From positions 1 to 30,878 of IMG/VR virus record IMGVR_UViG_3300023171_000034: a stretch of 30,878 nucleotides of DNA. The stretch is one strand, 5' to 3'. A program made the translations under genes and the position numbers. The stretch is from a virus. Below, in pieces: positions 1 through 30,878 of the stretch. The notes under the pieces were generated by a model. It saw only the letters and a list, made by a program, of their open reading frames with translations. It was not told the DNA's origin and ran no database searches. Position 1 is the first letter of the stretch. Each line of letters starts with the position of its first letter.

Positions 1-8
1 ACGAGCCT

Positions 9-401
9 TTATCTCTCAGCCACGCCGCCAGCTTCATTCGACGCGATAAGCTTAGCCATCTCACGCAAACGGGCAGTCTTGGCGATGTATTCGGCATGTT
101 GGTTCCTCGCTTCTCGCAATGCCTCAGCCGTCTCGAAAAGCTCAACCATTTGGAAGTGCTTGACCGTCCGGCTTTCGTTGTTCCACCACCCGCGAAGGCG
201 GCGCTCCGTCCACTGATTTTCTGGATCGTCCCGGTGTGGAAACCGCGCCCGCAGTTCCCGCGCCGCAGTGCGGAACATGTCGCCTATGTGGCGTTTGGCT
301 CCGATCTGCTCGATCAGGAAATTTGCTGTCGCTACGTCGTCCATCTTCGTGATCGGATCCTGTTTTACGTTTCCCGAGTTTCCGGGTGAAATTCCCGACA
401 T
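9..401 (-). CDS. Hypothetical phage protein, 130 aa
   Basis: No family is recognised with confidence. The start ATG at 401 is preceded by AGGAGA seven bases upstream, a good ribosome site. The protein is charged and mostly helical. Its middle (about residues 65-75) has a Trp- and Arg-rich stretch (ERRLRGWWNNESR) that could contact DNA, and the C-terminal third looks like a helix or coiled coil. It is the last visible gene of the leftward operon headed by the Cro-like gene at 2307. It may be a small regulator or DNA-binding accessory protein; that is inference from composition and position only. Confidence 0.7.
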   Translation of the reverse strand: MSGISPGNSGNVKQDPITKMDDVATANFLIEQIGAKRHIGDMFRTAARELRARFPHRDDPENQWTERRLRGWWNNESRTVKHFQMVELFETAEALREARNQHAEYIAKTARLREMAKLIASNEAGGVAER

Positions 402-589
402 TTCCTATCTCCTGTGGGGCATGTTGCTCGTGTTGAAGGAGCTGAAACATGAACCACAAGACGCAAACTGATGGAGACGACACCGGTCCAGAGCCATATG
501 CGGAGCCCACTTCCGATGCCGTCTCGGCCCGCCGCTCGGTGGGCTGGGAAAGCCTTGGTGTCGCTGTTGCCGCAGTTGTAATGCGGCAT
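365..589 (-). CDS. Possible small ORF in the gap 402-690, 74 aa
   Basis: The 289 bases between the minus genes ending at 691 and starting at 401 contain no convincing gene. The best operon-oriented candidate starts at ATG 589 with AGGAAGG eight bases upstream. Its first 40 or so codons are rich in G or C at the third position, like real genes here. The bias fades after that, and the ORF overlaps the next gene by 37 bases. A plus-strand ORF, 449-658, also has an AAGGAG site. Neither product resembles a known family, so this is a weak call. Confidence 0.22.
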   Translation of the reverse strand: MPHYNCGNSDTKAFPAHRAAGRDGIGSGLRIWLWTGVVSISLRLVVHVSAPSTRATCPTGDRKCREFHPETRET

Positions 590-690
590 GCAAAGCGCCT
601 TCCTAGGCTGAAGGTTGCTGGCCCCGGCCCTGGAGAGGTTGACCGGGACCAGCGTTGACGGCTGCGAGGGAGGGATCGCGCCATCAATGG

Positions 691-789
691 TTAAAAGCGC
701 GGGCCGATGCCGCTTACGACCCAACAGACGAAAACATGGTAGAGGATCACCCCAACCAAAAAGCCCGCCACAAAACCTGCCAGCATCAT
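691..789 (-). CDS. Small membrane protein, 32 aa
   Basis: This short ORF starts at ATG 789 inside a TGATG junction with the stop of the upstream gene (one-base overlap), which suggests translational coupling. The peptide starts MMLAGFVAGFLVGVILYHVF and continues hydrophobic almost to its end, so it would span the membrane once. No function is recognised. Small membrane peptides in phage early or lysogenic operons can act in exclusion or membrane targeting, but nothing here shows which applies. Confidence 0.5.
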   Translation of the reverse strand: MMLAGFVAGFLVGVILYHVFVCWVVSGIGPRF

Positions 790-968
790 CACAGCTCGTA
801 CTCCCGCCATGCGCGTTCAGGGGCGCCGCTGGCATCGATGGCGTCTGCCATGGTCATGGGCTTGTTGTCCTGCTCGGCTTCGAGCGCTGCCTTGTTGTCC
901 TTGAGGAACATGAAGGCCGTCCCAATGGTCCATAGGGCTGCGAACAGAATGAAAAGGGTAATGCTCAT
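789..968 (-). CDS. Small membrane-anchored protein, 59 aa
   Basis: It starts at ATG 968 within an ATGA overlap with the preceding gene's stop (965-967). The N-terminus (MSITLFILFAALWTIGTAFM) is one transmembrane segment, and a charged, acidic cytoplasmic or periplasmic tail of about 38 residues follows. The tight coupling on both sides (ATGA before, TGATG after) supports translation. The family is unknown; a membrane-anchored accessory protein is all that can be said. Confidence 0.6.
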   Translation of the reverse strand: MSITLFILFAALWTIGTAFMFLKDNKAALEAEQDNKPMTMADAIDASGAPERAWREYEL

Positions 969-1228
969 GCCTTCCTCCTCAGGGGTTCCAAATTCTCTGC
1001 CACTCGCAAACTGTCGATGAAGTTAAGTACCGAGCCCCACGTCATGCCCTTGCCGCGCCCAGGCTGGCCTACAGGCTTCAGCGTGTAGCGATTGCTGGCA
1101 CAGGTCAGGACATGGCCGCGCTGCAATAGCCATGCCTGCAGCGCGTAGTATTCGGATGATGTGCCCTGCTCGAAGCGACGGACGCCGTGCTGGGCTATGT
1201 ATTCGGTGGTGAGGGTGGAGAGGGTCAT
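965..1228 (-). CDS. Hypothetical phage protein, 87 aa
   Basis: The start chosen is ATG 1228, which forms an ATGA overlap with the stop of the upstream gene at 1225. An in-frame start 63 bases further upstream would lie deep inside that gene and is rejected. The product is a small basic soluble protein with no recognised motif. Its central part is rich in Tyr and Leu (SSEYYALQAWLLQRGH). It lies in the leftward operon of small genes. Confidence 0.65.
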   Translation of the reverse strand: MTLSTLTTEYIAQHGVRRFEQGTSSEYYALQAWLLQRGHVLTCASNRYTLKPVGQPGRGKGMTWGSVLNFIDSLRVAENLEPLRRKA

Positions 1229-1422
1229 GGGCGCACCACGCGGTAGGCGACGATTAAATCTTCGCGTGGGATTTTTCTCGACCAATCCCACGCCTCCGCA
1301 ATGGACCCGGAGTATGCCTCTCCGTTTGCAAATTCGACATCGACAGTGGTATCCGGATCAACCGGGCATTCCCCGCCGTTCCAATCTATCCAGTCGTTGT
1401 CCTTGGGCAGGGTGTCGGTCAT
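1225..1422 (-). CDS. Hypothetical phage protein, 65 aa
   Basis: It starts at ATG 1422, overlapping the upstream stop as ATGA. The protein is acidic. The first half resembles a short beta-rich domain seen in many small phage proteins (W-x-x-WNGG-x-CPVDPDTTVDVEF), with conserved-looking Trp and Gly residues; similar openings occur in proteins of unknown function in other tailed phages. No catalytic residues are evident. It is translationally coupled on both sides. Confidence 0.7.
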   Translation of the reverse strand: MTDTLPKDNDWIDWNGGECPVDPDTTVDVEFANGEAYSGSIAEAWDWSRKIPREDLIVAYRVVRP

Positions 1423-1607
1423 GGCCGCACCAGCCCGAGCGCAACCGCTACTTCGACACCAGACCGAGTAAGGAATTGCCAGCCCTCATGCCGATCCACG
1501 TACCCGGCCTTCACAAGCTCATCCCGGTCAGATTTACTTATGAGATCGCCGTCCCAGACGAGGCCCTTGGTGGCCAGATGCTTCAATGTTTCCGTGCGGT
1601 CGCCCAT
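1419..1607 (-). CDS. Hypothetical phage protein, 62 aa
   Basis: The start chosen is ATG 1607, which shares a base with the upstream stop (TAATG). The longer ORF from 1637 would overlap the upstream gene by 31 bases. The sequence (MGDRTETLKHLATKGLVWDGDLISKSDRDELVKAG, given here only in part as a guide at residues 1-20) suggests a small winged-helix-like fold with a helix, a linker, and a short strand pair near GWQFLTRSG. Function is unknown; a small DNA-binding protein is possible. Confidence 0.6.
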   Translation of the reverse strand: MGDRTETLKHLATKGLVWDGDLISKSDRDELVKAGYVDRHEGWQFLTRSGVEVAVALGLVRP

Positions 1608-2101
1608 TACACCGTCTCCACCTTGGCCGAGATCCAACTACGCGGAAGCAGCCACAACCGCTTCTTGCTGATAGACCTCCGAATTTTCTTGGGTATGGAA
1701 TGGATCTGGACATAGAGAGACACAAACCCGCCGTTGCGGTCGATCTTGCCGGGGAACAGCGTTTCCGCCGCAGTCCAATAGTCGTTCTCGCTCTTGAGCA
1801 TCGATGTCTTGACGCCCCTCGCCCCGAGCAAGGCCTTGAGCCCTTCCGACGCATAGAACGCGCTGGACGCCGCTTGCTGGCCTCTGTGGGCCATGAACTC
1901 TTCCAGACGCTTCAGCAGCTTGCCGCCGTTGGCGTCCGTCACGATGTCGAAGTTAAAGCCGCCGAAGTCAGCCAGCAACGTATCCGACAGACTGGTGGCG
2001 ACGTTTACCGCCGCCCAATATCGGTTCATCAAAGGGTCGTTCAGATCGGCGTTCTGGAACCGCAGCCGCCGGGCGCATTGAGGATAGGCCGCGATGTTCA
2101 T
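1607..2101 (-). CDS. Hypothetical phage protein, 164 aa
   Basis: It starts at ATG 2101, four bases inside the end of the Cro-like gene (ATGA). No domain is recognised. The N-terminal half is mixed; the C-terminus is basic (IPKKIRRSISKKRLW near residues 135-148), which could bind nucleic acid or a partner. Being second in the operon behind the Cro-like gene, it is an early leftward product, but its role cannot be read from the sequence. Confidence 0.65.
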   Translation of the reverse strand: MNIAAYPQCARRLRFQNADLNDPLMNRYWAAVNVATSLSDTLLADFGGFNFDIVTDANGGKLLKRLEEFMAHRGQQAASSAFYASEGLKALLGARGVKTSMLKSENDYWTAAETLFPGKIDRNGGFVSLYVQIHSIPKKIRRSISKKRLWLLPRSWISAKVETV

Positions 2102-2307
2102 TGGGCCGCCTCCATGCGGAATGCGTCGGCCATCACCTCATTGTTGGTCATCGCCTGCACCTTGAGTACCAGCGACAGGGACGGAGAGCGCTTGCCGTTC
2201 TCAATCCGGTTGACCATCCATCGGGTCACGCCGATTTCTCGGGCAACGTCGTCCTGCGACTTGCCATTGCTCTTGCGCCAAATTGTCAGTGCGTGTTCAT
2301 TTGCCAT
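2098..2307 (-). CDS. Cro-like XRE-family helix-turn-helix regulator, 69 aa
   Basis: A single helix-turn-helix domain covers most of the protein: KSQDDVAREIGVTRWMVNRI around residues 16-35, followed by the ENGKRSPSL loop typical of the XRE/Cro family. It is divergent from the repressor gene at 2413, the usual cro-cI arrangement. The start ATG 2307 is only nine bases from the palindromic operator at 2316-2332, and the short leader has no clear Shine-Dalgarno sequence, so its mRNA could be leaderless or nearly so. It probably shuts down repressor synthesis or tunes the early switch. Its stop overlaps the next gene. Confidence 0.85.
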   Translation of the reverse strand: MANEHALTIWRKSNGKSQDDVAREIGVTRWMVNRIENGKRSPSLSLVLKVQAMTNNEVMADAFRMEAAQ

Positions 2308-2315
2308 TTCTGTAG

Positions 2316-2332
2316 GTTGTCACATAGACAAC
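2316..2332. promoter_or_regulatory. Operator O1, palindrome GTTGTC-N5-GACAAC
   Basis: A perfect 6+6 inverted repeat (GTTGTC, spacer ACATA, GACAAC) lies between the divergent Cro-like and repressor genes. The same palindrome recurs at 3540-3556, and with one changed base at 3585-3601. It is therefore very likely the binding site of one or both XRE proteins. A protein bound here would cover the start region of the leftward operon. Confidence 0.8.
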
Positions 2333-2360
2333 TTCTTTTCAATGGGGTCTCCAAAAAAAA

Positions 2361-2377
2361 GTTGTCTAGGTGGCCGT
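2361..2377. promoter_or_regulatory. Operator O2, half site GTTGTC
   Basis: The left arm GTTGTCT (2361-2367) matches the other operators, but the right arm is degenerate (GGCCGT in place of GACAAC). It is centred 45 bases from O1, the same spacing seen between the operators at 3540 and 3585. It directly abuts the -35-like box of the predicted repressor promoter. It could be a weak site that controls repressor autoregulation. Confidence 0.5.
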
Positions 2378-2405
2378 CTACAGTTGGCGGTGCAGCAACT
2401 ATCAT
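2377..2405 (+). promoter_or_regulatory. Predicted repressor promoter giving a leaderless mRNA
   Basis: TCTACA (2377-2382), a 17-base spacer and TATCAT (2400-2405) form a sigma-70-like promoter. Each box differs from consensus by one or two bases. The start of transcription would fall at about 2412-2413, on the ATG of the repressor itself. No Shine-Dalgarno sequence precedes that ATG, so a leaderless transcript, as from phage lambda PRM, fits. The -35 box touches operator O2. Confidence 0.45.
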
Positions 2406-2412
2406 CGCCGAC

Positions 2413-2751
2413 ATGGTGACACGGATCGGTCCAACAAAGCCCTTGAGGCATTTCCTACGGGAATGGCGTGAGATGAAGCGGCTTACACAGCAGCAGCTCG
2501 CAGACCGTCTCCCTATTGGGGAAAACGGAAAGCCGACCGACAAGGGCCAGGTCAGCCGATGGGAGCGCCATGAGCGCGGGATCACTATGGATGTTCAGGC
2601 GGCGCTTGCCGAGGCTCTGGACTTGGATTCGCCGGCCGATCTTTTCAGAGACCCGGCCACCCCGAGCGCAGATGAGCTATTGCGGCGCGCCACACCAGAG
2701 CAGCGCAGACAGGCGTTTTTCCTGATCGAGACGATCCTAAAGGCCGGCTGA
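2413..2751 (+). CDS. XRE-family repressor (CI-like, no peptidase domain), 112 aa
   Basis: A helix-turn-helix lies at about residues 15-58: the LTQQQLADRL helix, a nine-residue insertion, then GQVSRWERHERGI as recognition helix and loop. The remaining half is helical and probably dimerises. Lambda CI-type repressors carry a LexA-like peptidase domain and are about 230 aa long; this protein has none, so it cannot self-cleave in the SOS response. Induction would need an antirepressor or another signal. The start ATG 2413 lacks a ribosome site, and the upstream in-frame extension shows no start signal. Position opposite the Cro-like gene and the operators support the prophage repressor role. Confidence 0.8.
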   Translation: MVTRIGPTKPLRHFLREWREMKRLTQQQLADRLPIGENGKPTDKGQVSRWERHERGITMDVQAALAEALDLDSPADLFRDPATPSADELLRRATPEQRRQAFFLIETILKAG

Positions 2752-2949
2752 TTTTTCAAAGACCACAACAGCGCGAATTTCATGGTTGATGGCAAATTGC
2801 CATTCGCCGCCGTGCCGGTCATGCATCGCCTTTTGCAGCTCGCCGGCGGCGCGCAGACAGATAACATCCAAATCCTCGCACCTCGCCGTAATAGAAAATC
2901 CGCCAAAAGCGAGCGGCAAAGCTGTCAAAAACACTCTTCTATTAGGCAT
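2737..2949 (-). CDS. Small exported protein, 70 aa
   Basis: The start ATG 2949 has a GGGGGAG ribosome site six bases upstream; the longer ORF from 2979 lacks one. The N-terminus is a signal sequence: NRRVFLTALPLAFGGFSITA has two arginines, a hydrophobic core and a plausible cleavage after the Ala-rich end. This leaves a mature peptide of about 45-50 residues with two cysteines. It converges on the repressor gene, overlapping its 3' end by 15 bases. A periplasmic protein next to the repressor is a reasonable candidate for lysogenic conversion or superinfection exclusion, but this is inference. Confidence 0.6.
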   Translation of the reverse strand: MPNRRVFLTALPLAFGGFSITARCEDLDVICLRAAGELQKAMHDRHGGEWQFAINHEIRAVVVFEKSAGL

Positions 2950-3032
2950 TTCATGCTCCCCCGACCAGCTTCTTGTCAATTTTCTTTAAATGTTACTCCT
3001 GCCCGTAATATTAGCAATACCCAACAAATTAG

Positions 3033-3046
3033 TCACAAGTTTGTGA
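3033..3046. promoter_or_regulatory. Palindrome TCACAA-GT-TTGTGA in an AT-rich intergenic region
   Basis: A perfect 6+6 inverted repeat lies in an AT-rich stretch (about 2970-3090) between the minus-strand exported-protein gene and the plus-strand non-coding region. It differs from the GTTGTC operator, so another regulator would bind. Its right arm, TTGTGA, could serve as a -35 box, with TATTGT 16 bases downstream (3063-3068) as a -10 box. That would start transcription near 3075. Confidence 0.4.
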
Positions 3047-3088
3047 TATGCAATAATTTGAATATTGTATCACTTTACTGACGGCATA

Positions 3089-3100
3089 GCTATCAACAAG
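3089..3100 (+). repeat. Left copy of direct repeat flanking the non-coding RNA
   Basis: GCTATCAACAAG here recurs as GCTATCCAACAAG at 3470-3482, differing by one inserted C. The two copies bracket the structured region almost exactly. They could be the trace of insertion of a roughly 380-bp element, a functional single-stranded motif used twice in the RNA, or chance. Confidence 0.5.
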
Positions 3101-3469
3101 ACGGTAGGGTGAGGCTACCCAGCCGAATGCTTCAGTCTCTATAGGCCTGCAAGACAGGTTGGCGCATTATCGCCCCGGACTGGCGTGGGTCACCTGAGGG
3201 GTCCGGCGTCTCCTGGCTGGTTCGAAAACCTCACCTTGTTCTGCGTTTATCCCCTGCCCTTGCGGAGCGGGTAGGTCCGTCTCAAAGACCGCGCAACCTG
3301 TCTCATGCTGTCCAAATGCCGGTTAGCCATCAAAAGGCGTCTCGACACGAAGGCCCCGATTTATGGAGATCGGCAACTCGTTCGGAGGTTTTGGCTTGGA
3401 TCGACGCAGACGTTATGATATAACAATCCTTGTCGTTGGCAGCGGATAAAACTTCCGAGGGTCAAAACC

Positions 3470-3482
3470 GCTATCCAACAAG
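3470..3482 (+). repeat. Right copy of direct repeat flanking the non-coding RNA
   Basis: GCTATCCAACAAG is the partner of the copy at 3089-3100. It overlaps the first bases of the terminator stem. Confidence 0.5.
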
Positions 3483-3519
3483 CCCGCTTGAAGCATGATC
3501 GCTTCGGCGGGCTTTTCGT
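3480..3519 (+). terminator. Intrinsic terminator of the non-coding RNA
   Basis: AAGCCCGC (3480-3487) pairs with GCGGGCTT (3507-3514). The loop holds a second stem, GAAGC (3490-3494) with GCTTC (3501-3505), and TTTTCGTTT follows. Because it lies upstream of the operators at 3540 and 3585, it separates the non-coding RNA from the early operon. Confidence 0.8.
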
Positions 3520-3539
3520 TTATGCCATTTGAAATCGCG

Positions 3540-3556
3540 GTTGTCTATATGACAAC
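3540..3556. promoter_or_regulatory. Operator O3, palindrome GTTGTC-N5-GACAAC
   Basis: A perfect copy of the palindrome at 2316, with spacer TATAT, lies upstream of the long rightward early operon that begins at 3672. It is presumably where the repressor blocks early transcription. I could not place a convincing sigma-70 promoter here; TATATG within the operator could be a -10 element, but no good -35 lies 16-18 bases before it. Confidence 0.8.
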
Positions 3557-3584
3557 TTTATTTGCGGACCCCTCTTGCGCTCAA

Positions 3585-3601
3585 GTTGTCTATGTGCCAA
3601 C
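3585..3601. promoter_or_regulatory. Operator O4, GTTGTC-N5-GCCAAC
   Basis: It is the same palindrome with one mismatch in the right arm, centred exactly 45 bases from O3, about four helical turns. The O1-O2 pair has the same spacing. This suggests cooperative binding of two repressor dimers on the same face of the DNA. Confidence 0.7.
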
Positions 3602-3671
3602 TTATGGAGGCAAGCAGCGGGGACGAAGACGGTTCGCCAGATCTCCCCGAGCGAAACAGAGGACACGGCAG

Positions 3672-4274
3672 ATGAGCACCAGACTGACCAAAGACATTCG
3701 AGAAAGCATCGCCAAGGCGCTGGTTGTGCATCGGTTCACAGCGCAGATCACCAAGCTCTATGCGGATAACGCCGCATTGGCTCTTGCGGTCTACAACGAC
3801 GCCTACAGCAAGGCCGACCGCGAAAAAATGATGGCGTTGCCCAATGGGTGGCTTCCCGAAGTTGACACCATTTCGGCCTATTTCGGGACGTCCTACACGA
3901 CAGTCAATGTCAACGGTAAGGTCTATGGAGATCTTGCGCGCATCGTCTCTGCCGACAAGAACGCCGCCACTTTTCGCGTTCAGTCACGGCATAAAGGCGC
4001 TTGCCTCAAGAAGTACGACGCAATCCACAAATTCAGCGCCGAGTATGACCGCCTTCAAGGCGTTAAATCTGATCTGACTACGGCTGTAGATACGGCCCGC
4101 CGGTCTGCACTGGCTGCGATGGCGGCGGTCGGCACAGTCAAGCGCTTGATCGAAGTGTGGCCGGAGATAGCCCCCTTCGCCAGCAAGTTCGAAGGCGAAC
4201 GACCTCAGTTGCCCGCCTTGCAGACCGACAAACTCAACGAACTTCTGGATTTGCCGGTAGCCGAAGCCGCCTGA
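3672..4274 (+). CDS. Probable Nmad5-family protein, 200 aa
   Basis: This is the first gene of the early operon. The start ATG 3672 follows AGAGGA by eight bases; the ORF is open further upstream to 3495, but that part overlaps the operators and is not protein-like. The opening (STRLTKDIRESIAKALVVHRF), the central LPNGWLPEVDTISAYFG segment and the helical C-terminus resemble, from memory, phage proteins called nucleotide modification associated domain 5 (Nmad5). Their biochemical role is not established; they were proposed to act with phage base-modification enzymes. No other modification enzyme is visible in this window. Confidence 0.55.
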   Translation: MSTRLTKDIRESIAKALVVHRFTAQITKLYADNAALALAVYNDAYSKADREKMMALPNGWLPEVDTISAYFGTSYTTVNVNGKVYGDLARIVSADKNAATFRVQSRHKGACLKKYDAIHKFSAEYDRLQGVKSDLTTAVDTARRSALAAMAAVGTVKRLIEVWPEIAPFASKFEGERPQLPALQTDKLNELLDLPVAEAA

Positions 4275-4334
4275 CCACCCACACGTCCCCGGCCACGTCA
4301 AAAGGCCCCCAAGCGCAACGAGAGGATGAGAGAG

Positions 4335-4508
4335 ATGGCCCAGATTGAAATTTCACCGGTCGAACTGATGGCCTTGAAGAAGCTGGCGATCATCAACGGC
4401 GCGCTTGCCAAGCAGTTTTCGGGGCAGGCCGCAATCGAGCAAACCGCGCTTACCCGCGTCCTGATTGATGTCCTGAACCGGGCGGAAGTCGCGAACGCAA
4501 CCGCCTAG
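4335..4508 (+). CDS. Hypothetical early protein, 57 aa
   Basis: The start ATG 4335 is preferred over ATG 4326 because the GAGAGGA ribosome-site sequence is placed correctly for it. The small protein begins MAQIEISPVELMALKKLAII and is mostly helical and neutral. No family is recognised. It is in the early operon 60 bases after the Nmad5-like gene. Confidence 0.6.
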   Translation: MAQIEISPVELMALKKLAIINGALAKQFSGQAAIEQTALTRVLIDVLNRAEVANATA

Positions 4509-4538
4509 CCCCCGTTCACCACCCCGAGGAGAATGCAG

Positions 4539-4931
4539 ATGTCCGAGACAGCGAAACATACCGAAAATCAGTGGCCGGACAACATCGTCGGCGGAGATAT
4601 TCGCTATGGGCGGGCAAGTAACTACGACGGCTTTTACCTCGCTGACGCATCGCACGGCATCCCCACGTTCGGCAGCGTCGCGGAAACAGATCCGGCAACC
4701 ATCCGTGGACAACACGTGCGGGTTTTCAATTACCCGGGCCAGACAGAAGCGATTGCCGCCGAGCTTGTCCTCCGGTGGAATTCGCAGCCTGATCTGCTGG
4801 GGGCGCTAAAGGCTGCAAAGGCTGTCGTTGATGTCGCTGAGGCAATGACCTCGTGCGGATCGGATGACGAGTTTGTCTGGTCGGCCCAGAAATTGGTCAA
4901 TGCGGCCATCGCCAAAGCGGAGGGCCGCTGA
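4539..4931 (+). CDS. Hypothetical early protein, 130 aa
   Basis: The start ATG 4539 has GAGGAG seven bases upstream; ATG 4533 is too close to it. The N-terminal half is beta-rich with many aromatic and Gly residues. The C-terminal half, from about residue 85, is a helical pair (WNSQPDLLGALKAAKAVVDV then VWSAQKLVNAAIAKA) commonly seen at the C-termini of small phage proteins of unknown function. No catalytic motif is seen. Confidence 0.65.
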   Translation: MSETAKHTENQWPDNIVGGDIRYGRASNYDGFYLADASHGIPTFGSVAETDPATIRGQHVRVFNYPGQTEAIAAELVLRWNSQPDLLGALKAAKAVVDVAEAMTSCGSDDEFVWSAQKLVNAAIAKAEGR

Positions 4932-4932
4932 C

Positions 4933-5283
4933 ATGACCCAGGTCGAAGTCCAATTCGAGGAAGTCACCCCGATCATCGACGGCGCCCGTGTCGTCGGCAT
5001 GATGCTCTACGGCACGGCTGTTCTGGCAAGCGCTGACAGCGACGACGAGTACGAATTCTACGTCAAATCGGTCGAGTTGGATACGGACGACTGCCGGGGC
5101 ATGACCATCGGCCGGAGCCATTTCCTTTTCCGGGGCATCGCAGCCGAGCTGCAGAACGACAGCACCAAACTCGGTCAGAAAATGCAGGACAAGTTTTCCG
5201 CCGCCGTCGAGGAAGACGGCCAGCCCGACCCCGACGCCGCCCGAGAAGAGCGCCGTGAGCGCGTTATGGAGGATGCACGATAA
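4933..5283 (+). CDS. Hypothetical early protein, 116 aa
   Basis: It starts at ATG 4933 right after the previous stop. An earlier in-frame start at 4864 lies inside that gene. The protein is acidic and probably a beta-rich N-terminal domain (residues 1-75) followed by a charged helical tail (EERRERVMEDAR). No recognised domain is present. Its stop overlaps the next start as TAATG, so the two are coupled. Confidence 0.65.
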   Translation: MTQVEVQFEEVTPIIDGARVVGMMLYGTAVLASADSDDEYEFYVKSVELDTDDCRGMTIGRSHFLFRGIAAELQNDSTKLGQKMQDKFSAAVEEDGQPDPDAAREERRERVMEDAR

Positions 5284-5612
5284 TGGAAAATCAAGCCAGC
5301 ATTAACGCTTGGATTTCCGAGACCTTCGGAAACGCCGGTAGCAATTTTTCCGTAGCGGCTCGCGCCAATCAGGAAATGTCAGAACTCTTGATGGCGCTCG
5401 CTGTCAACGACGAAGACCCCAATGCGGTCGTTGAGGCGGCCGATATCGTGATCATCCTTCACAGGCTCGCCGAACGTTTCGGACGCGGCCTTCATAAAGA
5501 GGTCAACCTTAAGATGCTGATCAACCGCGGCCGGGAATGGAACGTCGCGAATGGCCACGGCTATCATGTCAAGCCCTCCCCCACCCCTCCCAAGCAGGGA
5601 GAACGGGTATGA
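5283..5612 (+). CDS. MazG-like nucleotide pyrophosphohydrolase, 109 aa
   Basis: Residues 31-54 show the metal-binding signature of all-alpha NTP pyrophosphohydrolases: E31-x-x-E34 (EMSE), 16 residues, then E51-x-x-D54 (EAAD), in predicted helices. Such enzymes hydrolyse nucleoside triphosphates to monophosphates and pyrophosphate. Phage members can adjust the dNTP pool or lower ppGpp-type signals. The length is normal for a single-domain phage form. It is coupled to its neighbours by TAATG and ATGA overlaps. Confidence 0.7.
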   Translation: MENQASINAWISETFGNAGSNFSVAARANQEMSELLMALAVNDEDPNAVVEAADIVIILHRLAERFGRGLHKEVNLKMLINRGREWNVANGHGYHVKPSPTPPKQGERV

Positions 5613-6103
5613 GCAAGATCACGGTAAAGCCGCTGGAATGGGATGAATTCTCGACAGAATTTAACCGTCATTTTCAATCGAACACGATCTTGGGGCAATT
5701 CCAAATTTGCTATCTTGGCGAATTTGAATGCTGGCAGCTCTACAGCCCGCAAAAATCAGCATCGTGGAAAGAAAACTTCTCGCGTCACTCAACTTCTGAC
5801 GCCGCCAAAGTGTCTGCTCAGGCCGGCTACGAGTCGCGCATCCTCTCCGCTATCGAAGCTCCAGAACTGGCCAGCCGAGTTTCAGAACTGGAAGGGGAGA
5901 ACGAAAGGCTGCGGGCGGCGCTTCGGAAGGTCGAATGGTGGGCGCAGCAAAAATGCCCATGCCATGAAGAGACGCCCAACCCGTGCCCGCTTTGCGGCGC
6001 GTCGGTCGAAAACCTCGAAGCCTGCAAGGCCGTCGAATCCGTATTCCCTCGCGACCTGTTGGCCGATATCCGCGCCGCACTCGCCTCCCGTAGAGGTGCG
6101 TGA
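5609..6103 (+). CDS. Hypothetical phage protein with coiled coil and Cys cluster, 164 aa
   Basis: It starts at ATG 5609 (ATGA overlap). The N-terminus (ITVKPLEWDEF) is a common opening of small proteins in alphaproteobacterial prophages. Residues about 95-115 form a coiled coil (ELEGENERLRAALRKVE). A cluster of four Cys and one His follows (CPCHEETPNPCPLC, about residues 121-134), which could bind zinc. Function is unknown; a protein- or DNA-binding accessory role is likely from the make-up. Confidence 0.65.
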   Translation: MSKITVKPLEWDEFSTEFNRHFQSNTILGQFQICYLGEFECWQLYSPQKSASWKENFSRHSTSDAAKVSAQAGYESRILSAIEAPELASRVSELEGENERLRAALRKVEWWAQQKCPCHEETPNPCPLCGASVENLEACKAVESVFPRDLLADIRAALASRRGA

Positions 6104-6336
6104 TGGAAAACTGCGGCATGAAATCATTCCGAGAATGCAACTGCGAAACCAAATGCGCTTTCCACCAGCCTGCACCCCGCACGGTGATTACCGTATCGCC
6201 GAGAACCGTTCTGATCACGGCCGGGTTTATTGGCGTCATGGTCTCGCTGTTCGCTGCTGTGGCCCTCGCTGCGGTCAAGGCAGAGCCGTATTACGAGCAC
6301 CAAGCCCTTCGCCAGCAGGAACAGGTGTCGCGATGA
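6103..6336 (+). CDS. Single-pass membrane protein, 77 aa
   Basis: The start ATG 6103 forms TGATG with the previous stop. The N-terminal 25 residues hold Cys and His (MENCGMKSFRECNCETKCAFH), so a small metal site or disulfides are possible. Residues about 33-56 form a transmembrane helix (VLITAGFIGVMVSLFAAVAL). The tail is short and polar. No family is recognised. Confidence 0.6.
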   Translation: MENCGMKSFRECNCETKCAFHQPAPRTVITVSPRTVLITAGFIGVMVSLFAAVALAAVKAEPYYEHQALRQQEQVSR

Positions 6337-6539
6337 GCCAGGCTTACGACACATTCATGGCCGGTGCGGCAGACGCCCGCCGCCTAGCTGCGGAATGCCT
6401 ATCCGATGCCAAGACGGCCACAGCATCGGAAGCCCTTCGCCTTATTGCCGAACATGATCGGCACATCGAACGCGTCGAAGACTACGAGATGCGCGCCTCT
6501 TGGTATGCCCCGAAAATCAAATTGGAGATAGCAGCATGA
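6333..6539 (+). CDS. Hypothetical early protein, 68 aa
   Basis: It starts at ATG 6333 (ATGA) and ends in an ATGA overlap with the exonuclease gene. The protein is short and helical, Ala-rich and charged, and ends with KIKLEIAA. No motif identifies it. The same frame stays open far upstream, but that part is only the shadow of the two genes before it. Confidence 0.6.
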   Translation: MSQAYDTFMAGAADARRLAAECLSDAKTATASEALRLIAEHDRHIERVEDYEMRASWYAPKIKLEIAA

Positions 6540-7216
6540 CCTATCTGTATCTGGATATCGAAACCATCCCTGCCCAGACCCCGGCTGAAAAAGCGCGTAT
6601 TGCTGCTGGCGTCAAGGCACCCGGCAACATCAAGCTTCCTAAGAGCATAGCCGAATGGGAGCAGGAAAAGAAGCCGGCCGCCGTCGAAGAGGCTATTTCC
6701 AAAAGCAGCCTTGACGGAACCTACGGCCATATCTGCTGCATCGGGTTCGCCTACGGGGAAAAGCCGGCACAATCGCTGATGTGGGGAGACCCTAACATGG
6801 ACGACGAGCTGTCGCTGCTTCGCGTGTTCACCGATTATTTGCAACTAGGCTATGCCTCAACCATCCCCACCATCGTCGGTCATAACGTCGTCGGTTTCGA
6901 TATTCGGTTCATCTGGCAGCGGGCCATTGTTCTCGGCGTCAGGATGCCGGGATGGTTCCCCAGAGACCCGAAGCCATGGGGCAACGAAGCTTTCGACACC
7001 ATGACGGCTTGGGCCGGATCGCGCAACTTCATCGGTATGGACAATCTGAGCGCGGCTCTTGGCCTTGAAGGTAAAGGCGAGATCGACGGCTCTATGGTCG
7101 GCCAGATGTGGGCCGATGGCAAGCGTGAAGAGATCGCCGCCTACTGCCGGGCAGATGTCGAGCGCACCCGCGCCATTCACCGCAAGATGATGGTCGCTTA
7201 CGGGGAGGCTGCGTGA
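6536..7216 (+). CDS. 3'-5' exonuclease, PolB-like DnaQ fold, 226 aa
   Basis: All three exonuclease motifs of the DnaQ/PolB superfamily are visible. Exo I is LDIET with D7 and E9; Exo II is GHNVVGFD with N117 and D122; Exo III is YCRAD with Y203 and D207. The enzyme should remove nucleotides from DNA 3' ends using two metal ions. The family matches the stand-alone predicted exonucleases related to the PolB proofreading domain. It is followed by a probable annealing protein and an SSB-like protein, so a recombination role is likely. The start is ATG 6536 in an ATGA overlap. Confidence 0.85.
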   Translation: MTYLYLDIETIPAQTPAEKARIAAGVKAPGNIKLPKSIAEWEQEKKPAAVEEAISKSSLDGTYGHICCIGFAYGEKPAQSLMWGDPNMDDELSLLRVFTDYLQLGYASTIPTIVGHNVVGFDIRFIWQRAIVLGVRMPGWFPRDPKPWGNEAFDTMTAWAGSRNFIGMDNLSAALGLEGKGEIDGSMVGQMWADGKREEIAAYCRADVERTRAIHRKMMVAYGEAA

Positions 7217-7944
7217 TGGCCAATTTAGACCCGCGCATCGAATCTGTCCGCGAACAGTATGGACTGGCCAAGGAGGATTTTTGGCAGATACCGCAGAACA
7301 AGCAATGGGTGTGCAAGCATGCCGCCCTTGAAGTCGTCGCGACGAAAGCAAACGTCGAGTGGCAGGCGCCGCAGATCATCCAGGCGGATACCACCAACGG
7401 GATAGCCGTCATCGTCGCCACCGGCAAGATGGGCAACCGGGTCGAATGGGCGACCGGCGAAGCCAGCCCAAAAAACAACAAGAATAGCTATCCTTGGGCG
7501 ATGGCTGAAAAGCGCGCAAAAGACCGCGTCGTGTTGAAACTGGTTGGCATCCATGGGCTCGTATATTCGGAAGACGAAGCCGACGATTTCAAGGAGCCCC
7601 GCACGACGGATCTGCGCTCCGAACAAGGACGGCGAGAGGCTGCCAAGCCGGTGGCAAATGGCAAGCCGACGAGCGCCGCTGCCCAAAAGCGCGGGTTGAA
7701 CGACATTGATGCAGACCTTCTAGACTGCCAGTCGATAAGCGCAGTCGATCGTTGCGCTGCCATCTGGAAGAGCATCGCGGAGACGGACGCTTGGTCGAAG
7801 GATTACAAGCTCGCCGCAAAGGCCAAGTTCGACGCGCGCCGGGCACAAGTCACCGATGTTGTTGACGATATTCGGGACGCCTTTCCCGGTTCTCAGATCG
7901 TAAGCGACCGCATCCTTCAAAACCCGCTGGCAGCAGGAGAATAG
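7216..7944 (+). CDS. Possible single-strand annealing protein, 242 aa
   Basis: The start ATG 7216 forms TGATG with the exonuclease stop. Residues about 30-120 form a domain ending in SYPWAMAEKRAKDRVVLKL, which resembles the conserved core of RAD52/ERF-type phage annealing proteins, where a strand-rich sheet is followed by a helix with basic residues. The C-terminal third is helical and variable. Such proteins anneal complementary single strands, and the preceding exonuclease and following SSB-like gene fit that job. The assignment rests on context and weak similarity; a profile search is needed to confirm it. Confidence 0.45.
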   Translation: MANLDPRIESVREQYGLAKEDFWQIPQNKQWVCKHAALEVVATKANVEWQAPQIIQADTTNGIAVIVATGKMGNRVEWATGEASPKNNKNSYPWAMAEKRAKDRVVLKLVGIHGLVYSEDEADDFKEPRTTDLRSEQGRREAAKPVANGKPTSAAAQKRGLNDIDADLLDCQSISAVDRCAAIWKSIAETDAWSKDYKLAAKAKFDARRAQVTDVVDDIRDAFPGSQIVSDRILQNPLAAGE

Positions 7945-7948
7945 ACCT

Positions 7949-8203
7949 ATGGCCTATGAAAAACGCGATATGAGCGGCACGCTGTTCAAGAATGACAAGC
8001 GCGAGAAGGACAGCCAGCCGAACGCGACTGGTACGGCAATTGTCGAGGGTGTCGAGTATTTCATCTCGGCCTGGACAAAGGACGGCGCCAAGGGAAAATT
8101 CCAGTCTCTGTCGTTCAAGCGCAAAGATCAGCGCGCCGAGGAAATCCGCAACACTTCTCGCGTCGATCGCCGTCATGACGACGACGATAGCATGGATTTC
8201 TGA
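7949..8203 (+). CDS. SSB-like protein with acidic C-terminal tip, 84 aa
   Basis: The N-terminal 60 residues have the pattern of a small beta-barrel (GTLFKNDKR, then GVEYFISAWTKDG, then KFQSLSFKRKD). The protein ends in DDDDSMDF, very like the acidic tip of bacterial SSB (DDDIPF), which recruits repair and replication proteins. This suggests a single-stranded DNA-binding protein of the recombination module. The start ATG 7949 is five bases past the previous stop. It is much shorter than bacterial SSB, and the function is inferred. Confidence 0.5.
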   Translation: MAYEKRDMSGTLFKNDKREKDSQPNATGTAIVEGVEYFISAWTKDGAKGKFQSLSFKRKDQRAEEIRNTSRVDRRHDDDDSMDF

Positions 8204-8206
8204 GCC

Positions 8207-8626
8207 ATGGCCAAGACCGAGCAGCCACAGATTTACGTCACCCGTCGCGGTTCTTCGCTGGTCCCCGAAATGCTGACCGACAAAGACCTGATCGAACGTC
8301 TGCCCGCCGGCACGCGCATCAAGGTCACTGTGACCGAGGGAAGGTCGCCAGCAAAGCTTCGCCTCTACTGGGCATACCTGGGCCGGGTCGTGAAGGCTTG
8401 CACCTGTGCGCCCTCTCCTGAGGCGCTGCACGACGTGGTCAAACTCCACACCGGGTTTGTGACGCCGGTCATGGTCAAGGGCTTCACCGTAGCCGTTCCA
8501 AAATCGATCAGCTTCTCCAGCATGAGCGAGAGCGAGTTCGATGAATTTCTTCACACCGCAGAGAAATGGCTGATCGAGACGTATGGGATCAGCATTTCGG
8601 ATGCATTCGAGGAGAGTGCAGCATGA
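8207..8626 (+). CDS. Phage recombination-module protein, NinB/DUF1367-like, 139 aa
   Basis: It starts three bases after the SSB-like gene. The sequence reads RSPAKLRLYWAYLGRV around residues 46-61, then a His-containing segment (LHDVVKLHTGF), then PKSISFSSMSESEFDEFL. This order (Leu-Tyr-Trp core, then S-x-SF followed by an acidic Met-Ser-x-x-Glu-Phe helix) matches a widespread family of small phage proteins beside single-strand annealing genes, of the NinB or DUF1367 type. A DNA-binding accessory role is likely. I cannot separate the two families by eye. Confidence 0.5.
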   Translation: MAKTEQPQIYVTRRGSSLVPEMLTDKDLIERLPAGTRIKVTVTEGRSPAKLRLYWAYLGRVVKACTCAPSPEALHDVVKLHTGFVTPVMVKGFTVAVPKSISFSSMSESEFDEFLHTAEKWLIETYGISISDAFEESAA

Positions 8627-8838
8627 GCATCTTCACCCGCATATACAGCATGCTCAAGTCCGCCGACGCACGCCGCAAGCTCGATGCCCAGCAACGCCGC
8701 GTTGCCAAGGCCCTGCCGGAGATCGAAGCCCGTCGTCGCCAGATAGCATCCGTCCGCATGAAGCACCGCAAGCACAAGCACTTGGAGAAGGAGCAGGTTG
8801 CGGCGATGACAACAATTTTGCGCAGGGAGTGGAACTGA
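8623..8838 (+). CDS. Small basic coiled-coil protein, 71 aa
   Basis: The start ATG 8623 is in an ATGA overlap. Residues 10-60 are strongly helical and rich in Arg, Lys and Gln (MKHRKHKHLEKEQVAAM), with no hydrophobic membrane segment. The shape suggests a coiled coil that may bind nucleic acid. No family is recognised. It ends with TGATG into the next gene. Confidence 0.6.
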   Translation: MSIFTRIYSMLKSADARRKLDAQQRRVAKALPEIEARRRQIASVRMKHRKHKHLEKEQVAAMTTILRREWN

Positions 8839-9092
8839 TGGCTGTCACATCCGAAACTGCAACGGTCTACAGATCTTCCGATGGTCGGCGATATTTCACA
8901 AAAAGGGCGGCCGTCCGAAAAGACATTTACAGGCGCCTAAGAGGCAAAGAACGACACGAAAAGCAAGGTTGCCACGATGAGCTGATCGGAGGCGAACACC
9001 ATCAGGAGGAGTTCTATACCGAGGAACAGTTGGAGCACTTCAGGGCCGTCGCCTATCGGTATTGGAGAATATTCAGCCGGAGGATTGGCTGA
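8838..9092 (+). CDS. Hypothetical early protein, 84 aa
   Basis: It starts at ATG 8838 (TGATG). The sequence is charged and His-rich in the middle (GGEHHQEEFYTEEQLEHFR), with a basic helix before it. It is coupled directly to the HNH gene that follows (TGATG at 9090-9094), but no nuclease motif is seen in it. The in-frame extension upstream of 8838 is the shadow of the previous gene. Confidence 0.6.
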   Translation: MAVTSETATVYRSSDGRRYFTKRAAVRKDIYRRLRGKERHEKQGCHDELIGGEHHQEEFYTEEQLEHFRAVAYRYWRIFSRRIG

Positions 9093-9412
9093 TGGCTCGC
9101 AAGAACTTCAGCCGGAAAGAACGCGTCCGTCTGTTCGAGCTGCACTCCGGCAAGTGCCACATCTGCGACCAGAAAGTCCAGGTTGGTGAAGCGTGGGAAC
9201 TTGAGCACATCGTTCCGTGGGAACTTACCCGCGACGACAGCGACGAGAACGTCAAGCCCGCCCATTTCAAATGCCACAAGGTCAAGACCGCCGACGATGT
9301 CGCCGCCATTCGGAAGGCTGACCGCGTCAAAGCGAAGCACATCGGCGCGTGGCCGGAGCCGCGGGCGAAAATCAAAAGCCGAGGATTCGGCAATTCGAGG
9401 AGGCCAGCATGA
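9092..9412 (+). CDS. HNH endonuclease, 106 aa
   Basis: The HNH core reads ELEHIVPWEL (first His) then DENVKPAHFKCHKVKT (Asn, then His). A C-x-x-C pair precedes it (CHIC), and a further Cys sits by the last His, as in zinc-stabilised HNH nucleases. Such enzymes cut DNA at one metal-bound site. It is a conventional small phage HNH within the early operon, so it may act in recombination or DNA processing rather than packaging; packaging HNH genes lie beside terminase, which is not in this window. The start ATG 9092 forms TGATG with the previous gene. Confidence 0.8.
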   Translation: MARKNFSRKERVRLFELHSGKCHICDQKVQVGEAWELEHIVPWELTRDDSDENVKPAHFKCHKVKTADDVAAIRKADRVKAKHIGAWPEPRAKIKSRGFGNSRRPA

Positions 9413-9693
9413 CCACCGACAAGGGAATAGAGGCGGCAGCACGGGCGATCCTGGACAAGGTGCCGGATGGCTACGGCATGACCGAGGCCGAGGCTGATGG
9501 GTATGCCCGCGCCGCCATTGCCGCCTACTTCGCGGCGCTGTGGCAAACTCGGACGAGGATTGATGAACCAAGTGCTCGGTGGTCTGAATGGCGCGATGGG
9601 AGAGAGAACTTTTCGGACAAGTACCGCGAATACATAGAAGTTGAGTATCGCCCCCTCTTCGCCACCAAGATAGGAGGGAGCCATGACGCCTGA
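9409..9693 (+). CDS. Hypothetical early protein, 94 aa
   Basis: It starts at ATG 9409 in an ATGA overlap. The protein has an Ala-rich helical N-terminus (residues 1-45) and an acidic, aromatic C-terminus. It ends FATKIGG plus four residues, and the DNA coding for that end is repeated 220 bases downstream (see repeat entries). The ORF runs 11 bases into the next gene. Function is unknown. Confidence 0.6.
   Translation: MTTDKGIEAAARAILDKVPDGYGMTEAEADGYARAAIAAYFAALWQTRTRIDEPSARWSEWRDGRENFSDKYREYIEVEYRPLFATKIGGSHDA
9658..9677 (+). repeat. Direct repeat with built-in ribosome site, copy 1
   Basis: The segment TTC-G-CCACCAAGATAGGAGG matches copy 2 at 9878-9897 in 19 of 20 bases. It encodes FATKIGG and contains AGGAGG exactly five bases before the HTH gene's ATG 9683. 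Confidence 0.85.
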
Positions 9694-9901
9694 GGAAATA
9701 TCCAATGCAATGAAACGGTTACGGAAGAGACTTGGCCTTGGCGTTAGGGGCATGGCGAAAAGAGTTGGCGTGTCACCAGCAACTCTCAGCCGCGTTGAAA
9801 ACTGTAAGGAAATGAGTGTGGAGACGGCAAAGGCTCTTCTCCCATTCGCGGGGTCTTGCGTGTGCTGCGGTCGCGATTTCCCCACCAAGATAGGAGGCTG
9901 A
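9683..9901 (+). CDS. XRE-family helix-turn-helix protein, 72 aa
   Basis: A compact HTH occupies residues 10-45: RLRKRLGLGVRGMAKRVGVS then PATLSRVEN, the usual Cro/C1 pattern. A Cys pair (CVCC) lies near the C-terminus (residues about 59-62). The start ATG 9683 follows AGGAGG by five bases. The gene sits between two near-identical 20-bp direct repeats, and its own end is the second repeat (FPTKIGG). This suggests it moves or was inserted as a cassette. It may be a second regulator or an antirepressor-type protein acting on the early operon; that is inference. Confidence 0.75.
   Translation: MTPEEISNAMKRLRKRLGLGVRGMAKRVGVSPATLSRVENCKEMSVETAKALLPFAGSCVCCGRDFPTKIGG
9878..9897 (+). repeat. Direct repeat with built-in ribosome site, copy 2
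   Basis: It is the same 20-bp unit as at 9658-9677 with one base changed. AGGAGG again lies five bases before the next ATG (9903). The repeats are offset by 220 bp, spanning the HTH gene. Confidence 0.85.
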
Positions 9902-9902
9902 G

Positions 9903-10670
9903 ATGGCCCAGACAGGTATAAGCCGCGAGCTTATGGGTAAGATCGTAGACGAGGTTTTCGACGGCGCGATTGAAGACGCTTCAGTGATCGAAGAAATATA
10001 TGCCGTCATTCAGCGCGAGGCCGCCCTCGCCGCCGTACCGGGGGAGCCGGTGGGTGTGAAGGGCTGGGAATGCGCTGCCCAAAAACAAGGTTCTGCGGGT
10101 GGTAATGACCCGGCAGATTGCGATTGGCCAGTGTGCGGATGCGACCCCTACGCCAACAAGGCAATAGCGGCATTGCAAGAAAGTGGCCACCTCGTCGCAT
10201 CCCCTACCGATACGGGTATAAATGTCGACCAAATCGCCAAGGATATCGTGCAGGCGTCGTGCGAACTGGATGAACTGCCAGACCCGGATGACGATGATAC
10301 GCTACTCATCACGGTCCAAGACCTTGAGGCCGTTGCTCACCGCCACATCACAGCAGCACTAGAACGCTCCCCTGCCGATACGGTAGAGAGGATGCGGGAG
10401 GCGCCTACGCACCGGCACAAGCGGCGCGGAAGCACTTATGTTCTGCTTGGCATCGGCAACATGCAGACCGATAACTGGGAGGACCGCAGTTACTGCGGCG
10501 CCGATGAGCCTGTACCTGGCGTGAGCGTCGATATGGAGGAGGTCGCAATCTACCGTTCGGTGGATGATGGGCGGCTGTGGGTTCGCCCACGCAAAGAGTT
10601 TGAGGACGGCCGGTTTGAAGCCCTTGCCGCACCCCAACCGGCGCCGGACGCCAAGGAGCAGCAGATATGA
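9903..10670 (+). CDS. Hypothetical protein with DUF1653-like C-terminal domain, 255 aa
   Basis: It starts at ATG 9903 after the second repeat. Residues 1-45 are helical and acidic; a Cys-rich, low-complexity linker follows (DCDWPVCGCDP). Residues about 165-245 resemble the DUF1653 family, a small beta domain with His-x-Lys, Tyr-x-x-x-x-Gly, a central Val-Tyr and a Trp-Val-Arg-Pro signature (here THRHKRRGSTYVLLGI through RLWVRPRKEF). That family's role is unknown; many phage copies follow long linkers, as here. It ends in an ATGA overlap with the DUF1643 gene. Confidence 0.55.
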   Translation: MAQTGISRELMGKIVDEVFDGAIEDASVIEEIYAVIQREAALAAVPGEPVGVKGWECAAQKQGSAGGNDPADCDWPVCGCDPYANKAIAALQESGHLVASPTDTGINVDQIAKDIVQASCELDELPDPDDDDTLLITVQDLEAVAHRHITAALERSPADTVERMREAPTHRHKRRGSTYVLLGIGNMQTDNWEDRSYCGADEPVPGVSVDMEEVAIYRSVDDGRLWVRPRKEFEDGRFEALAAPQPAPDAKEQQI

Positions 10671-11176
10671 GCGACCTTCTGATGACACGCCGCGTCGTCT
10701 TCTCGGAGTGCGGCCTATTCCGCTACCTGCTGGAGCATGACTTTGGCGGCTCCGGCCCGGTCCTTTCGATCGGCATGGTCAACCCGGCCGATGCGAATGG
10801 CGAAAAGAACGACCACACAATGACGAAGGTGGACGGGTTTGCGCAGCGAATGGGCGCCAGCAAGGCCGTCGTCTGGAACCCGTTCGCCCTTATCAACAAG
10901 GACGTAAGGGCTCTGCGAACCGCACCCGATCCAATCGGCCCGGATAATGACGCTCATATCGCCACCGCGATCCGAGGCGCTGACATCCACATTGTCGCGT
11001 GGGGGCCGCTTTCCAAGCTTCCTAAGCCTTTGCGCGGTCGCATCCATACGGTGGTTGATGTCCTGTTGCAGGCCGGCGCTAAGCCGATGTGCTGGGGGAC
11101 TGCGCTCGACGGCCAGCCCCGTCACCCCCTGATGCTGGCCTATGCCACACCTCTCGTCCCTTGGAGCCGCCCATGA
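10667..11176 (+). CDS. DUF1643-family protein, 169 aa
   Basis: The pattern fits DUF1643: an N-terminal RRVVFSECGLFRYLL strand-helix, then LSIGMVNPADANGEKNDHTM (residues 33-52), a central NPFALINKDVRAL, a WGPLSKLP segment, and the terminal CWGTALDGQPRHPL. The Asn-Pro and His-Pro-Leu motifs are the conserved marks. The biochemical role of the family is unknown, though it is common in phage and mobile-element gene sets. It starts at ATG 10667 and runs into the next gene by ATGA. Confidence 0.7.
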   Translation: MSDLLMTRRVVFSECGLFRYLLEHDFGGSGPVLSIGMVNPADANGEKNDHTMTKVDGFAQRMGASKAVVWNPFALINKDVRALRTAPDPIGPDNDAHIATAIRGADIHIVAWGPLSKLPKPLRGRIHTVVDVLLQAGAKPMCWGTALDGQPRHPLMLAYATPLVPWSRP

Positions 11177-11649
11177 CCACCATCCCGGAAAGCATCATGC
11201 GCGAGGCTCAGGCGGCATACCACTCCGCGTGGAACGACGAAGGCAGCGCGAGTCAGTCGGATATCTATCTCGCTATCGCCCGCGCTCTGCAAGCAGCCGA
11301 AGAACGCGGGCGGCAGGCGGAGCGGGAGCGGTGCGAAGCCATCGCCGTCCAACCCTTCTGCGTTCTATTCCTCGACGGCAGAAACGAACACGGCGCGCAC
11401 GTTCTCCCTTCCTATCCCCGTTCTTTCGAAACCACCGATACGAACATTGAAGACGAGGCGGAAACCATCATCTCGCAGGCCGAAAGTCTTGGTTTTGCAG
11501 TGGGCAGTCACGTCTGGGCAGAGTTCGATTGGACGGACCCACAGATCGACAACGAAGGCCGAACGGAATTTTCCGGCTATTGGGAATTCAAGCAGATCAA
11601 CCCTGATATGACTCGCGCCATCACGAAGGATCACGGCAATGGAAACTGA
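11173..11649 (+). CDS. Hypothetical early protein, 158 aa
   Basis: It starts at ATG 11173 (ATGA). The first 60 residues are helical, with an Arg/Glu-rich stretch (AAEERGRQAERERCEAIAVQ) typical of small phage proteins of unknown role. The C-terminal part is acidic and rich in aromatic residues, with two-residue repeats of Trp and Tyr, and probably beta-rich. No family is recognised. It overlaps the next gene by 11 bases. Confidence 0.6.
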   Translation: MTTIPESIMREAQAAYHSAWNDEGSASQSDIYLAIARALQAAEERGRQAERERCEAIAVQPFCVLFLDGRNEHGAHVLPSYPRSFETTDTNIEDEAETIISQAESLGFAVGSHVWAEFDWTDPQIDNEGRTEFSGYWEFKQINPDMTRAITKDHGNGN

Positions 11650-11938
11650 ACCCCCAGAACGCATTTGGACCTGCAACGAAACGCTCAATATCTGGATACC
11701 GGAAAAGCAGGAAGACACTGTCGAATACGTGCGATCGGATATTGTCGCGGCCCTCCGTGCCGAACTCGCCACGGCACGCAATGACGGGATCGAGGCGGCA
11801 GCAGCCTGGCACGACGACATGGAAGCGCAACACGCTGCGGCGCATGAGCATGTCGAAAGCGACCACCACATGATGATGGAACGCCAGCACCGCCGGGACG
11901 CCGCCGCCATTCGCTCGCTGAAAGGGGAGACGGTATGA
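11639..11938 (+). CDS. Hypothetical early protein with His-rich helix, 99 aa
   Basis: The ATG 11639 sits inside the end of the preceding gene. Residues 1-30 are beta-rich (WTCNETLNIWIPEKQEDTVE). Residues 35-95 are helical and rich in Ala and His (HDDMEAQHAAAHEHVESDHH), which could chelate metal or form a coiled coil. The function is unknown. Confidence 0.6.
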   Translation: METEPPERIWTCNETLNIWIPEKQEDTVEYVRSDIVAALRAELATARNDGIEAAAAWHDDMEAQHAAAHEHVESDHHMMMERQHRRDAAAIRSLKGETV

Positions 11939-12042
11939 TCCACGCACTCCGCTGGTGGGCATTCCTCCGCCTCTGCGACCTCTGCTGGTGGGTATATCCG
12001 GCACACGGCAAGCGCCGGATTGAGGTGGGGGACTACGAATGA
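11935..12042 (+). CDS. Very small Trp-rich protein, 35 aa
   Basis: It starts at ATG 11935 (ATGA with the previous stop) and ends in ATGA with the next gene at 12039. The first 22 residues (MIHALRWWAFLRLCDLCWWV) are hydrophobic with four Trp and may insert in the membrane; a charged tail follows. The overlaps on both sides are the main evidence that it is translated. Confidence 0.5.
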   Translation: MIHALRWWAFLRLCDLCWWVYPAHGKRRIEVGDYE

Positions 12043-12257
12043 GCCGAGGCGCCTTCATGCAAGCGGATCTGGAGCGGGTCATCCGGGCGGCCAAACGCGA
12101 GGGCGCCGAGGTGCATTTCGACATGCGGACCCTAGTTGCTACCGTTATCCCCACTATCCACAGCCCCGAGGCCGTTGACCACCCGCACCGCGGTCCCCGC
12201 ATCCTTCCGCCGGGCAAGCTTGCGCCCGATGGAAAGGAAAATTGGGATGAGAACTGA
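12039..12257 (+). CDS. Hypothetical early protein, 72 aa
   Basis: It starts at ATG 12039 in an ATGA overlap. The N-terminal half is helical and basic (QADLERVIRAAKREGAEVHF); the C-terminal half is Pro- and His-rich. Its last eleven bases overlap the start of the integrase gene, so the two are likely co-translated. Position next to int suggests a possible excisionase-like role, but there is no clear winged-helix pattern to support that. Confidence 0.55.
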   Translation: MSRGAFMQADLERVIRAAKREGAEVHFDMRTLVATVIPTIHSPEAVDHPHRGPRILPPGKLAPDGKENWDEN

Positions 12258-13389
12258 CAGGCCCGGATATCAATCCCGGAAGAATACGGACGGGACTACC
12301 GTCCACTATTGGAATCCGAAGAGGGCGGTGAAAGCCGCCCCTTCGTTTCTCTCGGCAAAACGGCTTGCCGACGATCTCGATGACGCTCAGATAGCCGCCG
12401 AGTGCCAAAAGCTCACCGACCAGTTGCGGGAGGAGCTTCGCGATCTCGACACGCCCCCGGCGTTCGAAGGCACGATCAAATCCCTCATCGCCTGCTACAA
12501 GCACGACAAGACCAGCACGCTGCACAGCGTGAAGCACTCCACCCGGATCCGGGACTATGAACCGAGCCTGCGGGTTTTGGAGAATGTCGTCGGTGACCGA
12601 CGCATAGACATGCTTCGCGCGTCGGATTTCAAGCGCTGGTTCGAAGGCTGGAAGAAGAAGGGCCACAGGAGGGCGTCAGGCGCGATCAAGCTCCTGCGGG
12701 TAATCCTCACCTACGGAGCCGGCGAACGCATTCCTGGCTGCGCTCAGGCACGGGAAATCCTGTCCACGATGCGTTTCGAGCAACCGGCGAACAGAACCGT
12801 CGTCATGACCTATGACCAGTGCCTGGCGATCGTGAAAAAGAGCGCCGAAATGGAATGCCCGTCGATCGGGTTTGTCGAGGCGCTGAAGTTCGAATCGGCG
12901 CTGAGACGAATAGACGTGATTGGGGAGTGGGTGCCGGCAGATGACGGCGGCGCTTTCAGATGGCGCGGTCTTTCGGCGGGGGATATCTCGAAAGACATGA
13001 TCCTGTCGATCAAAACGAGCAAGACCGGGGCTGCGGCATCGCGTGACCTGAAGGTCATGCCGCTCGTGCAAGAGGCTCTGAAGGCCTACACGATCCCGAA
13101 GATCGGGCCGGTGGTGATCGATGAGGATCACAAAAAAGCATACTGGGAAAACCGCTATACGGAGAAATTCCGGAAGGTGCGAGAAGCGGCCGGCGTGCCA
13201 GACGATGTCTGGTCAATGGATTCGCGGGCCGGGGCGGTATCGGAAACCGTCGAGGCGACGGGATCACTAGAAGCGGCTCGGGATCTTGCGACCCATACGA
13301 CGACCAAGACGACGAGACGTTACAGTCGGGGGGATGGTTTGGAGGCGAGCCGGGTGACGGCGGCGGCGCGGTTGAAAAACCGCAAGTGA
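12247..13389 (+). CDS. int: Tyrosine recombinase (phage integrase), 380 aa
   Basis: This catalyses site-specific integration and excision at attP, 51 bases past its stop. The catalytic residues of the family are readable: R220 or R221 in ESALRRIDVIG, a beta-hairpin Lys near K259 (TSKTG), the second Arg R327 in MDSRAG, H350, and the nucleophile Y359 in RRYSR. The usual H-x-x-R box is altered to D-S-R, a variant seen in other integrases of this kind. A core-binding domain spans about residues 70-175. The chosen ATG 12247 follows AAGGAAAATTGGG. The gene is last in the early operon, so it is expressed during early transcription. Confidence 0.9.
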   Translation: MRTDRPGYQSRKNTDGTTVHYWNPKRAVKAAPSFLSAKRLADDLDDAQIAAECQKLTDQLREELRDLDTPPAFEGTIKSLIACYKHDKTSTLHSVKHSTRIRDYEPSLRVLENVVGDRRIDMLRASDFKRWFEGWKKKGHRRASGAIKLLRVILTYGAGERIPGCAQAREILSTMRFEQPANRTVVMTYDQCLAIVKKSAEMECPSIGFVEALKFESALRRIDVIGEWVPADDGGAFRWRGLSAGDISKDMILSIKTSKTGAAASRDLKVMPLVQEALKAYTIPKIGPVVIDEDHKKAYWENRYTEKFRKVREAAGVPDDVWSMDSRAGAVSETVEATGSLEAARDLATHTTTKTTRRYSRGDGLEASRVTAAARLKNRK

Positions 13390-13403
13390 ACCGGCAGTGA
13401 AAC

Positions 13404-13414
13404 GAGTGACACGC
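13404..13414 (+). repeat. Left arm of attP inverted repeat, GAGTGACACGC
   Basis: It is an exact inverted match to 13514-13524. The two lie equidistant from the att core (midpoint of the pair 13464; midpoint of the core 13463.5). This is the layout of integrase arm-type binding sites. Confidence 0.75.
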
Positions 13415-13439
13415 GCGTCTTGTAAGCCATTGAAAAACA

Positions 13440-13487
13440 TGGAGCGGGTAGCGGGAATCGAACCCGCGTATTCAGCTTGGAAGGCTT
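13440..13487 (-). other. attP: attP core: 3' part of tRNA-Gly(TCC)
   Basis: Read on the minus strand, these bases form the 3' 48 nt of a tRNA-Gly with a TCC anticodon. They comprise the 3' half of the anticodon arm with CTTCCAA, the variable loop, the T arm GCGGGTTCGATTCCCGC, the acceptor strand and CCA. The D arm and 5' acceptor strand do not follow, so this is not a working tRNA. Phages that integrate into tRNA genes carry just this segment to restore the tRNA after insertion. The integrase is alongside, and late phage genes lie on the other side. Confidence 0.85.
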
Positions 13488-13513
13488 CCGGAACATGTAA
13501 TGATGCCAATGGG

Positions 13514-13524
13514 GCGTGTCACTC
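13514..13524 (+). repeat. Right arm of attP inverted repeat, GCGTGTCACTC
   Basis: It is the exact inverted copy of 13404-13414 on the far side of the attP core. See that entry for the symmetry. Confidence 0.75.
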
Positions 13525-13576
13525 TGCCAGAGGCAAGGCCGGTATAGGCATGTAGGGTTAGCAGAACCGTAAACGC

Positions 13577-13608
13577 AAAAAAGAGCCCCTCCGGTTAAGG
13601 AGGGGCTT
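13577..13608 (-). terminator. Intrinsic terminator of the late operon
   Basis: The stem AGCCCCTCC (13584-13592) pairs with GGAGGGGCT (13599-13607) over a six-base loop. On the minus strand it is followed by TCTTTTTT, a good U-tract. The plus-strand copy lacks one, so it mainly stops leftward late transcription before the attachment site. Confidence 0.85.
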
Positions 13609-13625
13609 CTGTCGTTTATGGGAGG

Positions 13626-14048
13626 TCACCCCAGCCAGTGCTTGATAGCCGCCCTTGCCATATCGCTGGCATAGACGACAATGCCGCCGACCGTGAGGCC
13701 TGCTAGGGCGATGAGCCCGGTAATACCCATGCCCATGGTCTTCATCCGCTTCATGTCCTCAATATGAGGCTGTACCGCGGCGTGGTTGTTTGCCACCGTT
13801 GTTTTCAACTCCGCCAGTTCGTCCCGCAATTGGGCATCGATCTGTCCGGATATAGCCACAGTCTTTTCGAGGTGGCTGATCTGCCCGTTCTGCTCATCGA
13901 GCCGCTGGTGGATTATCTTGCGGCTTGATCGAGCGGCTTCCTTTTCGCTGTGGAAATCCTCGCGTAGATCCTCCACCACTTCCTTTGTCGCTTCGCCTGT
14001 TGCTTCCAGACGGCCAAGCGCCCGCATAACTTCGTTAAGGTCTGCCAT
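13626..14048 (-). CDS. DUF1515-like coiled-coil membrane protein, 140 aa
   Basis: Residues 1-95 form a long coiled coil with heptad-like Leu and Glu (RLDEQNGQISHLEKTV). Residues about 107-128 are one transmembrane helix (GITGLIALAGLTVGGIVVYA). This resembles DUF1515, found in Rhizobiales and their phages, whose role is not established. As the last gene of the lysis block it may be a lysis accessory protein. The start is ATG 14048. A strong terminator follows 18 bases after the stop. Confidence 0.7.
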   Translation of the reverse strand: MADLNEVMRALGRLEATGEATKEVVEDLREDFHSEKEAARSSRKIIHQRLDEQNGQISHLEKTVAISGQIDAQLRDELAELKTTVANNHAAVQPHIEDMKRMKTMGMGITGLIALAGLTVGGIVVYASDMARAAIKHWLG

Positions 14049-14051
14049 CTG

Positions 14052-14114
14052 TTACCACGCATTATTGCGCGGAAGACTTGTAAACCAATTGGGCGCAATG
14101 TTGCCTACAGCCAT
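14052..14114 (-). CDS. Possible 20-aa peptide
   Basis: The ORF starts at ATG 14114 with AAAGG nine bases upstream and ends TAA three bases before the ATG of the DUF1515-like gene. It lies in the only sizeable gap (14049-14188) of the lysis block. There is no other evidence that it is made; it may be a leader peptide or chance. Confidence 0.25.
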   Translation of the reverse strand: MAVGNIAPNWFTSLPRNNAW

Positions 14115-14188
14115 GCTCGAACCTTTCTTGTTCGCAGGGTGGTCAGAACCGGGCCTAATGTGTCCGCATCGGGCTCGGTTCGCTTCGG

Positions 14189-14500
14189 TTATTTCAGTGA
14201 GCCCCCGAAGCGGGACTTCACATCATCATAAAACCCTGCACAGCGGCCCGTACGCGCGTTTTGCCGGTCAAGCGCGCCACGCTCCCGGTCAAGGATGATA
14301 AGCGCCTCGTTGCCCAACGTCAGCGGAGCGTGCGGCTCTTTCACCCGGCAGTCGCCAGGAAGATCGGGAAGGACCACGGAAGCCTTGATCGTGCCCGTAG
14401 TTCTGGCCGCCGTTTCAATTCGACTTGTGGCGTTGCAGGAACTCAAGATCAGCAGCGCCGATAGCGCAGCGGCGATTTGCTTGGGAAAGTCGGATCTCAT
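14189..14500 (-). CDS. Rz1: Rz1-like outer-membrane lipoprotein (o-spanin), 103 aa
   Basis: The N-terminus is a lipoprotein signal: MRSDFPKQIAAALSALLILS followed by S-C22, with a lipobox LSSC at residues 19-22. The start ATG 14500 lies inside the Rz gene in another frame, overlapping it by 86 bases, the classic nested spanin arrangement. After export and lipidation the protein would sit in the outer membrane and bind Rz to fuse the two membranes at lysis. It is longer than lambda Rz1 (60 aa) and not especially Pro-rich. Confidence 0.75.
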   Translation of the reverse strand: MRSDFPKQIAAALSALLILSSCNATSRIETAARTTGTIKASVVLPDLPGDCRVKEPHAPLTLGNEALIILDRERGALDRQNARTGRCAGFYDDVKSRFGGSLK

Positions 14501-14786
14501 AGGCCATGCGCTCCTGTTCGCGCTCGGTTTCAGTTTTCTGGTCGAGGGCGGCGTCTGCAGCCGCGCGTTTGCGGAACTCTTCGAGGGATTGTGCGGCCGC
14601 ACTTCGCTGGCGGGTCACTTCGTCAAGCTGCGCCTGCAGGGCCGTCTTTTCCGACAGCAGAACGTACCCGCTCAGGACATTGGCGTCATGGGCAGACAGC
14701 CATGCGCGGAAGCCGAGGTAAGCCGCCGCGATGATCAGGAGGATTGAAACGCCCTTGCCGAGAGGGCTTAGGAGGAAGGTGTTCAT
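14415..14786 (-). CDS. Rz: Rz-like inner-membrane spanin (i-spanin), 123 aa
   Basis: Residues about 10-30 are a transmembrane anchor (GKGVSILLIIAAAYLGFRAW). Residues 45-95 form a long periplasmic coiled coil (ALQAQLDEVTRQRSAAAQSL onward). This is the i-spanin shape: a membrane anchor with a periplasmic coiled coil that joins the Rz1 lipoprotein. The start is ATG 14786. It is followed on the same strand by the overlapping Rz1 gene. An HNH gene separates it from the holin and endolysin. Confidence 0.8.
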   Translation of the reverse strand: MNTFLLSPLGKGVSILLIIAAAYLGFRAWLSAHDANVLSGYVLLSEKTALQAQLDEVTRQRSAAAQSLEEFRKRAAADAALDQKTETEREQERMAYEIRLSQANRRCAIGAADLEFLQRHKSN

Positions 14787-14805
14787 TGCTCCACCTTCAC
14801 GCTGG

Positions 14806-15285
14806 TCATTCGATGTGCCGCCATGATTTTCTGCGCCTTATGTCGGAGACGGTGGTAAAGTGAATTCCATAGTCTTTGGCGATATCTACGATCCGGCGAT
14901 GGTCGGCTCGTATTGCTCTGACAATATCGTCGGTTACCAGAGAGGTGGCGTTGTCCATGCCGCGGCGAGGCGCTGGGACATTTCTTGATTTTTCCATCAT
15001 GTCGGCCGTATTGTCGGAAGCGGTGCCAAGAAAAAGATGATCTGGATTCCAGCAATTGCGAACATCGCATTTGTGCAAGACGAAAACGCCTTTTGGAACC
15101 GCCCCTTTATGCATTTCAAAAGAGACGCGATGGACCCGCTTCACTCCGGCTTCCGTGTTAATGTACCCGTAACCGTTGTGGCTCTTGGAACCCATCCACA
15201 GCCAACATCCGCCATCGCCAATAATCGTTTTAGTCTTAAGTCTGGTGGCTACCGGAATTAACCCGCTGCCTTTCGGACGGCCCAT
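14806..15285 (-). CDS. HNH homing-type endonuclease, 158 aa
   Basis: The start ATG 15285 follows AGAGGTGTTGAA; an upstream ATG in frame at 15324 lacks a site. The first part is GWC-like (GDGGCWLWMGSKSHNGYGYI). The HNH_3 core reads VHRVSFEMHKG then LHKCDVRNCWNPDHLFLGT (residues about 84-103). The C-terminus carries a helix-turn-helix (VDIAKDYGIHFTTVSDIRRR), as free-standing phage homing nucleases do. It sits between holin and Rz, where lysis cassettes usually have nothing, so it is probably a selfish insertion. The region upstream (15290-15357) is unusually AT-rich. Confidence 0.8.
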   Translation of the reverse strand: MGRPKGSGLIPVATRLKTKTIIGDGGCWLWMGSKSHNGYGYINTEAGVKRVHRVSFEMHKGAVPKGVFVLHKCDVRNCWNPDHLFLGTASDNTADMMEKSRNVPAPRRGMDNATSLVTDDIVRAIRADHRRIVDIAKDYGIHFTTVSDIRRRKSWRHIE

Positions 15286-15357
15286 TTCAACACCTCTCAA
15301 ATTTGAGTTAAGAGGTTGTACCATCTTTAGTAATTAAAGTCACCTTGGAGAGCCGAA

Positions 15358-15663
15358 TCAACCTTTAATGTCGGCGTCTCCGGTCGTCGTGGTAACGGTC
15401 ATGACGGCCGGGACATCAACGCTGGTCGTAGTAACAGACGTATCCTTAGGCGGGCCGCCGAAGTTTGTTTGCTTTGCGATGAAATCCAACCCGAAGACAC
15501 CGAACGCGCCGACCAAGATCGGGTAGGCAAACAGCTCAAGGATTCGGAACTGCATGTCGGTCGCATCGACCAAGATCAGATAGGTGGCGACCGACAGAAG
15601 CCACAGCGTCAGGAACAGGGCGAACTCGCGCTTGAGCGTGCTGGCGGTGATGTATTTCCACAT
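15358..15663 (-). CDS. Probable holin, 101 aa
   Basis: Two transmembrane segments, at about residues 14-32 and 42-62, are followed by a hydrophilic Thr-rich tail (VTTTSVDVPAVMTVTTTTGD). The size and position, two bases after the endolysin stop, fit a holin or holin-like membrane protein that triggers lysis. The sequence does not place it in a named holin class. It starts at ATG 15663. Confidence 0.7.
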   Translation of the reverse strand: MWKYITASTLKREFALFLTLWLLSVATYLILVDATDMQFRILELFAYPILVGAFGVFGLDFIAKQTNFGGPPKDTSVTTTSVDVPAVMTVTTTTGDADIKG

Positions 15664-15665
15664 GG

Positions 15666-16229
15666 TCAGGCCTCGATCGCAGAGAGGAACTTGCGAGCAT
15701 ATGCCGCGATGGCTGCAGCCTTGTCCGTTCCGTTGATGATCCGGCGGGCATTCACCCAGTCAGCCTTTGCGCCGGCGAAATAGTCGGACAGCTTTTTGCC
15801 GGTGAAGCTGCCCTTGGTCATGCCCACGAACATAATTTTGATCGCCGTCTTTAGATCCAGCGCCTTGTCGGGCGTGTCCTCGATACCGAATTTCTCATAG
15901 TTCGTCCGGCCGGTGATCTGCACCAGGCCGCGCCCGCGGTAAATGAACCCGTCGCCATCGGCGGCCGCGGTATTGCCAAGCGCCTTGGCGAGCTTGCCGG
16001 TGTCGTATTTCTCGAAATACTTGCGCCCGCCGTATTCCGTGATCGGCTGCATCGTCTGATCGGTTTCGTGGAACGCCGTCGCCAGCATATAGGCCAGCCA
16101 CCGGACATCGGTCAGCCCCTGAGCCTCCCACTCGTCCAGAATGGCCGTCATGCCGGATACCTGCGACTGCGCGAGCTTCCCGCCAAACAGCGAGACGCGC
16201 ACCGCATTGAAAAATGCAGAGCGGTTCAT
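15666..16229 (-). CDS. Endolysin, glycoside hydrolase family 19, 187 aa
   Basis: This is a chitinase-class (GH19) muralytic enzyme of the type used as phage lysozyme. Catalytic glutamates are E55 in AFHETD and E65 in ITEYGG. The fold marker RGRGLVQITGRTNYEKFG lies around residues 97-114. It cleaves the beta-1,4 bonds of peptidoglycan. No signal peptide is seen, so release depends on the holin. The start ATG 16229 follows AAGGAAATCACC; the ORF reads on upstream to 16631 but that part is antisense to the SGNH gene. Confidence 0.9.
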   Translation of the reverse strand: MNRSAFFNAVRVSLFGGKLAQSQVSGMTAILDEWEAQGLTDVRWLAYMLATAFHETDQTMQPITEYGGRKYFEKYDTGKLAKALGNTAAADGDGFIYRGRGLVQITGRTNYEKFGIEDTPDKALDLKTAIKIMFVGMTKGSFTGKKLSDYFAGAKADWVNARRIINGTDKAAAIAAYARKFLSAIEA

Positions 16230-16243
16230 GGTGATTTCCTTGG

Positions 16244-16272
16244 TTGTCAGGAATGATGGACCGCAGTAGCGT
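16244..16272 (+). promoter_or_regulatory. Promoter-like sequence for the plus-strand SGNH gene
   Basis: TTGTCA (16244-16249, five of six to consensus), a 17-base spacer and TAGCGT (16267-16272, three of six) put the start of transcription at about 16278-16279, on the ATG of the gene. No ribosome site precedes the ATG, so the mRNA may be leaderless. The -10 box is weak. Confidence 0.35.
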
Positions 16273-16277
16273 GCGGC

Positions 16278-17234
16278 ATGAACAAGATTTTGATGACCAT
16301 CGCAGCGGCGCTTCTGTCGGCCTCGCCCGCTTTCGGGCAGGCCGCAGCCCCAGACGATCGCTTTAACGAGATTTCGCAAGACCGCTCGAAGTATGCCGGC
16401 GTCGTCTTTTTCTTTGGCGACTCCATCATGCGTGGCTACGGTTTGGGCACGTTCCCAGACCTCGCCACCGCCGACTTGCGCAATAGTCCCTTGTGGCCTC
16501 TGCGATCCCCCGCATCGATGGCAGAATTGATGACAGACAATACTCGGATCGGGTATGCCTACGCCGGCGGCCCGGTCGGCCCCGATGAGGTGAGCGCCGA
16601 TGAATTGGCCGATCGGATTGAAGACCTTCACGACAAAGGCACTGTTGGGTCTGCCGACGTTATCGTCCTAGAGGACGCCGGAGACCGGACGGTTACACAG
16701 ACCGAATACGCAGCTCAATGGAAGACCGTGATCAAGGCCGCGGCATCAACCGGCGCCACGGTTCTGGTGATGAACACATTCGACGGCGGTCCTGATATCG
16801 CTTTCCCAAAGGTCGATTGGAAGGACTTCAGTTACAGCACGCCAGTCCTTTCGGATGATGGCGAGCTGAGATCCTACAATGACGCCATCGCTCAAGCGGT
16901 TGCCGAAACGAATTTACCATCCGTGGTCCTTGTGGACATGGACACAACGCTACGAGCATACGAACGAGCGCTGCTCCGGAACTTCGGATTGCCGATCACC
17001 TTTGAGGGTATCCATCCGAACGTCTGGGGATACTGCCCCTATATCGCGGCAGTGATGCGCGCCGGCCGTTTGACAGACACCTTTGGTGGAGAGCGGCTGA
17101 CGCTCCTATTGGAGGACAATATGGAAGCCGTGTCGTATGGAAGTCACCTTCGAAAGGAAGACGTCGCCACCGCCGTTCATTATTGCACAAACGGCCCGGT
17201 GGTGATGGTCCGCTTCGCGGGCAATCCTACCTGA
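16278..17234 (+). CDS. Secreted SGNH/GDSL-type hydrolase, 318 aa
   Basis: Residues 1-20 form a signal peptide (MNKILMTIAAALLSASPAFG), so the protein is exported. The SGNH fold is marked by FFFGDSI with S49 as nucleophile, and by EGIHPNVWG with H246. The usual D-x-x-H is E243-x-x-H here. Paralogy with the minus-strand gene 17227-18021 is clear: both share GDSI, a PLWPLRS segment, an LEDAG/FEDAG strand and IHPNVWG. Family members deacylate or demethylate esters and sugars. Its strand opposes the late operon, so it can be made from a prophage, perhaps changing the cell surface. It overlaps its paralogue by eight bases. Confidence 0.75.
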   Translation: MNKILMTIAAALLSASPAFGQAAAPDDRFNEISQDRSKYAGVVFFFGDSIMRGYGLGTFPDLATADLRNSPLWPLRSPASMAELMTDNTRIGYAYAGGPVGPDEVSADELADRIEDLHDKGTVGSADVIVLEDAGDRTVTQTEYAAQWKTVIKAAASTGATVLVMNTFDGGPDIAFPKVDWKDFSYSTPVLSDDGELRSYNDAIAQAVAETNLPSVVLVDMDTTLRAYERALLRNFGLPITFEGIHPNVWGYCPYIAAVMRAGRLTDTFGGERLTLLLEDNMEAVSYGSHLRKEDVATAVHYCTNGPVVMVRFAGNPT

Positions 17235-18021
17235 GAAGACAATCCCGCATATACGTGGCGGCCTTTACCGAGCTGAAATAGGGCGACCCATACGCCAGCG
17301 CTACCCAGTTTGCGGACGCTACCGCTTCAAGGCCGGGCACGGTCGAACCCAGATATGGCCTATACCGCAGCAGCTTCAAAATCTCGCCTGCCATGCGCGC
17401 TTGCCCCCAGACGTTGGGATGGATGCCATCGGGCAACATGACGGGCACCAGGTCCGACCCGTAGGCAGACGTTTCCCAGCCGTCCATATTGGTCTTCATG
17501 TCGAAAAACAGCGTTTGCCCGCGCTCATTGGGGACAAGCGAAGTGGCGGCGGCCAAGGTGGCGGCGTTCATCGTGCGAGAGCCGAAAGTCACGTCATAGC
17601 GGTTGTCGTTCGGAGCCGGTGAATAACTGAACATCGACATCATCACCAGCGTGATATCAAACCGATCAACCACAGCGGCGCGGAGGAATTCCCACTGTTC
17701 CTGGTAGGTATCCGGGTCTTCGATGTGCGGGCCGGCGTCCTCGAAAATCACCACATCGCCGCTGCGGATTGTCCCGTTGTTGACGATCGCACGGATGGCA
17801 ACTTCCGTCGCTTCGATATCCGAGCTGAAGTTCACCGCAGGGAGACCGGTATAGTAGAACTCGTCCTTGATTCCGACACCGTAGAGAGTGTTGTTTGCCA
17901 TGGACGAGATCGAACGCAGCGGCCAAAGCGGGTTGCTTGGGCTCAGGGTGTCTTCATATTCCCCGAGCGCGTAACCTTTGGAAATGCTGTCGCCTATCAG
18001 ATGGATCTTGCGTTGATGCAT
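17227..18021 (-). CDS. SGNH/GDSL-type hydrolase, virion or tail-associated, 264 aa
   Basis: The N-terminus HLIGDSISKGYALG carries the GDSx(L) block with nucleophile S12 and D10. The C-terminal D198-x-x-H201 lies in PDGIHPNVWG. No signal peptide is present, unlike its plus-strand paralogue. It sits between the tail fibre and endolysin genes in the late operon, so it is probably a virion protein, for example a tail-bound enzyme removing acyl groups from a surface polysaccharide. The start ATG 18021 is 12 bases after the tail fibre stop. Confidence 0.75.
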   Translation of the reverse strand: MHQRKIHLIGDSISKGYALGEYEDTLSPSNPLWPLRSISSMANNTLYGVGIKDEFYYTGLPAVNFSSDIEATEVAIRAIVNNGTIRSGDVVIFEDAGPHIEDPDTYQEQWEFLRAAVVDRFDITLVMMSMFSYSPAPNDNRYDVTFGSRTMNAATLAAATSLVPNERGQTLFFDMKTNMDGWETSAYGSDLVPVMLPDGIHPNVWGQARMAGEILKLLRYRPYLGSTVPGLEAVASANWVALAYGSPYFSSVKAATYMRDCLLR

Positions 18022-18032
18022 TGCACTATCCT

Positions 18033-18968
18033 TTATTTGCCGCGGCTGTCGATCCAGCCATTGGTGATGAGGACTGATTGGGTGATGGTGCCAGAGGCCA
18101 CCACTTGAGCGATGTAGATCTGGCTCGATGTGCCGGTGGTGATGAAATCAAACGTTGAAATGTCAGCAGCGGAAGAACTCGCTGGCACGTTGAGAGACTG
18201 AAGCTGTGTGTTGGCGCTCCCTCGGGCAAACGAACCAACGAAAGTCGCGACATTCGCGCTGGCACCGCAGATTACCTGCCACGCAAGAATCGGCCTTACA
18301 GCGATACCGCCAGGAACCCCGATCGTCGCACTGGTGGATGGAATAGCCGCTGTGGAAAGGGTGCTGTTGCTGGGCTCGCGAAGGAAAACATCGCCGGTCT
18401 GATAGAAGCGGACGATTGCCGTGCTTTCACGGATGATAGACCCGATGCGGCGCTTACGGTCGTAGTTGGCAGGCATGGTCGGGGCCGTGGCAGAGGTCGA
18501 AAACAGCACATCGACAACGCTGGTATCAGACCTCTGGATAAGCCAGACGTGGTATGTGGTGTTGGCGATGGAACCCGTGTCGAGACCGCCGTTGCCAGAG
18601 CCGACAGCCCACGCGGCGTCAAGTCGTTTGGTGATGGCAGAGGCAAGCGTCATAAGTGTTGGATTAGCCACATCTTGCTCTGCCGCCGTCCCTACCGAAA
18701 TGTCGATGTCATTTGTCGCGTCGGTGGCATTGTTGGACAAGGTCAGGCCATACAGGAATCCGAATGTCCCCGTCGTCAATCCAAGATTCGTTCGTGCTCC
18801 CGCAGCATCCGCCGCGCCTGTGCCGCCATAGACGACTGGGCGCGGCGTATTGAAGATGTTGTAGATATCGTCAATGACGCTGTTGTAGGGCGTGCTGGCG
18901 ATCGTCGTGTTCGGAACCGCCGTCGTGCCTGCTGGCTTTCCAGCTGTACCTCCGCCGTTCAATGGCAT
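18033..18968 (-). CDS. Tail fibre protein, 311 aa
   Basis: Residues 48-64 contain GGTGAADAAGARTNLGL, the repeat unit found in many phage tail fibres. The sequence is rich in Ser, Thr, Gly and Ala, with beta-rich character and few Cys, as in trimeric fibres. The C-terminal half would be the receptor-binding part. The start ATG 18968 follows AAAGGAGAATGCAAA. It lies next to the SGNH hydrolase gene, consistent with a tail tip that both binds and cuts the host surface. Confidence 0.8.
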   Translation of the reverse strand: MPLNGGGTAGKPAGTTAVPNTTIASTPYNSVIDDIYNIFNTPRPVVYGGTGAADAAGARTNLGLTTGTFGFLYGLTLSNNATDATNDIDISVGTAAEQDVANPTLMTLASAITKRLDAAWAVGSGNGGLDTGSIANTTYHVWLIQRSDTSVVDVLFSTSATAPTMPANYDRKRRIGSIIRESTAIVRFYQTGDVFLREPSNSTLSTAAIPSTSATIGVPGGIAVRPILAWQVICGASANVATFVGSFARGSANTQLQSLNVPASSSAADISTFDFITTGTSSQIYIAQVVASGTITQSVLITNGWIDSRGK

Positions 18969-18969
18969 T

Positions 18970-18998
18970 TTGCATTCTCCTTTAAGTTGGCATAGAAT
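18970..18998 (+). promoter_or_regulatory. Promoter-like sequence for the plus-strand small membrane gene
   Basis: TTGCAT (18970-18975), a 17-base spacer and TAGAAT (18993-18998, five of six to consensus) would start transcription near 19005. That is 23 bases ahead of the ATG at 19028. The -35 box matches only three of six. Confidence 0.35.
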
Positions 18999-19027
18999 TG
19001 CTGCCGCGCGGCGTGGACCGAACGGAG

Positions 19028-19246
19028 ATGGATTTGCACGGGAAAGATGAGACGAAGGCCAAGCAGGGGGCGCCGATCAGACAGATCGAGCACAACCCAA
19101 ACGAACACATGAAGTTTCCGAATTATGGCGAGCGGAAGTGGGCCGAAGGAAAGTTTGGTGAGAGGCCATCGCCGGGCAATCTATTCGCCTTTTTGCTGCC
19201 TATCGCTGCCGTTGCTGTGGCGATGTTCCTATGGCGTGGTTACTGA
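19028..19246 (+). CDS. Small membrane protein (possible moron), 72 aa
   Basis: The N-terminal 48 residues are hydrophilic and basic-acidic. Residues about 50-69 form a single membrane segment (NLFAFLLPIAAVAVAMFLW). It is read against the late operon, in the gap between the tail fibre and the internal virion gene, and overlaps the latter's end by seven bases. The GGAG upstream touches the ATG, so translation start is uncertain. Similar reversed single genes in late operons are usually expressed from the prophage and help the lysogen. No specific role is visible. Confidence 0.55.
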   Translation: MDLHGKDETKAKQGAPIRQIEHNPNEHMKFPNYGERKWAEGKFGERPSPGNLFAFLLPIAAVAVAMFLWRGY

Positions 19247-21159
19247 GACGCCTGAAGCCTTGGGGCTGTCGCCGCTCCACCCGAGATAAGCGCCCTCACG
19301 ATGGATTCCTGCGCCTGAGTGAGTCTAGCACCGCTTGCCACGGCCTCAGAAAGAGCAGCATTGGCGCGGGTCGGGCTGCTTTCCAGTAATGCACGGGCGA
19401 TGATGTCACGGGTCTGGCTATTCCGCCCCTGTAGAGTATTGATGCCCAATTGCAGACCTTGCAGCGCGGCCCCCTTGATGTTCCCGGTCAGCAGCGCTCC
19501 AATCATCGTTGGATCGAAAGACTGCACGTCGGCAATATCGGAAAGATTGTCAGCGGTTCGAGAGCCGCCTAGAGCTTGGGCGCCGGTTTGGAACATCGTT
19601 TGTTCCCGGCCAATACGGTCCATCATCTGCGGACCCTGCCCCGGTGCTGCGAAGGCCGGGAATTCCTGCGCTGTTGCATCGCTGATGAGCGGGCGCGCGC
19701 GGTTCGTCATTGGACCGGCCGCTTTCTGGATGTCGGCAATGAGTGGATCCACATAGCCGGCGCGGTATGCCTGCTGCTGATCCGGGCGCATGGCGTTGAA
19801 TTGAGGAATGGTGTCCTCGACGCGACCGCGCATCGCGGCATCGCGGCCGGTGTTCGCGGCCTCGATAGCTTGGCTCTGCTGCCGGAACGTGTTTCGGGCG
19901 TTGGCGTAATCGTCGGATGACCGCTCTAGGGCTCCATCGAGTTCGTTTCGGATAGGGATAAGCTGGCGCTGAACGGTTGGGTTCCCGCTGTCAATCATGC
20001 TGTCCATCTCGACTTTGGCACGGAAGGCCGTGTCGAAGTCGCTTACAATGTTGTCGCCGTCCGTCAGAAGAGCCCGCGCACGGCGAACCACTCCCTCTAC
20101 GCTGTCATCTCTGATGTTCGTCCGGTCAAGGCTGCCGCCTGTCCCGAGAAATTCATCCGCTCGGCCGATGGCGGCTGTGGGATCTACAGCGCCCGCCGAT
20201 GCACGGGCAGCCCCAAAATTCACGGCGGCGTCCGACGACCGCAATGCACGCAATGCCTCGTCGGTCTGCTGTGCCGTCTGAGGAGCACCAAACCCTTCGA
20301 CCAAAGCATTCTGCAGCCGTCGCCCCTGCCCTGCCTGGCGGGATTGTAGCGTCTCGGCAATCGTCTGGCGCATATCACCCGGAGAGCGCGCCACGCCCGA
20401 AAGCATGCGCTGGCCACTATTGCCAAGAGCGTCGGCAACCATGAATTCCGGCTGCCCATCCTGAGCGGCGCGCGAAAGATCGTCTGTCACATCGGTGGCG
20501 CTACGACCGGAACGGCTGAGAGCTTCCGCAATGGCGGAATTTGCCCGCGTCTGGTTTCCTATGCCGGCAAGCCCGCCAAGCGAGCGGACGATCGAGCTGC
20601 CTGCGTCAATAACGGGTCGTGCCAAGCCGCCTACTGCCCCGCCAATGGCCGCGCCGGTTCCAACGTCCTGATCATGCCCGAAAGCCGATATGCCTCCCTG
20701 CACAGCACCAGAGACGGCGTCTGTAGCCATCCGGGCTCCGTAGTTGGCCCTGGCCAGCTGGGCAACGCGAGGCGCAACATTCCCCACAACGCCGCCGACC
20801 CCAGCCGACAGGCTCGCCCCGCCGTGAATGCCGCCCCCGATTGACGCCAAGGTATTGGCTACAGGGTGTTCATCGGCATAGACCTTGCGGGCATTCTGAT
20901 ACTGATTGCGGAGGATGTCGTACTCCTCACCCACGGACTTGTCTGTGAACGGAGCCCGCACCAGCGCATTCATGCCGGCTGCGGCCTTACCCGGCAATCC
21001 GAATAGCATTTCATCGACATAGACCTGTGACGCGTCCATGCGCTGATTGCCAATGTCTGGCGGCGGAAAGCGCTGTTGCAGGGCGGCCTTGATCGTATCC
21101 CCTGGGGTATCGTCGGGGAATTCAGCGATCGTGCCGTCTGGAAGCTCGACTTCGATCAT
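19240..21159 (-). CDS. Internal virion (ejection) protein, 639 aa
   Basis: The N-terminal 25 residues (IEVELPDGTIAEFPDDTPGD) are a conserved leader seen in phage ejection proteins of this type. Residues about 90-210 are rich in Gly and Ala with membrane-like stretches (GAAIGGAVGGLARPVIDAGS). The rest is largely helical and Gln-, Ala- and Arg-rich, as in podovirus internal proteins that form the DNA exit channel. Its gene follows the large glucosaminidase-bearing protein and precedes the fibre. A four-base overlap couples it to the upstream gene. Confidence 0.7.
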   Translation of the reverse strand: MIEVELPDGTIAEFPDDTPGDTIKAALQQRFPPPDIGNQRMDASQVYVDEMLFGLPGKAAAGMNALVRAPFTDKSVGEEYDILRNQYQNARKVYADEHPVANTLASIGGGIHGGASLSAGVGGVVGNVAPRVAQLARANYGARMATDAVSGAVQGGISAFGHDQDVGTGAAIGGAVGGLARPVIDAGSSIVRSLGGLAGIGNQTRANSAIAEALSRSGRSATDVTDDLSRAAQDGQPEFMVADALGNSGQRMLSGVARSPGDMRQTIAETLQSRQAGQGRRLQNALVEGFGAPQTAQQTDEALRALRSSDAAVNFGAARASAGAVDPTAAIGRADEFLGTGGSLDRTNIRDDSVEGVVRRARALLTDGDNIVSDFDTAFRAKVEMDSMIDSGNPTVQRQLIPIRNELDGALERSSDDYANARNTFRQQSQAIEAANTGRDAAMRGRVEDTIPQFNAMRPDQQQAYRAGYVDPLIADIQKAAGPMTNRARPLISDATAQEFPAFAAPGQGPQMMDRIGREQTMFQTGAQALGGSRTADNLSDIADVQSFDPTMIGALLTGNIKGAALQGLQLGINTLQGRNSQTRDIIARALLESSPTRANAALSEAVASGARLTQAQESIVRALISGGAATAPRLQASQ

Positions 21160-23402
21160 TCAAGCGCTCCCGTCGTCGGGTTGAATTTTAGCCTGGGCTT
21201 GGCCGGAGCTACATCCGTTCCCGGAGGCATATAGGTTGGCCCGCTATCACGCTGCATACCGGCAATAACCTGCTGCCGTAGGCGGCGCTTCTGTTCGATG
21301 ACTTCGGGTGGGTCGTTTGGCTGCGGAAAGTACTGTTTTTCAGCATTCGCGAATTCGCTGTCCGCGATGACTGCCCCCGATTCACGACGCAACTGGGCGT
21401 TGATGAAATCGCGTTTGGCGGCATCCACCTTCTTATATTCGTCACTGGTCAGGTATTCGCCAACAAGCGGGATTTCGCCCGCCAGTCGGTCGTATTTTCC
21501 TGATCCTTCCATGCCCATGCTGTCGATGATGGAGCCGGACGTGGTCATCCTGTCCGCGAAGGTCATTGCCTTTTTCTCATCGACAGTAACCTTAGGGGCC
21601 GTGAGCGGGATCATGGTCTGGCTCGCCTGTGGCTGGGCTTGAGGCGGCGGAGCGCCTTGGCCGTCGCCAAAGATATCAACGCCACCCTGCTGCTGTGGGG
21701 CGCCGCCGTTGCCGAACACACCCTGCGGGGTCATGAAGATGATTTCCCCGTTGGGTCCGGTGATAGTTTTGCCGGCTCCCATTTGCTGGGCCTGCTCCGG
21801 CGTCAACTGACCGCTGTCGATTAGGCCATTGAGAGCGGCAGCCTCGACCGAAGTGCCGGGGAAGCGGAATTGTCCGGGCTGTCCAGCGGTGCCATCTTTC
21901 GGCGTCACATCTTCGACAGTTCCATCAGCATTGAGACGAAAAGCGCGATCGCCAGCAATCTTGATTTCGGCCGAGGGGCCGTTCTGCAACTTCTTTAGCT
22001 CGGCCTCTGCCTTTTTGATCTGCAGCTGCGTCAGCGGATCACCGGCCGACATCTGCTTTTCAATAAGCGCCTGGATAACGCCTTGTGCTGCCCTTGGCGC
22101 ATACGGGTTCTGGGCTGCCTTGAGAAGCTGGGCGATGGACGGGCCTTGGCGCTGAGGCTGAGCCTGTGCCATCTGCTGCTGACCGGGGGCCGCAGGGAAG
22201 TCACCTTGAGCCGGCCCAGTGGAGTTGCCCAGAAGAGCCGCGAGAATACCCTTCGATGGGTCTGCGCCGGCCAACTGCGGAGACGCCGCGGCCATTTGCT
22301 GGGGAATGGCGTTTACTTGCCCAGCCATCTGGTCAGCTGCACGCGACTCTGACGGGCGTTCCATCCGCATGCCGCTGCGGTCATAGACCAACGTGGGCTC
22401 GTTGTACTGCGCGCCCGGGCCTTCATATGGAACAGACGACGGCGCCGGGCCACGAAGTTCTGCAAGACGCTGTTGGTCCTCTGGGGAGATCTGCGAAGGG
22501 TCGGACAGCGTTGCTCCGCCCTGCTGAGACATAGACACGACCTGCGGGTCAACGTAGGCCGTCGCGGCAGAGGGTTGCTCGATTGGCGCGATAGCCTGGA
22601 TTGCCGCCGCAGGATCATTGCTGGCCACCTGAACGGGGAGAGGAATTCCCCGCGCAATAGCCCCTACGCTGCGGGAATAGTTCGGGTCGGTAGCGTACCC
22701 GGAAGCCTGCAGCGCCTCCAGCTGGGCATCGAGGCCCTGGGCTTCGCGCAATGGCTTATATCGCGGGTTTTCTAGCAGGAAGTCGCCGTACCCGCGCACG
22801 CTATCGCCAGGGCTAGCGAACGACCGGAAGCTATCGTTTATTTTTACCCGCTGGCCGTTGATAACCTCGTGGGTAGTAAAGGTCTGGCCACCTTCCTTGC
22901 CGTGGCTTTTGATCCCGAAGAAATTGTTCCCGGGTGCGCTCTTGCCCCAGCCGGTTTCCTGCGCAGCCTGCGCGACAATGATTCGCGGATCGACACCAGT
23001 TCTCTGGCTTTCCTCAATCGCCGCCGGGAGAAGCGCCGCCACGAATTCCTCCTTGCCCCCAGTAAGGGCAACAGGCTGTACATCGGTAGCGGAAGCGCCC
23101 GGATCGCTAGCGGCCATCTCCGCGCCCATGCCAGGCACTTCGCCGCCAAGTCCGGCGGTGATGGCGCCCCATTCTTGAGCCCACGCGTCCTGCCCTGCAG
23201 CCTCCGCACCGTCAGCGCGGCGGCCCAGCACATTTGCCACGATACCATCGCCAAGAGCGCTAAGGCCTTCGCCAATACCCTCACCAACAGAATTGACACT
23301 GCCTCCCCTCTGCTTTGCCATAAGGGCGCGGATTATCTCGCGGGTATTGGCAATGTTTTCGGGCGTGCCGTAACCTTTGTAGCCGTCGTATCCAATTGCC
23401 AT
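21156..23402 (-). CDS. Virion protein with FlgJ-type glucosaminidase domain, 748 aa
   Basis: Residues about 117-260 form a glucosaminidase domain of the FlgJ kind: GVDPRIIVAQAAQETGWGKS with catalytic E149, then NNFFGIKSHG, and DSFRSFASPGDSVRGYGDFL. Such domains cut beta-N-acetylglucosaminyl bonds in peptidoglycan. The rest is a long Gln- and Pro-rich linker and a helical C-terminus. In short-tailed phages a muralytic internal protein drills the wall during DNA ejection; that fits here. The start is ATG 23402. Confidence 0.8.
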   Translation of the reverse strand: MAIGYDGYKGYGTPENIANTREIIRALMAKQRGGSVNSVGEGIGEGLSALGDGIVANVLGRRADGAEAAGQDAWAQEWGAITAGLGGEVPGMGAEMAASDPGASATDVQPVALTGGKEEFVAALLPAAIEESQRTGVDPRIIVAQAAQETGWGKSAPGNNFFGIKSHGKEGGQTFTTHEVINGQRVKINDSFRSFASPGDSVRGYGDFLLENPRYKPLREAQGLDAQLEALQASGYATDPNYSRSVGAIARGIPLPVQVASNDPAAAIQAIAPIEQPSAATAYVDPQVVSMSQQGGATLSDPSQISPEDQQRLAELRGPAPSSVPYEGPGAQYNEPTLVYDRSGMRMERPSESRAADQMAGQVNAIPQQMAAASPQLAGADPSKGILAALLGNSTGPAQGDFPAAPGQQQMAQAQPQRQGPSIAQLLKAAQNPYAPRAAQGVIQALIEKQMSAGDPLTQLQIKKAEAELKKLQNGPSAEIKIAGDRAFRLNADGTVEDVTPKDGTAGQPGQFRFPGTSVEAAALNGLIDSGQLTPEQAQQMGAGKTITGPNGEIIFMTPQGVFGNGGAPQQQGGVDIFGDGQGAPPPQAQPQASQTMIPLTAPKVTVDEKKAMTFADRMTTSGSIIDSMGMEGSGKYDRLAGEIPLVGEYLTSDEYKKVDAAKRDFINAQLRRESGAVIADSEFANAEKQYFPQPNDPPEVIEQKRRLRQQVIAGMQRDSGPTYMPPGTDVAPAKPRLKFNPTTGALE

Positions 23403-23504
23403 TTGTTTTGCCTCAACTGGTGAGATGTAGTAAAAATGCGAACACGCCGAAGGCCTGCCAGCCGACGACGCGCTCTAACCAGCCCAACCTATAAGGAGGT
23501 CAAG

Positions 23505-24113
23505 ATGGCTAAGACACATCGTATATGTTCGGTTCCTGACTGCAACAAGCCACACGACTCCCATGGCTACTGCGGAGCGCACGCTCAACGGTTTCGCAGA
23601 CATGGCGACCCTCTGGGCGGAGGGACAGGCCACCATGAGCCGAGAAACTTTCTGCAAGAGGTTGTCTTGCCCTACGAAGGGGACGAATGCTTGATCTGGC
23701 CATTCGCCAGGGACATGCAGGGGTATGCCAAGCTGCACGTCGGGCCCGTTATTGGTAGAGATTCAAAAAACTGCCTTGTCGCTAGGCTAGTTTGCGAAGA
23801 AACGAATGGGGCACCCCCGTCAATTTCACATGAGGCCGCGCACTCATGCGGGCGGGGTATGGAAGGTTGCGTAACCAAGGCTCACGTTTCTTGGAAAACA
23901 CGCGAAGACAATGAAGCCGACAAGGAAATTCACGGGACTCGCCACCGTGGCGAGAAAAGCAAAACGGCTAAACTCACCGCCCAAGATGTTGTCGCTATCA
24001 AAGGTATGCTGGGTACCGTTCCTCAAAGCCAGATAGCGCGCAAGTTCGGGGTATCCCAACCTACGATAGCTCTGATCTCTACGGGCAAGAATTGGGCGCA
24101 TATCACCCTATAA
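23505..24113 (+). CDS. HNH endonuclease, homing type, 202 aa
   Basis: The start ATG 23505 has a perfect AAGGAGGT ribosome site. Residues 7-25 carry a zinc-binding Cys/His set (CSVPDCNKPHDSHGYCGAH). The HNH core lies around residues 108-130 (SHEAAHSCGRGMEGCVTKAH). The C-terminal 50 residues form a helix-turn-helix (VVAIKGMLGTVPQSQIARKF followed by GVSQPTIALI). It is inverted between two late genes and overlaps the S74-like gene's end by 11 bases. This is a free-standing mobile nuclease that inserts into phage genomes. Confidence 0.8.
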   Translation: MAKTHRICSVPDCNKPHDSHGYCGAHAQRFRRHGDPLGGGTGHHEPRNFLQEVVLPYEGDECLIWPFARDMQGYAKLHVGPVIGRDSKNCLVARLVCEETNGAPPSISHEAAHSCGRGMEGCVTKAHVSWKTREDNEADKEIHGTRHRGEKSKTAKLTAQDVVAIKGMLGTVPQSQIARKFGVSQPTIALISTGKNWAHITL

Positions 24114-25125
24114 TCTTGCTAATAGCGCGCCTATAATCAACGCGCTTGTAACCGTCGTCGTAGCCGTCAAGCACGGCCTCTGGCGCGATCTTTTCGACCT
24201 CTTGGGCCATCAGGCCGATATGCTTCGGATCGTTGCTGTTCTCGCCTTTGTAGCGGAACGCCCAGAGGCCCGTGCCGTCGTCGTCCAAGTCCATCAGGCG
24301 GGTCTTGTCCTTCTTCGCCGTCTCGTCGGAAAGGCCTATCAGAGACCCTGCAAACCCACCAATGCCTTTGAACAGGCCACCTAGAGCAGCGCCGTTAGCC
24401 TGAGCCGCAGCGGCCTTCTGCTGGTCGTAGTTCGCGATGATGGACTGGTTATCCGTGGTCGGGATGGCGCTTAGATTAGCCCCCATGAAATTGGGCTGTG
24501 ACACCTGCGAACCCGACAACAGAGCAGTAATCTCGTTGATGGGCTGGTTGCGCTGGGCAAGGGCTTCCTGCACTGCCTGACCACGGCCCTGCAATAGGAG
24601 CGAATTGTAGGCGTCGTTCTCGGTCTGGCCAATGTTGGCGTTGGCGCGGTCGTAGGCAGTGGATCCGAGGCGAACGCCCTGGTTGGAAAGGCGCGTTTCC
24701 TCGGCTTCCCGGCGCTGGGCAAGCAAAGGATCAAGGCGCTTTTGGCCAAGTTCCATCAACCGCGCTTCGGTCGCGTCGTTGCTGAGGTCTACAGGCTCGC
24801 TCAGGTATTTTTGCAGCTTCGAAGACTGCTCGGCGGCAAGAGCCCCCATGCTGAGTTGCGCAGCGTCGGTCTGCGTCTTGATAGCCTGCTGTTGCGGCGA
24901 CAAGGTCGTTGTGCGGGTAAATGTCGGGATGTCATAGGACTGGCCCGTATAGGTGTCGTTGTATTTGTACGTCCCAGTCTGGTTGACCTGCGTAGAGCCG
25001 TCCGGGGTATATTCAGTCGGGTTCTGCAGAAACGCATTCGCAATGGCGGTGCCTACATTCGTCCCCGTCTGCGCAGCACTGGTCTCGGTCGCTGGAGTGG
25101 GCTTAGGCGCTTTTGGTTTACCCAC
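24103..25125 (-). CDS. Virion protein with S74-like C-terminal chaperone domain, 340 aa
   Basis: The C-terminal 75 residues match the intramolecular chaperone of tail fibres and spikes (peptidase S74): SDETAKKD, then LWAFRYKGENSND, then HIGLMAQEVEKIAPEAVLDG. In S74 proteins this part trimerises and then cuts itself off. The preceding region (residues 60-250) is Gln- and Ala-rich and helical. The protein lies between the acetyltransferase and the glucosaminidase protein genes, which are part of the tail or ejection apparatus. The conserved catalytic Ser and Lys of S74 were not checked. It starts at ATG 25125. Confidence 0.7.
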   Translation of the reverse strand: MGKPKAPKPTPATETSAAQTGTNVGTAIANAFLQNPTEYTPDGSTQVNQTGTYKYNDTYTGQSYDIPTFTRTTTLSPQQQAIKTQTDAAQLSMGALAAEQSSKLQKYLSEPVDLSNDATEARLMELGQKRLDPLLAQRREAEETRLSNQGVRLGSTAYDRANANIGQTENDAYNSLLLQGRGQAVQEALAQRNQPINEITALLSGSQVSQPNFMGANLSAIPTTDNQSIIANYDQQKAAAAQANGAALGGLFKGIGGFAGSLIGLSDETAKKDKTRLMDLDDDGTGLWAFRYKGENSNDPKHIGLMAQEVEKIAPEAVLDGYDDGYKRVDYRRAISKIIG

Positions 25126-25570
25126 GGTTCAATCCTTTCATGAATCTATTCGAGCGCCAGGCATCGTCGGTCAGCGTCACAATGATCTGGTCTTTATCGC
25201 GCCCCATAAGTCTTGGGATTCGATAATCGTTGAACCCGTAGGCCTTGAAGATGCGCAGGAGTGAATGGTTGTCAGGATCGATCCGGGCCACGCAGAGCTG
25301 GCATTTCAGATCTATGAAAACGTAGGAAAATATTGCCATGAGAACCGGACGGGTCAGCCATTTTTTGCTGTTGCTGGCCCCCGATATTTCAATAACTCCG
25401 GCGTGTGGTTGCCAGTCGTGAAAAGCTACCCCGGCCTTGACATCCCTGCCCTCGACAACCGCCATGATCTGACAATCGCTCAGCTCAAGCTGGCCGTCCC
25501 AGATCATCAATTCAAGCCACTCTTTTAGCCCGGCCTGAAAATTTGGGTCGAAATTCCAGACAGGCTCCAT
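25118..25570 (-). CDS. GNAT-fold N-acetyltransferase-like protein, 150 aa
   Basis: Residues about 55-140 look like a GNAT domain: GAVIEISGA-type strand, then KKWLTRPVLMAIFSYVF, then LCVARIDPDNHSLLRIFKAY. The last is the usual Asn-x-x-Ser/Ala helix before the GF-x-x motif. A substrate is not predictable. In short-tailed phages a GNAT-like protein often lies between the tail tube and internal protein genes, though it has also been read as structural. The start ATG 25570 forms TGATG with the upstream gene's stop. It overlaps the S74-like gene by eight bases. Confidence 0.65.
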   Translation of the reverse strand: MEPVWNFDPNFQAGLKEWLELMIWDGQLELSDCQIMAVVEGRDVKAGVAFHDWQPHAGVIEISGASNSKKWLTRPVLMAIFSYVFIDLKCQLCVARIDPDNHSLLRIFKAYGFNDYRIPRLMGRDKDQIIVTLTDDAWRSNRFMKGLNRG

Positions 25571-27186
25571 CAAACGACCAAATCCCCGATTTCGAATGTG
25601 ATATCGATGGATAGCAATTCGGCTCCCGGCGTTGGATCTATGCCGCAAGTGACTTGAACAACCGGGGCGATAGCCATCCCGGCGCGTCCGATAGATACCC
25701 AACGGAAGACTGGGAACTGCAGAGAAGAACCGTTGTCCCACAGTGAAACGTCCCACAGACCTTGGTCCCAAACGTCGAGACTGTAATTGGGGATGGAGTT
25801 CGGCGGGGCCGGGAGCTGAAGGGTGTAGTTTGTCGAGACCGATACCTGAGGGCTAAATGGCTCGGATGCTATGAAATTTGGCCTGGCCTGCTGCACCACC
25901 TTGTGCATGCCAGGTTGGCCGAGATGTTCGAAAAGACCGACATAAGTGCAGACATATGCCTGACCGTCGTCGTTCCCACCCGTTTCACATTCCCGAACGC
26001 GCCCGTCATTGGCGCCGAAAAAGGCTCGCTCATCGAACACCAGCAGCGTGCGCGTATCCCAACCGGTATACTGAGACCATGCGCCCGTTTCGAGATTGAC
26101 CACAAAACAGATTGCCAACTGATCGTCCGACGCCCGCGGTACATTGATAATGGCCATGTTCTTTTCGGGCCATTTCACGACCTCCCAAGGGAGATTGCGG
26201 CGATCGGCAACGGCGCGCTTCCACGCTGTCTCGATTGACATGGAAACGGCCGACATAGAGAGAGCGGCGGGGTCTTTCTGGACAACGGCAGTGAACGGGG
26301 TAATACCCTCCTCGGTCAAAATCAGGAGATCGCCACCAATCTGCAGGTAGGCATTCTTTCCTAGACCCCGAGATAGGCTGTAGACCCCGACGAGGTTCCA
26401 ATCGGCCTCAGTCGTACCGCTCGGATTAGCGCCTTCGAATACAGCCGCCTCGCCTGCCGTGGATACCACGACGAACCGATCGTCAGCACCATCACCGGCA
26501 TCGATCGACCAGGTCGCGCAAAACAGAATTGTTCCGCCTTTTTTGAACGTTCCAGACAGCGTGATGTTGTCCAGCGCACCACCCAAAGACCCAACGACCG
26601 GATACCAAATGTTCAATGACTGCTTTTCAACGAAGAAAATGCGATTCCGGTAGGATGTCCCTTGAATGAGATCGGCGCTGGTGACGTTGGTGATAGCGGG
26701 CGTGGACGCGCCGTTGATAGCTGTCCAAGTCGCGCCGTCGTAGAGCTGCGGATCATCTGTGCCGTTTAGGATGTAGAGAAAGTCACCGCCGGCCGTCGTG
26801 AATGGAATGCTGGAATAATACCCGCTGGTCTGGCCCGTTATGTCGGCAGCCGGGGCGACGTTCGGATCTACCGGAGCGGTGATGTCGTAGACGTTGGCTT
26901 CATCGCTGGCGAACATGCGGACCACGCCGGCCCGATAGGCAAAGAGCGATTGGACCGGGTCGTCTACGACGAGTGTCGCGTGACGCTCACAGCCACCGCG
27001 AAGGCGAACGCCGGTCTGGGTTGGAAACCAGTTGTCGAGGACAAACGCGCCGCCAGGCTGGGGAAAAGCGAGGCTCTCATTGGTAATCCATCCTCGTACC
27101 GCCGCGGGGAACTGGAACGTCTGCGACTTCTGCCGGCCACGCTGCGCTTTTGGTCGAGCAGGCTGGCGATTGAAATTGGCGAACAT
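25570..27186 (-). CDS. Tail tubular protein B-like (tail nozzle), 538 aa
   Basis: A long beta-rich protein with many Gly, Asp and aromatic residues and regular strand-turn patterns, as in the gp12-type nozzle of podoviruses. It begins with a basic tail (residues 1-25), and residues 30-70 contain the AVRGWITNESLAFPQPGGAF region seen in such proteins. Its place directly after the smaller tube or adaptor gene supports this. The start ATG 27186 overlaps the upstream stop as TGATG. Confidence 0.7.
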   Translation of the reverse strand: MFANFNRQPARPKAQRGRQKSQTFQFPAAVRGWITNESLAFPQPGGAFVLDNWFPTQTGVRLRGGCERHATLVVDDPVQSLFAYRAGVVRMFASDEANVYDITAPVDPNVAPAADITGQTSGYYSSIPFTTAGGDFLYILNGTDDPQLYDGATWTAINGASTPAITNVTSADLIQGTSYRNRIFFVEKQSLNIWYPVVGSLGGALDNITLSGTFKKGGTILFCATWSIDAGDGADDRFVVVSTAGEAAVFEGANPSGTTEADWNLVGVYSLSRGLGKNAYLQIGGDLLILTEEGITPFTAVVQKDPAALSMSAVSMSIETAWKRAVADRRNLPWEVVKWPEKNMAIINVPRASDDQLAICFVVNLETGAWSQYTGWDTRTLLVFDERAFFGANDGRVRECETGGNDDGQAYVCTYVGLFEHLGQPGMHKVVQQARPNFIASEPFSPQVSVSTNYTLQLPAPPNSIPNYSLDVWDQGLWDVSLWDNGSSLQFPVFRWVSIGRAGMAIAPVVQVTCGIDPTPGAELLSIDITFEIGDLVV

Positions 27187-27869
27187 CAGCGGGGATATCC
27201 GTATGGCGGGAGACGATAGCCACGCGGGCGGCTGGTGATGATCGTACCGGGGCCTTTGTCTCGCGTGACCTCCCGCGCAAGCGCTTCCTGGAAACCTGCC
27301 ATTTCTTCGGAATAATCGACCCCTTTGCGAGATTTCCAAAGCCAGATGATGCCAAGCGTCAACAGGCGTTCGGATAAGCGGAATGTGTCGGTATCGGCCG
27401 TGAAGCCATCCTGCGGCGATCCACCAGCAAGAACCGTGTTGCGGCTGTAATAGGCGAGTTGTACAGTCTCAAGGTTAGGGATGACCGGATAGAAAGAGAT
27501 CTGCAGGCCCCGTAGGAGCCAGCGCCGATAGAAGCCGTCGATGGTCTGGATCTTGGCCGCCATCCAGTCATCGAGCGAGCCCACCTGTTCAAGCGGGCCT
27601 TGCGGCATGTCGGAAGACCACAGCTGCGAATTCTTCGCCATGCGGTCGTAGTCCGAAGGCAGCGTAAACGTCTCCGTTACGCCGTCTCCGGTGATGGTGT
27701 GAAACACCTGCAACGCAGACCATTCATTTGCGTCGACAATCTGCTGCACGACCTCGTTAATGACGGCGCGCATGTCCACCATGTCTTTTGAGGTCGCGGC
27801 ATAGATCTGGCTTGGGGTGTCCAGAGCTATGGCCGGTGCTGCAGCCTGTACGGCGCTGAGAACGGTCAT
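27186..27869 (-). CDS. Tail tubular protein A-like (head-tail adaptor), 227 aa
   Basis: The protein is mixed alpha-beta. Residues 30-60 are helical (MVDMRAVINEVVQQIVDANE), residues 70-160 contain beta strands (ETFTLPSDYDRMAKN onward), and residues 175-210 are helical again. The size and position before the nozzle-like gene match the gp11-type adaptor of T7-like phages, which ring the portal. No individual residue proves it. It starts at ATG 27869 and overlaps the next gene as TGATG. Confidence 0.65.
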   Translation of the reverse strand: MTVLSAVQAAAPAIALDTPSQIYAATSKDMVDMRAVINEVVQQIVDANEWSALQVFHTITGDGVTETFTLPSDYDRMAKNSQLWSSDMPQGPLEQVGSLDDWMAAKIQTIDGFYRRWLLRGLQISFYPVIPNLETVQLAYYSRNTVLAGGSPQDGFTADTDTFRLSERLLTLGIIWLWKSRKGVDYSEEMAGFQEALAREVTRDKGPGTIITSRPRGYRLPPYGYPR

Positions 27870-27873
27870 TTTC

Positions 27874-28587
27874 TTACGCCGCCGCCGATGTCAGGCTGTC
27901 GAGCATTGACAGAAGCGTGCCACGGTTCGGGTTGCCCTGCGGCCGATTCCCGGTCAGCTTGGCAATTTCGTCCTTCAGCTGCGCGTCGGTCATCTCCGCG
28001 AAATCATCTGCAGGCGGCAATGCCTGACGTTCGACAGCCTGGGGCTGAAGCGGTTGGCCACGCTGCAGCGCTTCGATCTGCGCTTTCATCGTGTCGAGCT
28101 GAGACTTCAGGTCGGAGTTTTCCTTGACCATATGGATGATATTCGCAGTCCCATTGGCCTTGTCGAGATAAGCCTGTGCGGCTTCCTTAAGCTTATGGCC
28201 TTCGCCGGCAAGCACCTTGAGGTTCCGGCCGTCCAGCGCCGCCAGTGCTTCGGCGGTGTAGATCTTCAGCGCCTTCAGTTCGGCACGACGGCCGACCGTG
28301 AGGAACGGCAATTCATCGAGCGGCGTGCCGTCTGCGATCTGTACGGCGCCTTCCTTGAAGCGGGCATACTGATCAGGCCAGCGCTCGGCATAGGAGATTT
28401 CGTGGTTGCCGTCGCGCATCCACATGGACAGCGCCGGGAATACGGGGGCGAAATTGCGATCGCCTGCAATGCGGACTTCCACCAGTTCCATTTCCTTGAA
28501 AATGGGCCGGCCGGCGAGCAGGGATGCGGGGAGATCTTCAACCGCTTCGGTCGTGAAGAACGGGGTAACAAGATGTTCGTTTGCCAT
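27874..28587 (-). CDS. Virion protein with HeH/LEM-like C-terminal motif, 237 aa
   Basis: The C-terminus (residues about 200-232) reads AEMTDAQLKDEIAKLTGNRP then NPNRGTLLSMLDSL, which is the helix-extended loop-helix pattern seen in several phage head and neck proteins. A coiled coil occupies residues 155-185. The gene lies between the small head protein and the adaptor, so a head-completion role is likely. The start is ATG 28587. A stem-loop lies just upstream. Confidence 0.6.
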   Translation of the reverse strand: MANEHLVTPFFTTEAVEDLPASLLAGRPIFKEMELVEVRIAGDRNFAPVFPALSMWMRDGNHEISYAERWPDQYARFKEGAVQIADGTPLDELPFLTVGRRAELKALKIYTAEALAALDGRNLKVLAGEGHKLKEAAQAYLDKANGTANIIHMVKENSDLKSQLDTMKAQIEALQRGQPLQPQAVERQALPPADDFAEMTDAQLKDEIAKLTGNRPQGNPNRGTLLSMLDSLTSAAA

Positions 28588-28613
28588 GGGGATTTCCTTG
28601 TCTGAGAAGGGAA

Positions 28614-28637
28614 AGGGGAGAGCCTGAGCCCTCCCCT
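28614..28637 (-). terminator. Stem-loop after the capsid genes (possible attenuator)
   Basis: AGGGGAG (28614-28620) pairs with CTCCCCT (28631-28637) over a ten-base loop. It lies in the 56-bp gap after the small head gene. On the minus strand the T-run after it is short (TTT), so it may end or slow only part of transcription. Reduced expression downstream of the capsid genes would fit. Confidence 0.45.
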
Positions 28638-28643
28638 CGTTGG

Positions 28644-28940
28644 TTACTGCGGCAGTGCGATCGAGCGAGCGTAGAAGAACGCATCAATCGGGATAGCCGC
28701 GACGGGGGTTTCGTACCCACCGGCGCCGGCCGACGCGACCCACGTAGTCTCGTTGATCGTCACATCGGTGCCAGCCGTGGCGAACGCCGCCCCGGCCTTG
28801 ACGAGAACATAGAGGTGGCCGTCAGAGCCGAGTTCGGGGTTGCCGAGGCGGGGGCTGTTCACCCCCTCCAAATCATAAAACCATTTGGTATCGAACTGTT
28901 CGAGATCGGGACCAAGGTTCGGGGTTGTGCGGAAGACCAT
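28644..28940 (-). CDS. Small head (decoration-like) protein, 98 aa
   Basis: A short, acidic, beta-rich protein (PNLGPDLEQFDTKWFYDLEG onward, then GHLYVLVKAGAAF) follows directly after the major capsid gene. It fits the size and position of head decoration or capsid-stabilising proteins. The family itself is not identified. The start ATG 28940 is 24 bases after the capsid stop. Confidence 0.6.
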   Translation of the reverse strand: MVFRTTPNLGPDLEQFDTKWFYDLEGVNSPRLGNPELGSDGHLYVLVKAGAAFATAGTDVTINETTWVASAGAGGYETPVAAIPIDAFFYARSIALPQ

Positions 28941-28964
28941 GTTGGTTTCTCCTTTCTGGCCTGA

Positions 28965-29984
28965 TCAGGCTGCGGTGTTGGAGTCGATCAGACGCCAGCT
29001 GAACAGCGGGTTGCCCAGCACGAATTCGCCATTCCAAACAAGGAATTGGGCCACTGCGTCCTGATTGATGGGCATGGCGCCGTCGCCGTCGAAGAGCGGA
29101 ACCATGTTGCGATCCGGGTGGTAGTAGAGATACAGCGAACGGCTTTCGAGGCCGTAGGTCGTATCGTTCGGCATGCTGGTGCCGATGCCCGAAGCAAGGA
29201 CCACTTCGGCCCGCTTGCCGGCGCCCGCGAATTCCAGCGAGGTGAACCCCAGCCGGCCCATGAGACCCGGAGAGGTGATGCGCTGGTGAGCGACGAGCGA
29301 GGCGCTGTAGGCGAGGTAGTGCTGACGGGCAGCGATCAGCAGATCGGCGCCACGCTGGCCACGGGAACGCTGAGCAAGGATGCTTTCGTACATCGGGCGG
29401 ATGGTGGTCGAATCCACCTGCGTGCCGATGGTCGGAAAGTCCGACTGAGCGTCGAAGGTGGTCGTGCGCCACAGGGCATAGGTTGCCCGGTTGATGCCCC
29501 CATAGGTGCCAGTGGTTGCGACGATCGGCAGGGCGGCGCCCAAACCAACCATCTGCCGGCCGCCGTCTGCGGTACCGTCGCTGTTGATGGCAACTTCGAA
29601 GGCATCGACCATCGAGCCTTCTGCGGACTCCAGATACTCGTCCATCAGGTCGATGTCGCGAGCGCGGCCGGAGTTGGCAAGCAGTTCGGTACCGGCGAAC
29701 GAGATCGGAACGGCGACGTTCTTCGGGGTGAAAACAGCGTCGTTGAAAAGCTCGATCGGGGAGTTCCGAAGTTTGTCATATCCCGTGTACCATTGCGCAT
29801 CCTGCTTTGCGATCTGCAGGTGGTGACGGATTTCCGGGCCGGAATAGGCGCGGACGTTGCCATTGGCCTTGATGGCGGCCATGACGGGGTTCGAGTTATG
29901 CACCAGATCTTCGATGCCTGCCTTACGGTATGCAAGGGAAGCGGAGAGGAGCTGGCGATACTGGCGGTCTGTGGTTACAGCCAT
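28965..29984 (-). CDS. Major capsid protein, 339 aa
   Basis: The protein is 339 aa, the usual size for a phage coat protein. Its N-terminus (TTDRQYRQLLSASLAYRKAG) is helical. The next part (PVMAAIKANGNVRAYSGPEI through KLRNSPIELFNDA) and the LLIAARQHYLAYSASL helix match coat proteins found with short-tailed phages. The gene lies between scaffold and head genes, as in HK97-fold capsid clusters. It is presumably the major shell protein. It starts at ATG 29984. Confidence 0.8.
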   Translation of the reverse strand: MAVTTDRQYRQLLSASLAYRKAGIEDLVHNSNPVMAAIKANGNVRAYSGPEIRHHLQIAKQDAQWYTGYDKLRNSPIELFNDAVFTPKNVAVPISFAGTELLANSGRARDIDLMDEYLESAEGSMVDAFEVAINSDGTADGGRQMVGLGAALPIVATTGTYGGINRATYALWRTTTFDAQSDFPTIGTQVDSTTIRPMYESILAQRSRGQRGADLLIAARQHYLAYSASLVAHQRITSPGLMGRLGFTSLEFAGAGKRAEVVLASGIGTSMPNDTTYGLESRSLYLYYHPDRNMVPLFDGDGAMPINQDAVAQFLVWNGEFVLGNPLFSWRLIDSNTAA

Positions 29985-29999
29985 ATCGGTTGTTCCTTT

Positions 30000-30878
30000 T
30001 TAGCGGCCGAGTTCTGCCATCGCGGCACGGACTGCGGCCTTGCGATCCATGACTTGCCCCGCCCGACCATCCACGGATGTGCCAGGGCTTGGGGCGCCTT
30101 TGACTGATTTTCCTCCGGCAGAATTCTCACGCCGGGCATTGTCATCAGGACCAACACCGGCAAACGGATCGCTGGACACAGAGCGCGGGCTAAGCCGCTC
30201 AGCCATGTCATAGGCAGTTTCCAACCGTTGCCGTGGGGTCAAGTTCTCGGGGACCAAGCCTGATTGCAGGATGGTCGCCATTTGGGGCTCAAGCTCCGCA
30301 TAGCGCGGGTGTTCGGCGCGAAACGGAGCGATGATGGAATTGTGAACCTCGGATTCAACCTTCTCGCGGTTCATGTTTTCGAGTTGCGCGCTGAGGGCCT
30401 TGATAGCCTCCTGCTGCTGCGTAAGAGCGCCGACGATCTGCGGGTCGCGGGTCGGCTGTTGCGGCGCTGGCTGGCCCGCCTGGGGCTGCTGTGCGCTCTG
30501 CCCTAGAACGTGGCGCGCATATTGCTCGGGAGTGACGCCGGCAATCTTCAGAACCTCGGCAATCCCCTGGGCCGGGCTGGTGCGGAGCAGCTTGTCCACG
30601 CGGGTGTAGTTGTCGAGCGCTTCCCTGACGGTCGTACCGTTGGCCTTTGCCATCTGGTCGTAGTTTTTGAGTTCGGACCATTCCTTGTGGCTGGTCTCGA
30701 ATTCCTTGGCGGCGGTCTCGTATTCGGTGATGGCCCGATGCACTTCCTCTTTGACCGGGTTCGGGGTGTTGCCCCAAAGCTCTTTGGCGCGGGGAAGGAA
30801 CCGCGCAGGCGCTTCGGACGCCTTGCCCTCAGACGGCTTGGGCCTTTCGGCCTCCTGCGCGGCCTTCTCCACACCGTC
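30000..30878 (-). CDS. Scaffolding protein, partial at window edge (292+ aa)
   Basis: The reading frame stays open to the end of the window, so the N-terminus is missing. It is rich in Ala, Glu, Gln and Pro, with long helical runs (QQQEAIKALSAQLENMNREK) and a low-complexity Pro/Gln linker before them. The C-terminal 25 residues are basic and helical (RKAAVRAAMAELGR), like the capsid-binding tail of other scaffolds. It lies immediately before the major capsid gene, the usual scaffold place. It overlaps nothing and ends at TAG 30000-30002 on the minus strand. Confidence 0.7.
   Translation of the reverse strand, partial: DGVEKAAQEAERPKPSEGKASEAPARFLPRAKELWGNTPNPVKEEVHRAITEYETAAKEFETSHKEWSELKNYDQMAKANGTTVREALDNYTRVDKLLRTSPAQGIAEVLKIAGVTPEQYARHVLGQSAQQPQAGQPAPQQPTRDPQIVGALTQQQEAIKALSAQLENMNREKVESEVHNSIIAPFRAEHPRYAELEPQMATILQSGLVPENLTPRQRLETAYDMAERLSPRSVSSDPFAGVGPDDNARRENSAGGKSVKGAPSPGTSVDGRAGQVMDRKAAVRAAMAELGR

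Follow-up and report, generated by a model that had tools for sequence, protein, structure and literature searches.

A conserved, structured RNA gene outside the known Rfam families in the control region of Rhizobiales phages

The phage studied here carries, between its immunity region and its early operon, a stretch for which a preliminary description, made from the sequence alone, proposed an unassigned structured RNA gene (3076-3519 of the window, i.e. of the whole 30,878-base virus record that was analysed). Large structured RNAs are rare in phages, and most of them have no known function. The locus raises the question of whether it encodes such an RNA and, if so, on which strand the gene lies and what the RNA might do.

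Relatives of the locus and known RNA families

All reading frames of the region, on both strands, contain three to nine stop codons, in agreement with the proposal that it is non-coding. Relatives were gathered with DNA patterns from conserved blocks, with blastn and with a covariance model. Together, these approaches identified about 20 distinct relatives, nearly all of them in Rhizobiales phages or prophages, from IMG/VR contigs and from the genomes of Rhizobium, Mesorhizobium and related bacteria. In four cultured Rhizobium phages (RHph_N2, RHph_Y1_10, RHph_I3_18 and RHEph18), the region is 70-73% identical by blastn and lies between the repressor and the early genes; no RNA gene is annotated at this region in any of the four. 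One covariance model (R1) recovered the divergent member L032, which was absent from its building set, with an E-value of 8e-9, and a second model (R2) detected the window RNA on the minus strand with 104 bits. The RNA is rare in host genomes, i.e. it was found in 1 of 397 genomes in the order sample, 1 of 385 in the class sample, 2 of 148 in the genus sample and 2 of 146 in the Mesorhizobium sample, while two of the five matches among 395 genomes in the family sample were real. Extra scans with other motifs returned known members and chance matches only, and a plasmid search gave no match to the RNA. Chance pattern matches rejected by inspection or by the model were L020, L031, L037-L041, L043-L047, L049, L051, L077-L079 and L082-L086.

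Two observations concern individual relatives. The RNA regions of IMG/VR contig 2791355261 and Rhizobium sp. J15 appear identical (L055, L068) and, therefore, this contig is probably a prophage of Rhizobium sp. J15. Moreover, the RNA gene of RHph_I3_18 is overlapped, on the other strand, by the GenBank 'hypothetical protein' EVC14_043 (QIG75041.1; L001 4861-5271), which was probably called in error.

The preliminary description had considered, among other options, a new class of RNA, and the search of known families agrees with an undescribed family. Rfam 15 gave no gathering-level match anywhere in the window and no match up to an E-value of 5 in 2900-3700; the homologues gave no match, or a single weak one attributable to chance (asX2, 19.4 bits vs a cut-off of 70). 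Thus, none of the covariance models of this release, including those for RNase P, tmRNA, 6S, GOLLD, ROOL, OLE and HEARO, matched the RNA. ARAGORN found no tRNA or tmRNA, and searches of the literature did not turn up an account of this RNA.

The fold and its covariation

The RNA gene and its structural elements are listed from the 5' end, in the minus-strand orientation argued for below; the predicted RNA is 419 nt long in the window, and 419-485 nt across the members measured.

3090..3512, minus strand: RNA gene, placed by conservation, covariation and promoter position; probable 5' end at about 3512, probable 3' end at about 3090
3480..3514, minus strand: 5' hairpin of the RNA (AAGCCCGC/GCGGGCTT, inner GAAGC/GCTTC)
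3436..3478, minus strand: hairpin n, 3436-3445 with 3468-3478; its sequence varies by lineage, and its swap test was not significant
3382..3458, minus strand: helix m, 3382-3392 with 3448-3458; swap test, wobbles favouring plus
3356..3373, minus strand: hairpin j, 3356-3362 with 3367-3373; swap test p of about 0.02, wobbles favouring plus
3294..3303, minus strand: 5' arm of helix c, 10 bp with 3152-3161
3277..3282, minus strand: AGACGG, strand of helix a (with 3104-3099)
3274..3290, minus strand: hairpin g, 3274-3277 with 3287-3290; 98.4% paired, double changes in two pairs
3251..3271, minus strand: hairpin h, loop GCAA on the minus strand (3263-3260); double changes in four of five pairs
3244..3250, minus strand: invariant ATAAACG motif, from the alignment
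3229..3235, minus strand: GGTGAGG, 5' strand of helix b (with 3114-3108), invariant in alignment A3
3175..3206, minus strand: helix d, 3175-3180 with 3201-3206; double changes in four of five pairs
3167..3172, minus strand: invariant CGATAA motif, from the alignment
3152..3161, minus strand: 3' arm of helix c; swap test and covariation
3099..3119, minus strand: 3' terminal strand, with the local hairpin GGTAG/CTACC at 3103-3119

Folded as a single sequence, the RNA has an unremarkable energy (z -1.45 on the plus strand, -1.76 on the minus strand) and, therefore, the structural case rests on the relatives. In an alignment of the core of 16 members on the minus strand (A3), standard pairs make up 93.2% of cells, and both partners vary in 25 of the 42 pairs. 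The covariation score of 0.418 falls to at most 0.098 once the pairing is slid; these measures are inflated because the structure was derived from A3 itself, but an earlier hand-drawn structure gave the same picture.

Two of the proposed helices show compensatory changes in the relatives. Helix c, a perfect 10-bp pairing of AGACAGGTTG (3152-3161) with CAACCTGTCT (3294-3303) in the window, changes on both sides in nine of ten pairs in its extended form. Moreover, swapping its arms between members weakened the pairing from -16.0 kcal/mol in cis to -11.8 kcal/mol, and 0 of 2000 permutations were as good. Similarly, helix d, formed by CCGGAC (3175-3180) and GTCCGG (3201-3206), is present in the window and covaries. 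By contrast, the 6-bp helix proposed at 3119/3215 (CCAGCC/GGCTGG) is present in the window but has no equivalent that we could see in the relatives. Further support comes from helix m, for which the arm swap gave -16.5 kcal/mol in cis vs -14.3 kcal/mol swapped, again with 0 of 2000 permutations as good; this helix links the loop of hairpin n to an outside strand and thus forms an H-type pseudoknot. Hairpin g is GGTC/GACC in the window vs GGGC/GCCC elsewhere, and nearly all relatives have GCAA, GGAA or GCGA as the loop of hairpin h. For a candidate helix that would close the fold by pairing the 3' domain with the far left end, the swap test was not significant, and this helix was rejected.

The hairpin singled out in the preliminary description is present as named: GGTAG (3103-3107) and CTACC (3115-3119) close a GGTGAGG loop (3108-3114) that is complementary to 3229-3235, and a kissing pseudoknot is possible. 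This loop pairing, helix b (GGTGAGG/CCTCACC), is nearly invariant and is, therefore, neither supported nor refuted by covariation. As alternatives to the local hairpin, the 3' terminal strand has long-range partners for CCTCACC (3114-3108) and for CCGTCT (3104-3099). Because helix c crosses both helix a (GACGG/CCGTC) and helix b, the core is pseudoknotted if either of these forms, and helix c, itself supported by compensatory change, would then be part of a pseudoknotted core.

In total, the fold is kept across the relatives with compensatory base-pair changes beyond chance. We conclude that 3090-3512 is a gene for a conserved and structured non-coding RNA that falls in no Rfam family, and that it represents a genuine, undescribed RNA family in the control region of Rhizobiales phages.

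Strand and promoter

The preliminary description had read the RNA on the plus strand, ending in an intrinsic terminator at 3480-3514. A predicted sigma70-type promoter of the form TTG-N17-NANAA is conserved just beyond the right end of the RNA, on the minus strand. In the window it reads TAGACA-N17-CATAAA, from 3547 to 3519.

3542..3547, minus strand: predicted -35 element of the RNA promoter, TAGACA; T and G are invariant in 17 members and the middle T is present in 16, the window having A
3519..3524, minus strand: predicted -10 element, CATAAA, exactly 17 bases from the -35 element; its second and fourth A are invariant

The -35 TTG is complete and at the exact position in 16 of 17 aligned members, and the spacer is fixed at 17 bases (18 in one further member), while the identity between members in the flank and spacer is only about 30% at the median. 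The RNA gene thus has its own predicted promoter, as judged by conservation. The aligned members showed no comparably conserved plus-strand promoter at the left end.

The core of the RNA points to the same strand. With the structure derived on the minus strand, its wobbles comprise 69 G-U vs 8 A-C; moreover, in the pairs drawn earlier by hand on the plus strand, A-C cells outnumber G-U cells. The consensus energy is -95.0 kcal/mol on the minus strand vs -78.5 kcal/mol on the plus strand for the core, and -159.6 vs -140.9 kcal/mol for the whole RNA. Finally, the conserved hairpin loops on the minus strand (GCAA, GGAA, GCGA, GAAA or GTAA) follow the GNRA pattern. Based on the wobbles and consensus energy of the core, the GNRA loops and, as the strongest argument, the conserved promoter, we place the RNA on the minus strand with high confidence. 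The plus-strand assignment is, therefore, most likely wrong, and with it the reading of 3480-3514 as a terminator; the GC-rich hairpin itself is present and, given the minus-strand promoter, would be the 5' hairpin of a leftward RNA, although it may still terminate plus-strand transcripts.

Other features fit a plus-strand RNA that would be made with or after the repressor mRNA and end at a terminator at 3480-3519. The right-end hairpin followed by T-rich DNA has the look of a plus-strand terminator throughout the family, even where no plus-strand gene lies upstream. In addition, helices m and j of the 5' domain carry G-U on the plus strand (A-C on the minus strand) in many members, so that a strict wobble tally over all helices is mixed, with the core favouring minus and these two helices favouring plus; the z-scores of single-sequence folding do not clearly separate the strands. 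In several phages, the repressor or another gene has its stop codon only 12-48 bases before the left end of the RNA, as would suit a transcript following on from that gene, but this spacing also leaves no room for a left-end promoter in these phages. With the conserved promoter and the properties of the core all on the side of the minus strand, we regard a plus-strand RNA as quite unlikely.

Two smaller candidates were rejected. A separate plus-strand sRNA from TTG-N17-TATAAC (3393-3421) was discarded because this stretch also folds into hairpin k, which covaries, and because some members lack the motif or have it in a changed form; a leader peptide (GGAGG plus TTG) was discarded because its frame is not preserved between members, as judged by inspection.

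Operators, neighbouring genes and a possible role

As proposed, the RNA gene is a unit of its own, placed between immunity region and early operon. The following features adjoin it.

3539..3557, no strand assigned: operator-like palindrome GGTTGTCTATATGACAACT, overlapping the -35 element of the RNA promoter
3584..3602, no strand assigned: second operator-like copy AGTTGTCTATGTGCCAACT, on the early-operon side
2315..2333, no strand assigned: third operator-like copy, upstream of the repressor
2413..2751, plus strand: small HTH repressor gene (Pfam HTH_31/HTH_3, PHROG transcriptional repressor), convergent with the RNA
2737..2949, minus strand: small protein with an RR-type N-terminus, co-directional with the RNA and, in this subgroup, immediately downstream of it

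The palindrome AGTTGTC-N5-GACAACT has four matches in the window, three of them strong, vs a chance mean of 0.78, and none of 100 shuffles had as many. In many members, the stretch from the RNA promoter to the early side contains two copies of a palindrome specific to the phage, spaced about 34-35 bases apart, and in most members the nearer one ends about 7 bases upstream of the -35 element of the RNA promoter. The RNA is compact and has a fixed place in the genetic switch, and the adjoining operator-like sites change in sequence from phage to phage while their layout is constant. If these palindromes are operators, this layout has the geometry of a divergent, repressor-controlled promoter pair. 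Because the putative operator of the window overlaps the -35 element, repression, and hence expression in early infection or induction, is suggested; by its position upstream of the -35 element in most members, the bound repressor could activate rather than repress.

The genes next to the RNA vary. By inspection, the repressors are of at least two unrelated types. In G013 and G016, about 17 bases separate the stop codon of the repressor gene from the 3' end of the RNA; in AFS, Mmed and M4B, a repressor or other HTH gene ends within 50 bases of the RNA; other members encode a small RR-type protein between the repressor and the RNA, or have an unrelated gene there. The widely conserved genes adjoining the RNA are regulators. 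Among ten window proteins, there was no defence match beyond HTH regulators, and no conserved neighbour protein was found that would tie the RNA to a known defence or nuclease system as its guide or effector.

Three window proteins deserve separate mention. The 2737-2949 protein has a twin-arginine-like N-terminus (MPNRRVFLTALPLAFGG) and a counterpart between the repressor and the RNA at L002 4464-4673; its counterparts in seven relatives form cluster 5, to which the window copy does not belong. The first early gene, 3672-4274 (plus strand), matches Pfam Nmad5, a nucleotide modification associated domain, and suggests modified phage DNA or related functions. Finally, a large ORF at 12136-13389 (plus strand) has a tyrosine-recombinase-like C-terminus (HTTTKTTRRYSR), has no PHROG or Pfam match at an E-value of 0.001, and is possibly a divergent integrase.

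The 3' end of the RNA could also be read as a cis-acting leader. In most members, the strand CCTCACC..CCGTC has two competing partners, and toggling between the local hairpin and pairing with GACGG and GGTGAGG would set whether leftward transcription stops or reads through, either into downstream minus-strand genes or, antisense, into the repressor gene. A co-directional gene begins within about 60 bases of the RNA in G003, G015, G019 and G609, and elsewhere the convergent repressor is next, as such a leader would have it. However, different phages have unrelated genes downstream, often in convergent orientation, and the large pseudoknotted fold exceeds the needs of an attenuator. We consider this reading unlikely.

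Because the downstream genes differ between phages and no conserved protein partner except regulators adjoins the RNA, we infer that the RNA acts in trans. Altogether, the explanation that we favour, and hold to be probable on the sequence comparisons, is a leftward, repressor-controlled, trans-acting phage RNA gene of about 420 nt in the lysis-lysogeny switch. In this trans-acting model, the RNA would be driven by the sigma70-type promoter at 3547-3519, which points away from the early operon and is overlapped by a putative repressor operator. The transcript would begin with a GC hairpin and then form a pseudoknotted core that its own 3' end closes, with CCUCACC and CCGUC pairing back to GGUGAGG and GACGG. 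Its 3' end would lie close to that of the convergent repressor gene, or ahead of an unrelated gene on the minus strand; a position near 3090 is an estimate, with no strong minus-strand terminator evident there. Most likely, the RNA would be made when the repressor is absent, in early infection or upon induction, and, being stable and structured, might act in trans on a protein or RNA of the host or phage. More tentatively, a new pseudoknotted RNA class may be a component of the lysis-lysogeny switch that is expressed from a repressor-controlled promoter opposite the early promoter, influences the decision or the host in trans, and has been kept across unrelated repressors and operators; we give this broader proposal somewhat less than even credence. 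Since members are present in cultured Rhizobium phages and in Rhizobium and Mesorhizobium genomes, strand, timing and function are directly testable by RNA-seq and deletion.

Several known systems resemble this locus in part. The oop RNA of phage lambda is likewise a leftward transcript from its own promoter in a phage control region; however, oop is simple, about 77 nt long and antisense to cII, whereas the RNA described here has about 420 nt and a conserved pseudoknotted fold. The CI RNA of P4 and the c4 RNA of P1 are also non-coding RNAs of phage immunity regions, but they are small and processed from the leader of the transcript that they terminate, whereas this RNA diverges from the early transcript and lies outside it. 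At lambda OR, operators lie between the divergent promoters PR and PRM, and here, too, the putative operators lie between two divergent promoters; the difference is that the leftward promoter here drives an RNA gene, with the repressor convergent to it.

Nearest in kind are GOLLD and ROOL, which are likewise large, ornate and pseudoknotted RNAs of phages and prophages. By analogy, the RNA could be an RNA-only assembly that forms homo-oligomers in the lytic phase, which would suit its lack of a conserved protein partner; without a covariance match to either family, and with a position in the control region whereas GOLLD and ROOL are often found near tRNA islands (PMC12286853), this seems very unlikely. 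In addition to having no match in Rfam, the RNA is shorter than GOLLD and ROOL, and it is located at the immunity switch with adjoining operator-like sites.
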